Of a DNA stretch of 64,000 nt, positions 1 through 64,000 are shown in pieces. A program made the position numbers and the translations under genes. The stretch is from Devosia sp. A16 (GTDB lineage: Bacteria > Pseudomonadota > Alphaproteobacteria > Rhizobiales > Devosiaceae): NCBI RefSeq assembly GCF_001402915.1, contig NZ_CP012945.1:3945501-4009500 (forward strand), given 5' to 3'. How positions within the stretch are numbered: the stretch's first letter is position 1; each line of letters begins with the position of its first letter. The notes under the pieces were generated by a model, which did not search any database, was not told the origin of the DNA, and saw nothing but the letters and a program-made list of their open reading frames with translations.

Positions 1-222
1 GCTGCGAGCGGTATCGCCACCGTCATCCTGTCGGGTGCGCTGCCCGCCATCCTCGGGTCGGCCACGCTTCCCGACCTCGAAACTGTTCTGCCTCGCGCCG
101 TCCACGGCCTCGCCGCACGGGTGCTGCTGGTGCTGCTGGCGCTGCATATCGGCGCCGCCTTCTATCACCAGTTCATCCGCAAGGATCGGCTGCTGGGTCG
201 GATGGGCATTGGCGCCGCTTAG
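1..222 (+). CDS. Cytochrome b561 family protein, C-terminal end (5' truncated by window)
   Basis: Frame 1 is open from the first base to a TAG at 220-222 and encodes 73 residues. They contain one hydrophobic helix (VLLVLLALHIGAAFYHQF) followed by a basic tail FIRKDRLLGRM. The H-x-G-A-x-Y-H spacing with a trailing RKD is the usual last helix of cytochrome b561 proteins, where histidines ligate haem b in the inner membrane. These proteins pass electrons from quinol or to small redox partners. Only the last quarter is visible, so the fold assignment rests on this helix and the electron donor cannot be named. Confidence 0.6.
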   Translation, partial: AASGIATVILSGALPAILGSATLPDLETVLPRAVHGLAARVLLVLLALHIGAAFYHQFIRKDRLLGRMGIGAA

Positions 223-335
223 GCGAGGCGGCCCTGCTGCGGACAAGCCACGACTGCCCGACGCCCCACAGAAGCGCCAAGGCACTTTCCATCGAAGCGA
301 TGGACGTTCTAGGCTGCCGCGAGGCAGGGGGGCGC

Positions 336-1025
336 ATGGCAGCAAGGGCATTGGTCGCATCGTTTCCGAAGTCCGGGCGGACCTGGCTGCGCGTCATGCT
401 GGATGCCGCCGGGATCGATGCTACCTACTCGCATCTGGGTTGGGGACACCAAGGGGGCCGGCCCGCATCGGCGCTGCGGATCGAACTGGATGCCCGCTTT
501 TCCCGAACCGTCGCGTTGTTCCGCGACCCTCGGGATACGGTGGTATCTGGATACTATCAGACGACCCAGCGATTGAAGAACTACGAGGGGTCGATCTCGG
601 CGTTCATCCGCGAACCCGGACATGGCATCGAGAAAGTCATGGCGTTCAATCTCGGCCTCGCCGGCCTTTGCGTCGGCCGGACCGATTGCCTGATGCTCAG
701 CTACGAGCAACTGCTCGCCGATACCGCGGGCCAGTTATTCCGCGTCGCGGGCTTCCTCGGCCGTGAGCTCGACCCGGCGCTCGCCACCCGGATCGCTGCC
801 GACAATGCTTTCGACAAGATGCAGGCGCGCGAGCGGGCAGGGGAGTATGAGGAGTACGGCCCGGCCTTCGCCCGTCGCGCCGACGCTCCGCCCTCGGCCA
901 TGAAGGTGCGGCGGGGGATTGCCGGCGGCTATCGTGACGAACTCTCCGCGCCCGACATCGCCTATGTCGATGCTTTGCTTGCCCGCGAACGGTACTTCGA
1001 ACGCATGGCTGGGTATCTGGGTTAG
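336..1025 (+). CDS. Sulfotransferase domain protein
   Basis: Protein of 229 residues. Near the N-terminus it has FPKSGRTWLR, the loop that binds the 5'-phosphosulfate of PAPS, and in the middle RDPRDTVVSGYY, the 3'-phosphate-binding motif. Both are diagnostic of sulfotransferases that move sulfate from PAPS to a hydroxyl or amine. The acceptor cannot be told from sequence; a sugar or lipid is possible. The ATG at 336 is preferred because the family begins a few residues before the PAPS loop and a G-rich stretch lies just upstream. An in-frame ATG at 300 would add 12 residues. It stands alone between a cytochrome b561 and a convergent outer-membrane protein gene. Confidence 0.75.
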   Translation: MAARALVASFPKSGRTWLRVMLDAAGIDATYSHLGWGHQGGRPASALRIELDARFSRTVALFRDPRDTVVSGYYQTTQRLKNYEGSISAFIREPGHGIEKVMAFNLGLAGLCVGRTDCLMLSYEQLLADTAGQLFRVAGFLGRELDPALATRIAADNAFDKMQARERAGEYEEYGPAFARRADAPPSAMKVRRGIAGGYRDELSAPDIAYVDALLARERYFERMAGYLG

Positions 1026-1036
1026 TCGCGCACACG

Positions 1037-1064
1037 AAAAGGCCGGGATCGCTCCCGGCCTTGG
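1037..1064. terminator. Bidirectional terminator hairpin
   Basis: A perfect 10-bp stem, AAGGCCGGGA / TCCCGGCCTT, with loop TCGC at 1039-1062. It lies between the convergent ends of the sulfotransferase (stop at 1025) and the outer-membrane protein (stop at 1085). Read on the minus strand it is followed by TTTT-type sequence. The same 24 bases recur at 1897-1920. Confidence 0.7.
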
Positions 1065-1084
1065 TTCAACTACGTCTCGTTGGC

Positions 1085-1768
1085 TCAGAAGCCGAAGGTA
1101 ACGCCAGCCTGGACGATGTGGTTGACCGCATCGGTGGTCACGCTCACGCCCGGCGGTATCATCAGGCCGTCAGATTCGGTATCCGCATCGGACAGCACGC
1201 GATAGCGGTAGCCGACATCCAGCGCGATGTTATCCGCCACATCGACCTTCACGCCCGCGCCAAGCTGATACAGCAGGCCGCTGGCGGTGATTTCGCCCGG
1301 TTGGTCATCGCTGCTCACCACGGTCTTGCCGAAGCCGACGCCACCGCCGATGTACGGCGTGAAGCCGCTGTCGTTGGAGAAATCGTACCAGAGATTGGCG
1401 AGCAGGTTGTAGCCGGTGCTCGTGAGCGAAACATCATCCGGCACAGGGTTGCCGCCGACGCTATCTACGTCAGCTTGGATATAGGAAAACTCCACTTCAC
1501 CACGAAGGTTCTGATGCAGCGTCGTTCCGATAGCGCCACCGAGGATGAAGCCGCCGTCGAGGTCGGTCTCCACAGTGAAGCCAACGCCAGGGGCCACCTC
1601 GACGGTCGTATCACCCGAAGCAAACGAGCCGCCGGCAAAGAAAGTGGCATAAAAGCCGTTAGGAACTGCGACATCGGCCACCGGCTCGTTGACCACGAGG
1701 TCCGCAGCCATTGCCGAGGTGCCTGAAAGCAGGGCAGCACCGAGCGCAGCAAGAACGAATCTTTTCAA
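1085..1768 (-). CDS. Outer-membrane beta-barrel protein (porin family / Omp25-like)
   Basis: Protein of 227 residues with a signal peptide ending in AMA-ADLVV. Repeated amphipathic strands follow (GGAIGTT, YNLLANLWYDF, PYIGGGVGFG, IALDVGYRYR) and the protein ends in aromatic F (VTFGF), typical of small 8-stranded barrels in alphaproteobacterial outer membranes. The likely start is TTG at 1768: it has GGGGGA five bases upstream and places the Lys-Arg of the signal peptide at the N-terminus (MKRFVLAALG). A start at 1828 would add 20 residues that do not resemble a signal peptide. The gene is monocistronic and bounded by terminators. A precise function, pore or structural, is not visible. Confidence 0.8.
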   Translation of the reverse strand: MKRFVLAALGAALLSGTSAMAADLVVNEPVADVAVPNGFYATFFAGGSFASGDTTVEVAPGVGFTVETDLDGGFILGGAIGTTLHQNLRGEVEFSYIQADVDSVGGNPVPDDVSLTSTGYNLLANLWYDFSNDSGFTPYIGGGVGFGKTVVSSDDQPGEITASGLLYQLGAGVKVDVADNIALDVGYRYRVLSDADTESDGLMIPPGVSVTTDAVNHIVQAGVTFGF

Positions 1769-1842
1769 TTTATCCCCCAAAAAAAGTGACGGCACAGTGC
1801 CAGCACTTCTCGCGACCTGCCAGCCCATTTCGCCGAGTTACA

Positions 1843-1856
1843 ACAGACGCGTCTGT
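1843..1856. promoter_or_regulatory. 14-bp palindrome upstream of the outer-membrane protein gene
   Basis: ACAGACGCGTCTGT is a perfect palindrome about 75 bases before the TTG start at 1768. It could be an operator for a dimeric regulator. No regulator is identified and chance is possible. Confidence 0.3.
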
Positions 1857-1888
1857 CCTGTGTCCGAAATGCAATATTCGGAACCCAG

Positions 1889-1920
1889 ACAAAAAGAAGG
1901 CCGGGATCGCTCCCGGCCTT
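1889..1920 (-). terminator. rplI operon terminator
   Basis: A perfect 10-bp stem at 1897-1906 / 1911-1920 with a 4-base loop. On the minus strand it is followed by TTCTTTTTG, just after the rplI stop at 1943. It is identical in its 24-base core to the hairpin at 1039-1062. Confidence 0.8.
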
Positions 1921-1942
1921 CAGCATTGGAGATGCGAGCGGC

Positions 1943-2521
1943 TTATTCTTCGTCGCCGAAGGCCTCGGCTGCGGCCGAGCCGGCCTCCGCCTGGCCGGCC
2001 GCGAATTCTTCGGCGGCCTCGTCGTCATAGTTGATCGCGGTGAGATCTTCACCGGCGGCCTGACGCGCCGCCTCGTCTTCCGAGCGGGCGACGTTGACGG
2101 TGATCGACACCGCGACTTCCGCATGCAGGTGCAGTGGCACGGTGTGGATGCCGACCGTCTTGATAGGGTTGGCGAGGTCGACCTGCGAACGGCCGACGGT
2201 GAAACCGTCATTGTTCAGCGCGTCGGCCACGTCGCGCGACGACACCGAGCCGTAAAGCTGGCCGGTTTCGCCGGCCTGACGGATGATGACCACCGACTTG
2301 CCGTTGAGGCCCGACGCGATGCCGGCAGCGGCCTCGCGGCGCTCCTGGTTGCGCTTCTCGATGTCGGCCCGGTCGCGCTCGAAGCGCTTGCGGTTGGCTT
2401 CGGTGGCGCGCAGCGCCTTCTGCTGCGGGAGCAGGAAGTTACGGGCGAAACCGTCCTTCACCGACACTTCGTCGCCGATGTGGCCGTGCTTGCCGATACG
2501 CTCGAGGAGAATGACTTTCAT
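1943..2521 (-). CDS. rplI: 50S ribosomal protein L9
   Basis: Protein of 192 residues. It starts [17 protein letters not shown], the strongly conserved N-terminal rRNA-binding domain of L9, followed by the [13 protein letters not shown] segment, the long connecting helix and the C-terminal domain. The acidic Ala/Glu tail after about residue 165 makes it longer than the 149-residue E. coli protein, as is common in alphaproteobacteria. It is the last gene of rpsF-rpsR-rplI, separated from rpsR by 81 bases with two strong hairpins and followed by a terminator. Confidence 0.98.
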
Positions 2522-2540
2522 GATGCTTTCCTATGCTGTC

Positions 2541-2582
2541 CCGTTCACGCGTGAACGGTTAGGAGCCACCATCGGTGGCTCC
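2541..2582 (-). other. Two strong hairpins in the rpsR-rplI spacer
   Basis: Within the 81-base spacer, 2541-2558 is a perfect 18-base palindrome (CCGTTCACGCGTGAACGG). The segment 2562-2582 is a 9-bp stem, GGAGCCACC / GGTGGCTCC, with a 3-base loop. Neither is followed by a T run on the minus strand, so they look more like RNA processing, stability or partial attenuation elements than terminators. Confidence 0.5.
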
Positions 2583-2602
2583 AGCCAATCCCGAAGCGGT
2601 TC

Positions 2603-2857
2603 TTACTGAACGGCGTAGGGCATGATGCCGATGAAGCGGGCGCGCTTGATGGCCTTGGCCAGTTCACGCTGCTTCAGGGCGGAGACCGCAGTGATGCGGG
2701 AGGGGACGATCTTGCCGCGCTCCGACACGTAACGCTGCAGCAGGCGAACGTCCTTGTAGTCGATCTTGGGGGCGTTCGGGCCCGAGAACGGGCAGGTCTT
2801 GCGGCGGCGCTGGAACGGACGGCGGGCCGTAGTCGTGGTCAGGTCTTTGATGGCCAT
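2603..2857 (-). CDS. rpsR: 30S ribosomal protein S18
   Basis: Protein of 84 residues with the family core: RRKTCPFSG, the [17 protein letters not shown] segment and [25 protein letters not shown]18 binds S6 and 16S rRNA in the small-subunit platform. The gene lies 21 bases downstream of rpsF, in the standard order, and is co-transcribed with it. Confidence 0.98.
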
Positions 2858-2878
2858 TTGGCTCTTCCTTCCGAGTTC

Positions 2879-3292
2879 TTAGAAGCGGCGGGGACGGCGG
2901 TCGCCGCGGTCGAAACCACCGCGGTCGCCACGCGGGCCACCCGGGCGGTCGCCGCGGTCGTCATCGCGATCGCGCTTCTGCATCATGGCCGACGGGCCTT
3001 CTTCCAGCTCATCGACGCGGATGGTCATGAAGCGCAGAATGTCTTCATTGATGCCCATCTGGCGCTCCATCTCGGCGACCGCGGCGTGCGGCGCGTCGAT
3101 GTTGAGCAAGGTATAGTGTGCCTTGCGGTTCTTCTTGATGCGGTACGAGAGCGACTTCAGGCCCCAGTACTCGTTCTTGGTGACCTTGCCCCCGCCGTTG
3201 GTGAGCACTTCGGTCAGGGCCGCGGTCAGCTCTTCCACCTGCGTGGGGGAAACGTCCTGGCGGGCCAGGAAAATGTGTTCGTAAAGGGCCAT
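2879..3292 (-). CDS. rpsF: 30S ribosomal protein S6
   Basis: Protein of 137 residues. The ferredoxin-like S6 core starts [13 protein letters not shown] and contains [24 protein letters not shown] basic, Gly/Asp/Arg-rich tail (about residues 105-137) is longer than in E. coli, as often seen in Rhizobiales. S6 pairs with S18 on the 30S platform. It is the first gene of the operon. An autoregulatory S6:S18 leader is known in many bacteria; the leader here was not resolved. Confidence 0.97.
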
Positions 3293-3585
3293 AAGCGCCT
3301 TCCTTCAAGTTGGTTCACAACACTTCCACTCGGCGCGGAGCCCCTTTGAAGCCGGAAAGGCGATCAAAGCAGTCTTCTAAAGAGCGGGAACACGGGAGGA
3401 CGGGCGAACCCTATCGTGCGAGATGCACAACCCTCCGTTCAGCCCCCGGCCGAACGAATGCGAGGCGGGCTATAGGGGAAAAGTCCGGCAAACGCAAGCT
3501 GCGCCGGGGATCACGTCCGGGCGAGCGCGATTGGCGACGGAACGATATCGGCAACTCGCGCCTTCTCCTCAATGAGGAGAACATC
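3293..3585. other. Intergenic region between divergent rpsF and a small ORF
   Basis: This 293-base stretch holds the promoter and leader of rpsF on the minus strand and the upstream region of the small gene at 3586 on the plus strand. I see no convincing additional gene. GC-rich partial inverted repeats near 3340-3360 could belong to an S6:S18 leader, but the fold is not clear by eye. Confidence 0.4.
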
Positions 3586-3774
3586 ATGACCGATCCCAAA
3601 AAGCCAACACCACCTGCCTCGCAGCCCGACGTCGTCCCTTCTGATATTCCCGACGCCGAGCAGACCGACAAGGAACTGCCGGAGGGCCAGTTGCCGGGCA
3701 TGCCCGTCTCGCGCGATCCGCTGCTCAACCCCGGCCCGACGCCCGCTGAGCGGGAAACGCCGCCGCTCGATTGA
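3586..3774 (+). CDS. Small hydrophilic proline-rich protein, unknown function
   Basis: Encodes 62 residues, MTDPKKPTPPASQPD onward, very rich in Pro, Asp and Glu, with no hydrophobic segment and no cysteine. It is probably disordered and cytosolic. The start is well supported by AGGAGA at 3575-3580 followed by ATG at 3586. It ends two bases before the stop of the convergent small gene at 3777. I do not recognise a family. Confidence 0.65.
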   Translation: MTDPKKPTPPASQPDVVPSDIPDAEQTDKELPEGQLPGMPVSRDPLLNPGPTPAERETPPLD

Positions 3775-3776
3775 GT

Positions 3777-3968
3777 TCAGGGCGCGCGCGGCGCCTGCAG
3801 TTGGGGCACTGGATACCCCTGTGATATCAGCAGGGAGGTGATCGACGGCGTCAGCGCGCGGCAGCCGCAGTGCTGCGCATGCTCGTAATGCCAGGCAGCG
3901 CGCTGTTGCCTGGTCGGCTTGGGCGGCATCCTGTGCTCGCGGTGCCACTCGGCGTTGGTCTTGCCCAT
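3777..3968 (-). CDS. Small conserved hypothetical protein (WHxEH ... CGCR type)
   Basis: 63 residues reading MGKTNAEWHREHRMPPKP, then RAAWHYEHAQHCGCR and a C-terminal SLLISQGYPVP. The paired W-H-x-E-H motifs and the C-G-C-R motif are a pattern I recall from short uncharacterised proteins of rhizobia and relatives; the His and Cys residues could bind metal. The start at 3968 is chosen because homologues as I remember them begin MGK/MAK. An ATG at 3986 would add 6 residues. Function unknown. Confidence 0.6.
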   Translation of the reverse strand: MGKTNAEWHREHRMPPKPTRQQRAAWHYEHAQHCGCRALTPSITSLLISQGYPVPQLQAPRAP

Positions 3969-4049
3969 CCTCGCGCCCTCTTTCATCGTCCCGACACTTG
4001 CGCTAGGCAGGCCGGGCGGCTCCACTATGATAAACTTGTCGGGACCGCC

Positions 4050-5006
4050 ATGACCACCACCCAAGCTGTCGCGCCTCCTCCGCCCGATCGCGACGCGATC
4101 CGCGCCACTGAAGCGGTGATCCGCCCACACATCCGACGCACACCGGTCGTCGAGGTCGCGGCGGCCGATTTTGGCCTCTCCGGCGCCCCGTTCTCCTTCA
4201 AGCTCGAATTCATGCAGCACTCGGGCACCTTCAAGGCCCGTGGCGCCTTCGCCAACCTGCTGATGCGGTCAGGTGCCGAGCGCGGGGTGGTCGCGGCGTC
4301 CGGCGGCAACCATGGCGCTGCTGTCGCCTTCGCCGCGCAAAAGCTCGGCTTCAAGGCGCATATCTACGTGCCGCGGATTTCGTCGCCGGCAAAGATCAAC
4401 CGCATCCTGCAGTACGGCGCCGAGATCGTCGTCGGTGGCGACACCTATATCGACGCCTACACGGCAAGCCACGCCTTCGCCATCGAGCACGGCCTCGTCG
4501 AAGTGCATGCCTATGACGCGTTCGAGACGCTGGGCGGGCAGGGCACCGTCGGGCTCGAGTGGCTGGAGCAGGCGCCCGGGCTCGACACGCTGCTGGTGGC
4601 GGTGGGCGGAGGCGGACTGATCGGCGGCATCGCCGCGGCAGCCGCCGGGCGGGTCCGGCTCATCGGGGTCGAACCCGAGAACGCGCCGACCCTGCACGAC
4701 GCGATCGTCGCCGGCCATCCGGTGGACGTGCCGGTGAGCGGCGTCGCCGCCGACAGTCTCGGCGCCCGCCGCGTCGGCAGCCTGAGCTTCGCGCTCTCGG
4801 GCTTCATCGATCGCTCGGTGCTGGTCACCGACAAGGCGATCGTCGCCGCACAGCAGGCGATCTGGGACGTCTTGCGCGTGGCGGTGGAGCCGGGCGGTGC
4901 CGCCGCCATGGCGGCTGTGCTCTCCGGTCGCTATGTTCCGGCGCCGGGCGAAAAGCTCGGCATACTGCTCTGCGGGGCCAATACGACGGCAGTGAAGTTC
5001 GACTAG
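4050..5006 (+). CDS. Threonine/serine dehydratase-like PLP enzyme
   Basis: Protein of 318 residues of the fold-type II PLP family. SGTFKARGAF carries the Schiff-base lysine (Lys62), ASGGNHG is the substrate loop, and VGGGGLIGGIA is the phosphate-binding glycine loop. It matches catabolic threonine/serine dehydratases or serine racemases, which lack the ACT regulatory domain of IlvA; the short length agrees. The reaction is likely deamination of L-threonine or L-serine to the 2-oxo acid, but related hydroxyaspartate or ectoine-derived substrates cannot be excluded. Monocistronic, upstream of fabD. Confidence 0.85.
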   Translation: MTTTQAVAPPPPDRDAIRATEAVIRPHIRRTPVVEVAAADFGLSGAPFSFKLEFMQHSGTFKARGAFANLLMRSGAERGVVAASGGNHGAAVAFAAQKLGFKAHIYVPRISSPAKINRILQYGAEIVVGGDTYIDAYTASHAFAIEHGLVEVHAYDAFETLGGQGTVGLEWLEQAPGLDTLLVAVGGGGLIGGIAAAAAGRVRLIGVEPENAPTLHDAIVAGHPVDVPVSGVAADSLGARRVGSLSFALSGFIDRSVLVTDKAIVAAQQAIWDVLRVAVEPGGAAAMAAVLSGRYVPAPGEKLGILLCGANTTAVKFD

Positions 5007-5120
5007 CCCGCCTTGACTTTGCCATCCCCCTCCGGCAAACGCCGCCGCCAACTGGACGCCTGTGCGGGCGAGGCCTAGGCTCGGCCCAAAAGCAGCAATA
5101 AGAACGGCGGAGGCCACCAC

Positions 5121-6071
5121 TTGACCAAGCGCGCATTTACCTTCCCGGGGCAGGGCAGCCAGGCCGTCGGCATGGGCAAGGACCTCGCCGACGCCTACCA
5201 AGAGGCCCGCAACGTCTTCGCCGAAGTCGATGAGGCGCTCGGCCAGAAACTCTCGGCCATCATGTTCGAGGGACCCGACGAGACGCTGCGCCTCACCGAG
5301 AACGCCCAGCCGGCGCTGATGGCGGTTTCGGTTGCGGTGACCCGCGTGCTCGAAAGCCGCGGCTTCTCGCTCAGGGACAATGCCGCCTACGTCGCCGGCC
5401 ACTCGCTCGGCGAATACTCGGCGCTGGCCGCTGCCGGGGCCTTCAGCCTCGCCGACGCGGCGCGGCTCCTGAAGATTCGCGGCCAGGCCATGCAGCAGGC
5501 AGTGCCCGTCGGGCAGGGCGCCATGGCGGCCATCCTCGGGCTCGACCTCGAAACCGTGCTGCGCGCCGCCAACGATGCCGAGGACGGCGAGGTCTGCGGC
5601 GTCGCCAACGACAATGCCCCCGGCCAGGTGGTGATCTCCGGCCATGCCGGCGCGGTGAACCGCGCCATCGAGCTCCTGAAGGCTGCCGGCGCCAAGCGCG
5701 CCCTGCCGCTGCCGGTCAGCGCGCCATTCCACTGCGCCCTGATGCGTCCTGCCGCAGATGCGATGGAGCACGCGCTCAACCAGGTGACGGTGAAGGCGCC
5801 GGTCGTGCCGGTGGTTGCCAATGTGCTGGCCAAGCCCATCACCGACCCCGAAGAGATCAAGAAGCGTCTCGTCGAGCAGGTCACCGGCATGGTCCGCTGG
5901 ACCGAATGTGTGAACTGGCTGGTGAAGGATGGCGGCGTGACGCAACTGGTCGAGCTCGGCTCGGGCAAGGTGCTGAGTGGCCTCGCCAAGCGCATCGCCC
6001 CGGAAACGATGGCCGTGTCGACAGGTACGCCGGCCGATGTCGACGCGTTCCTCGCCGAACACGGCGCCTGA
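5121..6071 (+). CDS. fabD: Malonyl-CoA:ACP transacylase
   Basis: Protein of 316 residues. It starts FTFPGQGSQAVGMG and has the GHSLGEYSALAA nucleophile elbow (Ser95), the conserved active-site His in PFHCALM and the terminal LVELGSGKVL. It loads malonate onto ACP for type II fatty-acid synthesis. The start is TTG at 5121, supported by GGCGGAGG at 5106-5113 and by the fold beginning immediately afterwards. It is the first gene of the fab cluster (fabD, PH-like protein, fabG, acpP, fabF). Confidence 0.97.
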   Translation: MTKRAFTFPGQGSQAVGMGKDLADAYQEARNVFAEVDEALGQKLSAIMFEGPDETLRLTENAQPALMAVSVAVTRVLESRGFSLRDNAAYVAGHSLGEYSALAAAGAFSLADAARLLKIRGQAMQQAVPVGQGAMAAILGLDLETVLRAANDAEDGEVCGVANDNAPGQVVISGHAGAVNRAIELLKAAGAKRALPLPVSAPFHCALMRPAADAMEHALNQVTVKAPVVPVVANVLAKPITDPEEIKKRLVEQVTGMVRWTECVNWLVKDGGVTQLVELGSGKVLSGLAKRIAPETMAVSTGTPADVDAFLAEHGA

Positions 6072-6073
6072 TC

Positions 6074-6610
6074 TTGACCGGGATCGACGGGCAGTCTGTG
6101 CCTGAAGCGAGAACGATCTACATCTCTGGCGGTTGGCTTGCGGGTGCCTTCGCTGCTTCGGCCCTCGTCGGGCTTGTTGGTGGCGTGCAGCTCTTTCGCG
6201 CGGAACTGCTCTTCGGGGGGCTGTGGTTGGCACTGAGTTGCGCCGGCCTGTGGTGGGTGTTGGGCGGAACACTCACCAGCAGAACGCCGCTGATCGCGAT
6301 GGACTTGGTCGGTATCTTCGACCGGCGCGTCACGCGCCGGCTCATTCGTTGGGTGGATATCCTCTCGGTTCAGCCTGTGCGAGCGCGGGGCCGGGTAAGG
6401 GGAGCGCTGCTCGTGCTGCGCCCCGAAATCCTCAATGGCCTTCCTCTGTCACCGCTGAGCAGGCTTTTGCTGCTCATCCGGAAGTGGACATGGCACGAGG
6501 GGCTGGCAATCATGGCCTGGGGTACCCAGGTCGACGGTGAACAACTCTACAACTGGTGCTTGGCATATTCTCGCGCCCATAAGTTCGAAGTGGACAAGGA
6601 ACATGTTTGA
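6074..6610 (+). CDS. PH-like membrane-anchored protein (STM3941-like), unknown function
   Basis: About 178 residues. Two adjacent transmembrane helices (roughly residues 15-65) are followed by a soluble part with the line GIFDRRVTRRLIRWVDI, typical of small bacterial PH-like domains. The start is uncertain: TTG at 6074 gives MTGIDG and resembles the MTG start of its paralogue at 22716, while GTG at 6098 would be 8 residues shorter. It lies 2 bases after fabD, and its 3' end overlaps fabG by 8 bases, so it is translated with the fatty-acid genes. Role unknown. Confidence 0.7.
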   Translation: MTGIDGQSVPEARTIYISGGWLAGAFAASALVGLVGGVQLFRAELLFGGLWLALSCAGLWWVLGGTLTSRTPLIAMDLVGIFDRRVTRRLIRWVDILSVQPVRARGRVRGALLVLRPEILNGLPLSPLSRLLLLIRKWTWHEGLAIMAWGTQVDGEQLYNWCLAYSRAHKFEVDKEHV

Positions 6611-7343
6611 TCTCACGGGCAAACGCGCCCTCGTTACCGGTGCTTCGGGCGGCATCGGTCGCGAAATCGCCAAGGCGCTCGCTGCCTCCGGCGCGCGGGT
6701 TGCGCTGAGCGGCACCCGGGTCGGTGCGCTGGAGGAGACGCGCGACATGCTCGGCGGCGGCGATCACCCGATCCTGCCGGCCAACCTCTCGGACCTCGAC
6801 GCGGTCGACCAGCTCGTGCCCTCGGCCGAAGCGGCGCTCGGCGGCATCGACATTCTCGTCAACAATGCCGGCGTCACCCGCGACAACCTCTTCATGCGCA
6901 TGAAGAACGAGGAGTGGGACGAAGTGCTGGCGGTGAACCTCACCTCGGCCTTCCATCTCACCCGCGCGGTGTTGCGCGGGATGATGAAGCAGCGCTTCGG
7001 CCGTATCATCGGCATCACCTCGGTGGTGGGTGTGGTCGGCAATCCGGGGCAGGGCAACTATGCGGCCAGCAAGGCAGGCCTCATCGGCATGAGCAAGGCG
7101 CTGGCCTACGAAGTCGCCTCGCGCAACATCACGGTCAACACCGTGGCGCCCGGCTTCATCGGTTCGGCCATGACCGACGAATTGAACGATAAGCAGCGTG
7201 AAAGCATTCTGGGCAAGGTGCCGGCCGGTCGGCTCGGCGCCGCCGACGAGGTCGCTGCCGCGGTGGTGTTCCTCGCCAGCAACGAGGCTGGCTACATCAC
7301 CGGCCATACGCTGAACGTCAACGGCGGCATGGTGATGCTCTAG
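6603..7343 (+). CDS. fabG: 3-oxoacyl-ACP reductase
   Basis: Protein of 246 residues, a classical short-chain dehydrogenase: TGASGGIG binds NADPH, NNAG stabilises the sheet, the serine is in ITSVVG, and NYAASKAG holds the Tyr-x3-Lys pair. The ending GHTLNVNGGMVML is typical of FabG. It reduces 3-oxoacyl-ACP to 3-hydroxyacyl-ACP. Its position between fabD and acpP supports the fatty-acid role over other SDR functions. Confidence 0.97.
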   Translation: MFDLTGKRALVTGASGGIGREIAKALAASGARVALSGTRVGALEETRDMLGGGDHPILPANLSDLDAVDQLVPSAEAALGGIDILVNNAGVTRDNLFMRMKNEEWDEVLAVNLTSAFHLTRAVLRGMMKQRFGRIIGITSVVGVVGNPGQGNYAASKAGLIGMSKALAYEVASRNITVNTVAPGFIGSAMTDELNDKQRESILGKVPAGRLGAADEVAAAVVFLASNEAGYITGHTLNVNGGMVML

Positions 7344-7443
7344 CGGCGCCATGGCGAAGGCTGGGGAAACCGGGCCTCGCGCAATATGGCAATGGCGGGG
7401 GAAGTATGTTACCTCCGCCGCTGATTTCGGGCTCGGCCCGTAC

Positions 7444-7472
7444 TTGCGAGGGTACGGAGGCGCGCCTACAGT
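7444..7472 (+). promoter_or_regulatory. Candidate sigma-70 promoter for acpP
   Basis: TTGCGA at 7444-7449 and TACAGT at 7467-7472 are separated by 17 bases in the 227-base fabG-acpP spacer. Each hexamer matches 4 of 6 consensus positions. A separate acpP promoter is common because ACP is needed in large amounts. Confidence 0.35.
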
Positions 7473-7570
7473 CTGCCGCGAACGGCGGCAAAGGTCGGTG
7501 GTCCGGGTTGTTCCGGTGTTGCAGGCCGCGTACGAACGAATAACCTGTTTGGTAACAAGGGAAGTCAAAT

Positions 7571-7807
7571 ATGAGCGATATCGCTGATCGCGTCCGCAAG
7601 ATCGTGGTCGAACACCTCAACGTCGATGCGGAAAAGGTCGTCGATAAAGCCAGCTTCATCGACGATCTGGGCGCGGACTCGCTCGATCAGGTCGAGCTGG
7701 TCATGGCTTTCGAAGAAGAGTTCAACGTCGAGATCCCGGACGATGCCGCGGAATCGATCCAGACCTTCGGTGACGCCGTCGCCTATCTGACCAAGGCTGT
7801 CGGCTGA
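7571..7807 (+). CDS. acpP: Acyl carrier protein
   Basis: Protein of 78 residues, highly acidic, with the four-helix ACP signature. The phosphopantetheine attachment site is the serine of [12 protein letters not shown] (Ser37). It carries growing acyl chains between FabD, FabG, FabF and other fatty-acid enzymes in the cytosol. AAGGGAAG lies just upstream of the ATG. It is followed after 27 bases by fabF, as in most Proteobacteria. Confidence 0.99.
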
Positions 7808-7834
7808 TCGCCGACCGCTAACGGCTCTTCTTCG

Positions 7835-9103
7835 ATGGAACTGCGCCGCGTCGTCGTCACCGGGATGGGGATCGTCAGCCCTTTGGGCTGTGGTATCGAA
7901 CCGACCTGGGCCAACATCCTCGCATCCAGGAGCGGTGCCAAGCGCATCGACGACTTCCAGGTCGACGATATCGCTTGTCAGATCGCGCACCGGATCCCGT
8001 TGGGCAGCTACGCCGACGGCAAGTTCAATCCCGACGAATGGATGGACATCAAGGAGCAACGCAAGGTTGATCCTTTCATTGTCTACGCCATGGCGGCGGC
8101 GACGCAGGCCATCCAGGATGCCGGCGTCGAACCCAGGACCGAAGAAGAAAAGCACCGCATCGGCACGCTGATCGGCTCCGGTATCGGCGGGATCGGCGGG
8201 ATCTACGAGACCTCGATCACCCTGCATGAGAAGGGCCCGCGCCGCGTCAGCCCATTCTTCATTCCGGGCCGTATCATCAACATGGCTTCGGGCAACGTCT
8301 CGATCCGCTTCGGCCTCAAGGGTCCGAACCACTCGGTGGTGACGGCCTGCTCGACCGGCGCTCATGCCATCGGCGATGCCGCCCGGCTGATCATGCTGGG
8401 CGACGCCGACGTGATGGTGGCCGGCGGCGCCGAGTCGCCGGTCAACCGCATCTCGATCGCCGGCTTCGCGGCCTGCCGCGCCCTCTCCACCGGCTTCAAC
8501 GATCAGCCCGAGAAGGCGTCTCGGCCCTACGACAAGGATCGCGACGGCTTCGTCATGGGCGAGGGCGCCGGGATCGTCGTGCTCGAGGAGTACGAGCGGG
8601 CCAAGGCCCGCGGCGCCAAGATTTACGGCGAAGTCATCGGCTACGGCCTGAGCGGCGACGCCTACCACATCACCGCTCCATCCGAGGACGGCGATGGCGG
8701 TTTCCGTTGCATGCAGATGGCGATCAAGCGGGCCGGTATCGACCCGTCGGAAATCGACTACATCAATGCGCACGGCACCTCGACGCCGCTCGGCGACGAG
8801 ATCGAACTGGGCTCGGTGACCCGCATGCTGGGCGATGCCGCACCCAAGGCGGCGATGAGCTCCACCAAATCGGCCATCGGCCATCTGCTCGGCGCGGCCG
8901 GCTCGGTCGAGGCAATCTTCTGCCTGCTCGCCATGCGCGACGGCATCGTGCCGCCGACCATCAATCTCGACAATCCGTCGGTCAATTCGGTGATCGACCT
9001 GGTTCCGCACACGCCCAGGAAGAAAGAGGTCAACATCGCCCTCTCGAACTCCTTCGGCTTCGGCGGCACCAATGCCTCGCTGATCTTCCGCAAGGCGAGC
9101 TGA
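7835..9103 (+). CDS. fabF: 3-oxoacyl-ACP synthase II
   Basis: Protein of 422 residues. It starts MELRRVVVTGMGIVSPLG. The nucleophile is Cys172 in TACSTGAHA; the two catalytic histidines are in NAHGTSTPLGD and IGHLLGAAGS, and the C-terminal NSFGFGGTNAS closes the thiolase fold. It condenses malonyl-ACP with acyl-ACP to elongate fatty acids. It is co-transcribed with acpP and followed by mltG. Confidence 0.98.
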   Translation: MELRRVVVTGMGIVSPLGCGIEPTWANILASRSGAKRIDDFQVDDIACQIAHRIPLGSYADGKFNPDEWMDIKEQRKVDPFIVYAMAAATQAIQDAGVEPRTEEEKHRIGTLIGSGIGGIGGIYETSITLHEKGPRRVSPFFIPGRIINMASGNVSIRFGLKGPNHSVVTACSTGAHAIGDAARLIMLGDADVMVAGGAESPVNRISIAGFAACRALSTGFNDQPEKASRPYDKDRDGFVMGEGAGIVVLEEYERAKARGAKIYGEVIGYGLSGDAYHITAPSEDGDGGFRCMQMAIKRAGIDPSEIDYINAHGTSTPLGDEIELGSVTRMLGDAAPKAAMSSTKSAIGHLLGAAGSVEAIFCLLAMRDGIVPPTINLDNPSVNSVIDLVPHTPRKKEVNIALSNSFGFGGTNASLIFRKAS

Positions 9104-9190
9104 AGCACCGGACCTGGCCGCCGCATCGGCGCCAGGTTCGTATTGATGTCATTTTCCAAGCGATAGTGCGCGTTTCTGGAGGTCTGACCG

Positions 9191-10333
9191 ATGGCTAACG
9201 AGCGCAGAGAGAAACGGGCCCGCAAGAAGCGGCGGAGCGGCGGGCTGCTCAGCGTCATCAACGCGCTGCTCACCCTGCTCGTTCTCGGCATCCTCGCTGT
9301 CGTCGGTATCTTCCTTTACGGCGCAAGCCAGTTCTATGCGCCGGGTGCGGTCAAGACCGAAGCCAACTTCACCGTCGAGAAGGGGTCGTCGGTGATGACC
9401 ACGGCGCGCCGGCTGGAAGAACAGGGGTTGATCCCGCAGGGCCAGCTGCTGCCCTCCGAGTGGTTGTTCTGGGGCGGCGCGCGCGCGCTCAAGAAGGATG
9501 GGGACATCAAGGCCGGCGTCTATGCGCTCAAGCCCAATTCCTCGATGGCCGATATCCTCAACGAGATCACCGAGGGCAAGCCGCTCGACTTCTTCGTCAA
9601 CGTCATCCCTGGCGATACCTCCTTCCAGGTGGCCGAGCGGCTGAACGCCGACAGCCCGAACCTCACCGGCGAGCTGGTGCCGATCCCGGCGGAAGGGACG
9701 CTGCTGGCGGTGCGCTACGACTTCTTCCCCGGCGACACCCGCGCCTCGGTGCTCGAAAAGATGCAGGCCGAGATGAAGAAGAAGCTCGATGCCATCTGGG
9801 CGGGGCGCGATCCGGCCATCGACTCCGTCATCAAGTCCCCTGCCGAACTGGTCACCATGGCTTCTATCGTCGAAAAGGAGACCGGCATCGCCAGTGAGCG
9901 TCCGCAGGTCGCCGCGGTATTCATCAATCGGCTGAAGAAGAATATGCGGCTGCAGACCGATCCGACGGTCCTCTACGGGGTCACCGAGGGCAAGACGGTG
10001 CTGAACCGCAGCCCGACCTCGTCCGAGCTCAAGGCCAAGACCGCCTACAATACCTACCAGATCGATGGCTTGCCGCCCGGACCGATTGCCAACCCCGGTG
10101 AGGATGCCTTGCGCGCCGTCGCCCACCCGGCGGCAACCAAGGATCTCTACTTCGTCGCCAAGAGCGCCAACCCGGCCGATGGACACCTGTTCGCCGAGAC
10201 CTATGCGGAGCATAGGAAGAACGTTGCGCTCTATCGCAAGGCAGCGGCCGAGGCCGATGCAGAGGCGGCCAAGGAAGCGCTGGAAGCCCAGCAGGCCAAG
10301 GACGCCGGCGAGCCCGTCGAGCCTGCGCAGTAA
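9191..10333 (+). CDS. mltG: Endolytic peptidoglycan transglycosylase MltG (YceG-like)
   Basis: Protein of 380 residues. A basic cytosolic N-terminus (RREKRARKKRR) leads into one transmembrane helix at about residues 18-40, then the periplasmic YceG domain. SIVEKETGIASERPQV carries the catalytic glutamate (Glu228 or its neighbour), and RLQTDPTVLYG is the other hallmark. MltG cleaves nascent glycan strands and sets their length. A charged Ala/Glu-rich tail ends the protein. Its stop TAA overlaps the ATG of yicC by one base. Confidence 0.95.
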   Translation: MANERREKRARKKRRSGGLLSVINALLTLLVLGILAVVGIFLYGASQFYAPGAVKTEANFTVEKGSSVMTTARRLEEQGLIPQGQLLPSEWLFWGGARALKKDGDIKAGVYALKPNSSMADILNEITEGKPLDFFVNVIPGDTSFQVAERLNADSPNLTGELVPIPAEGTLLAVRYDFFPGDTRASVLEKMQAEMKKKLDAIWAGRDPAIDSVIKSPAELVTMASIVEKETGIASERPQVAAVFINRLKKNMRLQTDPTVLYGVTEGKTVLNRSPTSSELKAKTAYNTYQIDGLPPGPIANPGEDALRAVAHPAATKDLYFVAKSANPADGHLFAETYAEHRKNVALYRKAAAEADAEAAKEALEAQQAKDAGEPVEPAQ

Positions 10334-11223
10334 TGGCGCCGCTCGCCAGCATGACGGGCTATGCCCGCGCTGCCGGAGCGCTGCCGGGCGTCGGCTTCAC
10401 CGTCGAGATCAAGTCGGTCAACGGGCGCGGTCTCGACCTCAGGATGCGCCTTGCGGCCGGCTTCGATGCGCTCGAAGGCGAGATCCGCCGGCTGATCGGC
10501 AAGTCGATCACCCGTGGGTCGCTCACCGTGTCGCTCAATGTCGATCGTGAGGGAGAGGGCGGCCGCGTCGTCGTCAACCATCAGGCGCTGGAGGCGGTAC
10601 TCGAGGGCTTCAGGTGGCTCGAAGGCCGGGTCGACGCCGACAAGCCGCGCCTCGACGGCATTCTGGCGCTGCGCGGCGTGCTCGAGCAGCACGAAGCTGC
10701 GCTCTCGGCCGACGACGAAGAGGCGCTCAATGCCGCCATCCTCGCCGCGGTCGCCGATGCGGTGAATGGACTTGCGGCGGCACGGCGCGAGGAGGGGGCG
10801 CGCATCGCTGCCATCCTCAGCGAGCGGATCGACGAGATTGCCGCGCTGACCAAAGCGGCTGAAATCCACCCCGGCCGCAGCCGCGATGCCATCCTTGCCC
10901 GCTTGCGCCAACAGGTCGCGGAGCTCAGCGAAGCGAGCCCGGCGCTCTCGGAAGAGCGGCTGGCGCAGGAGGCGGTGCTGCTGGCCACCAAAGCCGATAT
11001 CCGCGAGGAGCTGGATCGGCTCGGCGCCCATATCGCCGCGGCGCGGCAGCTGATCGCCGGCGGTGGTCCGGTGGGCCGCAAGCTCGACTTCCTGTCACAG
11101 GAATTTAACCGCGAAGCGAATACGCTTTGCTCCAAGTCCAACGACGTGGCGCTCACCGCCATCGGCCTCGACCTGAAGGCCGTGATCGATCAGCTCCGCG
11201 AGCAGGTCCAGAACATAGAGTGA
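10333..11223 (+). CDS. YicC family endoribonuclease
   Basis: Protein of 296 residues. It starts SMTGYARAAG and has the N-terminal YicC domain with EIKSVNGRGLDLRMRL and the C-terminal DUF1732 segment, GRKLDFLSQEFNREANTLCSKSND, ending in KAVIDQLREQVQNIE. YicC proteins are RNA-degrading enzymes involved in stationary-phase fitness and small-RNA control. It overlaps mltG by one base and precedes gmk by 59 bases, a pairing found widely in Proteobacteria. Confidence 0.95.
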   Translation: MAPLASMTGYARAAGALPGVGFTVEIKSVNGRGLDLRMRLAAGFDALEGEIRRLIGKSITRGSLTVSLNVDREGEGGRVVVNHQALEAVLEGFRWLEGRVDADKPRLDGILALRGVLEQHEAALSADDEEALNAAILAAVADAVNGLAAARREEGARIAAILSERIDEIAALTKAAEIHPGRSRDAILARLRQQVAELSEASPALSEERLAQEAVLLATKADIREELDRLGAHIAAARQLIAGGGPVGRKLDFLSQEFNREANTLCSKSNDVALTAIGLDLKAVIDQLREQVQNIE

Positions 11224-11282
11224 CCCCGCGAGTGCCGCGAAGCGGCCGAGCGTTATGCGCAGGGCAAAAGGACAAAGCACGA

Positions 11283-11921
11283 ATGGAATTCACGCGACGC
11301 GGAGTGATGCTGGTTCTCGCCTCGCCGTCGGGGGCGGGCAAATCATCGATCTCCCGCGCCCTGTTCGAGGATGATCCGAACATTGCGCTGTCGGTTTCGG
11401 TGACCACGCGCGCCCGCCGGACCGACGAGATCGACGGCAAGCACTACCACTTCATCGACGTGCCGACCTTCAAGAAGATGCGCGAAGACGGCGAGTTGCT
11501 GGAGAGCGCCGAAGTGCATGGCAATTTCTACGGCACGCCGCGTTCGCGCGTCGAGGAGCGTCTGTCGGCCGGCCGCGACATTCTGTTCGATATCGACTTC
11601 CAAGGCACGTTGCAGCTCTACGAGAAGTGTCGCGCCGACATGGTCACCATCTTCATCCTGCCGCCCTCGATCAAGGAATTGCGCAAGCGCCTCGAGCGTC
11701 GCGCCCAGGATAGCGCCGGCACTATCGACAAGCGGCTGAAAAACGCCCGCATCGAGATGGAGCACTACGGCGAGTACGATTACGTGCTGGTCAACGAGGA
11801 TCTCGAGGATTCCACTTCACGCGTCCGGACCATCCTGGCCGCGGCGCGCCTCGCTCGCCCGCGCTTCCTGCAATTGGATAAGTTCGTCAAGGACTTGCAG
11901 GATCAGATCGACTCTCTTTAA
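11283..11921 (+). CDS. gmk: Guanylate kinase
   Basis: Protein of 212 residues with the P-loop GAGKSSISR, the GMP-binding region (SVTTRARR and YHFIDVPTF) and the lid segment RLERRAQDSAGTIDKRL. It phosphorylates GMP to GDP with ATP. The ATG at 11283 gives the usual length; AAAGGAC lies about 14-20 bases upstream. Last gene of the run that starts with fabD. Confidence 0.97.
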   Translation: MEFTRRGVMLVLASPSGAGKSSISRALFEDDPNIALSVSVTTRARRTDEIDGKHYHFIDVPTFKKMREDGELLESAEVHGNFYGTPRSRVEERLSAGRDILFDIDFQGTLQLYEKCRADMVTIFILPPSIKELRKRLERRAQDSAGTIDKRLKNARIEMEHYGEYDYVLVNEDLEDSTSRVRTILAAARLARPRFLQLDKFVKDLQDQIDSL

Positions 11922-12010
11922 CAAGAGGCGGGAGGGTTGCGAGCCTCCAGCGTCAGCAAGGCGCGCCACGAGATTGTTAAGGGTGCACCTTAACGCTTCC
12001 GACAGCTGCC

Positions 12011-12040
12011 TGTGGATAAGCCATAGGCATCTGTGGATGG
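12011..12040. promoter_or_regulatory. Two DnaA-box-like sites 21 bp apart
   Basis: TGTGGATAA at 12011-12019 is the exact complement of the DnaA box TTATCCACA. TGTGGATGG at 12032-12040 matches in seven of nine positions. They have the same orientation and lie two helical turns apart, 66-95 bases before the gene at 12106. An arm pair GTTAAGG / CCTTAAC lies just upstream at 11976-11994. Confidence 0.4.
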
Positions 12041-12105
12041 TTCGCACGCCCACAGTTCCGGAACCCCGGAATTGGGCGGAACCTACCCTCGCGGGGGACT
12101 TGAGC

Positions 12106-12399
12106 ATGCCGTTCGAAGTGAAAGCGTGCAGCATCGACGAAATGCACCGGCATCCGACCTTTGCCGATCGGACCCAGGCAAAGGTGAAGGTGCTGCTGCG
12201 CGAGGTCCGCTCGCGCGAGACGTTCGATCACAATCTCACCCTGCGGGTCTGGGCCAACACCCACGACAAGATGAGCCCGTCGGAGGTCAAGACCGCACTG
12301 CTGGTCAAGGCCGCCGCCATCCTCAAGCGCACCGTCTCGGTTGCCGAAATCGAAGTGAGCGGCGAAGGCGCCGTCACGCGTCCGACCGTCACCGGCTAG
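12106..12399 (+). CDS. Conserved hypothetical protein
   Basis: Protein of 97 residues, MPFEVKACSIDEM onward, with a central segment VKVLLREVRSRETFDHNLTLRVWANTHDKMSP and an Ala/Lys-rich helix near the C-terminus (VKTALLVKAAAILKRT). It has no signal peptide or membrane segment, so it is probably cytosolic. GCGGGGGA at 12091 provides a ribosome-binding site for the ATG at 12106. I do not recognise the family. Its upstream region carries the two DnaA-like boxes. Confidence 0.7.
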   Translation: MPFEVKACSIDEMHRHPTFADRTQAKVKVLLREVRSRETFDHNLTLRVWANTHDKMSPSEVKTALLVKAAAILKRTVSVAEIEVSGEGAVTRPTVTG

Positions 12400-12427
12400 G
12401 CCGACCTTTCACTGCCATCACTCCGCC

Positions 12428-12512
12428 GGTCATCCCCGCGAAAGCGGGGATCTTCGTTTGCGGTGGTGGGGGTGGCGCCAAAACAGAGGTTCCCGCTTTC
12501 GCGGGAATGACC
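12428..12512. repeat. Paired REP-like inverted repeat, copy 1
   Basis: The left arm GTCATCCCCGCGAAAGCGGGG and the right arm CCCGCTTTCGCGGGAATGAC flank about 40 bases. Each arm is itself a small hairpin, and the arms can pair with each other. Copies are at 27769, 46128 and 55475. This copy lies between convergent genes. Confidence 0.8.
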
Positions 12513-12541
12513 CGGTGGCGCGACCGTGAATCCGATCTCAG

Positions 12542-12799
12542 CTACCGCCGCGACAGCAGCATCACGAACTTCGCGATCGCGCCGGCGGCGAAGCCGAATA
12601 GCATCAGGCCGAAGGTGAACGGGCCGAGCGCCTGTGTGATGCCGCCAGGCGTCGCGAGGTCGAGGGTCACCCAGCCGAAAAACAGCACGCCAAGCACCAG
12701 CAGAATGGCCAGCGTCCGCCAGCGCTGCGCGAACAGCGGCACGGCGATCGGAATCCCGAAGGCCAGCAATGCCGCGACGATGGCGATGACGCCGCTCAT
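12542..12799 (-). CDS. Small integral membrane protein, unknown function
   Basis: Protein of 85 residues with three hydrophobic segments (about 3-22, 28-47 and 55-80), separated by an Arg-containing loop and a Gly/Pro-rich loop. The ending KFVMLLSRR is basic. It starts with ATGA overlapping the stop of rsmA, so translation is coupled to the methyltransferase. No enzymatic motif is visible and the role is unknown. Confidence 0.65.
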
Positions 12800-13629
12800 C
12801 CGCGGCGCGCCCGGGCAAGTTTCAGGAACGTCTCCACCGGCAGCACCTCGGCGCGCTCGTCGCCCCTGAGTTCGGCTGCGGCAAGCAACGGCTCCATCGG
12901 CACGCCGAGCGATTTGAGGCTCTGGCGCACCATCTTGCGGCGCTGCCCGAAGGCGGCGCGGGTCACCGCTTCGAGGTCGCGGACGGCGACACCGTCAGGT
13001 GTCGCCTTGGGCTTGAGGTGTACCACGCTGGAGGTGACCTTGGGCGGCGGCGTAAATGCCTCGCGCCCCACATTGAAGGCGATGCGCGCCTCGGTCCGCC
13101 AGCCGCACAGCACGCCGAGCCGGCCATAGTGATTGTCCCCAGGCCTGGCGACGATCCGCTCGGCCACTTCGCGCTGGAACATCAGCGTCAGACTCTCGAA
13201 GAATGGCGGCCAGGCTTCCACCGTCAGCCAGCGGGTCAGGAGCTCGGTGCCGATATTGTAGGGCAGGTTCGAGACGATCCGCGTCGGCCCGTCCGCCAGC
13301 GCGGCATAGTCGATCTCGAGCGCATCGCCCGCGATCACTTCGAGCCGGCCGGGATAAGCCTCTGCAATCTGTGCCAGCGCCGGCAGCGTGCGCTCGTCCC
13401 GCTCGATGGCGATGACCTTTTTTGCCCCTTCCGCCAGCAGCGCCCGCGTCAGCCCGCCGGGGCCCGGTCCGACCTCGATCACCGTCGCCGCCTGCAACGG
13501 GCCGGCGACCCGGGCGATCCGCGCCGTGAGGTTGAGGTCGAGCAGGAAATTCTGCCCGAGTTCCTTCCTGGCCCTCAGCTCGTGTGCGGCGATGACCTCG
13601 CGAAGCGGCGGAAGATTGTCGATCTGCAT
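12796..13629 (-). CDS. rsmA: 16S rRNA (adenine1518-N6/adenine1519-N6)-dimethyltransferase
   Basis: Protein of 277 residues. [13 protein letters not shown] is the N-terminal signature, [16 protein letters not shown] the SAM-binding glycine loop, and [11 protein letters not shown] the catalytic NLPY motif. It dimethylates two adjacent adenines in the 3' hairpin of 16S rRNA; loss gives kasugamycin resistance. The ATG at 13629 gives the normal N-terminus; upstream in-frame starts add an unrelated segment. It lies in the lptD-surA-pdxA-rsmA order, with a DUF305 gene and a repeat inserted between pdxA and rsmA. Confidence 0.97.
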
Positions 13630-13759
13630 GCCAGCCGGGATAGCGGATTTATCGGCTGAGGCAAATGGGCGGCAGGAATGCGCTTGACCTTGCCATGGTG
13701 GGAAGGTGCAGGAACTCGGCACGGCCATCGACATTGGCCCGACTTGGAAGGAGAGAAAC

Positions 13760-14194
13760 ATGCATAAGTTCACCCTCGCCGCCACGCTGTTGCTGGCCTT
13801 TGCTGCCCCCGCCCTGGCCCAGCAGGATCACAGCGCCCATGGCGCTGCCGCTCCTGCCGCCAAGCTGCCCGCCATCTGCCTCGCCAACGCACCGCAGGCG
13901 CCGGCGCCCATGGCCATGCAACATGGGGCAGGGGCCTCCGATGCCCATACCGAGCTGATGGCCGGCATGGATGCAATGAACGCCGACATGATGGCCGGCG
14001 GCACGGCCACCGACATCGACGTTGCCTTCGTCTGCTCGATGATTCCACATCACCAGGGCGCCATCGACATGGCGAAGGCTGAACTGAAGCACGGCGACGA
14101 TCCCTGGGCGAAAGAGATGGCCCAGGGGGTGATCACCGCGCAGGAAAAGGAAATCGCCGACATGCTGACCTGGCTGGAGAAGCAGCCGCAGTAG
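13760..14194 (+). CDS. DUF305 family secreted copper/metal-associated protein
   Basis: Protein of 144 residues. The signal peptide [20 protein letters not shown] is followed by a His/Met-rich mature part: [31 protein letters not shown]. The DUF305 core is [23 protein letters not shown]. Proteins of this family are periplasmic, and the Met/His clusters suggest copper or silver binding. AAGGAGAG at 13748 and the ATG at 13760 fix the start. It is inserted on the plus strand between the minus-strand pdxA and rsmA. Confidence 0.88.
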
Positions 14195-14203
14195 CATACT
14201 GAT

Positions 14204-14332
14204 AGAGACGGCCCCCTCCCATCCTCCCCCATAAAGGGGGAGGTGCCCCGCTGGTTCATTGGGCACGATCGAAGACAGAGCCGCGACTCTTCACCTCCCC
14301 CTTTATGGGGGAGGCCGGGAGGGGCCGTCTCT
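14204..14332. repeat. 129-bp inverted-repeat element, copy A
   Basis: The ends are about 41-base imperfect inverted repeats beginning AGAGACGG. Each arm contains its own hairpin, CCTCCCCCATAAAGGGGGAGG. The centre contains GCACGATCGAAGACAGAGCC (14263-14282), which reappears in reverse orientation in copy B at 23785-23804. It lies between the convergent DUF305 gene and pdxA. No coding capacity. Confidence 0.85.
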
Positions 14333-14345
14333 CGCAGCTGGCGCT

Positions 14346-15371
14346 CTACTGCGCCGCCCGCTGTGCCACGCCGCCCGTCAGCTCATCCGCCAGCCGGATG
14401 GCGTTCAGAAAGCTCGCATCGGAACCCTGGCCGGTCCCCGCGAGGTCGAAGGCCGTGCCGTGGTCGGGCGATGTGCGCACGATCGGCAGCCCAAGCGTCA
14501 CGTTGACCGCCTGGTCGAATGCCACCGTCTTGATCGGGATCAGTGCCTGATCGTGATACATCGCGATCACCGCGTCGTATTTGCGCCAGTGCGGCAGGTG
14601 GAACAGCGTATCGGCTGGCATCGGGCCTTCCGCCTGGATGCCTTCATGCTGCAGCTGCGCAATCGCCGGGCCGACGGTGTCGAAGTCTTCGGTGCCGATA
14701 TTGCCGTCCTCACTGGCATGCGGATTGAGCCCGGCAAAGCCGACACGGGGCTCGGCGATGCCGAAGCGAGTGCGCAGGCTGTGCGCGACGATCCGCCCGG
14801 TGCTGACCACCAGTTCGAACGTCACCAGAGAAGGTACGGCGCTGATCGGCACGTGGATGGTGGCGGGGATCACGCGCAGGGCCTCGTGCGCCAGCATCAT
14901 CACCGGCGTGGGCACCGCGTCGCCCTGCGCGCAGAGCGCCGCCAGGAACTCGGTATGGCCAGGATACTTGAAGCCTGCCGAGTAGAGCGCCGCCTTGTGG
15001 ATCGGCGCGGTGACGATAGCGCGGCACTCCCCCGTCAGGCTCGCTGCCACGGCGCGGGCGATCGACTCGATCACCACCTTGCCCGAGAGCGCCGTGGGTT
15101 CGCCCGGCTTGTCCGGCACCAGCCCGTCGACATGGACGATCGGCAACGCCTCGGCAAAGAGCGCGCTGGCCTCCAGCGGCGTGCACTCTGCCAACGCGAT
15201 GGGCAGCCGCAGCCGCGCCGCACGGGCCCGCAGGAAGTCGATATGGCCATAGACGATGAACGGCGGCAGCCCGAGCTCGGCGCGCCTGGCATAGAGGCGG
15301 AGGATCAGGTCGGGGCCGATGCCGGCGGGTTCGCCCATGCTGACGGCGAGCGGCTGGTGGGAGTCGGCCAA
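14346..15371 (-). CDS. pdxA: 4-hydroxythreonine-4-phosphate dehydrogenase
   Basis: Protein of 341 residues. It starts with PLAVSMGEPAGIGPDLIL. Conserved metal and substrate regions include IVTAPIHKAALY, PGHTEFLAALC and the C-terminal AVIAMYHDQALIPIK, followed by GLPIVRTSPDHGTAFDLAG. It oxidises 4-phosphohydroxy-L-threonine in the DXP-dependent route to pyridoxal 5'-phosphate. It lies downstream of surA, the conserved gram-negative order. Confidence 0.97.
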   Translation of the reverse strand: MADSHQPLAVSMGEPAGIGPDLILRLYARRAELGLPPFIVYGHIDFLRARAARLRLPIALAECTPLEASALFAEALPIVHVDGLVPDKPGEPTALSGKVVIESIARAVAASLTGECRAIVTAPIHKAALYSAGFKYPGHTEFLAALCAQGDAVPTPVMMLAHEALRVIPATIHVPISAVPSLVTFELVVSTGRIVAHSLRTRFGIAEPRVGFAGLNPHASEDGNIGTEDFDTVGPAIAQLQHEGIQAEGPMPADTLFHLPHWRKYDAVIAMYHDQALIPIKTVAFDQAVNVTLGLPIVRTSPDHGTAFDLAGTGQGSDASFLNAIRLADELTGGVAQRAAQ

Positions 15372-15532
15372 GGTGTCCTCACTGATTTCGCCGCAACGGT
15401 GCGGTCACCGCTGACCACAAAGACCTGGAGCCGTCCGGCGTTCCAGCGACGCTCCGAACGGCTCCAGAGATGGACTTGCCAAGTTCTGCCGCTGTCGGCC
15501 ATTCGCGTTCCCGAACAGCCGGCCAGCCTTCG

Positions 15533-16420
15533 TTAGCTGTAGATGATCTTGGCCTTCTGGCGGAGTTCGGCCTTGTACTTCTCGGCCTCGGACTTCATCG
15601 CCTCGTTGCCCTGCTCGCTGCGCAGCTTGTTCTTGAGGAAGGTGGTGTCACGCGCCTCGTTCTTGGCGCAGACCGCGAGCATCGATACACCGGCCTCGGT
15701 GACGCGCGGCTTGGTGATGCCACCGACGTTCAGCTTGGCCAGCTCGCTCGCCAGGGCGTCCGGCAACTGCGTGGCGTGGCGGCGGCCCATGTCGCGCACC
15801 GCGGCATCGGTGAAGTTCAGCGACACCTGCACGGCGCTGTCGCAGCCCTTGAAGGCGGCGCGATACTTGTTGGCCTGGCCGGTCCGCGCCGACGCGTTGC
15901 CGGTGGTGCTGATGAACAGGATTTCCTTGAGGATGTAGTCATAGCTCGAAGCCTGGTCGAGCTTGGCCTCGGCGGCCTTCTCGAGGTCGAGGTCGGAGAC
16001 CTTGACGCGGGAGGCGACCACCATGCCGCTGACCTGCTGCCAGGCGATGGCGGCCCTGAGGCGCGCCCGCATGGTGTCCATGTTGACGCCGGCCTGCTGC
16101 AGGATCTGGCGCAGCTTGTCGGTCGACACCTTGATGTTTCGGGCGACCTGCTGGAACGCGTCGTCGACCTGCTGGTCGGAGATGACGATGTTCATCCGCT
16201 TGGCTTCCTGGATCTGCAACTGCTCGTCGATCAGCTGCTCCATCGCCTTCTTGGTGCCGCCGCCGCCTTCGAGCGCCAGCAGCTTGGTGCGCTGGGCGAT
16301 CTCGATATCGGAGATCGGCACGCCGTTGACCGTGACCTTGGTCGCGGCGAAGGCCGGCATGACGCTCAGGGTAAGGCCGATCAGCATTGCAGCGATGAGG
16401 CGGAGCATTGTCGTCACCAT
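15533..16420 (-). CDS. surA: SurA-like periplasmic chaperone / peptidyl-prolyl isomerase
   Basis: Protein of 295 residues with a signal peptide (MVTTMLRLIAAMLIGL to MPAFA). An N-terminal SurA-type helical domain follows (VNGVPISDIEIAQRTKLLALEG, then EQLIDEQLQIQEAKR). The C-terminal half has the arrangement of one parvulin-like domain (LKEILFIS to GGITKPRVTEAGVSMLAVC), though classical PPIase residues are weak. It is shorter than E. coli SurA, which has two parvulin domains; one domain is common in Rhizobiales. It sits directly after lptD, one of its expected clients. The start at 16420 places the signal peptide correctly. Confidence 0.87.
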   Translation of the reverse strand: MVTTMLRLIAAMLIGLTLSVMPAFAATKVTVNGVPISDIEIAQRTKLLALEGGGGTKKAMEQLIDEQLQIQEAKRMNIVISDQQVDDAFQQVARNIKVSTDKLRQILQQAGVNMDTMRARLRAAIAWQQVSGMVVASRVKVSDLDLEKAAEAKLDQASSYDYILKEILFISTTGNASARTGQANKYRAAFKGCDSAVQVSLNFTDAAVRDMGRRHATQLPDALASELAKLNVGGITKPRVTEAGVSMLAVCAKNEARDTTFLKNKLRSEQGNEAMKSEAEKYKAELRQKAKIIYS

Positions 16421-16548
16421 TTTCAGTTCTTTGAGAAGGCCGCCGGAGGCCCCCGGCTCGGCCATCTCAATGTTGGAAGAATACGGCCAAAATCGGTTAG
16501 GCCGGATCAGGAGAAGTTGCATTACCCGATCGATTGCGTCGATCGAAC

Positions 16549-18852
16549 TCAATATCCGATGATGCCGAACTCGGCCCCCGGCGCCTTCAGTTTGAACTGC
16601 ACGCCGAATGTCACCGAATTGGGGGTTTCGTGGGTCGCCCCGTTGGCCTGCGCAAAGCCGCCGGCGAGGAAGAAGCCGTCGTCATAGATCAGCTCGCCGC
16701 GGGCTTCCAGCCATTCGCTGGCTGCGATGTCCCATGACAGGCTGCCATTGGCCCGCCAGTAGTCGAGCGGCAGCGGCGTGCTGGCGCGCACGGTGACCTC
16801 GTGTTGATCGGCGGTGACGCCGGTCGCCGCGTCGGCCGGCAGGTATACGTAGTCGCTCCCCACCGAGTAGGGGCCGAAGGCATAGCTGCCGCCGACGCCT
16901 GCCCGCGCCACGCGCGGCCCATCGGGATCGACCTGCATCTTGGCGCCCAGGGTCAGCCCTTCATAGGGCGAACCGCGCGCACCCAGGACGACGTACGACG
17001 CATCGTCCTCGAGGCCGCTGCCGATGCCGGTATTGACCGGATCATTGGCGCCGAAGGCGTTGACCCCGGCGAGGCGGAAACTCTGCCCGCCGACGATCTC
17101 GAGCCACTGGCCGCCCGAGAAATTGGCGAGATAGCGCGCGCCGACATTGGCCCTGAGACCGGTCTCCTGCCGGTCGCTGCCGGTGAAGCGGTCATAGGAG
17201 AAGAGGTTGGTGTCATCGAGCACGAAGCTGTGCGCGTTGTCGTTGGTGATCCCCACCAGCGAGGTGTCGCTGCCGCGATAGACCAGTTGTGCGATCGGCT
17301 CGAGCAGATGCGTATCGAGCCCGTTAGCGGCAAACAGCGGCCAGCGGAAATCGACGGCGGCGATCGGGGTCGCCTCGAACAGGAACTGGTCGGCGGGCTC
17401 GCCCGCGCTGAGGGCTGCGCCACTGTCGTAACTGGTGATGTCGGCACGGAGTCCGAGATAGGGGGTCACCACGACACCGCCTGGGGCAATGAGCTGGTTC
17501 TGCCAGCTGAGCTCGCCCGAGGCATGGGTCTTGCTGCCTTCGAAGCCGAAGACGTAGGGAACGCCGCCATAGGACGTCGCGGCGGTCTCGTCACGCTGCA
17601 CGCCGAGCAGGTTGCCGTTGGCGCGCACCTGACCCCATTCGCCGAGGTCGAAATACCCGATGCCGCGGGCGTTGGGCAGCGTCACCGCCTGCTGCGCCTG
17701 AGCGGAGTCGGCGGCGGCCTCGGTGCCGAACTGCCCCAGCTTCAGGAACTGCTGCAGGCGCACATCGGCGTAGAAGTCGCTGCTCAGGTGCGTGGCATAG
17801 ACCTCGTTGGTCACCCAGTCGGCGGTGTTGAAGTCGTAGTCGTCGAAATAGGCCGCGTCGGTAAAGGCACTGTACGACCAGCCGACGGTCCAGTCCGCCA
17901 CCGGCTCAAAGCGTCCCGAACTCTGAATGGCGCCACGCCACTCGCGGTTGCCGATCCCCGAGAAGGCACCCGGATCGAGCTGGTAGATGCCGGACGCCTT
18001 GACGGTGAACGCACCATAGTCGAACCGCTGCTGCCACTCGGCCGCCATCAGGAAGCCCTGGCGCGACATCAGCGACGGCGCCAAGAGGATCTGGGTGTCG
18101 TCGCCGACATTGATGAAGTAGGGCGCGGTGATGCGGGCGCCATACTCGGCCTTGTAGTTGACGCTCGGCAGCAGGAAGCCATTACTCTGCTTGGCGCTGG
18201 GGTCGGGCAGCGACAGCCAGGGCAGCCAAGCCACCGGAACGCCCAGCACCTCCAGCGACGGCTGCTCGAAATAGATCGTCTTGGTCTCGGAGTTCTGGAT
18301 CAGCTTGGCGGCCTTCACCTTCCAGCCGATGCGATTGCCCTTGGCGTCGATGCAGTCGCCGCAGGGCGTGTAGGTCGCCTGGTTGAGCACCGTCTCGAGC
18401 GCGCTCGAATACTGCACGTCGGCGGCCGTGACCCGGGCCCCGTCGGTGGTGGTGAGGGTCAGCGACTGGATGAAGGCCTGCTTCATCCCGCCGGTCACTT
18501 CGATGTTCTGAGCAGTGTATTCGTTGCCGGCCGGATCGCGCAGCTGCACGTTGCCGACGCAGGTCAGGTCGCCGGTCTTTTGTTCGTAGCGCAGGTCCTC
18601 GCAGGCGATCGAGTAGCCTTCGTACTGCATCAGCACACGGCCCTGCGCGCTGATCACGTCGCTGCTGCGGTCGTAGGAGAGTACGTTGGCCTCGACCTTG
18701 GCCGGCGCGCCAGGTTCGGGCAGCGTGGCAAAGAATCCCTCGGGCAGGAACTGCGCGGCCGCCGGCGAGGCAGCCATCAGGGCGAGCGCGAACGCCGCAC
18801 CGAACTGGCGCAGACGCGTCCCCATTCCCCGGTCGCGGCGCATCTTGCTCAC
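16549..18852 (-). CDS. lptD: LPS-assembly outer-membrane protein LptD
   Basis: Protein of 767 residues. The signal peptide (ALALMAASPAAAQ) is followed by an N-terminal jellyroll with the LptA/OstA pattern (VEANVLSYDRSSDVISAQGRV, then GNVQLRDPAGNEYTAQNIEV). A large C-terminal barrel contains PYFINVGDDTQILLAPSLMSRQG, a strongly conserved LptD segment. It inserts LPS in the outer leaflet with LptE. Its ATG overlaps the lptG stop (ATGA), making lptF-lptG-lptD one unit. Confidence 0.96.
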   Translation of the reverse strand: MSKMRRDRGMGTRLRQFGAAFALALMAASPAAAQFLPEGFFATLPEPGAPAKVEANVLSYDRSSDVISAQGRVLMQYEGYSIACEDLRYEQKTGDLTCVGNVQLRDPAGNEYTAQNIEVTGGMKQAFIQSLTLTTTDGARVTAADVQYSSALETVLNQATYTPCGDCIDAKGNRIGWKVKAAKLIQNSETKTIYFEQPSLEVLGVPVAWLPWLSLPDPSAKQSNGFLLPSVNYKAEYGARITAPYFINVGDDTQILLAPSLMSRQGFLMAAEWQQRFDYGAFTVKASGIYQLDPGAFSGIGNREWRGAIQSSGRFEPVADWTVGWSYSAFTDAAYFDDYDFNTADWVTNEVYATHLSSDFYADVRLQQFLKLGQFGTEAAADSAQAQQAVTLPNARGIGYFDLGEWGQVRANGNLLGVQRDETAATSYGGVPYVFGFEGSKTHASGELSWQNQLIAPGGVVVTPYLGLRADITSYDSGAALSAGEPADQFLFEATPIAAVDFRWPLFAANGLDTHLLEPIAQLVYRGSDTSLVGITNDNAHSFVLDDTNLFSYDRFTGSDRQETGLRANVGARYLANFSGGQWLEIVGGQSFRLAGVNAFGANDPVNTGIGSGLEDDASYVVLGARGSPYEGLTLGAKMQVDPDGPRVARAGVGGSYAFGPYSVGSDYVYLPADAATGVTADQHEVTVRASTPLPLDYWRANGSLSWDIAASEWLEARGELIYDDGFFLAGGFAQANGATHETPNSVTFGVQFKLKAPGAEFGIIGY

Positions 18853-19913
18853 GTCCGCCCGTCTTCCCTGTTGAGCAGCACCGTCACTCCGATGACAATC
18901 GCCACCACTGCCGGCCCCGCAACTGCAATGACCGGATGCATCACGCCGGCGCCCCCGGCACGTCCGGCCATCTCGGTCACAACGTAAACCAGGACGCCAA
19001 GGACGATACCATAAAGTACCGCCCCACCATACTTATTGGTTCTTCGATAACCGGCCGTAAATGCGAACGCAATGACCAGCGAGCCACACAGCGTGAGCGG
19101 CAACGCCAACAGGCGCAGGAACCGCGTTTCGGTCTCGGCCCGTTCGCGCGAGTCGCTGAGCCGGGCCGCCAGCGATGCCGCCAGTTCCCACACCGTCATG
19201 TCCTTGACCGAGGCGGTACGGGCCCGCATGTCGCCCGGCGTCCGTACGGTCGGCAGCCGGAAATCGGTTATCGCTTCCGGCATTTCGTTCGAGCGGAAAC
19301 GGGTCGCCTGGGCCATCACCCATTCGCCGCCCACCAGTTCGGCCGTGGGCGCCTCGATCCGGTCGCGCGGCGCATCCATCAGGAACACGTGGATATCGCC
19401 CAAAGCCGTGCCTGACGCGTTCACGTAGCCGGCCTCGAGGATGTAGTGGAGATCGCCCTGTCGCTCGTCGAGCCATAGGGCGCCGGTTCGCCCCACCTCG
19501 CCGCTCGATGTGCCGCTGGGCGACAGTGTGCGGTTGAACTGGATCACGGCAGTATCGACCACCAGCGTGATCACCACGCCGCCCAGAAGCGTGATGGCCA
19601 GCGGGGCGATCATGACCCGCCACACCGATTGCCCCGAAGCCTTGATCACCGTTATCTCGCGCGTCGCCTGCAGGTTCAGCAGGCCCGCAACGGTCCCCAC
19701 GAGGAAAGTCAGCGGCAGCGTGTCGATCAGCCAGCGGGCTGCGGAAAGCACCACGGCCGCCAGCGCCAGCGCCTGGCCGCCGGTTGCCGACAGCGCGGCA
19801 AACCGCGTGGTGTTCAGCGCCTCGACCAGCAGCACGATGCCGAACAGCACCGCAAGCGTCAGTCCGACATTGCTGCCCAGGCGGCGGACGACGATCCAGT
19901 CGATCCGGTTCAT
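18849..19913 (-). CDS. lptG: LPS export permease LptG
   Basis: Protein of 354 residues of the YjgP/YjgQ family. One N-terminal helix is followed by two more (roughly residues 60-120), a periplasmic jellyroll-like domain (about 130-265) and three C-terminal helices. LQATREITVIKASGQSVWRVM is the coupling-helix region that contacts LptB, and RRTNKYGGAVLYGIVLGVLVY is a typical C-terminal part. It extracts LPS from the inner membrane with LptF and LptB2. It overlaps both neighbours by 4 bases. Confidence 0.93.
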   Translation of the reverse strand: MNRIDWIVVRRLGSNVGLTLAVLFGIVLLVEALNTTRFAALSATGGQALALAAVVLSAARWLIDTLPLTFLVGTVAGLLNLQATREITVIKASGQSVWRVMIAPLAITLLGGVVITLVVDTAVIQFNRTLSPSGTSSGEVGRTGALWLDERQGDLHYILEAGYVNASGTALGDIHVFLMDAPRDRIEAPTAELVGGEWVMAQATRFRSNEMPEAITDFRLPTVRTPGDMRARTASVKDMTVWELAASLAARLSDSRERAETETRFLRLLALPLTLCGSLVIAFAFTAGYRRTNKYGGAVLYGIVLGVLVYVVTEMAGRAGGAGVMHPVIAVAGPAVVAIVIGVTVLLNREDGRT

Positions 19914-20998
19914 CGGCTATGCACCTCCCGGGGGAGGGGCGCGAAGACCCGCAGCCGGTAGATCAATATTGCCGTCGAGAGCACGATCAGCGTGATTACT
20001 CCGCTGGTCTCGCGGGCCCAGCCGGCGACAGGTGCGTAGGAGGTGACCGCACGCTCGAGCAGCACGATGCCCAGCACGGCGATCTCCACCGGCAGCGCCG
20101 GTTCCTTGCGCCGACCCGACGGGAAGGCGCTGATCGCGGCGACGAACAGGCACAGCGCCAGCACCCGGAAACCGTCGGCGGTACGCTCGGCCACGCGGCG
20201 CAGGGAATCGGCGGGCCATTCCCCCTCGGTCAATCCACGCGTGATGATGCCGTAGGTGCTGAGGTCGCCGCGCCGCTCCCCGGTATCCTCGTCGCCGGTC
20301 AGACGCTCCAGCGCGATGTCGTAGCGCTCGAACGAGATTTCGGAGAACTGCCCATCGGCGGTGCGGTACTGGATCGTGCCGTCCTTGAGCTGCAGCACGT
20401 AGCCGAACTCATCTGCGGTGATCAGGGCCGAGTCGGCGATGTAGGTGCGCCGGGTGTTCTCGTCGCGGCGATCGTCGGCGAAGAACGAGGTGATCTCGCC
20501 ATCCGCCCCACGGCCGCCCACAGTGATCGTCACGCCGTCGCCCAGTTCCGCAAAGCGATTGGGCACCAGCGAGCGTCCCACCAGATCCGCGGCGGCCTGT
20601 GCCTTGATCTGGTTATTCTCGCGGCTTGCCCACGGAGCGACCACGTGCGCCAGCAGCAGCACCAGCAGCGTGCCGATAGCTGCATAGGAGAGGATGGTGC
20701 CGAGCAGGATCGGCAGCCGCTGCGACACGTGGATGATGTGCAGCTCCCGCGAGGCCTGCATCGCGCGTAGCGCCCGGGCCAGCCCGATGGCGAGGCAGAC
20801 ATATAGAAAGGCGATGGAAAGCGGCGGCAACCCCAGGATGGTCTGCCAGAACAGCGTGCCCAGCCCGCGGTCACGCACGGCTCCGACCTCGACGACCCTG
20901 AGCAGTTGCACGAGGTAGAGAATCGTCAATGCGACCCCGAAAAGCGCGGCGGCTTCGGCGGCAAAAAGCCTGAAAAGATAGGTGCCTAGCCGAGTCAT
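19910..20998 (-). CDS. lptF: LPS export permease LptF
   Basis: Protein of 362 residues, YjgP/YjgQ family. It starts MTRLGTYLFRLFAAEAAALFG. The coupling region MQASRELHIIHVSQRLPIL corresponds to that of LptG, and a periplasmic domain is followed by three C-terminal helices. With LptG it forms the permease of the LPS-extracting ABC transporter. The ATG at 20998 is chosen because LptF normally begins with a short basic segment before the first helix; upstream in-frame starts add about 70 unrelated residues. First gene of the lpt operon, divergent from pepA. Confidence 0.93.
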   Translation of the reverse strand: MTRLGTYLFRLFAAEAAALFGVALTILYLVQLLRVVEVGAVRDRGLGTLFWQTILGLPPLSIAFLYVCLAIGLARALRAMQASRELHIIHVSQRLPILLGTILSYAAIGTLLVLLLAHVVAPWASRENNQIKAQAAADLVGRSLVPNRFAELGDGVTITVGGRGADGEITSFFADDRRDENTRRTYIADSALITADEFGYVLQLKDGTIQYRTADGQFSEISFERYDIALERLTGDEDTGERRGDLSTYGIITRGLTEGEWPADSLRRVAERTADGFRVLALCLFVAAISAFPSGRRKEPALPVEIAVLGIVLLERAVTSYAPVAGWARETSGVITLIVLSTAILIYRLRVFAPLPREVHSR

Positions 20999-21222
20999 GC
21001 CTATACGAGTTCCGACGCGCATCCACCCGCCGGACTGCCCCCGGCGAACGAACCGGGCGGACTTTGCCCAGCCTCCCTGAGCTTGGCAAGCCAATCGGGC
21101 GGCGTGGTGGCCGTTGCCCACGAGGTGTTGCGGGATTGACGCGACGGGCGTAGCCACTATCAGTCGAACAACGCCCAGTCGCGGACACGTCCGCCCCCCA
21201 GCCCTCAAGGTGCCCCATCCCC

Positions 21223-22719
21223 ATGCCGAACCGCATCGAGATCAAGACCGCCGCCCTGCCGCCCAAGGCTACCGGGACGCTGGTCGTCTATGTCGCAGAA
21301 GATGCCGTTCCCGCTGGCGCCGCCGCCGACGTCTGGCAGGCGACCGGCCTCGACTGGGTCAGGGTCGCGGCGGCGGCGAACTTCAAGGGCAAGCAGGGTC
21401 AGGTCATCGATCTGCTGGCGCCCACCGGAGTGAAGGCGGACCGTCTGCTGGTCCTGGGGAGCGGCAAGGCCGGGCAGGACGCCGGGCTTTCCGCCTGGAC
21501 CGACCGCGGCGGTTCGCTGGCGGGCAAGCTGCTCGGGCTCAAGGCCGTTAAGGCCGCGGTGCTGCTCGATGAAGCAGGCGTGACGCCGGAGCGCATCGGC
21601 GAACTCGCTGCCGGCCTGCGGCTGCGCGCCTACAAGTTCGATCGCTACAAGCCGGCCAAGGCCGACGACAATGGCGGCGGCACGCTGAGCGTCACGCTGC
21701 ACGTCGACGGGAAGGCTGCCGTCGACAAGGCCATTGCCGATCGCCAGGCCACCGCGGAGGGCACGCTCCTCGCTCGTGACCTTATCCACCTGCCGCCCAA
21801 CGTGCTTGGCACGCTCGAATTCGCGGCCGAAGCCGCCAAGCTTGCCGACCTCGGCGTCGAGATCGAGCAGCTCGACGAGAAGGCCATGCGCAAGCTCGGC
21901 ATGAATGCGCTGCTCGGTGTCGCCCAGGGCTCGGCCCGGCCGCCGCGCCTCGTCGTCATGCGCTGGAACGGCGGCAAGGCGAAGGAGCAGCCGATCGCCT
22001 TCATCGGCAAGGGCGTGGTGTTCGATTCGGGCGGCATCTCGCTGAAGCCCGGCCTCGGCATGGAGGACATGAAGGGCGATATGGGTGGCGCCGCGGCGGT
22101 TACCGGCCTGATGCACGCGCTGGCCGCCCGCAAGGCCAGGGTTAACGCCATCGGCGTCATCGGGCTGGTTGAAAACATGCCGTCGGGCACCGCTTACCGT
22201 CCCGGCGATATCCTCACCGCCATGAGCGGCACCACCATCGAGATCGTCAATACCGACGCCGAAGGGCGCCTGGTCCTCGCCGATGCACTTTGGTACACGC
22301 AGGACCGCTTCAAGCCGAAATTCATGATCAACCTCGCGACCCTGACCGGCGCCATCGGCGTGGCGCTCGGCAACGATCACGCGGGGTTGTTCTCCAACAA
22401 TGACGAACTCTCGGCCAGGCTGCTGGCCGCCGGCCTTGCGACCGGCGAAAAGCTCTGGCGCATGCCGATGGGCGCCGCCTACGACAAGCAGATCGACAGC
22501 CGCTTCGCCGACATCAAGAACTCGGGCGGTCGCCCGGCGGGCTCGATTACCGCGGCGCAGTTCCTCGCCCGCTTTGTCAACGATGTGCCGTGGGCGCACC
22601 TCGATATCGCCGCCGTGGCGCTGGCCTCGCCCAGCACCGAGACCAACACCGCCTGGGCCTCCGGCTTCGGCGTGGCGCTGCTTGATCGGCTGGTGCGCGA
22701 CAATTACGAGGCCAAATGA
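21223..22719 (+). CDS. pepA: Leucyl aminopeptidase (M17 family)
   Basis: Protein of 498 residues. The C-terminal catalytic domain has [16 protein letters not shown] and the metal-binding [14 protein letters not shown] (starting at Asn343), plus EKLWRMPMG. It releases N-terminal amino acids using two metal ions in the cytosol; in E. coli PepA also binds DNA. It is divergent from lptF and starts an operon with the PH-like gene and holC, using ATGA overlaps. Placement opposite lptF-lptG is conserved in many gram-negatives. Confidence 0.97.
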
Positions 22720-23279
22720 CCGGCACGCTGCCCGCCCTGCCGCTGGTCGCCAATCCCTCGCGGCTGTGGCTGCCGCCCGTCGCGGCGATCGCCCTGTTCG
22801 CCGGATTGGTGGCGCTCTTACCCAGCCTGCTGCTGCTCATGAGTCTGGTCGGCCTGCTCGGCATGCACCCCAGCGTCGAGCTGACGCTCCTGGCCTTGCC
22901 CACGCTTGCGGTGGCGGTGTTCTTCCTCGCCGTGGCCAGCGTGGTGATCGGCGACCTGAGGCTCAAACGCCCGGTGCTGACCATCGATGAGCAGGGCGTC
23001 TTCGACCGGCGCGTCACCGATGCGCCGATCGCCTGGATCGAGGTGGCGGAAGTCGCCTCGGCCCCCGGCGGCGGTGGCGTGCTGCTCGCGCTGAAGACGC
23101 CGCGCGAGACCCGCCTCAGCCCCTATCGTGCCGGCACTGCCGGGTTTCGGCAACCCGCCGCCGGTCTCGCCAACATTCCGGTGCGCGCCATGGATCGGCC
23201 GGCGCAGCTGCTCGCCGACACCTTGACCGCGCTGGCCCTCCGCCATGGCGCCGTGCCGCCCGCCGAGGAGGCTGCATGA
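22716..23279 (+). CDS. PH-like membrane-anchored protein (STM3941-like), paralogue of the 6074 gene
   Basis: Protein of 187 residues with two N-terminal transmembrane helices (about 22-50 and 60-85). The soluble part contains [25 protein letters not shown], closely parallel to the DLVGIFDRR and WVDILSV segments of the protein at 6074. A proline-rich C-terminal region continues the domain. It overlaps pepA and holC by 4 bases on each side, so the three are translationally coupled. Function unknown; a membrane scaffold is one guess. Confidence 0.75.
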
Positions 23280-23722
23280 CCGAGATCCTGTTCTATCATC
23301 TCGAAAGCCAACCGCTCGAGCGCGTGCTGCCGGTGCTGCTCGAAAAGTCGCTGGAACGCGGCTGGAGCGTGGTCGTCGAGACCGGCAGCGAGGAGCGGGC
23401 GCGGCTGCTCGACGACATGCTGTGGACCTATCGCGACGACAGCTTTCTGCCGCACTCGCTGGCCGGAGGCGACGCCGATCACCTGCAGCCGGTGCTGATC
23501 ACCACGCGTCCGCACAATCCCAACAATGCCGAAGTGCGCTTTTTCGTCGACCGCGCCGTGCCGCAATCGGGCGAAGGCTACCAGCGCATCGTCTTCATGT
23601 TCTCAGGCCACGACCCCGACGCGGTGACCGAAGCGCGAGCCGCCTGGAAGGCGCTGCGCGACGGCAACGAAGTCACCTACTGGCAGCAGGACGGCAACGG
23701 CAGGTGGACCAAGAAAGGGTAG
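23276..23722 (+). CDS. holC: DNA polymerase III chi subunit
   Basis: Protein of 148 residues. It starts [32 protein letters not shown] and has RARLLDDMLWTYRDDSFLPHSLAGG, followed by MFSGHDPDAV; together these are characteristic of chi. It links the clamp loader to single-stranded DNA-binding protein. pepA-holC proximity is common in Proteobacteria. The intervening PH-like gene is less usual. It is followed by the 129-bp repeat element. Confidence 0.94.
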   Translation: MTEILFYHLESQPLERVLPVLLEKSLERGWSVVVETGSEERARLLDDMLWTYRDDSFLPHSLAGGDADHLQPVLITTRPHNPNNAEVRFFVDRAVPQSGEGYQRIVFMFSGHDPDAVTEARAAWKALRDGNEVTYWQQDGNGRWTKKG

Positions 23723-23735
23723 GCAAGCTGCCGGC

Positions 23736-23864
23736 AGACGACCCCCTCCCGGCCTCCCCCACAAGGGGGGAGGTGAAGGGTCCAGGCTCTGTCTTCGATC
23801 GTGCCGGCACACCGGCGGGCACCTCCCCCCTTGTGGGGGAGGATGGGAGGGGGCCGTCTCTCTC
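23736..23864. repeat. 129-bp inverted-repeat element, copy B
   Basis: It has the same architecture as the copy at 14204 but is inverted. The outer arms begin AGACGACCCCC and end GGCCGTCTCTC. Each arm contains a CCTCCCCCACAAGGGGGG-type hairpin, and the centre carries GGCTCTGTCTTCGATCGTGC, complementary to the copy A centre. It lies between the convergent holC and cupin genes. Confidence 0.85.
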
Positions 23865-23896
23865 AGTCGGGAGTCCACCCGGTTGAGCGACGCGCC

Positions 23897-24325
23897 TCAA
23901 CCCGGCTCCCAACCCGGTTCCGCCTGCTCGAACTTGGAGAACTGGAACCCGGGCGCGACGGTGCAGCCGACCAGCGTCCAGTCGCCGAGACAGGCGGCGC
24001 GCTGCCAGGCATTGCCGGGGATCACCAGTTGCGGCCGTTCGCCGGCCATCAGATCGTTCCCCAGTGCGTGTTCGCTGACGCGCTTGCCGTCGCGCGAGAT
24101 ATCGAGCCGCATCGGTGCACCGGCATACCAGTGCCACACCTCGACCGAGTCCACCCGGTGCCAGGCGCCGGTCTGCCGGTTGCTCAGCAGGTAGTAGATC
24201 AGCGTCGAGTGCGGCCGGCCGCTGCCGTTGGGGGCATCGGCGAAGGTCTGCTTGTAGAAGCCGCCTTCGGGATGCGGCTCCATGCCGAGCAGCGCCACCA
24301 CTTCGCTGGCCGTCATCGCCTTCAT
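23897..24325 (-). CDS. Cupin domain protein (DUF985)
   Basis: Protein of 142 residues. The DUF985 pattern is clear: VALLGMEPHPEGGFYKQTF, STLIYYLLSN, WHRVDSVEVWHWYAGAPM, VIPGNAWQRA and GCTVAPGFQFSKFE. The fold is a single-domain cupin; the conserved His/Glu residues could hold a metal. No substrate is known for this family. Its ATG overlaps the stop of the upstream ABC-F gene by 4 bases, so the two are co-expressed. Confidence 0.88.
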   Translation of the reverse strand: MKAMTASEVVALLGMEPHPEGGFYKQTFADAPNGSGRPHSTLIYYLLSNRQTGAWHRVDSVEVWHWYAGAPMRLDISRDGKRVSEHALGNDLMAGERPQLVIPGNAWQRAACLGDWTLVGCTVAPGFQFSKFEQAEPGWEPG

Positions 24326-26208
24326 GCCTGGGCCTTCTCAGCCTGCTCGAGTTCTTCGCTCAGCGCCAGCCAGGTTTCCTCGATCCGCGCGATCTCGCCT
24401 TCGAAGCGCGCCTTGTCCTTGCCGAGCAGGATCACCCGCTCGGGGGCCCCGTCATAGCTCTTGGGGTCGGCGAGGAAGCCATCCACCCGCGCCAGCTCGG
24501 TGCGCAGCCGACCGAGCTTGTGTTCGAGATCCTTGATCGATCTGCGCAGCGGCGCGACTTCGGCGCGCTTCGCCGCGGCGTCCTGCCGGGCCGCCTTGCG
24601 GTCCTCGACCACCGGCGCCGCATCCTTCTTGCCGGCCTTGCCGTTGCTGCTGGACGTCAACAGGCGCTGGTAAGTATCGAGATCCTCGTCGAATTCCTCG
24701 ATCGTGCCGTTCTGCGCGATCCACAGCTTGTCCACCGTCGCGTCGATCAGGTGGCGATCGTGGCTGATGATCAGCACGGCGCCCGAATAATCGTTGAGTG
24801 CCGCCACCAGCGCATCGCGACTGTCGATGTCGAGGTGGTTGGTCGGCTCGTCGAGGATCAGCATGCCCGGCCCGTTGAAGGTGATGAGCCCCAGCAGCAG
24901 GCGCGCGCGCTCGCCACCCGACAGGTTCTTCACCTTGGTGTCCATGCGTGAGGTGGTGAGCCCCATCTGCGCCACGCGCGAGCGGCGCTTGGCTTCGCTG
25001 TCATAGGGCATCAGGTCGATGACGTGCTCGAACGGCGTCTGCTCCGGCTTCAGCTTGTCGAGCTGGTGCTGGGCGAAGTAGGCGATCTCCAGTCCCTTGC
25101 CCTTGCGCATCTCGCCGCCCATCGGCTTGAGGTCGCCCGACAGCAGCTTGGCAAAAGTCGATTTGCCGTTGCCGTTGACGCCGATCAGCGCAATGCGGTC
25201 GTCCGGATCGATCCGGTTGGTGATGTGGCGGAGGATCACCTTGTCGCCGTAGCCGACCGAGACGTTGTCGAAGGTCATCATCGGCGAGGCCGGGACCTTC
25301 TTGGGATCGGGGAAGTTGAACGGCGACGAGCTCTCGTCGAACATCGCTGCCGGCGGCTTCAGCTTGGCGATCATTTTCACGCGCGCCTGCGCCTGCTTGG
25401 CCTTGGTGGCCTTGGCCTTGAAGCGGTCGACGAATTTCTGCAGGTGCGCGATCTGGTCGAGCGTCTTCTCGCGGCTCTTGTTGTTGAGCTCCATCTGCAT
25501 CCGGCGCGTCTCTTCGAACGTGTCGTAGGCGCCCTTGTAGAAGGTGAGCTTGCGGTGCTCGAGATGCGCGATGGAGTTCACCGCCTTGTTCAGCAGGTCA
25601 CGGTCGTGGCTGATCATGAACACGGTATAGGGATAGGTCGCGAGATACTTCTCGAGCCACAGCGTGCCTTCGAGGTCGAGATAGTTGGTCGGCTCGTCCA
25701 GCAGCAGCAGGTCGGGCTGCGAAAACAGTACGCCGGCCAGCGACACGCGCATCCGCCAGCCGCCCGACAGTTCCGAGGTCGGCGCCAATTGCCGGTCCTT
25801 CTCGAAGCCGAGGCCCTTGAGGATCGTCGAGGCGCGCGCCTCGGCGGTATGCGCATCGATTTCGGCCAGCCGGGTGTGAATGTCACCGATCCGGTGCGGA
25901 TCGGTCGCCGTCTCGGCCTCCGCGAGCAGTGCGCTGCGCTCCTTGTCGGCCGACAGCACCACGTCCAGCACGCTGACCTGGCTCGCCGGCGCTTCCTGCG
26001 CCACTGCGCCGATGCGGGCCCGCTTGTTGACCTCGATCGTGCCGCGCTCGGGCGCCAGCTGCCCCTGAATCAACTGGAACAGCGTGGTCTTGCCCGTGCC
26101 GTTCTTGCCGACAAAGCCCGTCTTGCTGCCATCCGGCAGCACGAGATTGGCGTCCTCGAACAGGGCGCGGCCCTGGATGCGGTAAGTGAGATCGGTAATT
26201 GTCAACAT
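24322..26208 (-). CDS. ABC-F family ATPase
   Basis: Protein of 628 residues with two ABC domains and no membrane part. The first has GKNGTGKTT near residue 37 and LSGGWRMRVSLA; the second has GVNGNGKST and LSGGERARLLLG. A charged linker joins them and a C-terminal coiled-coil region contains VAPLRRSIKDLEHKLGRLRTELA. ABC-F proteins act on ribosomes (Uup, EttA, YheS-type) to relieve stalling. The C-terminal coiled coil resembles Uup/YheS rather than EttA. Co-transcribed with the cupin gene. Confidence 0.92.
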   Translation of the reverse strand: MLTITDLTYRIQGRALFEDANLVLPDGSKTGFVGKNGTGKTTLFQLIQGQLAPERGTIEVNKRARIGAVAQEAPASQVSVLDVVLSADKERSALLAEAETATDPHRIGDIHTRLAEIDAHTAEARASTILKGLGFEKDRQLAPTSELSGGWRMRVSLAGVLFSQPDLLLLDEPTNYLDLEGTLWLEKYLATYPYTVFMISHDRDLLNKAVNSIAHLEHRKLTFYKGAYDTFEETRRMQMELNNKSREKTLDQIAHLQKFVDRFKAKATKAKQAQARVKMIAKLKPPAAMFDESSSPFNFPDPKKVPASPMMTFDNVSVGYGDKVILRHITNRIDPDDRIALIGVNGNGKSTFAKLLSGDLKPMGGEMRKGKGLEIAYFAQHQLDKLKPEQTPFEHVIDLMPYDSEAKRRSRVAQMGLTTSRMDTKVKNLSGGERARLLLGLITFNGPGMLILDEPTNHLDIDSRDALVAALNDYSGAVLIISHDRHLIDATVDKLWIAQNGTIEEFDEDLDTYQRLLTSSSNGKAGKKDAAPVVEDRKAARQDAAAKRAEVAPLRRSIKDLEHKLGRLRTELARVDGFLADPKSYDGAPERVILLGKDKARFEGEIARIEETWLALSEELEQAEKAQA

Positions 26209-26303
26209 GGCGCGGCCGATGCATCCGCGGCGCGCGGAATGCGTTACTGGTGAGATAGGTCAAATCGAAGCGACCCAATAGACCGAGAACCCGGAGAAGT
26301 CCA

Positions 26304-26705
26304 ATGCGCCTCCTCGCCACCACTCTAGCGCTCTGCCTCGTTTCCGGCGCCGCTCTTGCTCAGGAACTGGCCCCGCTGAACGATCTGGCGGCGTGCCGGC
26401 TGAACTCCGAGATGGTGTCGCTGACCTTCAGCTATGAGGGGGGCGCCTGCGAGCAGACCGGCAATGGCAGCGTCGACCTGGTCGAGTCCGGCACCGCGAC
26501 CGTCACCATTCCGATCGTTTCCACCGCCGACGTGTGCACCATGCAGGCGGTGAAGGTCACTCACACCGGCGCCATCAACGCCGTGGCCGAGGTGTCCAAG
26601 CTCGACGTGCAACTGGTGAGCCCCGGTGGCGAGGTGCAGGCCGAAGGTAAGGTCGATATTGCCCCGAACTCCGCCGATTGTGTCCCCCCGGTGCCCAAGG
26701 ACTAA
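26304..26705 (+). CDS. Small secreted protein, unknown function
   Basis: Protein of 133 residues with a signal peptide, MRLLATTLALCLVSGAALAQ. The mature part is beta-rich with four cysteines (ACRLNSE, GACEQTG, DVCTMQ, DCVPP) that could form two disulfides, so a periplasmic location is likely. CGGAGAAG lies just before the ATG. Its stop overlaps that of the convergent GNAT gene. I do not recognise the family. Confidence 0.7.
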   Translation: MRLLATTLALCLVSGAALAQELAPLNDLAACRLNSEMVSLTFSYEGGACEQTGNGSVDLVESGTATVTIPIVSTADVCTMQAVKVTHTGAINAVAEVSKLDVQLVSPGGEVQAEGKVDIAPNSADCVPPVPKD

Positions 26706-27166
26706 CCGCCCGCCAGTTTGAGGCACAGCAGCGGCGCCGTCCCGAACTGCGTCTCCGCCGCCCCGATCTGCACGAAACCCATGGATAGGTAGAAGGGGAG
26801 GGCGTCGTCATGGCCGATGACGTGCAACTCCCCGGCACCCATCGCGCCCGCCAAATGCCTGGCGCGTTCGACCAGCCGACGCCCGAGGCCCAGACGCTGC
26901 AGCGCCGGGTCGACGAACAGCCCATCGAGCTCGGCCTGCCCGTCCGGCCGCGGCAGCACGATGGCAAAGCCTGCCGGGGCGCTGCCGTCATCGGCAACGC
27001 AGGCGGTTGCCGGCGTCAGGTGGTCGACCGGCACTTGCACTGCCTCTGGATGCGCCAGCAACGCATCGCGATCGCGCGGGTTTGCCATTACCGTCTTCCA
27101 GACGATGGCGAGCAGCGCCGGCTGGTCGGCCGCGGTGCCCGCGCGAATGATGTAGTCCGAGGCCAT
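26702..27166 (-). CDS. GNAT family N-acetyltransferase
   Basis: Protein of 154 residues. [23 protein letters not shown] is motif A of GNAT acetyltransferases, where the Q-x-x-G-x-G/A loop binds the acetyl-CoA pyrophosphate. [23 protein letters not shown] is the C-terminal motif B. The substrate is not predictable. It is divergent from ndk and convergent with the small secreted protein gene, so it is probably transcribed alone. Confidence 0.88.
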
Positions 27167-27273
27167 CGCTCCCCCTTGCCGTAGTACCGGTGACAGAACG
27201 CCCGTCTTGCGCCCGTCACGGCGACCCGTTAGAAGGCCGCACCCAATTCAGACCCACTCCAAGGACCAGACAT

Positions 27274-27696
27274 ATGGCCATCGAGCGCACCTTCTCCATC
27301 ATCAAGCCCGACGCGGTCCGCCGCAACCTGATCGGCAATATCCTTGCCGTGTTCGAAAAGAACGGCCTGCGTCCGGTGGCGCTGAAGAAGATCAAGATGA
27401 CCCGCGCCCAGGCCGAGGGCTTCTATGCCGTCCACAAGGAGCGCCCGTTCTTCGGCGAACTGGTCGAGACCATGACCTCGGGTCCGGTGGTCGTGCAGGT
27501 GCTGGAAGGCGAGAACGCCATCCTCAAGAACCGCGAAGTGATGGGCGCCACCAACCCGGCGAACGCCGCCGAGGGCACCATCCGCAAGCTCTACGCCGTT
27601 TCGGTCGGCGAGAACTCGGTGCACGGCTCGGACGCTCCGGAGACGGCGGCGCAGGAGATCAAGTTCTTCTTCACCGACGACGAGATCGTCGGCTGA
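27274..27696 (+). CDS. ndk: Nucleoside diphosphate kinase
   Basis: Protein of 140 residues. It starts [18 protein letters not shown], and the phosphorylated histidine is His117 in [10 protein letters not shown]. It equilibrates NTP and NDP pools. The ATG at 27274 has AAGGA about 10 bases upstream and gives the standard length. Followed by a clear rho-independent terminator and a REP-like repeat. Confidence 0.98.
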
Positions 27697-27717
27697 TCGC
27701 CGATCGATAGCTATTCC

Positions 27718-27747
27718 GAGGGCCGCCTCCGGGCGGCCCTTTTGTTT
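27718..27747 (+). terminator. ndk rho-independent terminator
   Basis: The stem GGGCCGCC / GGCGGCCC (27720-27727 and 27732-27739) with a 4-base loop is followed by TTTTGTTTTG, 24 bases after the ndk stop. Confidence 0.9.
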
Positions 27748-27768
27748 TGCTAGTGCCGCAACCACGAT

Positions 27769-27855
27769 GTCATCCCCGCGCACCGGGGACCTCCGTTTTG
27801 CGTTCGCGCCGCAGGCCAGAAACAGAGGTTCCCGCCATCGCGGGAATGACCCGGT
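27769..27855. repeat. Paired REP-like inverted repeat, copy 2
   Basis: GTCATCCCCGCGCACCGGGGA at the left and CCCGCCATCGCGGGAATGACC at the right, in the same orientation as copy 1. It lies between ndk and the helicase gene, and in-frame starts upstream of the true helicase start run through it. Confidence 0.8.
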
Positions 27856-27886
27856 GGATGTGATATCCATTGGGCAAACAGCAAAG

Positions 27887-29878
27887 ATGCACCACGTGAA
27901 CCTTCCCGAGACCATTCATCCCGCGCTTGCCGCCGCCCTCGCCGCCCGTGGCTACGACATGCTGACCCCGGTGCAGTTGAGCGTGCTTGAGCCCGAGGCT
28001 GCCGAGCGTGATCTGCTGGTGTCGGCACAGACCGGCTCCGGCAAGACCGTGGCTTTCGGCATGGCGATCGCCCCGACGCTGCTGGGCGAGGCCGAGCGGT
28101 TCGCGCCGGCCACGACGCCACTGGCGCTGCTGATCGCCCCGACCCGCGACCTCGCCCTGCAGGTGCAGCGCGAGTTGCAATGGCTCTATGCCGAGACCGG
28201 CGCCCAGATCGCTGCCGGGGTAGGGGGCATGGATATCCGCACCGAACGGCGGGCGCTGGAGCGCGGCGCCCAGATCGTCGTGGGCACGCCGGGACGCCTG
28301 CGCGACCATATCTCGAAAGGGGCGCTGGACCTCAGTCAGGTCCGGGCGGTGGTGCTCGACGAGGCCGACGAGATGCTCGACCTCGGTTTCCGCGAGGATC
28401 TCGAGTTCATCCTCGAAGCCGCGCCCGAGAGCCGCCGCACATTGTTGTTTTCGGCCACTGTGCCGCGCGCCATCGCCGATCTGGCCAAGACCTTCCAGCG
28501 CGATGCCCTGCGCCTTGTCGCCACCAGCGCCGGCGAACAGCACGCCGATATCGAGTACCAGCAGATCGTGGTGCGGAACGACGAGCGCGAGCACGCGGTG
28601 ATCAACACCCTGCTGCTCTACGACAGCTCCAACACCATCGTGTTCTGCCACACCCGTGAGTCGGTGAAGCACTTGACCGCCCGCCTCGCCAACCGCGGTT
28701 TTGCGGTGGTGGCGCTGTCGGGTGAACTGACCCAGGCCGAGCGCTCCAACGCGCTGCAGGCGATGCGCGACGGTCGGGCCAGGGTCTGCGTTGCCACCGA
28801 CGTCGCCGCCCGCGGCATCGACCTGCCCAATCTGGATCTGGTCATTCATGCCGACGTGCCCTCCAACCCCGAGACGCTGCTGCATCGCTCGGGTCGTACC
28901 GGACGCGCCGGCCGCAAGGGCATCTGCGCGCTGATCGTGCCGCTGCACCGGCGCAGCGCCGCCGCCCGGGTGCTGCGCGCCGCGAACCTCGAGGCAACCA
29001 CCCGGGGCGCTCCGAGCATTGCCGAGATCGATGCCCGCAATCGCGAGCAGATTCTCGCCGGCGCCACCGAGATGAGCGCCCCCGACGAGGCCGAGGCCGG
29101 TTTCGTCGCCGAGTTGCTAGCCCGGTTGACGCCGGAGCAACTGGCCGCCGCCTATATCCGCCGCGAGCTTGCCGCGCGCCCGGCGCCCGAAGAGGTGTCC
29201 GAGCAGCCGATCCCGGCCTTCAACGAGAAGCCACCGCGCCGCGACAAGCGTTTCCTCGACGAGGACGGCGCGCCGCGCGGCAAGCCCGAACCGATGCAGA
29301 ACGGCCGCTGGTTCACCCTGTCGATCGGCCGCAATCGGCGCGCCGATCCGAAATGGCTGCTGCCGATGATCTGCAAGGCCGGCGACGTCACCAAGCGCGA
29401 CGTCGGCTCGATCAAGATCCTCGACACCGAGACCCGCTTCGAGATCGCCGCCGACAAGGCCGACGCCTTTGCAGCCGCCATCGGCCGGATCGGTGGGCAG
29501 ATCGAGGCCAACACCACCATCGCCGCCTCCGGTCCGCCCTCGGCGCCGCAGAAGAAGAAGTTCAACCGCGACAGCGCCCCGCGCTTCAGTAAGCGGGACG
29601 ACGCGCCGCGTTACGACAAGCCGGCTCGCGACGATGGTCCCCGTTACAAGGTGCGCTCCGACAAGGGTGAAAAGCTGGCCACCAAGCCCGCACGGGAGAT
29701 CACCCCACCGGTCGAGGCCGAGGTGCGCGAGCCGGTGTTCTACAACCGCAAGCCGACCGAGACGCCGAAGGTAAATCCCAAGGACAAGGGCAAGCCCAAG
29801 TACAAGAACCGCGAGAAGCGCGTTCCCCCGGTCGATGCCGTCGCCAACGCCCCGCGCAAGAAGCCGAAAAAGGGTTAA
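27887..29878 (+). CDS. DEAD-box RNA helicase with DbpA-type RNA-binding domain
   Basis: Protein of 663 residues. The helicase core has a Q-motif (MLTPVQLSVLEP), Walker A AQTGSGKT, PTRDLALQ, VLDEADEMLD, SAT, and motif VI HRSGRTGRAGRKG. A C-terminal domain (about residues 465-545, WFTLSIGRNRRADPKWLLPMICK) resembles the DbpA RNA-binding domain, followed by a basic Lys/Arg/Pro tail. It probably assists ribosome assembly or RNA remodelling, perhaps in the cold (DeaD/CsdA-like). The ATG at 27887 is chosen because upstream residues derive from the repeat. Confidence 0.93.
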   Translation: MHHVNLPETIHPALAAALAARGYDMLTPVQLSVLEPEAAERDLLVSAQTGSGKTVAFGMAIAPTLLGEAERFAPATTPLALLIAPTRDLALQVQRELQWLYAETGAQIAAGVGGMDIRTERRALERGAQIVVGTPGRLRDHISKGALDLSQVRAVVLDEADEMLDLGFREDLEFILEAAPESRRTLLFSATVPRAIADLAKTFQRDALRLVATSAGEQHADIEYQQIVVRNDEREHAVINTLLLYDSSNTIVFCHTRESVKHLTARLANRGFAVVALSGELTQAERSNALQAMRDGRARVCVATDVAARGIDLPNLDLVIHADVPSNPETLLHRSGRTGRAGRKGICALIVPLHRRSAAARVLRAANLEATTRGAPSIAEIDARNREQILAGATEMSAPDEAEAGFVAELLARLTPEQLAAAYIRRELAARPAPEEVSEQPIPAFNEKPPRRDKRFLDEDGAPRGKPEPMQNGRWFTLSIGRNRRADPKWLLPMICKAGDVTKRDVGSIKILDTETRFEIAADKADAFAAAIGRIGGQIEANTTIAASGPPSAPQKKKFNRDSAPRFSKRDDAPRYDKPARDDGPRYKVRSDKGEKLATKPAREITPPVEAEVREPVFYNRKPTETPKVNPKDKGKPKYKNREKRVPPVDAVANAPRKKPKKG

Positions 29879-29944
29879 GATCCGCTCGGTTGACGAGCGT
29901 ACCTCGACTGCAGCATCCTGCCCTCGGCTTTGGGGGAGGAAACC

Positions 29945-30229
29945 ATGCCTTACGTCCGTATCGAGATTACCGACGGCGCGACTTACGAGCAGAAGTTGCA
30001 GATCTACAAAGAGACCACGGAGATGCTCGGGCGCATCCTGAACAAGAAGCCCGAGTATACCTTCGTCGTCATCGAGGAAGTCGACAACAAGAATTGGGGC
30101 CATATGGGCACCTCCGTGGCCAAGATCCGCGAGGCCGAGGCCAAGGCTGCCGCAAAGGCACCCAAAGTCACCAAGGCGGCCAAGGACAAGCCGAAAGCCA
30201 AGCCGAAGCCCAAGACCGTAAAGGCCTGA
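29945..30229 (+). CDS. 4-oxalocrotonate tautomerase family protein with Lys/Ala tail
   Basis: Protein of 94 residues. It begins M-PYVRIEITDGATYEQKLQIYKETTEML, so Pro follows the initiator Met and becomes the catalytic N-terminal proline. The tautomerase fold ends near residue 62; after that a Lys/Ala/Pro-rich tail (AKAAAKAPKVTKAAK) of about 30 residues is unusual. GGGGAGGA lies just upstream. It forms a pair with the next tautomerase, whose GTG comes two bases after this stop. Substrate unknown. Confidence 0.85.
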   Translation: MPYVRIEITDGATYEQKLQIYKETTEMLGRILNKKPEYTFVVIEEVDNKNWGHMGTSVAKIREAEAKAAAKAPKVTKAAKDKPKAKPKPKTVKA

Positions 30230-30230
30230 C

Positions 30231-30416
30231 GTGCCCGAGATTCTCGTTCACATCGTCGAGGGCCGCTCGAAAGAGTCAAAGAAGGCGCTGATGAAGGACA
30301 TCACCGAGGCGGTGGTGAAAAACTTCAACGTCCCAGCCGAGCGCGTCGTCGTGCAGATCGTCGAGAGTTCCAGGGACAGCAAGTTGAGGGGCGGCGTGCC
30401 CTTCGACGAAATGTAA
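30231..30416 (+). CDS. 4-oxalocrotonate tautomerase family protein
   Basis: Protein of 61 residues starting with GTG: M-PEILVHIVEGRSKESKKALMKDITEAVVKNF. The catalytic Pro1 is present, and the AERVVVQIVE segment and length match classical 4-OT subunits. It directly follows another tautomerase, so the two may form a hetero-oligomer, as known for some 4-OT pairs. Substrate unknown. Confidence 0.87.
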   Translation: MPEILVHIVEGRSKESKKALMKDITEAVVKNFNVPAERVVVQIVESSRDSKLRGGVPFDEM

Positions 30417-30512
30417 CCGGCGTCGTCCGGTCGGGTCTGCCAGCAGCGGCCGCCGCGGGTGGCCGGCTGCGATTGCACATCGGCGACTGAACTCCTGCAT
30501 CAATTGGATCTG

Positions 30513-30555
30513 GCACCCGACCAAGGGTGCTATTGCCCAAACCATGGTCGGGTGC
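30513..30555. promoter_or_regulatory. 11-bp perfect inverted repeat upstream of the glutaminase gene
   Basis: GCACCCGACCA (30513-30523) and TGGTCGGGTGC (30545-30555) flank a 21-base loop, 40 bases before the ATG at 30595. It could form a leader hairpin or an operator. No T run follows. The rest of the 178-base spacer shows no gene. Confidence 0.45.
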
Positions 30556-30594
30556 ATAGAATGCTCATACATTGGGCATCAATGAGTCAGATGT

Positions 30595-32064
30595 ATGCAG
30601 CAGGTCGATTTCCGGGCGGCTGGACTTTCACCCAAGGAATTGCCGGTTTGGCAGTATCTGAATGAACTCTATTCGCGGCACCACCCCAACCAATCGGGGC
30701 AATTGGCGAGCTACATTCCCGAGCTGGCGGCTGTCGATCCCGATCAGTTCGCGCTGGCCTTCGCCACCACCGACGGTTTCGTCTACGAGGTCGGCGACAC
30801 TGGTGCCCTGTTCACTATTCAGTCGGTGTCCAAGGCGGTGATCTATGCCTTGGCGCTCGAGGATCATGGGCGCGAGGAGGTGTTGCGGCACATTGGCGTC
30901 GAGCCCTCGGGTGAGGCGTTCAACTCCATCACCTTCGACGAGCGCAACAACCGGCCCTTTAACCCGATGGTCAATGCGGGCGCCATTGCTGCCAGCGCAA
31001 TGATCAAGGGCGCCGATCACGCCGAGCGCTATCAGCGCATCCTCGATATCTTTCAGCGGTTCACCGGCCGGCTTCTCGATCTCGACGAGGCGGTCTACCG
31101 TTCAGAAAGCCTGACCGGCAACCGCAACCGGGCGATCGCCTATCTCGAACTCAACGCCGGAATGATCGCAGGCGACGTCAACGAACATCTAGACCTCTAC
31201 TTCCGCCAGTGCTCGCTGTTGGTCACAGCGCGAGACCTGGCGATGATCGGCGCCACCCTGGCTAATGGCGGTGTCAATCCGCTGACGCGCCAGCGCGCCA
31301 TTTCCACTGACAACGTCCGTTCGGTGCTGTCGGTCATGAACACCTGCGGCATGTACGACTATGCCGGCGGCTGGCAGTTCAGCGTCGGCCTGCCCGCCAA
31401 GAGCGGGGTAGGGGGCGGCATCTCCGCCGTGCTGCCCGGCCAGCTTGGTATTGGTACTTTCTCTCCGCGGCTCGATGCAGTCGGCAACAGCGCCCGCGGG
31501 GTGAAAGTCTGCGAGGACATTTCGGCAAACTTCCGTTTGCATCTGTTCGAGGATCGCGGCGGTGGGCTCGTGCCGCTCCGCCGCGTCTATCGGTCCGACG
31601 AAGTGCACTCCAAGCGCGTGCGCCGACACGAGCAGGCGCGGAAACTGGACCGCTACGGACACCTGATCGCCGTCTACGAATTACAGGCGGAGCTGGGCTT
31701 CATCGAGGCCGAGCGAGTCACCCGGCGGATTATCGAAGACCTCGACAGTGCCTATTACTTCGTCATCGACCTGACCCGGGTGCTGCGGATCGACGGCGTT
31801 GCCGTCACCCTGCTGAACACGGCCCGGCGCACCCTGCAGGAAGCCGGCAAAGGGTTTGCCGTGGTTTCCATCTCGGGAGAGTTGCCGCACACCTTCGAGC
31901 AGGACATGCATTTCCCCACGTCGACCAGGCGCTCGAATATTTCGAGGATCGTCTGCTCGATCAGGCGGGCAGCGGCCAAACCGATGCCGCGGTTCCGCTC
32001 GCTGAGTTCGATCTGCTGGCCGGACTTGACCAAGCAATGCTGGCGGCGCTTGCCAAGCGCCTGA
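30595..32064 (+). CDS. glsA: Glutaminase A with STAS domain; reading frame broken near 31911
   Basis: 489 residues as read. Residues 20-310 are a serine-dependent glutaminase: the Ser-x-x-Lys pair is Ser77/Lys80 in FTIQSVSKAV, followed by FNPMVNAGAIA and SGVGGGISAVLPGQLGIG. It hydrolyses glutamine to glutamate and ammonia. A STAS domain follows (DLTRVLRIDGVAVTLLNTA). After EQDMHFP the frame drifts into unrelated Arg/Ser-rich sequence; the -1 frame continues HVDQALEYFEDRLL and then the cNMP domain. The original protein was therefore probably about 611 residues ending at 32429. The start ATG at 30595 has only a weak ribosome-binding site. Confidence 0.85.
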   Translation: MQQVDFRAAGLSPKELPVWQYLNELYSRHHPNQSGQLASYIPELAAVDPDQFALAFATTDGFVYEVGDTGALFTIQSVSKAVIYALALEDHGREEVLRHIGVEPSGEAFNSITFDERNNRPFNPMVNAGAIAASAMIKGADHAERYQRILDIFQRFTGRLLDLDEAVYRSESLTGNRNRAIAYLELNAGMIAGDVNEHLDLYFRQCSLLVTARDLAMIGATLANGGVNPLTRQRAISTDNVRSVLSVMNTCGMYDYAGGWQFSVGLPAKSGVGGGISAVLPGQLGIGTFSPRLDAVGNSARGVKVCEDISANFRLHLFEDRGGGLVPLRRVYRSDEVHSKRVRRHEQARKLDRYGHLIAVYELQAELGFIEAERVTRRIIEDLDSAYYFVIDLTRVLRIDGVAVTLLNTARRTLQEAGKGFAVVSISGELPHTFEQDMHFPTSTRRSNISRIVCSIRRAAAKPMPRFRSLSSICWPDLTKQCWRRLPSA

Positions 32065-32429
32065 GACCGCAGCCATTCGAACCCGGGACCAAGCTGATCG
32101 CGCAGAACGCCCGTGCCGATGAACTGTTCTTCCTCATCGAGGGGCACGTCGATATCGCCGTGCGGGTCGGCAATGCTCCGAGCCACCGGGTGAGCACGGT
32201 CGAGCCGGGCACGGTCTTCGGTGAACTGGCGTTGTTTGGGCATGCGCCGCGCACCGCCGATGTGGTGGCCGTCAGCACGGGGACCGCGCTGGTGCTCGAT
32301 CGAGAAGCATTGGACGAGCTGGCGAAGGACGCTCCGGCGACCCACAACGCCTTGGTAATGGCGGTCGGCGCCAGCCTCGCCGAGCGCCTGCGTCGCGCCA
32401 ACGCCGAGATCCGCGCCCTGTCGCGCTAA
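32037..32429 (+). CDS. Cyclic nucleotide-binding domain, C-terminal part of the frameshifted glutaminase
   Basis: 130 residues from an internal ATG. This is a full cNMP-binding beta-roll: RPQPFEPGTKLIAQNARADELFFLIEGHVDIAV, then TVEPGTVFGELALFGHAPRTADVVA with the phosphate cassette FGELALF. Read upstream, the same frame is open back to the glutaminase frameshift and supplies the expected linker (DQALEYFEDRLLDQ, LAEFDLLAGLDQAML). It is therefore most likely the third domain of one glutaminase-STAS-cNMP protein. Independent translation from 32037 cannot be excluded. Confidence 0.75.
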   Translation: MLAALAKRLRPQPFEPGTKLIAQNARADELFFLIEGHVDIAVRVGNAPSHRVSTVEPGTVFGELALFGHAPRTADVVAVSTGTALVLDREALDELAKDAPATHNALVMAVGASLAERLRRANAEIRALSR

Positions 32430-32432
32430 GGC

Positions 32433-33221
32433 CTAGTCGCCCGGGTCGGGGATGTTCAGCAGGTGCCCGCAGGCCTTGCAGTGCACCGCGTCGGGTTCAT
32501 GCCGCTGCAATCCGCATTGCGGGCAGGGGAAGACCACCTTGTGCGGCCGGAACAGCGACTGCGCCAACCGCACGAATAGCGTGATGCCGATGATCATCAC
32601 CGCAATCGAGGTCAGCTTGCCGGCGGTGCCCGGCAGCGTTACGTCGCCATAGCCGGTGGTCGTCACCGAGGTGACGGTGAAGTAGAGCGCGTCGACATAC
32701 CCCTCGATGCCGGAATCGGGGCTTGCGAAGAACGTCAGGACGAAGCCCGAGACCAGGAACAGGAATGTCACGATATTGACGATCGCCTCGCCCTGCTCGC
32801 GGTACTGCGTCAGCCTGAACTTCTTGAGCGGCCGCCACAGCACACCGCTCCGCGACAGGGTCCAGAGTCTGAGGATGCGCAGAAAGCCGAAATTGGCGAG
32901 CCACGCCGGCAGCAGCAGCGTGACGAGGATGAAGATGTCGACAATGGTGGTCGGCTGCCGCAACCAGCGCAGCGGATCGGTCGCGGCGAGCCCGCGTGCC
33001 AAAAGGTCAGCGACCAGCAGCACGGCAACGGCGATGTCGATCCAGATGAAGCTGGGCCGATCGCGCAGCAGAGGCGTCGCAATGAAGAAGGCGATGATAG
33101 CGAGATCGACCAGCAGCACGGCAAACTGGAAGCGCAGCGCCGTGGGAGAACTGCCGTGATAAAGCAGCCGCAACTTCGAGCGCAGGCGAGCCAAACGGTG
33201 CTCGGAACTCAACTCATCCAT
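32433..33221 (-). CDS. Voltage-gated-like potassium channel with C-terminal zinc ribbon
   Basis: Protein of 262 residues. Six hydrophobic helices; the fourth has spaced arginines (FLRILRLWTLSRSG), like a voltage sensor. The pore signature TTTGYGD lies between helices 5 and 6. The C-terminal end has CPQCGLQRHEPDAVHCKACG, a two-CxxC zinc ribbon, in place of the usual RCK/TrkA domain. It likely mediates K+ flux at the inner membrane. Convergent with the glutaminase gene by only 3 bases. Confidence 0.87.
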   Translation of the reverse strand: MDELSSEHRLARLRSKLRLLYHGSSPTALRFQFAVLLVDLAIIAFFIATPLLRDRPSFIWIDIAVAVLLVADLLARGLAATDPLRWLRQPTTIVDIFILVTLLLPAWLANFGFLRILRLWTLSRSGVLWRPLKKFRLTQYREQGEAIVNIVTFLFLVSGFVLTFFASPDSGIEGYVDALYFTVTSVTTTGYGDVTLPGTAGKLTSIAVMIIGITLFVRLAQSLFRPHKVVFPCPQCGLQRHEPDAVHCKACGHLLNIPDPGD

Positions 33222-33265
33222 GCCGTTGTCTCCTCATTCGGAGGATGCCCGGGCCGCGCCCGCTG

Positions 33266-34471
33266 TCAATGCTGCGCGGCGGGTCGCCGTTGCAGCACGT
33301 TATGCGCCACCAGCAGCACTGCCGCGCCGCAGGCGGCCAGCACCGCTGCGACCCAGAACAGCTCGAGATAGCGTCCCGGTGCCGCCACCAGGCCGAAAAT
33401 CCCGGCCGAGAGCATGCCCGAGGCGACCACCGTCACATCGAGCAGCGAGGTGGACAGACCGACGCGGCCGCGGATCGCCTCCTGCATGTAGCTGATCGGC
33501 ACACTCATCAGCACCGCGATGGCGACAGCCCGCGGCACCTGCAGCCAGAACACCTCGGTGACCCCGCTGGCCTGCGTCAGCAGCACCTGGTAGAGCGCGT
33601 AGATCAGCGCCCCGGCAGCGATCAACGTGTGCTTCCTGAACCGTCGGCCGAGAACGCCCCAGGCCAGCATCAGCGGAATCTCGAGGAACGCCCCGATGCC
33701 GGCCGCGATGCCGACGTCGCCGATAGTGCCGCCGAAATGGCTGACCATCGCCAGCGGCGTCGCCGTGCCGCTCACCTTGATTGCCACATTGATTAGAAGC
33801 ACCCCGCATATGCCGACCAGCATCGGCAGGGCGATCCCGCCCTTGCCGTCGATACTCGGTTCGGGCGGGGTTGAGGCGACGCGGGTCGCGGGATCGGCCA
33901 GCATCAGGAGCGAGCTCGCACCGCACACGAGGTAGGCTGCAGCCGCCAGCAGGTAGACGTCGAACACCTGGTAAACCGCGGCGATCCAGCCCGCCAATGG
34001 CGGGACCATCACCCACGACGCTGCGTAGATCGAACGCAGCACCGTGATCCGGAACTCGGCGTCCCGGGGTCGGGTCTGATCATAGTACACCCGGGCATAG
34101 GCGAAGGTCTGGCTGAATGCCGAGTTGCCGAATGGCATGATCACGCAATAGGCGATGACGAACGCCATCGGGCTGCGCAGCCAGTACATCAGGCCCATGC
34201 CGAGGGCGCCGAGCAGGGCGGTGGCCAGCATCAGCAACCGGCGGTCGCCCACCCGGTCAGACAGCCAGCCGAGTGCCACCGAGGCCACCACCCCGACAAT
34301 CGATGCCACCGTCAGGATCAGCGCGAAATCGCCATGGCCGATGTGCAGCGCATCGATGGCGATGATGGCGTCATACGGCGCCGTCGAGGCATAGCCGACG
34401 CCGATCGACAGCAGGCTCGCAGAGATGAGCGCTGCCATCGGCAGGCGCGGTTCGGTTGCGTCGCGAATCAA
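33266..34471 (-). CDS. MFS transporter, sugar-efflux (SetA-like) type
   Basis: Protein of 401 residues with 12 predicted transmembrane helices. GWLSDRVGDRR matches the MFS loop 2-3 motif. The pattern, including a first helix region SIGVGYASTAPYDAIIAIDALHIG and SYMQEAIRGRVGLSTSL, resembles the sugar efflux transporter (SetA) subgroup. Substrate is uncertain. It lies on the same strand as the downstream channel gene, 44 bases away. Confidence 0.8.
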   Translation of the reverse strand: MIRDATEPRLPMAALISASLLSIGVGYASTAPYDAIIAIDALHIGHGDFALILTVASIVGVVASVALGWLSDRVGDRRLLMLATALLGALGMGLMYWLRSPMAFVIAYCVIMPFGNSAFSQTFAYARVYYDQTRPRDAEFRITVLRSIYAASWVMVPPLAGWIAAVYQVFDVYLLAAAAYLVCGASSLLMLADPATRVASTPPEPSIDGKGGIALPMLVGICGVLLINVAIKVSGTATPLAMVSHFGGTIGDVGIAAGIGAFLEIPLMLAWGVLGRRFRKHTLIAAGALIYALYQVLLTQASGVTEVFWLQVPRAVAIAVLMSVPISYMQEAIRGRVGLSTSLLDVTVVASGMLSAGIFGLVAAPGRYLELFWVAAVLAACGAAVLLVAHNVLQRRPAAQH

Positions 34472-34542
34472 GGGGTCCTCCGCCGACGATCCCTAAGCGA
34501 GAGCCGGCGAGGGTTACCAATGAATTTCCCGGAGCCTCCCGC

Positions 34543-35352
34543 TTAGTCGCAGCAGTATTGATCGAAACATTCGCACTCGGGGGGCGGCTCCTCCACCGGA
34601 GCGGGGCCCGAGTCCGTATTGGCATCGAGCAGGCTGCGCGGCGTATCGGCCACGAACCCTTTGTGGAAGCACTCCTTGGCTTCCTCGACCCGGAACGCAC
34701 CCAGCAGCGGAGCCTGTGACTGAGCGTAGCGGAACGACGCCTTGAGCTCCTCGCGGGCGGCGCCCTTGACGTCGTCGGTGTGGCCGAGAATCTCGGAGCG
34801 TCCGAGGTCGTAGGCACCCAACTCGCAGGTGTCGTCGAGCGTTACGCAGGTCTTGTCGAGGTTACAGAGGATCACCTGGCCGTGGTACAGCAGCACCCGG
34901 GTTTCTTCGTTGCTCGAGTTGAAGTCGAACGAGGTGCCGCGCACCCCGATAGTGCCGGTCGGGGTCTTGATGATGTAGCGATCCTTGGGCGCTCGTCCGG
35001 TGGTAAAGCGGAATGTGCCCGAGAGCGCGTTGATGGCGAACTTGCCGGCCGAGTCGTCGTTGCGCAGCAGGTAGTCCTCGATCAGCAGCGCCGAGTTCGG
35101 GCCGACCACCAGTTCGGTCTGGTCGCTGAACTTGATCTGTACCTGCCCGTCCGCGCCGGTGACCACGCGGTCGCCGATGAACACATCTGCTCCGACGGTC
35201 AGCGTCTTGGTATCGGATTTGGTCTCGACGGCCGCCGCCGGCTTGACGCCGAGCGCCTTGCCGCTGGCAGCCAGAACGGAACCGGAGAAATGGAGAAAAC
35301 CGAGCGCAACGAGAGCGCAGGCGAGGGGGGCTCGCCATATCATCTTGTGCAT
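34543..35352 (-). CDS. Secreted FecR-domain protein with Cys-rich C-terminus
   Basis: Protein of 269 residues. A signal peptide (MHKMIWRAPLACALVALGFLHFSGSVLA) precedes a FecR domain: GDRVVTGADGQVQIKFSDQTELVVGPNSAL, then GTFRFTTGRAPKDRYIIKTPTGTIGVRGTSFDF. It lacks the cytosolic N-terminal helix and transmembrane segment of real FecR anti-sigma sensors, so it is likely a free periplasmic or surface protein. The C-terminus has several cysteines, including CECFDQYCCD. No sigma factor or TonB receptor is adjacent. Function unknown. Confidence 0.8.
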   Translation of the reverse strand: MHKMIWRAPLACALVALGFLHFSGSVLAASGKALGVKPAAAVETKSDTKTLTVGADVFIGDRVVTGADGQVQIKFSDQTELVVGPNSALLIEDYLLRNDDSAGKFAINALSGTFRFTTGRAPKDRYIIKTPTGTIGVRGTSFDFNSSNEETRVLLYHGQVILCNLDKTCVTLDDTCELGAYDLGRSEILGHTDDVKGAAREELKASFRYAQSQAPLLGAFRVEEAKECFHKGFVADTPRSLLDANTDSGPAPVEEPPPECECFDQYCCD

Positions 35353-35551
35353 ATGCGTCCTCAGCTATGCATTGACATGGATATCGCCCGGCCCCCCGGC
35401 GGGTACGACAGCTCGTCTACTACACAAGTATCAGGCCGGGCGCCAGCCCTGCAGGCATGCAAGCGCGACTTGCGAGGGTCGAGCCTGCTCGGGCCGCCGG
35501 ATCTGCGCCCGTAGCACTTCCCAGCAGGTCCGCGGGGCCCTATATCGCTGC

Positions 35552-35608
35552 CGTCGGGGACGGCCCGGCGATCCCTCGAGTTCATGCGGGACGGCCCGCG
35601 CAAAGGAG
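35552..35608 (+). promoter_or_regulatory. Guanidine-II (mini-ykkC) riboswitch upstream of gdx
   Basis: Two hairpins have identical ACGG loops. The first (35552-35570) pairs GGG/CCC around the loop, with one bulged G and four further pairs. The second (35585-35600) pairs TGCGGG with CCCGCG. They are 14 bases apart and followed at once by AAAGGAG (35602-35608), 7 bases before the gdx ATG. Paired ACGR-loop hairpins next to the Shine-Dalgarno and a guanidinium exporter are the definition of this riboswitch. Guanidine binding is expected to turn on translation. Confidence 0.85.
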
Positions 35609-35615
35609 CAGTCCC

Positions 35616-35930
35616 ATGGCCTGGGTCTTTCTCGTCATCGCCGGGTTACTTGAAGTGGTCTGGGCCATCGGCCTCAAATATACCGACGGGTTCACCCGGA
35701 TAGGGCCCACGGCGATCACCGTCGCCGCCATGGTTGCCAGCGTCGTCCTGCTGGGCGTCGCCTTGCGAGACTTGCCGGTTGGCACTGGCTACGCCATCTG
35801 GACCGGCATCGGCACCATCGGTACGGCGGTCCTTGGCATGCTGCTGTTCCAGGAGCCGGCGACCGCGCTCAGGCTCGCCAGCATCGGCCTGATCGTTGCC
35901 GGCATCGTCGGCCTCAAGCTGGTCAGCTGA
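35616..35930 (+). CDS. gdx: Guanidinium exporter Gdx (SMR family, formerly SugE)
   Basis: Protein of 104 residues with four transmembrane helices. The central Glu13 lies in [20 protein letters not shown], the signature that separates guanidinium exporters from EmrE-like drug pumps; the ending [12 protein letters not shown] is also typical. It works as a dual-topology dimer exchanging guanidinium for protons. The ATG at 35616 follows the riboswitch and a strong ribosome-binding site, which independently supports the substrate. Confidence 0.95.
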
Positions 35931-36106
35931 GGCCTGAGGCACGGCGTGTTGCATAGGTGCCAGCTTACGCCACGAAAAATCGCGGATAACACAAAAGTTG
36001 ATGGAACCTTTTGCGGTTTTCCGTAACGTGACGGTGGGGGCTCCGTCATGCGGAGCTGATCCGCGCCGAGCGTCAGCGCATCTCGAAATGAAGGTAAAGG
36101 GGAGCC

Positions 36107-36298
36107 ATGCTGTTCCGCTCTGCTGAGGTCGTGTCTGTCCTCACGCTCGTCGTCGCTTTGATCATTGCCAAGCACTTGCCGTTTTTCGCCGGGCTGCCGC
36201 TGTCGCAGATGACCGGCATCGTCTGCTTCATGTTCGCGATCTATCTCAGCCTGCGCATCTACAATGCCGAGCTGAAGAAGATTCGCGCCGAGGAGTAG
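36107..36298 (+). CDS. Small membrane protein, unknown function
   Basis: Protein of 63 residues. Two hydrophobic segments (about 6-28 and 32-52) are followed by a charged C-terminus, NAELKKIRAEE. AAAGGGGAGCC lies immediately before the ATG, so it is likely expressed. It may be a small inner-membrane hairpin protein. No family recognised. Confidence 0.65.
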   Translation: MLFRSAEVVSVLTLVVALIIAKHLPFFAGLPLSQMTGIVCFMFAIYLSLRIYNAELKKIRAEE

Positions 36299-36306
36299 GC
36301 GACGGA

Positions 36307-36579
36307 CTAGTAGTCCATCGCCTCATCTCTGCCTTCGAGGACGTCGCCGCGTACTGCCTCGATGGCCTTCCGGCATGGCTCGGACAATGTCGATACATTG
36401 TCGCGAAGGCATTGCGCCAGCTGGCCGTCGCCGGGCTTCCGATCGCCGCAGGTGGCTCGGAAGTCTGCCTGGCAGGCGCGTCTCAGTTCCATTTTCTGCA
36501 CTAGACTCAGTCCTGCTGCCTCGACGCCCGTCGCTGCGAGCAGCAAGCCGGCGATAACCGATACGAGAACCCGTTTCAT
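36307..36579 (-). CDS. Small secreted Cys-rich-repeat protein
   Basis: Protein of 90 residues with a signal peptide (MKRVLVSVIAGLLLAATGVEA). The mature part, RRACQADFRATCGDRKPGDGQLAQCLRDNVSTLSEPCRKAI, matches the Cys-rich repeat found in the Golgi apparatus protein 1 family, with C-x6-C and C-x10-C spacing. In bacteria these are periplasmic and of unknown role. AAGGAG is 6 bases before the ATG at 36579. Longer upstream in-frame starts do not look real. Confidence 0.8.
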   Translation of the reverse strand: MKRVLVSVIAGLLLAATGVEAAGLSLVQKMELRRACQADFRATCGDRKPGDGQLAQCLRDNVSTLSEPCRKAIEAVRGDVLEGRDEAMDY

Positions 36580-36671
36580 CGCGAACTCCTTGAGTGAATA
36601 AGAAAAGCGGGGGGAGGGCCGGCGATTGGGGTCTCGAGCGGCTCCCCCCGCTCTACGGCCGATCGGGCCGA

Positions 36672-36980
36672 TCAGTATGCCGTGACCCGGAAGCGGCGGC
36701 TGTGGCTGTTGCCGGCCGGGCCGGTTACGGTTCCCTTGCAGTCCCACTGCTCGTACGCCACGCGCACGCACATGCCCGAGCGCCGGAGCGTGTTGCCGTT
36801 GACGCCGGTGAGTTCGGATTCGCGGTAGCAGGCGCCCTGGAAGCAATAGACCTCTACCGAGCGCGTCAGGCTGCCGCGATTGGTATCGATGGTCACCTTG
36901 CGGTCCCAGGCCGAAGCGTTGCCGGCGCCACCGACCATGGCCGCCACGGCAAGGGTGAGAACGATGATGGGTTTGTGCAT
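36672..36980 (-). CDS. Small secreted protein with four cysteines, unknown function
   Basis: Protein of 102 residues with a signal peptide (MHKPIIVLTLAVAAMVGGAGNASA). The mature part is beta-rich with two C-containing pairs: VYCFQGACYRE and MCVRVAYEQWDCKG. It is probably periplasmic with two disulfides. GGGAGA lies before the ATG at 36980. It is divergent from the response regulator gene, and the spacer has OmpR-type direct repeats, so it may be a target of that system. Confidence 0.7.
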   Translation of the reverse strand: MHKPIIVLTLAVAAMVGGAGNASAWDRKVTIDTNRGSLTRSVEVYCFQGACYRESELTGVNGNTLRRSGMCVRVAYEQWDCKGTVTGPAGNSHSRRFRVTAY

Positions 36981-37024
36981 TTTCTGTCTCCCGATTGCGA
37001 TGGGGAGACGATGCGCCGGACTCT

Positions 37025-37070
37025 TTGCACCGCTGTTGCAGACCGGGCTGCTCATGTAACGATTTGTAAC
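37025..37070. promoter_or_regulatory. OmpR-type direct repeats between divergent genes
   Basis: TTGCA occurs at 37025-37029 and 37036-37040 (11-bp period). TGTAAC occurs at 37055-37060 and 37065-37070 (10-bp period). Tandem half-sites one helical turn apart are how OmpR/PhoB-family regulators bind. The repeats lie between the secreted protein gene (start 36980) and the response regulator gene (start 37165). Confidence 0.5.
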
Positions 37071-37164
37071 AGCGGTGGCGTGGCGGTTGTCGCATCGTCG
37101 GCATAGCCGCTACAGCGCTTGAGCCGTTGCCAGCCGTTGCGACGGACCAGACACCGGCTGCCTC

Positions 37165-37872
37165 ATGGACCAGACCCGCCTGCTCGTCATCGAGGACGAT
37201 CCTGACATCAGCGCGTTGCTTGCCGAATTCCTGTCGCGCGAGGGTTATGAAGTGCGCACCCTGCAGACCGGTCGGCTGGCGACGCAGACCGTCGCCGGCT
37301 TCTCGCCGGCATTGGTCATTCTGGATATCATGCTCCCCGGCGAGGACGGCTTTTCCGTCTGTCGCCGCATCCGAAGCGAAAGCGCCGTGCCTATCATCAT
37401 GCTGACGGCCAGATCGGACGACGTCGACAAGATCGTCGGCCTCGAACTCGGCGCCGACGACTATCTCGGCAAGCCGTTCAATCCGCGCGAATTGCTTGCG
37501 CGCATCCGCGCCCGGCTCCGGCGTTCATTGATACACGACAGGCCGAGCGCACGCCGCCGGGCGGTGGGTGAGCTCATCATCGACCTTGATGGTCGCGCCA
37601 TCTCCACGCGGAGCGGCACCGTGGTCGGCCTCACCACCGCGGAATACGATCTGCTCGCCTGCTTCATCGAGCACCCGCGCCGGGTCTTGTCGCGCGACCA
37701 GTTGCTCGACTGGACGCGCGGCCGTACGGCCGATCCTCTCGATCGCACTATCGACGTCACCGTCTCTCGCCTGCGCGCCCGCCTTGCGCCGGTTGCACCC
37801 AGCGTCGTCCAGGCCATCACCACCGTCCGCAATGGCGGCTATCTGTTCGCCATGCCGGTCGAGGACGCCTGA
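37165..37872 (+). CDS. OmpR-family two-component response regulator
   Basis: Protein of 235 residues. The receiver domain has the acidic pair in VIEDDPD, the phosphoacceptor Asp54 in VILDIMLPG and the conserved Lys in YLGKPFNPREL. The C-terminal winged helix (about 135-232) contains TTAEYDLLACFIEHPRRVLSRDQLLDWTRG and IDVTVSRLRARL. Its final bases overlap the next gene's ATG, so it is co-translated with the sensor kinase. The stimulus is unknown. Confidence 0.95.
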   Translation: MDQTRLLVIEDDPDISALLAEFLSREGYEVRTLQTGRLATQTVAGFSPALVILDIMLPGEDGFSVCRRIRSESAVPIIMLTARSDDVDKIVGLELGADDYLGKPFNPRELLARIRARLRRSLIHDRPSARRRAVGELIIDLDGRAISTRSGTVVGLTTAEYDLLACFIEHPRRVLSRDQLLDWTRGRTADPLDRTIDVTVSRLRARLAPVAPSVVQAITTVRNGGYLFAMPVEDA

Positions 37873-39200
37873 TGCGCCGCCTGCCGCTCTCCCTGCGGCT
37901 GGTGCTGATCGTCGCCGGCGCCATCTTCCTGCTCCAGATCGCGGCCTTTGCCGTGCAGGTGACCCGCGATGACGGCTTCACCCTTGGCGGGATTCGCCCG
38001 TCCTTCGCCCGCCAGGTGGTCAGCCTCGCCCGCCTGTTCGATCACCTGCCGCCGCTCCGCCGCGCCCTGGCGCTCGAGCTGCTCAACAACGCCCGTTTCG
38101 ATGTTGTCGTGCTCGACAACCCACCAGCTCCAGATCCTGGTGGCCTGCTCCTGGGTTGGAGCGCCCGCGTCACCGCGGATCGGATCGCCGCCGAGGGCCT
38201 CGACCGGGATCGCATCGAAGTCAGCAATGTCCGCTCGGGACGCGGCGAGGGCGAGGGGCCGCTGGCCCGCATGGTGGGCCGACACCTGCGTATCACCGTG
38301 GCGTTGCAGAATGGTGCCTACCTCGTCATCAACCCCGCGAGCGAAGTCGATTCCTACGTCTATGGCGGAATCCTGGGCGCGGTTGCGGCGCTTGTCGGGC
38401 TTCTCATTCTGGTCCTCGCCGTCATCCTGGTGTTCAGGGAGACGCGGCCGCTGGCAGCGCTCACCGCCAATGTCGAGGCCTTTGCCCGCACGGCCTCGCC
38501 GCGCGAGCTGGAACCGCGCGGGGCCTCCGACCTCCGTTCGCTGATCGGGGCCACCAACGCAATGCAGCATCAGATTGCGGCGCTGATCCGCAACCGCGCC
38601 CTCATCCTCGCCGGCATGTCGCATGACCTGCGCACCCAGGTGACCAAGCTTCGGTTGCGCCTCGAACTGCTGCCGTCGTCACCGGGCCGCGAGCAGGCCG
38701 TCGCCGACATCGAGGCCATGCAGGCGATGGTCGAGCAGGCGCTGGAGTTCGCCTCGATTGCCGACCGGCTCGGCGGGGGCAGGGCCGACGTCGCCGGCAC
38801 CCTCGACCGCATGCGCGCCGATCTTCCGGAACTGGGCTGGTCCGGTCACGCACCGCTCGCAGTCGCCATCGGGGAGCCGGCGTTGCGCCGCGTGCTCGAC
38901 AATCTCATCGGCAACGCCATCGCCTACGGCCGACGGGCCGATGTCAACCTGACCGCCACCGCCACGCAAGCTCGCATTGAGGTGGCCGATCGCGGTCCGG
39001 GCGTCCCGTTGGCAGAGCGCGAGCTCATCTTCGAGCCGTTCTACCGCATCGAAGGGTCGCGCAGTCGAACTCACGGCGGCACCGGTCTCGGCCTCGCGAT
39101 CGTCCGGCAGTTGGTCGACCGCCACGGCGGCCGGATCACCGTCTCGGATCGGCCCGGGGGCGGTGCGGTCTTCACGGTCTGGCTGCCTCTCGCAATCTGA
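37872..39200 (+). CDS. Two-component sensor histidine kinase
   Basis: Protein of 442 residues. Two transmembrane helices (about 9-30 and 157-183) enclose a periplasmic sensor of about 125 residues. A HAMP region follows, then the H-box MSHDLRTQVTKLRLRLE with the phosphoacceptor His. The ATPase domain has NLIGNAIAYG, VADRGPGVP and GTGLGLAIVRQLV. The H-box has Gln-Val where Pro-Leu is more usual (HDLRTPL). It partners the preceding response regulator. Confidence 0.94.
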   Translation: MRRLPLSLRLVLIVAGAIFLLQIAAFAVQVTRDDGFTLGGIRPSFARQVVSLARLFDHLPPLRRALALELLNNARFDVVVLDNPPAPDPGGLLLGWSARVTADRIAAEGLDRDRIEVSNVRSGRGEGEGPLARMVGRHLRITVALQNGAYLVINPASEVDSYVYGGILGAVAALVGLLILVLAVILVFRETRPLAALTANVEAFARTASPRELEPRGASDLRSLIGATNAMQHQIAALIRNRALILAGMSHDLRTQVTKLRLRLELLPSSPGREQAVADIEAMQAMVEQALEFASIADRLGGGRADVAGTLDRMRADLPELGWSGHAPLAVAIGEPALRRVLDNLIGNAIAYGRRADVNLTATATQARIEVADRGPGVPLAERELIFEPFYRIEGSRSRTHGGTGLGLAIVRQLVDRHGGRITVSDRPGGGAVFTVWLPLAI

Positions 39201-39265
39201 CAGCGGGAATCTCAGGGCAGCTTCACCCTGTCGTCGCACGACGCTGCGTGATAGATCTGCGCGCC

Positions 39266-41353
39266 ATGAACGCCGTCACCACGCCCCGCATTGCCCGCTC
39301 GGTTTGCCCGCACGATTGTCCGTCTACCTGCGCGCTCGATGTCGAGCTGATCGACGCTTCGACCATCGGCAGGGTCCGGGGCGCCAAGGATGATCCGTAC
39401 ACGGCGGGCGTCATCTGCGAGAAGGTGGCGCGCTACGCTGAGCGGATTCATCACCCGAACCGCCTGACCCATCCCCTTCGCCGCGTTGGCAAAAAGGGCT
39501 CCGGCGAATGGCAGCAGATCAGCTGGGACGAGGCTTTCGACGAGATCGTTGCGCGCTGGCTCAAGATCGAGCGGACCGACGGCCCTGAGGCCATCTGGCC
39601 CTATTTCTATGCCGGCACCATGGGCCACGTGCAACGTGACGGCATCGAGCGACTGCGGCATGCACGCGGCTACTCGCTGCAATACGATACCATCTGCACC
39701 GGCACCGCCTGGCCTGGTTTTATCGCCGGCACCGGCGTACTTGCTGGCCCCAACCCCGAGTCGATGGCCGAAAGCGATTGCGTCGTCATCTGGGGCACCA
39801 ACGCGGTCGCCACCCAGGTCAATGTGATGACCCACGCCGTCCGCGCCCGCAAGGAGCGCGGGGCGAAGATCGTTGCCATCGACATCTACCGCAACGGCAC
39901 CATGGAGCAGGCCGATATGGCGCTGGTGCTGCGCCCGGGCACCGACGGTGCGCTGGCGGTTGCGGTCATGCACATCCTTTTGCGCGACGGCCTCGCCGAC
40001 CGCGCCTACATGGCCGAGTACACCGATTTCTCGCCCGAGTTCGAGGCGCACCTCTCGACCCGCACGCCGGAGTGGGCGGCAGCGATCACCGGCCTGTCGG
40101 TGGCAGAGATCGAGGCCTTTGCCCGACTCGTCGGCACCACACCGAGAACCTATTTCCGCCTCGGCTACGGTTTCACGCGTCAGCGCAACGGCTCGACCTC
40201 GATGCATGCGGCGCTCTCGGTCGCGGCCATGACCGGCAGCTGGCAGCATGAGGGCGGCGGTGCCTTCCACTCCAATTCGGGCTCCTGGAAGCTCGACAAG
40301 TCGATGATCACCGGCGCCGACATGGGGCCGGGAGGGCGTGAGCTCGACATGAGCGAGATCGGCAAGGTGCTGACCGGCGACGTCAAGGCGCTGCACGGCG
40401 GTGGTCCGGTCAAGGCGCTGTTCATCCAGAACACCAACCCGGTCAATGTGAGCCCCGAGCAGGGGCTGACGCGCGCCGGGTTCATGCGCGACGACCTGTT
40501 CACCGTGGTGCACGAGCAGTTCATGACCGATACCGCCAAGCTCGCCGATATCGTGTTGCCGGCCACCATGTTCCTCGAGCACAACGATTATTATCGCCGC
40601 GGCGGTCACACGCGGCTGCTCTATGGCCCCAAGCTGGTCGAGGCACCGGGCGAGTGCCGCTCCAATTTCGAGGTGGTCAACGAACTGCTGCGCCGCCTCG
40701 GCTCCGACCATCCCTCGATGCACCTCAGCGATCGGCAGATGGTCGCCGAGACCTTCCGCCGTTCCAACTTCGGCGAGCTCGACGAGATCGAGAAGACCGG
40801 GTTCATCGATGGCGCCTGGCCGGCCGAGAAAGCTCGCTTCGTCGATGGCTTCGCCTGGCCGGACAAGCGCTATCGCTTCGAGCCGGATTGGGACGCCGTG
40901 GCGCGGCTCAAGGGTTACAACTGGGTCTGCGATCCCTCGGAGATGCCGCGCTTCGCCGACCACTGGGACGTCACCGAACGGGTCGACGCCGAAACGCCGT
41001 TCCGCCTTGCCACCAGTCCGTCACGCAGCTTCCTCAATTCCAGCTTCGCCGAGACCGCCGGCAGCCGGAAACGGCAGCCCGAGCCTACGGTGTTCGTGCA
41101 CCCCGAGGATGCGGCCGCACTCGGCATTGCCGACGGCGATCCGGTTACCCTGGGGAACCGTCGTGGCGAAGTGGCCCTCAAGGCGGTGTTTTTCGATGGC
41201 ATGCAGCGCGGCGTGCTGATCGCCGAGGGCATTCACCCCAACTCGGCGCATCGCAATGGCGTCGGCATCAATACGCTCATCGGTTCGGAGCAGGTACGTC
41301 CGTTCGGCGGCGCGGCCTTCCACGACACTGCGGTGTGGATCCGCCAAGGTTAG
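39266..41353 (+). CDS. Molybdopterin oxidoreductase family protein
   Basis: Protein of 695 residues. An N-terminal 4Fe-4S motif is formed by Cys14, Cys18, Cys22 and Cys51 (CPHDCPSTC ... GVICEK). The molybdopterin-binding core runs to about 550, with VVIWGTNAVATQVN, LFIQNTNPVNVSP and DIVLPATMFLEHNDYY. A dinucleotide-binding C-terminal domain holds VFVHPEDAAALGIADGDPVTLGNRRGEV. No Tat signal, so it is cytosolic. The substrate is unknown; formate-, nitrate- and thiosulfate-type relatives exist. An in-frame GTG at 39248 is the alternative start. Confidence 0.9.
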   Translation: MNAVTTPRIARSVCPHDCPSTCALDVELIDASTIGRVRGAKDDPYTAGVICEKVARYAERIHHPNRLTHPLRRVGKKGSGEWQQISWDEAFDEIVARWLKIERTDGPEAIWPYFYAGTMGHVQRDGIERLRHARGYSLQYDTICTGTAWPGFIAGTGVLAGPNPESMAESDCVVIWGTNAVATQVNVMTHAVRARKERGAKIVAIDIYRNGTMEQADMALVLRPGTDGALAVAVMHILLRDGLADRAYMAEYTDFSPEFEAHLSTRTPEWAAAITGLSVAEIEAFARLVGTTPRTYFRLGYGFTRQRNGSTSMHAALSVAAMTGSWQHEGGGAFHSNSGSWKLDKSMITGADMGPGGRELDMSEIGKVLTGDVKALHGGGPVKALFIQNTNPVNVSPEQGLTRAGFMRDDLFTVVHEQFMTDTAKLADIVLPATMFLEHNDYYRRGGHTRLLYGPKLVEAPGECRSNFEVVNELLRRLGSDHPSMHLSDRQMVAETFRRSNFGELDEIEKTGFIDGAWPAEKARFVDGFAWPDKRYRFEPDWDAVARLKGYNWVCDPSEMPRFADHWDVTERVDAETPFRLATSPSRSFLNSSFAETAGSRKRQPEPTVFVHPEDAAALGIADGDPVTLGNRRGEVALKAVFFDGMQRGVLIAEGIHPNSAHRNGVGINTLIGSEQVRPFGGAAFHDTAVWIRQG

Positions 41354-41356
41354 GGC

Positions 41357-42142
41357 TCAGGGACTGGTGCCGCCGCCGGCGCCATAGGCCTGCCAGAAGA
41401 ACCAGCCCGTGAGGCCGATGCCGTAGACGATGACGAGGCCGCGGATGAGCTGGGTCGGTATCCGCTTGGCGACGCGTGCGGCGACGTAACCGCCGATCGT
41501 CACCCCGACCAGTGCAATCGAGCCGTGATACCAGTCGATGGCGCCCGACAGGGCGAAGCGGATCACGCCCACCAGCGCCACCAGCGTCGAAATCCACAGC
41601 TTCAGGCCGTTCATGGCGTGGATGTCGGTGAAGCCGGCCAGAGCCAGGAAGGCCAAGAGCAGCACGCCGAGCCCGGCGTTGAAAAAGCCGCCATAAACGC
41701 AGATGCCGGCGAGCAGGGCGAACAACACCACCGCCCCGGCATGCCGGCCGCGACCCTCGCCGCCGGCCAGCCGGCGCACATGGCTGTTGATCCGCCCGCC
41801 GAAGGCGAAGAGCACCACGGCGAACAGCAGCAGCCATGGCACCACCAGCACAAAGGTCTCGTTGGAGACGCGCAGCAGCAGCTCGGCCCCGGCATAGCCG
41901 AACACCAGGGCAACAATGGTGTAGCCGATCAGCTTGTCGCGATGCGCCACAATCTCGCGCCAGAACCCGACGGCGCCGCTCGCATAGCCGGGAAAGCTCG
42001 CATAGGTGTTCGAGGCGTTGGCGATCACCGGCGGCACGCCGGCGAACAGCAGCGCCGGGAACAGCACGAACGAGCCGCCGCCGGCCAGCGTGTTGATGGT
42101 GCCGGCAATGAGTCCGGCGACGAAGAGCATGATCTCGGTCAT
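41357..42142 (-). CDS. Sulfite exporter TauE/SafE family permease
   Basis: Protein of 261 residues with about eight transmembrane helices. It starts with the first TauE repeat: LFVAGLIAGTINTLAGGGSFVLFPALLFAGVPPVIANASN, whose GxGGG and the NASN segment are family hallmarks. The second repeat is LLAGICVYGGFFNAGLGVLLLAFLAL with NGLKLW. Such proteins move sulfite, sulfoacetate or related anions. It is convergent with the molybdopterin gene, 3 bases apart; the pairing with an oxidoreductase may be chance. Confidence 0.9.
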   Translation of the reverse strand: MTEIMLFVAGLIAGTINTLAGGGSFVLFPALLFAGVPPVIANASNTYASFPGYASGAVGFWREIVAHRDKLIGYTIVALVFGYAGAELLLRVSNETFVLVVPWLLLFAVVLFAFGGRINSHVRRLAGGEGRGRHAGAVVLFALLAGICVYGGFFNAGLGVLLLAFLALAGFTDIHAMNGLKLWISTLVALVGVIRFALSGAIDWYHGSIALVGVTIGGYVAARVAKRIPTQLIRGLVIVYGIGLTGWFFWQAYGAGGGTSP

Positions 42143-42411
42143 GCCAGCTTCCTAGCTTGCCGGGCCATCCCGCTCCAACGAGAAACCGTGATCTTCGCCA
42201 TCACCGACGCGAATGGCCCGGCGTTGACAAAACCGTCCCGATCCACCACATGTCGCGCCGTGCTGCTGGCGCCTGCCGCTCGCCGGGTAAACCCGATGGT
42301 CAAGTCCAGCCGCGGATCATCCGTGACGCATCTCATGATCGCTCCCTTCGAGGCGGTTCATGGCAAGGCGAGCCCCATGAAGAAATCCGCCTCTTGTTGA
42401 AGAGGACCGAC

Positions 42412-42855
42412 ATGACTTTCTCTCTCGATACTCCCACGGCTGCCAGCTTCAAAGCCGAGGCCAAAGCGCTGCGCGCCGAGCGTGCGCTGGCCGGCACCCC
42501 GCTGGGGCAGGGCGCGGCGCTCGAAGAAATCGCCCGCCGTCACGGCTACCGCGACTGGAACACTGCGTCAGCCGCCATGCCGGAACGCGCGGTCAGCCCG
42601 GTGCAGGTTGGCCAGCGCGTCAAGGGCACCTACCTCGGCCAGTCGTTCATCGGCATGGTGATCGGGGTACAGCTGCTGGCCGACATGAATCACTACGAGG
42701 TGACGGTGAAGTTCGATCAGCCGGTGAACGTGTCGAAATCCGAGCTGATGGGCCCGATCTATCGCCAGCGCGTCCGGGCGACGGTCGATCTGCGCGGGAT
42801 CTCGGTGGCGCGCACCAGCGATGGTCAGCCGCATATGCGGCTCCGGCGCGCCTGA
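42412..42855 (+). CDS. Glyoxalase-superfamily related protein (Glyoxalase_8-like)
   Basis: Protein of 147 residues. The N-terminal helical region FKAEAKALRAERALAGTPLGQGAALEEIARRHGYRDWNT matches a short domain I know from proteins annotated as glyoxalase superfamily, where LGYRDWNT is nearly invariant. The C-terminal half is beta-rich (VGQRVKGTYLGQSFIGMVIGVQ), unlike the usual glyoxalase part. AGAGGACC lies just before the ATG at 42412. Function unknown. The 269 bases upstream hold no recognised gene. Confidence 0.65.
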   Translation: MTFSLDTPTAASFKAEAKALRAERALAGTPLGQGAALEEIARRHGYRDWNTASAAMPERAVSPVQVGQRVKGTYLGQSFIGMVIGVQLLADMNHYEVTVKFDQPVNVSKSELMGPIYRQRVRATVDLRGISVARTSDGQPHMRLRRA

Positions 42856-43028
42856 TCGGACGTTCGGGTTCTCCGAAGCCGAAGAATCGCTTTCAAGCGG
42901 CGGGGCTTGCTCCGCCGTTGTCATTTCCGAGTGCGGGTTGTCTTCCATCGGCAAGTGCCGATATATGGAGCCCTCATCTACCGGTGGCGTTCCGTCACCA
43001 GTTCTGCAGCAGCCACGGACTCCATCTG

Positions 43029-43745
43029 ATGACCATACAGACAATGCCGATCGATCTTTACTATGCCGCCACGCCCAATGGCCGCAAGATCACCATCATG
43101 CTCGAAGAACTCGAACTGCCTTACGCCATCTACCCGATCAATATCGGCCGCGGCGACCAGTTCAAGCCCGAATTCCTGGCCATTTCCCCCAACAACAAGA
43201 TCCCTGCGATCGTCGATCCCGAGGGCCCTGAGGGCAAGCCGGTTTCGATTTTCGAGTCCGGTGCGATCCTCAAGTACCTGGCCGAGAAGTTCGGCAAGTT
43301 CTACGGCAGCAACTGGTCCGAGCGGATCAGGATCGATGAATGGCTGTTCTGGCAGGTCGGCGGCTTCGGGCCGATGCTGGGGCAGAACAACCACTTCTCG
43401 CGCTACGCCCCCGAAAAGATCCCCTATGCCATCAAGCGTTATCAGGATGAGAGCCATCGGCTTTACCGCGTGCTCGACACCCAGCTGAAGAAGCAGGCCG
43501 AGCTCGGCAAGCACTACGTCGCCGGAGACTATTCGATCGCCGATATCGCCATCTTCGACTGGTCGCGCGGCTCGGACAATCACGGCATCGACATCGCCGA
43601 GTTCCCCACCTTTGCGGCCTGGCGCCAACGCGTCACCGAACGGCCGGCCGTGCAGCGCGCACTGGCCATCACCCTCGACCAGAGCCAGCAGATCAGCGCC
43701 GCCACCGACAAGGATGCGCAGCGCATCCTGTTCAATCAGCGCTGA
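43029..43745 (+). CDS. Glutathione S-transferase family protein, YfcG/YghU-like
   Basis: Protein of 238 residues. The thioredoxin-like N-domain has YYAATPNGRKITIMLEELELPY; the Thr-Pro-Asn-Gly motif replaces a Tyr/Ser catalytic residue and is typical of the nu class, which acts as a disulfide-bond reductase using two glutathiones. IFESGAILKYLAEKFGKFYG contacts glutathione, and the helical C-domain holds FWQVGGFGPMLGQNNHF and YSIADIAIFDW. The ATG at 43029 gives the standard start. Monocistronic, before tRNA-Ser. Confidence 0.88.
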   Translation: MTIQTMPIDLYYAATPNGRKITIMLEELELPYAIYPINIGRGDQFKPEFLAISPNNKIPAIVDPEGPEGKPVSIFESGAILKYLAEKFGKFYGSNWSERIRIDEWLFWQVGGFGPMLGQNNHFSRYAPEKIPYAIKRYQDESHRLYRVLDTQLKKQAELGKHYVAGDYSIADIAIFDWSRGSDNHGIDIAEFPTFAAWRQRVTERPAVQRALAITLDQSQQISAATDKDAQRILFNQR

Positions 43746-43931
43746 GCCCCTCGTTTCTCGTGGGTGCCGGTTCCACCGGCGCCCACGCCGTCTGCCGGTC
43801 TCGGGCCCCCGCCTCCCCGCTCGAAACCGTAGCTTTGCCGGGGGCAGGCGCAGCGAGCAAAGCAATCTCCCCAGCCGCCGCCGAAAAACCCCTTGCCGAC
43901 TAGGGCGATTGCCCCTATCAGACCCGGCGAC

Positions 43932-44022
43932 GGAGAGGTGGCCGAGTGGTCGAAGGCACGCCCCTGCTAAGGGCGCAGACCTCTAAAGGGTCTCGTGGGT
44001 TCGAATCCCATCCTCTCCGCCA
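43932..44022 (+). tRNA. tRNA-Ser (anticodon GCT)
   Basis: The 91-base gene includes an encoded CCA. The acceptor stem GGAGAGG pairs with CCTCTCC, the discriminator is G, and the anticodon loop reads CTGCTAA with anticodon GCT for AGC/AGT codons. A long variable arm (about 43973-43993) confirms tRNA-Ser, and the T arm contains GGTTCGAATCC. The 165 bases after it show no gene. Confidence 0.97.
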
Positions 44023-44187
44023 CCCTCTGCCGACATGGCCGGATTTCCCCGGAATCGCGATCTTCGCTGGTATCTGCCGCCGCCATCACGCAGCACAGTT
44101 GCGCAACAAACTGTCTGACGCGGTCGGGCAAAAAGGCCCGGATTTGCCGGGTCTCGGGCCCTACCCACGCCGCACCTCGGCAGAGGC

Positions 44188-45015
44188 TCAGCAAGCGCCG
44201 GCAAGCAACGCGCGAAACTGCTCCATCACCTCGGCGTTTGCCGGAGTGTAGACCATCATGTTGAGATCGGACCGGCCCTCGACCGCAAAGGTCGAGAACT
44301 CCAGTTCGATCGTTCCGAGGACAGGGTGATGAAGGCGCTTGGTGCCTTCGCGCGTGCTTGTGATCTCGTTATCGTCCCACATGGCCTTGAATTCCGGACT
44401 GCTGGCAGAGAGCTCCTCGACCAGTTGCGCGATTTCCCTGCCAGCCCCCGCGCGTGTGGCATCGGCCCGGAATGCGCCCACGACATAGCGGGCGACGGAG
44501 CGCCATTCCTCCTGCACGGCGCGCATACGCTCATCGGAGAACATCATGCGAAGGATGTTGCGACGCTCCTTGGGCAACTTGGCATAGTCCGTCAGGATCA
44601 CGGCCGCAGCCTTGTTCCATGCCACCACGTCCCATGTTGCCGTGCGGATGATGGCTGGGCTGAAAGGCATGCAGTCCAGCACCTGCTGCAGCCGGGGCGT
44701 GATGCCTGCTTGCTGGCGGTAGCGCGGTTCGGGAGGATGGCCGAAAGCGAGAATGTGCAGGTGATCGCGTTCCGGCTCGGTCAGCATCAGCCCCTTTGCG
44801 ATGCGATCGACGACATGGGCGGACGGTGCGCCGCCGCGTCCCTGTTCCAACCAGGTGTACCAGGTCGGGCTGATGTTGGCGCGCTGGGCGACTTCCTCGC
44901 GCCGCAGGCCGGGTGTGCGTCGGCGACCGGGCTGAAAGCCCAACACGGCGGGATCGAGGCGCATGCGCCGGTCGCGCAGGAATGTGCCGAGAGCATTTTT
45001 CGCGCTGTCGCTCAT
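44188..45015 (-). CDS. XRE-family regulator with MmyB-like ligand domain
   Basis: Protein of 275 residues. The N-terminal helix-turn-helix (about residues 20-80) reads GLRREEVAQRANISPTWYTWLEQGR. The C-terminal part (about 105-265) follows the MmyB-like ligand-binding pattern, with LDCMPFSPAIIRTATWDVVAWNKAA and ELEFSTFAVEGRSDLNMMVYTP. Such regulators usually repress a divergent oxidoreductase gene, here the SDR gene at 45111. A TAAAGT-N4-ACTTTA dyad lies between them. The ligand is unknown. Confidence 0.9.
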   Translation of the reverse strand: MSDSAKNALGTFLRDRRMRLDPAVLGFQPGRRRTPGLRREEVAQRANISPTWYTWLEQGRGGAPSAHVVDRIAKGLMLTEPERDHLHILAFGHPPEPRYRQQAGITPRLQQVLDCMPFSPAIIRTATWDVVAWNKAAAVILTDYAKLPKERRNILRMMFSDERMRAVQEEWRSVARYVVGAFRADATRAGAGREIAQLVEELSASSPEFKAMWDDNEITSTREGTKRLHHPVLGTIELEFSTFAVEGRSDLNMMVYTPANAEVMEQFRALLAGAC

Positions 45016-45042
45016 GCGATCCTGTTGCAGATTATACTAGGA

Positions 45043-45058
45043 TAAAGTCACTACTTTA
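45043..45058. promoter_or_regulatory. Operator candidate in the divergent XRE/SDR promoter
   Basis: TAAAGT-CACT-ACTTTA is a perfect 6-bp inverted repeat 27 bases from the regulator's start (45015) and 52 bases from the SDR start (45111). Its place and symmetry fit a dimeric XRE repressor that controls both genes. Confidence 0.5.
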
Positions 45059-45110
45059 ACAGGACGATTTTCAATGAGATCACCCGCAACGTCAATGCAG
45101 GAGATTTCAT

Positions 45111-46010
45111 ATGCGTGTGTTTCTGACAGGTGCCACGGGGTTCATCGGGTCCCGAGTGCTTCGCGAATTCTTGGCCGCAGGGCATGAGGTGGTGGGTCTC
45201 ACCCGCTCCCAATCCGGAGCGGCGGAACTGGCACGCGCGGGGGCGTCCGCATATCTGGGAGCGCTGGAGGATCCCGCAGGTTTGGCCAAAGGCGCCGAGA
45301 ATGTTGATGCGGTCATCCACACGGCATTCGATCACGAGTTCTCCAATTTCGTGGCCAATTGCGAAAAAGATCGCCGCGTTGTCGCCGCCCTCGGTTTCGT
45401 CCTGAGGGGATCAGATCGGCCGCTGCTCATCACGTCGGGCGTCGGCATCGGCGACCCGGGCAATGGGGAACCTGCTCGCGAGGACGTGTTCGACGCTCAT
45501 CATTTCAACCCGCGCATAGCCTCGGAAGTGGCCGGCCAGGAACAGTTGGCGGCGGGTGTCAACCTCGGCGTCGTCCGACTGCCGCAGGTGCATGACACGC
45601 GCAAGCAAGGCCTTATCTCGCCCTACATCGAAATGGCGCGCGGGAAGGGCGTCGTCGCCTATGTCGGCGAGGGCGCCAACCGATGGGCGGCGGGACATGT
45701 CGCCGATGTGGCCAAACTCTACGTTCTGGCGCTCCATCGTGCGGAGCCTGGCGCTCGCTACCATGCTGTGGGCGAAGAGGGCGTTGCCGCGCGCGATATC
45801 GCCGAAACGGTTGCTGCCGGGCTTGGACTTCCGACTGTCTCCCTTTCGGAGCAAGAGGCGAAAGCTCATTTCGACTGGTTTGCCATGTTCGCGGCGGCGG
45901 ACCTGACGGCATCCAGTACACTGACCCGGGAGAAACTGGGCTGGCAGCCAGCGGGACCAGGCCTGCTCCAGGACCTGAGAGACATGGACTATTCGAGCAG
46001 ACAGGGTTGA
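45111..46010 (+). CDS. NAD-dependent epimerase/dehydratase-like SDR
   Basis: Protein of 299 residues, an atypical/extended SDR. It starts MRVFLTGATGFIGSRVLREFLAAGHEVVGLTRS, with the glycine loop TGATGFIG. There is no clear YxxxK; the catalytic region may be diverged, as in SDRs of the NmrA/WcaG-like group. ANRWAAGHVADVAKLYVLALHR is a conserved extended-SDR segment. It is divergent from the XRE regulator and probably under its control. Substrate unknown. Confidence 0.85.
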   Translation: MRVFLTGATGFIGSRVLREFLAAGHEVVGLTRSQSGAAELARAGASAYLGALEDPAGLAKGAENVDAVIHTAFDHEFSNFVANCEKDRRVVAALGFVLRGSDRPLLITSGVGIGDPGNGEPAREDVFDAHHFNPRIASEVAGQEQLAAGVNLGVVRLPQVHDTRKQGLISPYIEMARGKGVVAYVGEGANRWAAGHVADVAKLYVLALHRAEPGARYHAVGEEGVAARDIAETVAAGLGLPTVSLSEQEAKAHFDWFAMFAAADLTASSTLTREKLGWQPAGPGLLQDLRDMDYSSRQG

Positions 46011-46433
46011 AGTGATGCCGCTAGCCGATGATCCGGGAGCTGCCCAGGGCATTTCACCGCTGGACTGCTCATCGTCCGTCGTAGGGGCGCGGCACGGACC
46101 CTAGGGTCTGGCCCGCCCCGTGCCTGACCACCGGGTCATTCCCGCGAAAGCGGGAACCTCTGTTTTCTTGCCCCACGCACCACTGCAAACGGAGGTCACC
46201 GCTTTCGCGGGGATGACCCTGTGATGGACCCGCAAGGAGGTGCTGAGGTCGCTCGATCTCCCCCGCCGATCAACCTGGCCGTGAAACGCTCCCGGGCCCT
46301 GATCGCTCGCCGCGGGGGCACGCCGCCTGGAAGTGCCGCAACCATGTCGCCGACGTAACGCTGGCTTAACAGGCGATGTTGGAACCTGAGCACGGATCGG
46401 GAGCATCCCGTCTTCCGATTCAGGAGTGCGTTG
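46011..46433. other. Intergenic region with a REP-like repeat and a small-gene promoter
   Basis: This 423-base stretch holds repeat copy 3 (46128-46222). The rest shows no convincing gene in six frames, and CAGGAG at 46421 serves the next gene. Confidence 0.5.
46128..46222. repeat. Paired REP-like inverted repeat, copy 3
   Basis: CACCGGGTCATTCCCGCGAA at the left and GCTTTCGCGGGGATGACC at the right, in inverted orientation relative to copies 1 and 2. Each arm is also a hairpin. It lies between the SDR gene and a small membrane protein gene. Confidence 0.8.
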
Positions 46434-46685
46434 ATGAGTGCGACGGTGTTGGCAGCTTTGCTCGCCGGCGGGTTGGGATTGGTTGCCGGCGGCTACTGCT
46501 CGACGGTTGGCTGGATCGTGGTAGGCAATCTCTTGCTGGCGACGACGGCGACGGCGTCGTTGGTGGCGAACGCCGACCTGCTCACGGCCCTCGGTTGGAC
46601 AGCCCTCGCCATCGTTGCCTTCAATATCGGCCTCATGCTTGGCCTGATCATCCGCCGCCCGGTGGTCGTCCCGCGCCCCGCGTGA
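46434..46685 (+). CDS. Small membrane protein, unknown function
   Basis: Protein of 83 residues that is almost all hydrophobic, with three helices (about 3-22, 24-47 and 53-73), ending RRPVVVPRPA. CAGGAG at 46421-46426 supports the ATG at 46434, though a TTG at 46431 is also in frame. It lies 277 bases before manC; that spacer shows no other gene. Role unknown. Confidence 0.6.
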   Translation: MSATVLAALLAGGLGLVAGGYCSTVGWIVVGNLLLATTATASLVANADLLTALGWTALAIVAFNIGLMLGLIIRRPVVVPRPA

Positions 46686-46962
46686 GCGTCTGGAGCGTTC
46701 TCTCAGCCAGCCTTGGAGATCCCGTCAGCAGCCGCGTTACCCGCGCCAGCCGATGTGAATGGGCTCTATCTGGCAAGCCCGATGGGTGCTATCGCGTTCA
46801 TCGTGACCCTGCAGCGCGCGCAACCCGGGAGGTGAGAGCGCTCATGCCCCCTCTGCTCAGCGGCCGGTCGAGCGGTGCGCCATGCACCCTCCCGCTCCCT
46901 GCACATCAGAAATCTCCCGGCCGGGTACAGCGACCCGGCTGCTACTCTGAGGCCTCGATGAC

Positions 46963-48399
46963 ATGACTGAAGCCACCTTGATCGTACCGGTGATCCTCGC
47001 AGGCGGGCAGGGCACCCGGCTCTGGCCGATGTCGCGCTCGGCGCGGCCCAAGCAGTTCCTGTCGTTGACCGGCCCCACCTCGCTCTACCAGCAGACGCTG
47101 CAGCGCGTCGCTGACCCGGCGCGCTATCATCCGGCGGTGATCGTCACCAATGCCGAGTATCGTTTCCTCGTCGCCGAGCAGGCGCAGGAAGCCGGGGTCG
47201 CCACCTCCGCCGTGCTGCTCGAGCCGGTGGCGCGCAACACCGCCGCCGCCATCGCCGCAGCGGCTATCCACGTGCGCGACAGGTTCGGGGACGGGGCAGT
47301 GATCCATGTGCTCGCCTCGGATCACGCCGTCGAGGCCGACGACAACTACTGGTGGAGCGTCGAGACAGCGGCGGAGGCGGCGCGCGCCGGCAGGCTCGTG
47401 ACTTTCGGCATCACCCCAACGGCGCCCGAAACCGGATACGGCTATGTCGAAGCCGGACCGGAGCTCGGCAATGGGGTGCGGTCAGTCGCCCGCTTCGTCG
47501 AAAAGCCCGACCGCGATACGGCGGCGCGGATGCTGGCGGCGGGCGGCTATTACTGGAACTCGGGCACCTTCATGCTAGGGGTCGCGAGCTTCCTCAGCGA
47601 GGTGGAAGTCCTGGCGCCCGATACGTTCCGGGCGGCTGCCGCGGCGGTCGCCGACGCTCGGACGGACCTCGATTTCATCCGCCTCGACCAGGCGGGCTTT
47701 GCCGCGGCGCCGAACATCTCGGTCGACTATGCCATTTTCGAGAAGTCCCAGCGTGTGGCTCTGGTACCGGTGACGTTCCCGTGGTCGGACCTGGGGGCCT
47801 GGGACGCTGTCTGGAAGGTGTCGGCCAAGGATGCTGCCGGCAACGTCGTCCGCAACGGCAACGCCACCTTGTCCAACACCCGCAATTCGCTCGTCGTGTC
47901 GGAAAAGGCCCATGTCGCCGTCGAGGGGCTGGATGATGTCGCCATCATCGCCTCTGAAGATGCGATCTATGTCGGTCGACTGTCGGAGGCCCAGCGCGTC
48001 GGACCGATGGTCAAGGCGCTGCGGGCCAATCCGGCGACGGTGGGGCTGACCGAGATTCACCGCACGGCCTATCGCCCGTGGGGGGGCTACTCGTCAGTGC
48101 TGAGCGGGGAGCGCTTCCAGGTGAAGCGCCTGTTCGTCAAGCCGGGCAAGAAGCTGAGCCTGCAGAAGCATCACCATCGCGCCGAGCACTGGGTGGTGGT
48201 GACGGGTACGGCTGAAGTGACGATCGACGGCAAGGTCACCATGTTGACCGAGAACGAGTCGATCTACCTGCCGCTCGGCTCGGTGCATCGTCTCGCCAAC
48301 CCGGGAAAGATCCTGCTCGAACTGATCGAAGTGCAGACCGGCTCCTATCTTGGCGAAGACGACATCATCCGCATCGAGGACGAATTCGGGCGCGCCTGA
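46963..48399 (+). CDS. manC: Mannose-1-phosphate guanylyltransferase / mannose-6-phosphate isomerase
   Basis: Protein of 478 residues. The N-domain has the nucleotidyltransferase motif GGQGTRLWPMSRSARPKQFLSL and FVEKPD. The C-terminal cupin domain (about 350-475) carries YRPWGGYSSVLSGERFQVKRL and LSLQKHHHRAEHWVVVTG, the isomerase metal site. It makes GDP-mannose for exopolysaccharide or LPS. It is followed by ugd, and together they supply GDP-mannose and UDP-glucuronate, probably for the polysaccharide cluster at the right end. Confidence 0.95.
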   Translation: MTEATLIVPVILAGGQGTRLWPMSRSARPKQFLSLTGPTSLYQQTLQRVADPARYHPAVIVTNAEYRFLVAEQAQEAGVATSAVLLEPVARNTAAAIAAAAIHVRDRFGDGAVIHVLASDHAVEADDNYWWSVETAAEAARAGRLVTFGITPTAPETGYGYVEAGPELGNGVRSVARFVEKPDRDTAARMLAAGGYYWNSGTFMLGVASFLSEVEVLAPDTFRAAAAAVADARTDLDFIRLDQAGFAAAPNISVDYAIFEKSQRVALVPVTFPWSDLGAWDAVWKVSAKDAAGNVVRNGNATLSNTRNSLVVSEKAHVAVEGLDDVAIIASEDAIYVGRLSEAQRVGPMVKALRANPATVGLTEIHRTAYRPWGGYSSVLSGERFQVKRLFVKPGKKLSLQKHHHRAEHWVVVTGTAEVTIDGKVTMLTENESIYLPLGSVHRLANPGKILLELIEVQTGSYLGEDDIIRIEDEFGRA

Positions 48400-48521
48400 T
48401 CTGTCTCGATGAAGCCGGAAAGGGGCGTCGGCGTGCTCTGCAGATTGCCTAAGCTCGCCTGAGCCGGTACTTGCTGGAGGCCAACGTTGCTTGCACAAGC
48501 TCACCTTACCGGGGCCGATGA

Positions 48522-49913
48522 ATGAAGATCACCGTATTTGGGTCAGGCTATGTGGGGCTCGTCACCGGGGCATGCCTCGCCGACGCCGGCAACCATGTCG
48601 TCTGTGTCGATATCGACGCCCGCAAGATCGAGCTGCTCAACAGCGGCCATGTCCCGATCCACGAGCCTGGGCTCGACGCCATCGTCGCCGGCAACCGGGC
48701 AGCGGGACGGCTGTCGTTCACCACCGATATCGAAGCGGCCGTGGCGCATGGCGAGGGCCTGTTCATTGCCGTCGGCACGCCGCCTGATGAAACCGGGTCG
48801 GCTGACCTCCAATATGTCCTCGCCGTCGCCCGGAGCATCGGCGCGCATTTCACCGGCTTCAAGGTCGTCGCCGACAAATCGACGGTTCCGGTCGGCACCG
48901 GGGACCTCGTCGCCGACGCCATTACCGCCGAGTTGGTGAAGCGGGGCTTCGCCGCCGACCCGGCGGAGCGGGCACGCCTGGGACAACCGGCCTTCACCGT
49001 CATCTCCAATCCGGAATTTCTCAAGGAAGGTGCGGCCGTCGCCGACTTCAACCGCCCCGACCGCATCGTCATCGGTGCGGACGCGACGCCGGAGGGCAGA
49101 CGCGGCCTCGAGCTGATCCGCCAGCTCTACGCCCCGTTCACCCTCAACCATGACCGGACCATGGTCATGGACGTGCGCTCGGCCGAACTCACCAAATATG
49201 CGGCCAACGCCATGCTGGCGACCCGCATCTCGTTCATGAACGAGCTCGCCAACCTCGCCGAAGACCTGGGCGCCGACATCGAGCTGGTACGGCGCGGCAT
49301 GGGGTCGGACCCGCGGATCGGCTACAGCTTCCTTTATGCCGGTACCGGCTATGGCGGCAGCTGCTTTCCCAAGGATGTCAGTGCCCTGCGCCGCACGGCC
49401 GCAGAGCAGGGGCGCGAACTCCGGATCCTCGCCGCGGTGGAGGAGGCCAACACCGCGCAGAAGGACGTGCTGAGTGGCAAGATCCGCGCCCGCTTCGGCG
49501 ACGATCTGAAGGGGCTCACCGTCGCCGTGTGGGGGCTGGCGTTCAAACCCAATACCGATGACATGCGCGATGCGCCCAGCCGCGTCCTGATTGCCGACCT
49601 GCTGCGTCGCGGCGCCTCGGTCCGGGCCCACGACCCGGTGGCGATGGAGGAAGCGAAACGGGTGCTGGCGCTCGATCTCGACGCCGAGCTGGAGCGGGTG
49701 AGCTTCGCCAACTCCGCCATGGATGCTGTCGAAGGCGCCGACATTCTGGCGATCGTCACCGAATGGAAGGCCTATCGTAACCCGGACCTCCTGGCCGTCG
49801 CCCGGCACCTCAAGAGCAAGGCCGTCTTCGATGGCCGCAATCTCTACGAGCCCTCGGTCGTCGAGCAGGCCGGCCTCGCCTATTTTCCGATCGGACGGCG
49901 CCAGGTCGGCTGA
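48522..49913 (+). CDS. ugd: UDP-glucose/GDP-mannose dehydrogenase family protein
   Basis: Protein of 463 residues. The NAD loop [16 protein letters not shown] is at the start, and the catalytic Cys281 is in [32 protein letters not shown] is the C-terminal UDP-binding domain start. It probably oxidises UDP-glucose to UDP-glucuronate. Because manC is adjacent, GDP-mannose dehydrogenase activity is possible, but the motifs are closer to UDP-glucose dehydrogenases. Confidence 0.93.
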
Positions 49914-50011
49914 CCGGCGAAGCTTTTTCTGCAACCGGCGGATCGTGAGCAAATTGCGTGAGAGCAGGGCGCGATCGGGAGTAAACTTGCCTCGCTGCCT
50001 CGGATTGCCGT

Positions 50012-50036
50012 TTGACAAGTCTATAAGATAAGTCAA
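50012..50036. promoter_or_regulatory. Imperfect dyad upstream of the FMN reductase gene
   Basis: TTGAC and GTCAA close a 25-base imperfect inverted repeat with inner TCT / AGA matches. TTGACA at 50012-50017 could also be a -35 hexamer. It lies 47 bases before the ATG at 50083 and may be bound by the downstream Rrf2 regulator. Confidence 0.4.
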
Positions 50037-50082
50037 CTAATCGGGGGCGGGCCGAGATTGCCCGTCGCATAAGGTGTCCCCG

Positions 50083-50718
50083 ATGACCATCCAGATCCGC
50101 AAGCCGCGAGTTGTTGCCTTTACGGGCTCGACCCGACGGCCTTCGAAGTCGAGGGCCTTGGCCGAAGCCATCGGCGCCACCGTGCGCGGGCAGCTCGACG
50201 CGGATGTCGTCACCTTCGACGTGGTCGATGCCGGCCCCGGTCTCGGCGCCGCTTTCACCCGCCATCAGCTGACCCCGGAGGCCGCCGCGATCGTCGACGC
50301 CATCGAGCAGGCGGACGCAGTCATTGCCGTCAGCCCGGTGTACAAGGGCTCCTACACCGGCCTGTTCAAGCACCTGTTCGATTTCGTCGATCAGAACGCC
50401 CTCGCCAACAAACCGGTGGTTGTCGGCGCAACCGGCGGCGGGCACCGCCACGCGTTGATCGTCGAGCATCAGCTCCGGCCGCTGTTCGGGTTCTTCTCGG
50501 CGCTGGTCGTGCCGACCGCGGTCTATGCTTCGGACCACGAGTTCCTCGATGGCCGTATCGTCGAGCCGGCCGTGCTCGAGCGGATCGAGCAGGCCGGCAC
50601 GCAGCTGGCCTTGCTGCTGGCGGCACAACTGCAGGCGGCCCGGCCCAGTCCTGAACTCCCCATCGCCCATCCGGAGCGTCTCGAACAGCCTGGACAGCGC
50701 CGCGTCGCGGTCTCGTGA
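50083..50718 (+). CDS. msuE: NADPH-dependent FMN reductase, MsuE-like
   Basis: Protein of 211 residues with a flavodoxin-like fold. It starts RVVAFTGSTRRPSKSRALAEAI; the phosphate-binding loop is GSTRRPSKS, and SPVYKGSYTGLFKHLFDFVD is highly typical of MsuE/SsuE. Such reductases supply FMNH2 to flavin-dependent alkanesulfonate monooxygenases. No monooxygenase gene lies in the window. AAGG at 50071 favours ATG 50083 over GTG 50074. Confidence 0.87.
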   Translation: MTIQIRKPRVVAFTGSTRRPSKSRALAEAIGATVRGQLDADVVTFDVVDAGPGLGAAFTRHQLTPEAAAIVDAIEQADAVIAVSPVYKGSYTGLFKHLFDFVDQNALANKPVVVGATGGGHRHALIVEHQLRPLFGFFSALVVPTAVYASDHEFLDGRIVEPAVLERIEQAGTQLALLLAAQLQAARPSPELPIAHPERLEQPGQRRVAVS

Positions 50719-50789
50719 CGCCACTTGTATAGCTAGTCGCTGGAATTTATATCTCGGACGCAACGCTGCGCCCGGGATGAATTTCGCTC

Positions 50790-51236
50790 ATGCTGACTGC
50801 CAAGGGAAAATACGGCCTCAAGGCATTGGTGCACCTGGCGCAGTTCCCGCCCGGCGAGCTGGCGCTCGTCGCCGACATCGCGGCGTCCAACAACATTCCC
50901 AAGAAGTTCCTCGACGCCATCCTGGGCGACTTGCGCAATGCCGGGATCGTGCAGAGCCGCAAGGGCAAGGGCGGGGGATATCGTCTGGCCCGCCCACCTG
51001 AGGAGATCAAGGTCGGCTCGATCGTGCGGGTCCTCGACGGGCCGCTGGCGCCGATTCCCTGCGCCAGCCACACCCGCTACGAGGCCTGTGACGATTGCGA
51101 TGTGGCGACCTGCCAGGTGCGCCACACCATGCTCAATGTCCGCAACGCCATCGCCGAGGTGCTCGACCGCACTACGCTCGCGCAGATGCGCGATGCCAAC
51201 GGCGAAGTTCTGCCGATCGAGCTGCAGACCGCCTGA
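50790..51236 (+). CDS. Rrf2 family transcriptional regulator
   Basis: Protein of 148 residues. The winged helix starts MLTAKGKYGLKALVHLAQFP, and RKGKGGGYRLARPPEEI is the Rrf2 wing. A cysteine cluster, CASHTRYEACDDCDVATC, lies at about 90-107, with the spacing seen in Fe-S-containing or redox-sensing members such as IscR and NsrR, but with an extra Cys. It follows the FMN reductase gene by 71 bases. The signal may be sulfur, iron or nitrosative stress. Confidence 0.92.
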   Translation: MLTAKGKYGLKALVHLAQFPPGELALVADIAASNNIPKKFLDAILGDLRNAGIVQSRKGKGGGYRLARPPEEIKVGSIVRVLDGPLAPIPCASHTRYEACDDCDVATCQVRHTMLNVRNAIAEVLDRTTLAQMRDANGEVLPIELQTA

Positions 51237-51251
51237 CGGCGGTCGGCTGAT

Positions 51252-52049
51252 CTAGTGTAGCTCCGCCAGCCGCTTCTCGCCCGCTTCGATGCGGAACGGC
51301 AGCACGTTTTCCGGCGGCGGCAATGGGCAGACCGCGAACTCGGTGAAGGCGCAGGGCGGGTTTATCGTCTTGTTGAAGTCCAGCACGATGCTGTTTTCGG
51401 TGACCTCTTCGCCATAGAGGAAGCGCGAGGCCGGATAGGTAGAGTCGCGCGAAGTCGGGTCACGGATCACGAATTGCGGCGCCTCCGGCGTGCCGTGCGT
51501 GGCGATCAGCTCGTAGGTCTTGCCGTCGTGGCTGAACACCGCCTTGTGCGTCACGGCGACGCCGGTGCGGATATTGCCTGTGGTATCGACGTCCATCTCG
51601 AGGGGCGCCTCGAACGGCACCCACCTGGCGACGATCCGCCAGCTCTCCTCTGCCGGGAAGTACTCGATGCCGGCAAAAGCCGCCGGCGCTGCCGAGGCAG
51701 TATCGCGAATGCGCAGCGCATTGTCGCCGTTCACCGTGGTGATCTCGCACAGCAGGCTGCCCAACTGGAACTTCGGTGGGTTCTTCTTGTTCGGCGTGAT
51801 GCGAATGACGTCTCCCTCGGTGGGCTTGAACGTCACCGTACCGTCCGCTTCCTGCGTCACCGTTCCCAGATGCGCCGGCCCGGCCGGGATGACGATATCG
51901 TTGTCGGCCGCAGTCCCGACGCTCGCCGTACCCGGATCGAGCACGAAGCGGCCGATGATGTTGAGCCAGCCGTTCGGCGCCTTGAGGTTCTCGAGGCGCT
52001 TCTTCTTCCAGGCATCGAGGGCGGCGAGGTAGTCGGCAGATGCAGTCAT
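51252..52049 (-). CDS. DUF1684 domain protein
   Basis: Protein of 265 residues. It starts ADYLAALDAWKKKRLENLKAPNGWLNIIG, followed by the family's beta-rich core: WVPFEAPLEMDVDTTGN, TSRDSTYPASRFLYGEE and VLDFNKTINPPCAFTEFAVCPLPPPEN. It has no signal peptide. DUF1684 proteins are uncharacterised. It begins 28 bases after dppF and is probably the last gene of the peptide-importer operon. The start at 52049 is chosen because the domain begins there. Confidence 0.9.
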   Translation of the reverse strand: MTASADYLAALDAWKKKRLENLKAPNGWLNIIGRFVLDPGTASVGTAADNDIVIPAGPAHLGTVTQEADGTVTFKPTEGDVIRITPNKKNPPKFQLGSLLCEITTVNGDNALRIRDTASAAPAAFAGIEYFPAEESWRIVARWVPFEAPLEMDVDTTGNIRTGVAVTHKAVFSHDGKTYELIATHGTPEAPQFVIRDPTSRDSTYPASRFLYGEEVTENSIVLDFNKTINPPCAFTEFAVCPLPPPENVLPFRIEAGEKRLAELH

Positions 52050-52077
52050 TTGGGTCGTCCTTGGGGTCGGAGCGTTC

Positions 52078-52824
52078 TCACGCCGGCATGCGGGGAACGC
52101 TGCCAAGCAGTTTTCGGGTATATTGATGTTGGGGGTCGGCAAGAATTTTGCGAGTGGCGCCGGCTTCGACGATCCGGCCTCGTTCAAGGATCACCATCTC
52201 GTCGCAAAGCGCCGCCACCACGCCCAGATCGTGCGACACGAACACCAGCGTCATCTCGGCCGCCAGCTGTTGCAGCAACTCGACGATGCGGATGCGGGTC
52301 GACAGGTCGAGCGCGCTCACCGCCTCGTCGGCCAGCAACAGCTTCGGCTTGGCGACAATGGCGCGCGCAATAGCAATGCGCTGCCGCTGTCCGCCTGAGA
52401 ACTCGTGCGGATAGCGCTCGAGAATACCAGGCTCCAGCCCCACCGAAACGAGAGCGGCCTCGACCAGCGCGCGCCGGTCGCCTGGGATGCGCAGCGAGCG
52501 CAACGGCTCCGACACGATGCCGAGGACGTTCTGGCGCGGATCGAGCGAGGAATAAGGGTCCTGAAACACCGCCTGCACCTGCCGACGATAGTCGCGCATG
52601 AACCTGGCATTGCCGGTCCCGAGCTTTGCGCCGTCGAACCGGATCTGTCCCGCGCTGGGCCTCGTCAGCCCCAGCAGCAGTCGGAGCAGGGTGGTCTTGC
52701 CCGAGCCGGATTCGCCCACCAGCCCGACGCTGGCGCCGGGTCGGATCGCCAGCGATATCCCATCGAGCACCAGACGATCGCGCGTGTAGCCGAAGCTGAC
52801 ATTGTCGACGCTGACGAGGCTCAT
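52078..52824 (-). CDS. Peptide-type ABC importer ATPase, DppF-like
   Basis: Protein of 248 residues with Walker A GESGSGKTTLLR, signature FSGGQRQRIAIARAI, Walker B LLLADEAVSALD and the H-loop VSHDLGVV. It ends at PQHQYTRKLLGSVPRMPA, so the usual C-terminal oligopeptide-binding extension of about 70 residues is absent. It pairs with the DppD-like ATPase and overlaps it by 4 bases. Confidence 0.92.
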   Translation of the reverse strand: MSLVSVDNVSFGYTRDRLVLDGISLAIRPGASVGLVGESGSGKTTLLRLLLGLTRPSAGQIRFDGAKLGTGNARFMRDYRRQVQAVFQDPYSSLDPRQNVLGIVSEPLRSLRIPGDRRALVEAALVSVGLEPGILERYPHEFSGGQRQRIAIARAIVAKPKLLLADEAVSALDLSTRIRIVELLQQLAAEMTLVFVSHDLGVVAALCDEMVILERGRIVEAGATRKILADPQHQYTRKLLGSVPRMPA

Positions 52825-53627
52825 GCGGTACCCTCCAGCGCGTCGTCGAACGCCTTGGCGGCCGCCACCAGCGCCCGCGTATAGTCGTTCTGCGGCGTGC
52901 CGAACACCTCGCGCACCGGCCCGGTCTCCACTGCCACGCCGCGCCGCATCACCACCACGCGCTCGACGATCTCCGCCACCACCGGCAGGTCGTGGCTGAT
53001 GAACAGCAGGGCCATACCGCGCTCGCGCACCAGGGCGTCGAGCAGCTTGAGGATTTCGGCCTGGGTGGTCACGTCGAGCGCCGTCGTTGGTTCGTCCGCG
53101 ATCAGCAACTGCGGCCGGCACGCCAGCGCCATGGCGATCGCCACCCGCTGCCGCTGCCCGCCCGAAATCTCGTGCGGATAGGAGCGGGCGATCCGCCCCG
53201 GCTGGGGCAGGGCGACCTGTTCGAGCAACGCCAGCACTTCGCGTCCGAGTGCTGCACCGTCGAGCGCGCGCCCGTCCCGGCGCGCGCGCCGCCGCAACGG
53301 CTCGGCCACCTGTTGCGCCACCCGCAGCAACGGGTCGAGTGCCGTCAGCGGTTCCTGGAACACGAAGGCCGCCACGGTGCCGCGCAACCCGTCCAGCGTC
53401 CGGTCGGAGGCGCCTATCACCTGTTGCCCGCTCAGCCTCACCGAGCCTGTCGCCTTGATGGCGCGGGGCAACAGCCCGGTCGCCGCCATTGCGGTCAGAG
53501 ATTTGCCCGAGCCGCTCTCGCCGATCAGTCCGAGCCGCTCGCCGGCGGCGATCGAGAAAGACAGCTCGGAAACCAGCGGCTTGCCATCGACGCTGAGGTT
53601 GAGCCTGTCGATCGAGAGCAGGCTCAT
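52821..53627 (-). CDS. Peptide-type ABC importer ATPase, DppD-like
   Basis: Protein of 268 residues with Walker [14 protein letters not shown] (the Ser-Leu after Lys is typical of DppD/OppD), signature [15 protein letters not shown], Walker [13 protein letters not shown] and ISHDLPVV. The C-terminus is short and lacks the Fe-S cluster cysteines found in long DppD proteins. The ATG at 53627 overlaps the stop of the permease gene, so it is translated with it. Confidence 0.92.
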
Positions 53628-54469
53628 CGCGAAGTCCTCCGCGTCGGATCGCCGATATCGCGCAACCCATCGGCCAGCAGGTTGACGCCGATCACCAGCG
53701 ATACCAGCGCGATGCCCGGCGCAATCGCCCCGATCGGCGCGGTGTATACGGTCCCCTGTGCCTCCTGCAGCAGCCGTCCCCATGAGGCGTTCGGCGGTGG
53801 GGCGCCCAGCCCCAGATAGCTGAGCGACGCCTCGGCGATGACCGCCAGCCCGAACTGCAGGGCAAAGTTCACCGACAGGGTCGGCCAGATATTGGGCAGC
53901 ACATGCTGGAACACGATGCCGATCCATGACGTGCCCGAGGTCCGCGCCGCAGTGATGTAGTCCATCAGCAGCACCCGCTTGGCGAGGATGCGGGTCAGCC
54001 GTGCGACGATCGCCGAGAGCGCGATGCCGAGCGCCAGGATCGCCGTGCCGAGGCTCGCCGTGTCGCTTGCCGCCACCACCAGCATGGCGATCAGCAGGGT
54101 CGGGAAGGCGATAAGGATATCGAGCGTCGCCGCCAGCGCGTCATCCAGCAGCCGCGTCGCGAACGCCGCCAGCACCCCCAGCGTCACCCCGATCAGCCCG
54201 CCGATGGCCACGGCGCAGATCCCGACGATCAATGCGATGCGCGACCCGATCATGATCTGGGTGAAGAAATCCCGCCCGAGCCGGTCGGTCCCCGCCCAGT
54301 GCTCCCACGAAGGCGGCGCCAGCCGTCCGCCGGTCAGCGCCGTCGGATCATACGGCGTCCATACCAGGGTCAGCAGCGCCACGGCGACGTGGAGGCCGAC
54401 CAGCAGCAGTCCCAGCCACAGCGTCGCCGAACCGCGCGAACGGGGCGCACTTGCCGCGATCGCACTCAT
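53624..54469 (-). CDS. Peptide-type ABC importer permease, DppC-like
   Basis: Protein of 281 residues with about six helices. It starts SAIAASAPRSRGS before helix 1. PPSWEHWAGTDRLGRDFFTQIMIGSRIAL is the DppC hallmark, and EASLSYLGLGAPPPNASWG follows the EAA-loop region (ITAARTSGTSWIGIVFQHVLPN). It overlaps both neighbours by 4 bases. The ATG at 54469 is chosen because in-frame residues further upstream correspond to the dppB gene in another frame. Confidence 0.93.
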   Translation of the reverse strand: MSAIAASAPRSRGSATLWLGLLLVGLHVAVALLTLVWTPYDPTALTGGRLAPPSWEHWAGTDRLGRDFFTQIMIGSRIALIVGICAVAIGGLIGVTLGVLAAFATRLLDDALAATLDILIAFPTLLIAMLVVAASDTASLGTAILALGIALSAIVARLTRILAKRVLLMDYITAARTSGTSWIGIVFQHVLPNIWPTLSVNFALQFGLAVIAEASLSYLGLGAPPPNASWGRLLQEAQGTVYTAPIGAIAPGIALVSLVIGVNLLADGLRDIGDPTRRTSR

Positions 54470-55389
54470 GGCGCCCCCACACGTCCGCGCAACCGCGGAT
54501 CGATGAAGCGCTGCAACAGGTCGGCGGCAAAGCCGATCAGCAGCACCAGCAGCGTCGAAATGAACAGCACGCCCTGCACGTTGGGATAATCGCGCTGCTG
54601 GATGGCGAGCAGCAGCATCGAGCCGAGGCCCGGCAGTGCGAAGACCTTTTCGACCACCACGGCGCCGAGGAATGTCGTCGCGAGCTCGATGCCGAGGATC
54701 GAGATCACCGGTACCGCGCCGTTGCGGACGCCGTGCCGCAGCAGCGCCTCGGTAAACCCCGAGCCCAGCGCACGCGCCGTACGGATATAGTCGCTGCCGA
54801 TCACGTCCTGCGTCGCCGACCGGACATAACGAAGCAGCGAGGCGGCGATCACCAGCGCCACCGTCAGCACCGGCAGGGCCAACGCCACTGCGGCTTCGCC
54901 AAAACTTGCCCAGCCCTTCAGCGGAAAGCCGCCCGACGGGAACAGCCTGAGATTGATGGCGAAGATCGTGACGATCAGGATGCCCAGCCAGAACACCGGA
55001 ATGGCGATCCCCAGCTGGCTGACGATCGAGATTGCGGCGCCGTACCAGCGGTCCGCCTTCACCGCCGCGATGATCCCGAGCGGCAGGGCGATGGCGATCG
55101 CCAGGAGGAACCCCAGAATGGTCAGCGGCACCGTCACGCTCAGCCGGTTGCCGATCTCGCCCAAAACGCTCGCCTTGCTGACGAAGGAAGTGCCGAGGTC
55201 GAAGCGCGCCAGGTTGCCGACGAAATTGACGAACTGCGTCATCAGCGGCTGGTCGGAGCCGACCTGCGTCCGCGCCGCGGCGATCTGAGCTTCGGTGGCG
55301 CCGACGCCGAGCAGTGCATTGGCCGGATCGCCCGGCAGCAGCCTCAGCAGCACGAACAGCACCACTGCCGCGATCAGCAGCGACAGCAC
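54466..55389 (-). CDS. Peptide-type ABC importer permease, DppB-like
   Basis: Protein of at least 307 residues. LFVLLRLLPGDPANALLG, NRLSVTVPLTILGFLLAIAIALPLGIIAAV and the EAA loop YIRTARALGSGFTEALLRHGVRNG identify DppB. Taken from GTG at 55389 it lacks the expected LLRRF helix start. That sequence (ILTYLLRRFAIL) is present in frame just upstream, back to a stop, but can begin only with ATT at 55425, which has AAGG 9 bases before it. The protein is thus probably 319 residues. Confidence 0.9.
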   Translation of the reverse strand: MLSLLIAAVVLFVLLRLLPGDPANALLGVGATEAQIAAARTQVGSDQPLMTQFVNFVGNLARFDLGTSFVSKASVLGEIGNRLSVTVPLTILGFLLAIAIALPLGIIAAVKADRWYGAAISIVSQLGIAIPVFWLGILIVTIFAINLRLFPSGGFPLKGWASFGEAAVALALPVLTVALVIAASLLRYVRSATQDVIGSDYIRTARALGSGFTEALLRHGVRNGAVPVISILGIELATTFLGAVVVEKVFALPGLGSMLLLAIQQRDYPNVQGVLFISTLLVLLIGFAADLLQRFIDPRLRGRVGAP

Positions 55390-55474
55390 CAGGATGGCAA
55401 AGCGCCGGAGGAGATAGGTGAGAATGGAGCGTGGCCTTCAGTCTTGTGGTTTGCCTACCATACCGTGCCCCACT

Positions 55475-55563
55475 CACCGGGTCATTCCCGCGTAAGCGGG
55501 AAACGCCGTTGCGATGCACAGCAGAAAACAGCGATCCCCGCTTGCGCGGGGATGACACCGGGG
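55475..55563. repeat. Paired REP-like inverted repeat, copy 4
   Basis: CACCGGGTCATTCCCGCG at the left and CGCGGGGATGACACCGGGG at the right, in the orientation of copy 3. It sits between the binding-protein gene and the permease genes of the importer operon, where it may lower downstream expression relative to the abundant binding protein. Confidence 0.8.
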
Positions 55564-55600
55564 TTGATGGAGGGGCGGCGACAGGCGCCGCCCCGTTCGC

Positions 55601-57097
55601 TTACTTCGCCTTCTGGATTCCGTAGGCGAAGAACTGCGAGTTGAGCCCGTTCACCGGATAGCCGCTCACATTGGCCGCCGACACCACGATCTGTGGGTAG
55701 AGGTAGAGCCAGTTGCTGGCCGCATCCTCGGCGATCAGCTTGTTGGCTTCGGTCAACTTGGCGGTCTGCTCGTCGATCGTTGCGGCCGCCTCGGAATCGG
55801 CGATCAGCTTCACCACCTCCGGGTTGTTGTAGCCCCAGTAGAAGTCGGGGTTGCCGTAGAACACGATGTCGCGGTGGTTGACGTGTTCCTGCAGCGTCGC
55901 CTGGAAGTTCTTCTCCTGGTAGATCTTGGTGTACCACTCGTTGGCGGTGATGATGTTGATGTTCACCTTCACGCCGACCTTGGCATATTCCGCCTGCAGG
56001 AACTGCGCGACGATCGGGTGCGGGTCGTAGTCGGGGGTATCGAGCGTGAACTCGAAGCCATCGGGGTACCCGGCCTCCGCGAGCAGCGCCTTGGCGCTCT
56101 CGACGTCATAGGGGTCGACCCCGGTGAGGTCGACATACCAGGGGTCGGTCGGCGGCACGAACGAGCCGATCAGCGTGCCGTAATCGCCCCAGATCGAGTT
56201 GAGCAGTTTCGCCTTGTCGGTGGCGCGCGCCAGCGCCTTGCGCACCTTGACGTTATCGAAGGGCGCGACGCGGTCGTTATAGGCGAGGATTTCCTTGGTG
56301 GTCGACGCGCCCTCGGTCACCTTGTAGGCGGGATTGCCGCTGAACTGCGCCAGGGAATCCGGGCTCTGCACCGAGGTGATCACGTCCACCGCGTTGGTGA
56401 GCAGCGCGTTGTTCAGCGCTGTTGCGTCGGTGAAGTAGGTGTAGATGACTTCGCCGTTGGTCGGCGCGGTGCCCCAGTATTTGTCGTTGCGGTTGAGCGC
56501 CAGGGCCGAACCGCGGCGCCATTCACCCAATGTGTAGGGACCGGTGCCGTCTTCGGTAGCGGTGATGTCGGTCGCCTTGTCGTTGACGATCCAGACATAG
56601 CTCAAATTGTAGGGCAGGGAGATCGAACGGGCCGACAGCGTGATCACCACGGTGTGGTCGTCCGGCGTCTCGATGCCGGTAATGGTCGAGAGGCTCTTCT
56701 TGCGCGAGCTCTTGGACGCTTCGGCGGTGACGCGCTCGATCGAGTATTTCACGTCGGCCGCGGTCAGCGGATCGCCGGAATGGAAGGTGACGCCGGACTT
56801 CAGCTTGAACGTATAGGTGAGCCCGTCTTCGCTGGTCGTGTAGCTGTCGACCAGCTTCGGCTCCACGGTACCTGCATCGGTCAGCTGGAACAGCGCTTCG
56901 TAGACATTGCCGTTGAACGCTTCATTGATGCCCTGACCGGCCCCGGCGGTGTTGTCGAGGTTCTGCGGTTCATACAGCGAGCCGATGCGGATCGTCGCGT
57001 TGGCATCGTAGTCCTGCGCCATGGCAAGCGGCGCCACGGCAACGCTGCCCAGCAGCGCGGCGGCGACCAGCGCACGGCGGATGGAAATCTGGTTCAT
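55601..57097 (-). CDS. Peptide-type ABC importer substrate-binding protein (SBP family 5)
   Basis: Protein of 498 residues. The signal peptide (MNQISIRRALVAAALLGSVAVAPLAMA) precedes a family 5 binding fold: IRIGSLYEPQNLDN, GLTYTFKLKSGVTFHSGDPLTAADVKYSIERV and PYTLGEWRRGSALALNRNDKYWG. It captures a peptide, opine or similar solute in the periplasm. AGGAG precedes the ATG at 57097. First gene of the operon with dppB, dppC, dppD, dppF and DUF1684. Confidence 0.95.
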   Translation of the reverse strand: MNQISIRRALVAAALLGSVAVAPLAMAQDYDANATIRIGSLYEPQNLDNTAGAGQGINEAFNGNVYEALFQLTDAGTVEPKLVDSYTTSEDGLTYTFKLKSGVTFHSGDPLTAADVKYSIERVTAEASKSSRKKSLSTITGIETPDDHTVVITLSARSISLPYNLSYVWIVNDKATDITATEDGTGPYTLGEWRRGSALALNRNDKYWGTAPTNGEVIYTYFTDATALNNALLTNAVDVITSVQSPDSLAQFSGNPAYKVTEGASTTKEILAYNDRVAPFDNVKVRKALARATDKAKLLNSIWGDYGTLIGSFVPPTDPWYVDLTGVDPYDVESAKALLAEAGYPDGFEFTLDTPDYDPHPIVAQFLQAEYAKVGVKVNINIITANEWYTKIYQEKNFQATLQEHVNHRDIVFYGNPDFYWGYNNPEVVKLIADSEAAATIDEQTAKLTEANKLIAEDAASNWLYLYPQIVVSAANVSGYPVNGLNSQFFAYGIQKAK

Positions 57098-57432
57098 TCG
57101 GAGAACTCCTGGTTTCGGCGTGGACCGCCGCATGAAAACGGTCTCACATTGCGGCACTAGATAGCCTGTCCGGCCGGAAAACCCCATGCTTTTGCCGGTT
57201 GAATTCAACTGTCGTCGCTGCACGCGGCGAAACACTCTTCGGCTGTGGCAAGGGAAGGGAAAATCTGGTTCCTGAACCGCTGCCGGTGTCTCATGGCGCC
57301 CGTCGGACGGCGGGGCGAGGACGCGAGCCTCCGGGCGATAACCTTACCGGCCAATATAGTGACACCCACCGCGCCTCCATCGTGCGGAGCATGCTAAGAA
57401 CTCGGCGCGGCGCCATCTTGGGTATTTGAAAC
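57098..57432. other. Intergenic region between divergent importer operon and secreted protein gene
   Basis: This 335-base stretch contains the promoters of both genes. GTTGAATTCAAC at 57198-57209 is a perfect 12-bp palindrome about 100 bases before the binding-protein start and could be an operator. No gene seen. Confidence 0.45.
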
Positions 57433-58032
57433 ATGCGATTGTACGTCGTTGCCGCGTTCCTGGCACTGCTCGGCACCTCCGTGCCGTCCGTTCCTCTGCT
57501 TGCAGCCGATGTCCCGGCGCGGGTGGCCGCAGCTAGTCCCGACATCGCCGAGCAGGCGGCGAGGCACTACGTGTCGCAGCGCGCGATACTGTTCATGATC
57601 CGCTCGACCTACGGTGTGGTGCCGCCGGTCGATGTGCAGGCAATGATTGGCGACGACGTGCGCGCGGTGGCAGCGGCCGGTCCGACGGAAAAGGACCTGG
57701 TGCAGCTGCGGCGCGACCTCGTTGCGGAGGGCAGCTACTTCCTGATCTCCCTCCGCTACCTCGCCGAAAGCGGCGGCGCCAACTGGCCCGACGACCGGGC
57801 TGAAGCCATGTACGTCAACGACGCCAAAGTCACGGTCGATGCGTTGCTCGATCGCCTGTTCGTCGCTGTCGAAGCCGGCGACGATGTTCTGCCCATCATG
57901 CAGCAGGCCGACGAGCTCTACGCGCTGACCGAGGGCGTCAAGAGCATCACCAGCGAACTCGACCACTTCGCCGACCGGGACAAACTGGTAGACGACGCGT
58001 TCGCCCAGGTCGGGCCCCGCACCGATCTCTGA
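57433..58032 (+). CDS. Secreted helical protein, unknown function
   Basis: Protein of 199 residues. The signal peptide (MRLYVVAAFLALLGTSVPSVPLLAAD) is followed by an almost entirely helical mature part with no cysteine, containing YVSQRAILFMIRSTYGVVPP and LVQLRRDLVAEGSYFLISLRYLAE. Periplasmic. Charge is mildly acidic. It precedes the cysteine peptidase gene by 160 bases and may be unrelated. Family not recognised. Confidence 0.7.
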   Translation: MRLYVVAAFLALLGTSVPSVPLLAADVPARVAAASPDIAEQAARHYVSQRAILFMIRSTYGVVPPVDVQAMIGDDVRAVAAAGPTEKDLVQLRRDLVAEGSYFLISLRYLAESGGANWPDDRAEAMYVNDAKVTVDALLDRLFVAVEAGDDVLPIMQQADELYALTEGVKSITSELDHFADRDKLVDDAFAQVGPRTDL

Positions 58033-58192
58033 TCCGCTGTCGGCGCCGCAGCCGGCGGGTCAGGCAGATTGGCACATGGCTACCGACCACCAAACCACGC
58101 CGCGGCAATTTGCATAAAATGCGATAGATCGGCGCAAACGCGGCGAAATCCGGGCCTGTCAGTATCCCCTCATACCCAGGAGGGAATGGCAG

Positions 58193-58714
58193 ATGAAATC
58201 GGGATTGATCGTTGCAGTGGCGGCCGTGTTTGCGATGCTGGCCGGAATGGTGGAAGTGCAGGCGGCGGGTGCGCAGTCGCCGCTCGGCTTCAAGATCTTC
58301 TGCCTCAAGTACCCCAACGAGTGCAAAGCCGCGGGCAAGTCGTCGCTATCGATGACCGACGCCACCATGCAGACGCTGAAGCGCGTCAACCTCTCGGTGA
58401 ACAACGCCATTCGGCCCAAGAACGATAGCCGCGGCAAGGATGTCTGGACGCTGAATGCCAGCACCGGCGACTGCGAGGACTATGTGATCACCAAGCGCTC
58501 GCGCCTGATCAAGATGGGATTGCCGGCCGGCGCTCTCCGCATCGCCTACGCCAAGACCAGGGCCGGCGAGGGGCATGCCGTGCTGATCGTCAAGACGAGC
58601 CAGGGCGACTACGTGCTCGATAACCGTACCAACGCCATCAAGCTGAAGGCCCAGGCGGGGCTGAGGTTCATCTCGATATCCGGCGCCAACCCGAAATCGT
58701 GGACGGGAGCCTGA
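58193..58714 (+). CDS. Transglutaminase-like cysteine peptidase (BTLCP)
   Basis: Protein of 173 residues. A signal peptide ends near residue 25 (VEVQAAG). The catalytic triad is visible: Cys in TGDCEDYVITKRSRLI, His in RAGEGHAVLIVKTSQGD and Asp in YVLDNRTNAI. The family (bacterial transglutaminase-like cysteine proteinases) includes LapG, but those act with LapD and large adhesins, none of which is here. Terminated by a strong bidirectional hairpin. Confidence 0.9.
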   Translation: MKSGLIVAVAAVFAMLAGMVEVQAAGAQSPLGFKIFCLKYPNECKAAGKSSLSMTDATMQTLKRVNLSVNNAIRPKNDSRGKDVWTLNASTGDCEDYVITKRSRLIKMGLPAGALRIAYAKTRAGEGHAVLIVKTSQGDYVLDNRTNAIKLKAQAGLRFISISGANPKSWTGA

Positions 58715-58741
58715 TCGGTCAGCTGCCGCACGCCTGATAAA

Positions 58742-58770
58742 GAAAAAGGGCCCTTGCGGGCCCTTTTGTT
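58742..58770. terminator. Bidirectional terminator hairpin
   Basis: AAAAAGGGCCC-TTGC-GGGCCCTTTTG forms a 6-bp GC stem (58748-58753 / 58758-58763), flanked by A and T runs. It lies between the convergent cysteine peptidase and minus-strand secreted protein genes. Confidence 0.88.
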
Positions 58771-58790
58771 GTTGTGAGCGGCTGCAACGG

Positions 58791-59237
58791 TCAGTTGCTG
58801 CTAGCCACCACCGGCTCGGGAGTAATCGCCGCCGTAGTGGAAAAGTCGCAGCTCTGAATCTGCTGGACGATCTGGACGTACTCGACCTTCACGGTCCCAT
58901 CCAGCACCTTGCCCGCTGCCGTTTCGATCGCCTGGGGCAACTCGGTTTCGGCGATCTTGCATTGCTGATCGTCGCGGTAGAGCTCGAGCAGCTTCAGCAC
59001 CAGATCGGCGATCTGCGGGTCAGCCTCGTTCGAAGCCGCGCCGATCGCGGTGAGGAAATCCGCCACCGCCGTGATACACTGGGTGTCCCGGCTATGGTCA
59101 TCTTCGTACTGGAGATTGATGACGTCCGTACAGGTCGTCATCACCCCGTCGACAGTGTTCTGCGCGAAGGCCGGAAGTGGCACGGCCACCGGCAGAGAGA
59201 GAACCAGCGCCGCCGCAGCTGTCAGGAGCTTTTTCAT
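58791..59237 (-). CDS. Small secreted protein, unknown function
   Basis: Protein of 148 residues. The signal peptide (MKKLLTAAAALVLSLPVAVPLPAFA) is followed by a helical mature part with four cysteines: TTCTDVI, TQCITAV, QQCKIAE and QSCDFS. It is periplasmic and probably disulfide-bonded. The upstream region on this strand has a near-match to the CtrA box (TTAA-N7-TTTA at 59259-59273). Family not recognised. Confidence 0.7.
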   Translation of the reverse strand: MKKLLTAAAALVLSLPVAVPLPAFAQNTVDGVMTTCTDVINLQYEDDHSRDTQCITAVADFLTAIGAASNEADPQIADLVLKLLELYRDDQQCKIAETELPQAIETAAGKVLDGTVKVEYVQIVQQIQSCDFSTTAAITPEPVVASSN

Positions 59238-59788
59238 GCGCTTTCCTTACGCGGTACATTAATATCCTGTTTACCTAAGCCCTGAGGCCCGGCTGAGTCA
59301 ACAAATCTGCATGCGGTCGGCGATCAACTTCGAGTTGAGGTTAATTGCCGGGCGTCGCGGCCCTGTCGAACCGCCCGCGGGCAGAGGGCCAAGAGCCCGA
59401 CCGGAAGACGTTCCGCGTCGCTCGGAAGCAAGTCTGCCCCCTCTACAAGTAAAGCGAATCGCCACAGGCGGTCCTGTCTGGGCCTGACGTCGCTGGATCT
59501 GGCCGGTGCGCCGCGCAACAGTTGTGGCGCTGCGCGCGTTGCAGGCTGTCTAGCGCCCCACTGTCGGCGGTCACCGCCGAGTAGCTGTCGCGTCTCGGGC
59601 AGGGCAGCGGCGAGTGACAGCCAGGCGCGGTGCCGGCGTGTGGTATTTTGGCCAACCTCTCAGTTGTGATTGACTGCACTCTTGCGTCCACGGTTAACAA
59701 TCCGTTAAATTGTATCGGGTTGCGGAGCCTTAAGTACTGTGGAGTGCGGACGGTTCTTTTGACGTCCGATGCGTGAGGTGGCCGCCCT
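59238..59788. other. Intergenic region before the exopolysaccharide cluster
   Basis: This 551-base stretch has short open frames with no supporting ribosome-binding site or motif. It contains a near-CtrA site at 59259-59273, the perfect CtrA site at 59694-59708, and AT-rich sequence near 59690-59720 that probably holds the promoter of the sugar transferase gene. Confidence 0.5.
59694..59708 (+). promoter_or_regulatory. CtrA-binding site (TTAA-N7-TTAA)
   Basis: TTAA-CAATCCG-TTAA matches the full CtrA consensus of alphaproteobacteria and lies 80 bases before the ATG of the sugar transferase gene. CtrA is the cell-cycle master regulator, so it may time expression of the polysaccharide cluster. 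Confidence 0.5.
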
Positions 59789-60565
59789 ATGGCTGAAATA
59801 TCGTTTGGCACAAATTCTGGGCTCCAAGTGGTGCGGGGCTCAGCCAGGCGGATTGACTTCGATGACTCGGCGGAGTTGGCGGAGATCACCGATCATCACG
59901 GTCTGCCGCTGCTGTGGCGGGATGGAACCCCGGTGCTGCCGGAGCGGACGTTCTCCCGAGACCTGAATGGCGTGCTGAAGCGAGCAGTCGACATCGTCGC
60001 TTCGGGCTCGGCAATACTGACCTTGTTGCCGATGTTGCTGATGATTGCCTTGGCGATCAAGCTGACGAGCCCTGGCCCGGTGCTGTTCCGGCAGCAGCGC
60101 TCCGGCCGCGGCGGATCGACGTTCCAGCTGTTCAAGTTCAGGACCATGCGGCAGGACGCATGCGATCAGTCGGGCGTCGCGCAGACCCGTCTCGACGACG
60201 ATCGTGTCACCCCGATCGGGCGCTGGTTGCGCCGATCGAGCCTCGACGAACTCCCGCAGCTGTTCAACATCCTGTTCGGCAGCATGTCGCTGGTTGGACC
60301 GCGCCCGCACGTTGCGGGACAATTGGCTGCCGGCAAACCCTATCAGCAACTGGTGCCGTATTATGAGCTGCGGCGCAGTGTTCGGCCCGGCCTCACGGGC
60401 TGGGCGCAGGCGAACGGTCTTCGCGGTTCGACCGACGATATCGACAGGGCGCGCGCGCGCATCGAACATGACATGGCCTATATTCAGAACGCGTCCGTGC
60501 TGCTGGACCTGCGCATCATCCTGCTGACAGCGCGGGACGAGTTCATCTCGGGCAGCGGCAACTAG
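59789..60565 (+). CDS. Exopolysaccharide priming sugar transferase
   Basis: Protein of 258 residues. One transmembrane helix (about residues 68-92) is followed by the bacterial sugar transferase domain: FRQQRSGRGGSTFQLFKFRTMR, RWLRRSSLDELPQLFNIL and SMSLVGPRPH, then RRSVRPGLTGWAQ. It transfers the first sugar phosphate to undecaprenyl phosphate. It opens the cluster here and carries a CtrA box upstream. It lacks the four extra helices of WbaP-type enzymes and so resembles the small PglC/ExoY type. Confidence 0.93.
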   Translation: MAEISFGTNSGLQVVRGSARRIDFDDSAELAEITDHHGLPLLWRDGTPVLPERTFSRDLNGVLKRAVDIVASGSAILTLLPMLLMIALAIKLTSPGPVLFRQQRSGRGGSTFQLFKFRTMRQDACDQSGVAQTRLDDDRVTPIGRWLRRSSLDELPQLFNILFGSMSLVGPRPHVAGQLAAGKPYQQLVPYYELRRSVRPGLTGWAQANGLRGSTDDIDRARARIEHDMAYIQNASVLLDLRIILLTARDEFISGSGN

Positions 60566-60838
60566 CTGAGCCAGAGCCGCTCCAGCAATAAGCAAGAGCG
60601 CTGCTCGTCCGGCGGGCAGAGCCCAGCGACCTATGCCAGGCACCTGTCCACAATGTATCGCCCATGTGCTCGGCGGCTGATCGGGCGGTCCTGTGGTCCC
60701 GTCCTTAACCGTCAGCCACGATAAACAGCTCGACGCCGTTCATTATCTGGGCCAGAACGCTATGATACGTGGAACAGCTTGTGCGTCGCTGCAAGTATCC
60801 TGCGAACACGGATCAAGGTCGGTCTGGGGAGGTATCGG

Positions 60839-61519
60839 GTGAAGGGCTCACCGCGTGTTGCGCAGGGCGCGATGCTGGTTGTGACCCTGGCGCTCGCAAC
60901 CTCGGGAGCGGCGGTCGCCTATGTGGAGGCCAAGGCCTATCTTTCTGCGGGGATAGACCCGCGCGAACGCTTCGAAGCACTGGCCGACGACAGCGTCGAT
61001 CTCGGTCTGTCGAGTGCGTCGCATACCCTGTTCCTCAACAACTGCTACGAGGCGCTGACCTCGGTTTCGGCGCGTCTGGAGCCCACGCGCCGCAACGCCG
61101 TCGCCGCCAACTGCCGGGCAGCGGCGGATCGGATCACTGGTGCCGAGCCGGCCAACTCGTTCGCCTGGTACGTTGCAGCACTCGCGGCCGCAAAGGCCGG
61201 CGACCTCCCCGGCATGACGCAGCGCCTGCGCATGTCGCAGGTCTCGGGGGCGAGCGAACAATGGATCGCCGAACTCAGGGTTGATCTCGCCGAGGATCAT
61301 CTGGCTGCCCTGTCTGCCGATGCCCTGGCTGGGCACGAGGGCGACCTGACCTTGCTGGCGCAGAGCCAGCGCGGGGTCGCCTCGATCGCCGCGCGCTATG
61401 TGCGGCAGGCGGATTTCCGTGAGCGCATCACAGCCTTGGTGGAGCAGCTGCCGAACGCCGAGCAGCAACGCTTCCTCCAATATGTCCGCGGCGCCGCGGG
61501 TCAGGTATCGGGGGGGTGA
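60839..61519 (+). CDS. Membrane-anchored or secreted protein of the exopolysaccharide cluster, unknown function
   Basis: Protein of about 226 residues from GTG at 60839, chosen because GGGGAGG lies 6 bases upstream. An N-terminal hydrophobic segment (GAMLVVTLALATSGAAVAYVEA) is followed by a helical, repeat-like soluble part (SASHTLFLNNCYEALTSV, WYVAALAAAKAGDLPGM), perhaps TPR-like. Stop TGA overlaps the next gene's ATG, so it is translated with the ligase. It may assist polymerisation; this is inference. Confidence 0.65.
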   Translation: MKGSPRVAQGAMLVVTLALATSGAAVAYVEAKAYLSAGIDPRERFEALADDSVDLGLSSASHTLFLNNCYEALTSVSARLEPTRRNAVAANCRAAADRITGAEPANSFAWYVAALAAAKAGDLPGMTQRLRMSQVSGASEQWIAELRVDLAEDHLAALSADALAGHEGDLTLLAQSQRGVASIAARYVRQADFRERITALVEQLPNAEQQRFLQYVRGAAGQVSGG

Positions 61520-62967
61520 TGGCTGAGATCGAAGTCACCGCGACGCGCCCATTGCCCGCCCAGGCGTCAGCCCAGGCTGGTGCGAGGAGCAGCCGGCAAT
61601 CTAGGGTCAATAACCTGCTCGCTCGGGTTATCCTGGTCATTGCCGCGTTGGCTCCCATCCCACTGGGGAGCAACCGCCCCTTCTTCTGGGCAATCAACGC
61701 CCTGATCGTCGGCCTGGTGGGCACCTTCTACGTTGCGGCGCTGCGGGGCATGCGAGAGCCGTTTCGCGTTGGGCTCGATCGTCTCCGGCCGTCGATCGTG
61801 CTCTATGGAGTTGTCGCCCTCTACCTCGTCATTCAGGTGTTGCCACTCGGGCAATTGACGATCGGCGACATCACCTTGTCGGGCGTTCTGAAGGTCCCGA
61901 CCGAGGTCGGTGCGGTTCTGACTGCCGACACGATCAGCCTGTCACCCAACTCGACGGTGCTGATGTTACTGCGTTGGGCGACTTATGGGGTGCTGTTCCT
62001 GCTCGCCGTCCAGGTGGGTACGCGAGCGCACCGCCGGGACATGATGCTCAATGTCATCGTCGCAATCGTCGCCGGCTATGCGATCTTCGGCCTCGCCTCG
62101 CTGCTGCAGTTCGGCGATACGCTTCTCAGCATGCCGAAATGGGCTTACGAGGGCAGTGCAACGGCCACCTTCGTCAATCGCAACTCCTTTGCCACCTTCC
62201 TCAGCTTTGGCGCCGTGGTGACGGTCGCCCTGCTGGCGGGTTCATTTGTGCGTCAGGATGATGGTGAGGCTGACGATCGCCGGCTGCGTATCGATCCTAT
62301 CGTGCTGGTCTACCTGCTGGCGGTGGCCGTCATTGCCGCTGCGCTGCTCGCGACCCAGTCCCGCATGGGGGCGTTTGCCGGTGTCATGGGATGCCTGACG
62401 GTTGTCATTCTGGCTCAGCGCCGGTTGCGTTGGCGGCGGGGCTGGTACCTGTTGTGGCTGCCGGCTGGGCTGATCGTGGTCGGTGCGGGCGTGTACCTAT
62501 ACGGACAGGGGCTGGTGGAGCGCCTCGGCTCACAGGCGGAAGCGGCCGACGTTCGTCTGGATCTCTATGCCCAGGTGCTCGAGATGATCCGCGCGCGACC
62601 GCTGCTCGGGTTCGGAGGAGGGGCCTTCGAACAGGCGTTCCAGTTGTTCCATCACGCCCCGGTCAGCCCTGACCTGGTCTGGGATCGGGCGCACAATACC
62701 TATCTGGCCCTGTGGTCCGAACTGGGCCTTGTGGTGGGATCAATCCCCATCCTGCTTGTTGGCGCCGCCGCGATCCGGCTCGCCTGGAACAGTTCGCACG
62801 CCGGCTCGGACTGGACGGGGCGGGTCGCCGCTGTCGGGGTTATCGTTGTTGCCGCGGTCCACTCGCTTGCCGATTTCAGCCTCGAGATACAAGCCAACAC
62901 GATCCTGTTCGTCACGCTGCTTGGCATCGGGACCGCCGCCAGGTTGAGCAAGCGGGGCACCCGATAG
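61519..62967 (+). CDS. O-antigen ligase family protein / polysaccharide polymerase
   Basis: Protein of 482 residues with 10 or more transmembrane helices. The family loop is visible near residue 360-400: MIRARPLLGFGGGAFEQAF, VWDRAHNTYLALWSELGLV, with the conserved Arg and the H-N-x-Y/F motif of WaaL/Wzy-type enzymes. It joins or extends glycan chains at the periplasmic face. GGGGGG lies just before ATG 61519, which overlaps the previous stop. Confidence 0.87.
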   Translation: MAEIEVTATRPLPAQASAQAGARSSRQSRVNNLLARVILVIAALAPIPLGSNRPFFWAINALIVGLVGTFYVAALRGMREPFRVGLDRLRPSIVLYGVVALYLVIQVLPLGQLTIGDITLSGVLKVPTEVGAVLTADTISLSPNSTVLMLLRWATYGVLFLLAVQVGTRAHRRDMMLNVIVAIVAGYAIFGLASLLQFGDTLLSMPKWAYEGSATATFVNRNSFATFLSFGAVVTVALLAGSFVRQDDGEADDRRLRIDPIVLVYLLAVAVIAAALLATQSRMGAFAGVMGCLTVVILAQRRLRWRRGWYLLWLPAGLIVVGAGVYLYGQGLVERLGSQAEAADVRLDLYAQVLEMIRARPLLGFGGGAFEQAFQLFHHAPVSPDLVWDRAHNTYLALWSELGLVVGSIPILLVGAAAIRLAWNSSHAGSDWTGRVAAVGVIVVAAVHSLADFSLEIQANTILFVTLLGIGTAARLSKRGTR

Positions 62968-63779
62968 TGCTGCGCGCCATGGCCGCTCTGTTTGGCAATC
63001 GCCACACGACCTCGCGTTCCACCGGCAGACAACGGTTGAGCGCCGCCGTTCTCCCCGCCGTCGTCTATGCGATCGGCGATGTGCACGGCTGCCTCGATGA
63101 GCTGCGCCGGCTCGAACAGTTGATCCGGGCCGATGCGGCTGGGGTTGAAGGCGAAAAATGGCTCGTGCTGCTCGGTGATTACATCGACCGGGGGCCGCGT
63201 TCCGCACAGGTGATCGACCACCTGCTGGCGCCGCCACCCGAGGGCTTCAGGCGCTTCACGCTGGCGGGCAACCACGAGCAGATGCTGCTCGACTTTCTGG
63301 CCGCGCCGCGCCGCCACCCCGACTGGCTGGCCTATGGGGGCGTCGAAACCCTGGCGTCCTATGGGATTGACGCAGGTGACGAGCCGAGCAGGGCAGCAAC
63401 GGCGCTGGAGGCCCGGATGCCTCAGGTGCACCTCGATTGGCTGCGTCAGCTCCCTGTGAGCCTCGAGCTGCCCGGCTTCGTCTTCGTTCATGCCGGCCTT
63501 CGCCCGGGGCTGCCGCTGGCCGAGCAGGACGAAAGTGACCTGCTGTGGATACGGGAGCCCTTCCTTGACGGTCCGGGCGCCCCCGGCCTGGTGGTTGTCC
63601 ATGGCCACACTCCGGAAACCGAGCCCGTGGTAAGGCCGTGGCGGGTCGGCATCGACACTGCCGCCTTCGTAACCGGCAAACTCACGGCCGCCCGCATAGA
63701 CGCCGGAGGGGGGATCAGCTTCCTCGCCAGCGATTCCGCCAACTCGTTGTCCGCCCCTGCGGCGGCCGAAACAGACTGA
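62967..63779 (+). CDS. Serine/threonine-type metallophosphatase (PPP family)
   Basis: Protein of 270 residues from GTG at 62967 (ATG at 62979 is the alternative; GGGG at 62954 favours the GTG). The three PPP motifs are complete: GDVHGCLDELRRLE, GDYIDRGPRS and GNHEQMLLD, with VHGHTPE at the end. It likely dephosphorylates a protein or nucleotide using two metal ions in the cytosol. It is embedded between the ligase gene and a Wzz-like gene. Confidence 0.9.
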   Translation: MLRAMAALFGNRHTTSRSTGRQRLSAAVLPAVVYAIGDVHGCLDELRRLEQLIRADAAGVEGEKWLVLLGDYIDRGPRSAQVIDHLLAPPPEGFRRFTLAGNHEQMLLDFLAAPRRHPDWLAYGGVETLASYGIDAGDEPSRAATALEARMPQVHLDWLRQLPVSLELPGFVFVHAGLRPGLPLAEQDESDLLWIREPFLDGPGAPGLVVVHGHTPETEPVVRPWRVGIDTAAFVTGKLTAARIDAGGGISFLASDSANSLSAPAAAETD

Positions 63780-63794
63780 GGACATAGCCAGGCG

Positions 63795-64000
63795 ATGGAA
63801 GAGGCCGATTTCGAACTTCGTCGAGTGCTCGGACTGCTGCAGCGGCAGTTGCGGCTGATCCTGATTGTCCTCGTCGTGGGCGTTGGTGCGACGGCGCTTG
63901 TCGTGTTCTCACTCACCCCGGTCTATCAAGCTTCGACCTTGGTCGAGGTGCAGCCACGCGATCGCAACCTGCTTGACCCCAGTGGCGATTTCAACACCGG
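63795..64000 (+). CDS. Wzz-type chain-length / polysaccharide co-polymerase, N-terminal part (truncated by window)
   Basis: The 68 visible residues begin MEEADFELRRVLGLLQRQLRLILIVLVV; one transmembrane helix (about 20-42) is followed by LTPVYQASTLVEVQPRDRNLL, the start of the Wzz periplasmic domain. In this family a C-terminal tyrosine autokinase (ExoP/Wzc) often follows. The next bases are outside the window, so the presence of the kinase domain cannot be confirmed. It starts 15 bases after the phosphatase gene. Confidence 0.85.
   Translation, partial: MEEADFELRRVLGLLQRQLRLILIVLVVGVGATALVVFSLTPVYQASTLVEVQPRDRNLLDPSGDFNT

Follow-up and report, generated by a model that had tools for sequence, protein, structure and literature searches.

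A three-domain glutaminase gene whose frame is broken by one base at a slippery heptamer that is most likely incidental

The DNA analysed here (the window) is a 64-kb stretch, G000:C1:3945501-4009500, of a genome (G000) assembled as a single contig of 5.03 Mb. On its plus strand an open reading frame of 489 aa (30595-32064, with ATG at 30595 and TGA at 32062-32064) encodes 441 residues of glutaminase and STAS family sequence and then 48 unrelated residues. Pfam matches within this frame are to the Glutaminase domain (PF04960, residues 35-318, 30697-31548, E 2e-116) and the STAS domain (PF01740, residues 358-436, 31666-31902, E 2.2e-8). A third match, to the cNMP_binding domain (PF00027, 32070-32327, E 1.3e-18), lies on the same strand in the −1 frame, and the three Pfam domains stand in the order glutaminase-STAS-cNMP only when both frames are counted. 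At the break the 0 frame reads CAT (31909) TTC CCC ACG and continues to the TGA, while a −1 shift at T TTC CCC (31911-31917, plus strand), which consists of ordinary His-Phe-Pro codons, gives HFPHVDQALEYFEDRLL and a frame that is open to a stop at 32427-32429, for a total of 611 residues. The −1 continuation (31917-32429, plus strand) comprises a linker and the cNMP domain, and T TTC CCC sits in the 0-frame phase within the overlap of the two frames. The frame break is therefore confirmed as the first-pass annotation described it, both in the position of the heptamer with the loss of family sequence after CAT TTC CCC ACG and in the full cNMP domain that runs in the −1 frame to 32429, to which the Pfam match corresponds. 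Comparison with two relatives from the same genus (G011 and G012) likewise returned the gene as a two-frame split at 31917, and a repeat of the census of disrupted genes described below gave the same place. An Rfam scan of the window found nothing at the glutaminase gene, its sole match being one tRNA (43932-44019).

In Devosia and other Alphaproteobacteria, glutaminase-STAS-cNMP proteins have the same domain order and length (611 codons in the nearest), and their identity across the full 611 residues reaches 97%, whereas the window copy alone changes frame between STAS and cNMP. When the first 441 residues were compared with the 18 other genomes of the genus, 10 gave a match. In eight of them the identity is 69-98% and the open frame 614-696 codons long, among them G014 (614 codons, 98% identity over these 441 residues), G012 (625 codons, 97%) and G011 (621 codons, 95%); the remaining two are distant glutaminases (40 and 43% identity). 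A wider homologue set was assembled from a contig scan, taking only the best match per locus, and consists of 52 loci, of which 42 span the break site (L065-L070, L072, L073, L076 and L077 were left out). In all 42 a single frame without a stop inside the match crosses the site, the stretch equivalent to the −1 continuation being in one frame with the rest of the gene, and three of the 42 are relatives from the same genus with 95-98% identity. A Pfam scan of nine relatives gave the order glutaminase, STAS, cNMP in eight; in the other one, L063, glutaminase and cNMP were found but no STAS match at E ≤ 0.001. The break is unique to G000, with intact orthologues in its close relatives, as would be looked for in a recent indel. 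The gene (30595-32429) is patchily distributed across its genus, eight of the 18 other genomes (completeness 91-100%) having no match to the glutaminase protein, and its loss would for that reason be tolerable. No second match to the protein was found in its own genome at E ≤ 0.001, so that the break would hit the only such copy.

The alignment at the site was used to follow both the heptamer and the run of Cs. No heptamer of the form X XXY YYZ is present at the aligned site in any of the 42 homologues; in L038 an unrelated, in-phase GGGTTTG lies close by, within a stretch that is missing from the window. The five relatives nearest by full-length identity encode His-Phe-Pro-Asn here, as CAC TTC CCC AAT (L026 and L027), CAT TTT CCC AAT (L034) or CAC TTT CCC AAC (L028 and L029), and the heptamer is not kept because their His (CAT/CAC) and Phe (TTC/TTT) codons vary silently. 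The Asn (AAT or AAC) of these five stands where the −1 frame of the window has His, a residue also found, as CAT, in the more distant L031. Of the nine Devosia-clade loci (L026-L034), L026 and L027 match the window in having at most four consecutive Cs at the site; L028, L029 and L034 have three, and L030-L033 have two. The first-pass annotation had offered one C missing from a run of five as its simpler explanation. The general part of that proposal, a plain indel or error, is supported by the intact frame of every site-spanning relative, an outcome that makes up half of the refutation which the annotation had set for its own suggestion. The five-C part is rejected by the alignment: none of the nine clade loci has five Cs, CCC is followed by an Asn codon in the five nearest, and among the other 33 site-spanning loci only one, the distant L056 with its frame intact, has a run of five. 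In two Kocuria loci (L063:10001-11755 and L064:6233-7933) the letters aligned with the site are TTC CCC ACG, and the frame there is an ordinary, unbroken one.

Substitutions on the two sides of the break show that the tail has not decayed. The window and its nearest relative (L026) differ in amino acid at 7 of 440 codons on the 5′ side of the break and at 11 of 170 on the 3′ side. Intact pairs, such as L026 and L034 (12 of 440 and 15 of 170), show the same contrast, which means that in these genes the tail evolves faster anyway. Codon changes specific to the window after the break number 3 amino-acid-changing and 14 silent, or 2 and 14 without the broken codon, which is one of the three. Pairwise ratios of changing to silent differences after the break are normal, at 0.23-0.32 in comparisons with the window and 0.22-0.33 among intact genes. 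Under a simple neutral model of the 2 and 14 changes, which has few changes to work on and a guessed transition bias, neutrality is rejected for the whole branch (P 4e-6) and is unlikely for 20% of it (P 0.02). The tail was constrained for most of the history of the lineage, as would be the case if the break is very recent, if it is an error or if recoding goes on; an old pseudogene was rejected in view of the undecayed tail. From the purifying selection on the tail we infer that the break is recent, or else an error, unless recoding still translates the tail.

We therefore favour, at a probability of roughly 0.93, the explanation that this is an ordinary three-domain glutaminase gene, from a Devosia-like alphaproteobacterium, with a one-base break that is either a very recent mutation or a residual sequencing or assembly error. 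One base would be missing next to the Phe-Pro codons, the alignment not fixing which, and T TTC CCC would simply follow from the codons for His-Phe-Pro and would not be a recoding signal; the slippery heptamer is most likely incidental. Counting against this explanation are the selection on the tail, which is also expected from a working frameshift, the cleanness of the assembly described below, and the presence of just one such copy in the genome. If the mutation is real, the product would be a glutaminase-STAS protein that ends in 48 foreign residues and lacks the cNMP domain. Among solved structures the best E-value to the first 441 residues is that of a salt-tolerant glutaminase (PDB 3agd, 456 aa), which is similar in size to such a truncated product and is matched by residues 17-334 (E 5.4e-81). 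The best-matching stretch is essentially the glutaminase part only, and the C-terminal part of 3agd may have some similarity to STAS. A literature search of a limited collection did not find glutaminase together with STAS and cyclic nucleotide-binding or cNMP, and one on frameshifts and pseudogenes in Devosia genomes listed unrelated papers only.

Within the favoured explanation, the case in which the break is purely a sequencing or assembly error falls somewhat short of an even chance. The undecayed tail is in keeping with it, and the quality of the assembly was judged from a census of mid-gene disruptions in 664 kb of G000, 678 kb of G011 and 674 kb of G012, in which each genome was compared with the other two. 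The census drops ORFs of less than 120 aa or without the expected codon-position bias, pairs with less than 80% identity or less than 80% coverage, and breaks that fall within 12% of the gene length from its start or its end; an earlier version without the codon-bias filter was swamped by apparent shadow ORFs and was replaced. A disruption was called confirmed when seen against both other genomes, and those seen against a single relative were not counted. Before this requirement was applied, the events per ORFs tested were 16 of 435 and 13 of 367 for G000, 18 of 439 and 8 of 393 for G011, and 10 of 362 and 13 of 383 for G012; many of those seen against one relative are probably differences in start site or shadow ORFs. 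Confirmed disruptions number four in G000 (two frameshifts and two stops), none in G011 and one stop in G012. Two concordant frameshifts in G000 and none in either of the other genomes, over similar lengths, speak for an error, but the site has no long single-base run and the other concordant frameshift differs in type, since by eye it is a GC repeat that has changed in length by two bases. That second case (L101, G000:C1 about 3806040, outside the window) is a 163-aa gene in which the repeat is two bases shorter than in G011 and G012, with the break at about 76% of the length. The two stops in G000, both outside the window, interrupt ORFs that are open in both relatives: one (L103, G000:C1 about 3852957) is at 13% of a 215-aa ORF and is perhaps only a difference in start, and the other (L099, G000:C1 about 3782195) is at 65% of a 142-aa ORF. 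With only two confirmed frameshifts in 664 kb a generally noisy assembly was rejected, and the G000 assembly is largely clean. The small excess of disruptions in G000 does not separate real mutation from residual error, the numbers being small.

The first-pass annotation had also suggested that programmed −1 frameshifting at T TTC CCC could yield a short and a long glutaminase. These would be a glutaminase-STAS and a glutaminase-STAS-cNMP form, a species-specific innovation. We regard this as very improbable. It was rejected for lack of conservation and of unusual predicted structure, and it is conservation, the decisive test, that fails: the homologue alignment that the annotation had proposed as a check gave a single frame in all site-spanning relatives and the heptamer in none. 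Genes such as dnaX are subject to programmed −1 frameshifting. The window resembles them, and insertion sequences of the IS3/IS911 type, in having X XXY YYZ in the right phase and a constrained downstream frame, and differs in that its heptamer is unconserved, the predicted downstream structure is not unusual and the relatives have an intact frame. For the IS3/IS911 type the rules of such frameshifting are set out in PMC4066793. In the E. coli assays of that study most heptamers gave at least some shifting over background. ZZN codons made of pyrimidines alone outperformed mixed ones, and shifting was generally easier where X and Z are both pyrimidines, as they are here, a class trend that counts for the shiftiness of T TTC CCC. 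In the same study CCN in the A site shifts less on average than UUN or AAN, and U_UUC_CCC is not among the 21 motifs of the gene-search set; both points count against the programmed reading.

Heptamers of this form are in any case common. In 370 gene-like ORFs (133,739 codons, 464 kb) there are 201 in-frame X XXY YYZ heptamers, of which 18 are of the TTTCCC type, and 140 of the ORFs (about 38%) have at least one. A break falling at random would land on a heptamer with a chance of about 0.35% (201 × 7 bases in about 401,000), a figure to be read with the fact that the heptamer was picked after the break had been seen. Small indels tend to fall in short single-base runs. A possible Shine-Dalgarno-like stimulator, AGGA, precedes the heptamer by 6 nt (31901-31904), but the three closest intact relatives have it too, as part of their Gln-Asp codons. 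Just 3′ of the heptamer a hairpin is predicted (31920-31961, plus strand), with a stability no better than chance: the 80 nt after the heptamer fold with a z-score of −1.17 (21 of 200 shuffles as stable) and the first 60 nt with −1.69 (13 of 200), against 0.19, −1.36 and −0.92 for the same region in three intact relatives (five sequences folded, the window region twice). A hairpin that starts 9 nt after the motif and is 30 nt long at −12.4 kcal/mol fits the stimulator rule (a start 4-10 nt after the motif) of PMC4066793, our truncation steps being 4 nt where that source has 1 nt. The rule is, however, also passed by 99 of 120 random places in 664 kb, 49 of them with a per-base score at least as good, and by the three intact relatives tested. 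By these measures of folding and of hairpins the predicted RNA structure downstream of the heptamer looks ordinary. An indel beside short base runs therefore easily mimics a slippery site, both heptamers and qualifying hairpins being this frequent. Were the programmed reading true, it would be a case of newly evolved recoding that parts a metabolic enzyme from its cNMP-sensing domain, and the comparative evidence is against it.

Equally improbable, in our estimate, is a newly arisen compensatory or programmed −1 shift, in which after the loss of a base some full-length, cNMP-regulated glutaminase would still be made by way of T TTC CCC. The tail would then stay under selection, and slippage would set a ratio of unregulated to regulated enzyme. 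Less probable still is that the break has split the gene in two, into the glutaminase-STAS protein and a separate 130-aa cNMP protein made by coupled translation from ATG 32037: that ORF (32037-32429) spans the whole cNMP domain and its ATG lies 25 nt before the upstream stop, overlapping the end of the upstream ORF, but by eye there is no clear ribosome-binding site before 32037 and all 42 site-spanning relatives, each represented by the best match at its locus, keep one frame. Transcriptional slippage was judged unlikely, as the runs (T3 and C4) are short. Downstream of the glutaminase gene lies a convergent ORF of 262 aa (32433-33221, minus strand), which contains TTTGYGD, a motif that we take to be a potassium-channel selectivity filter.
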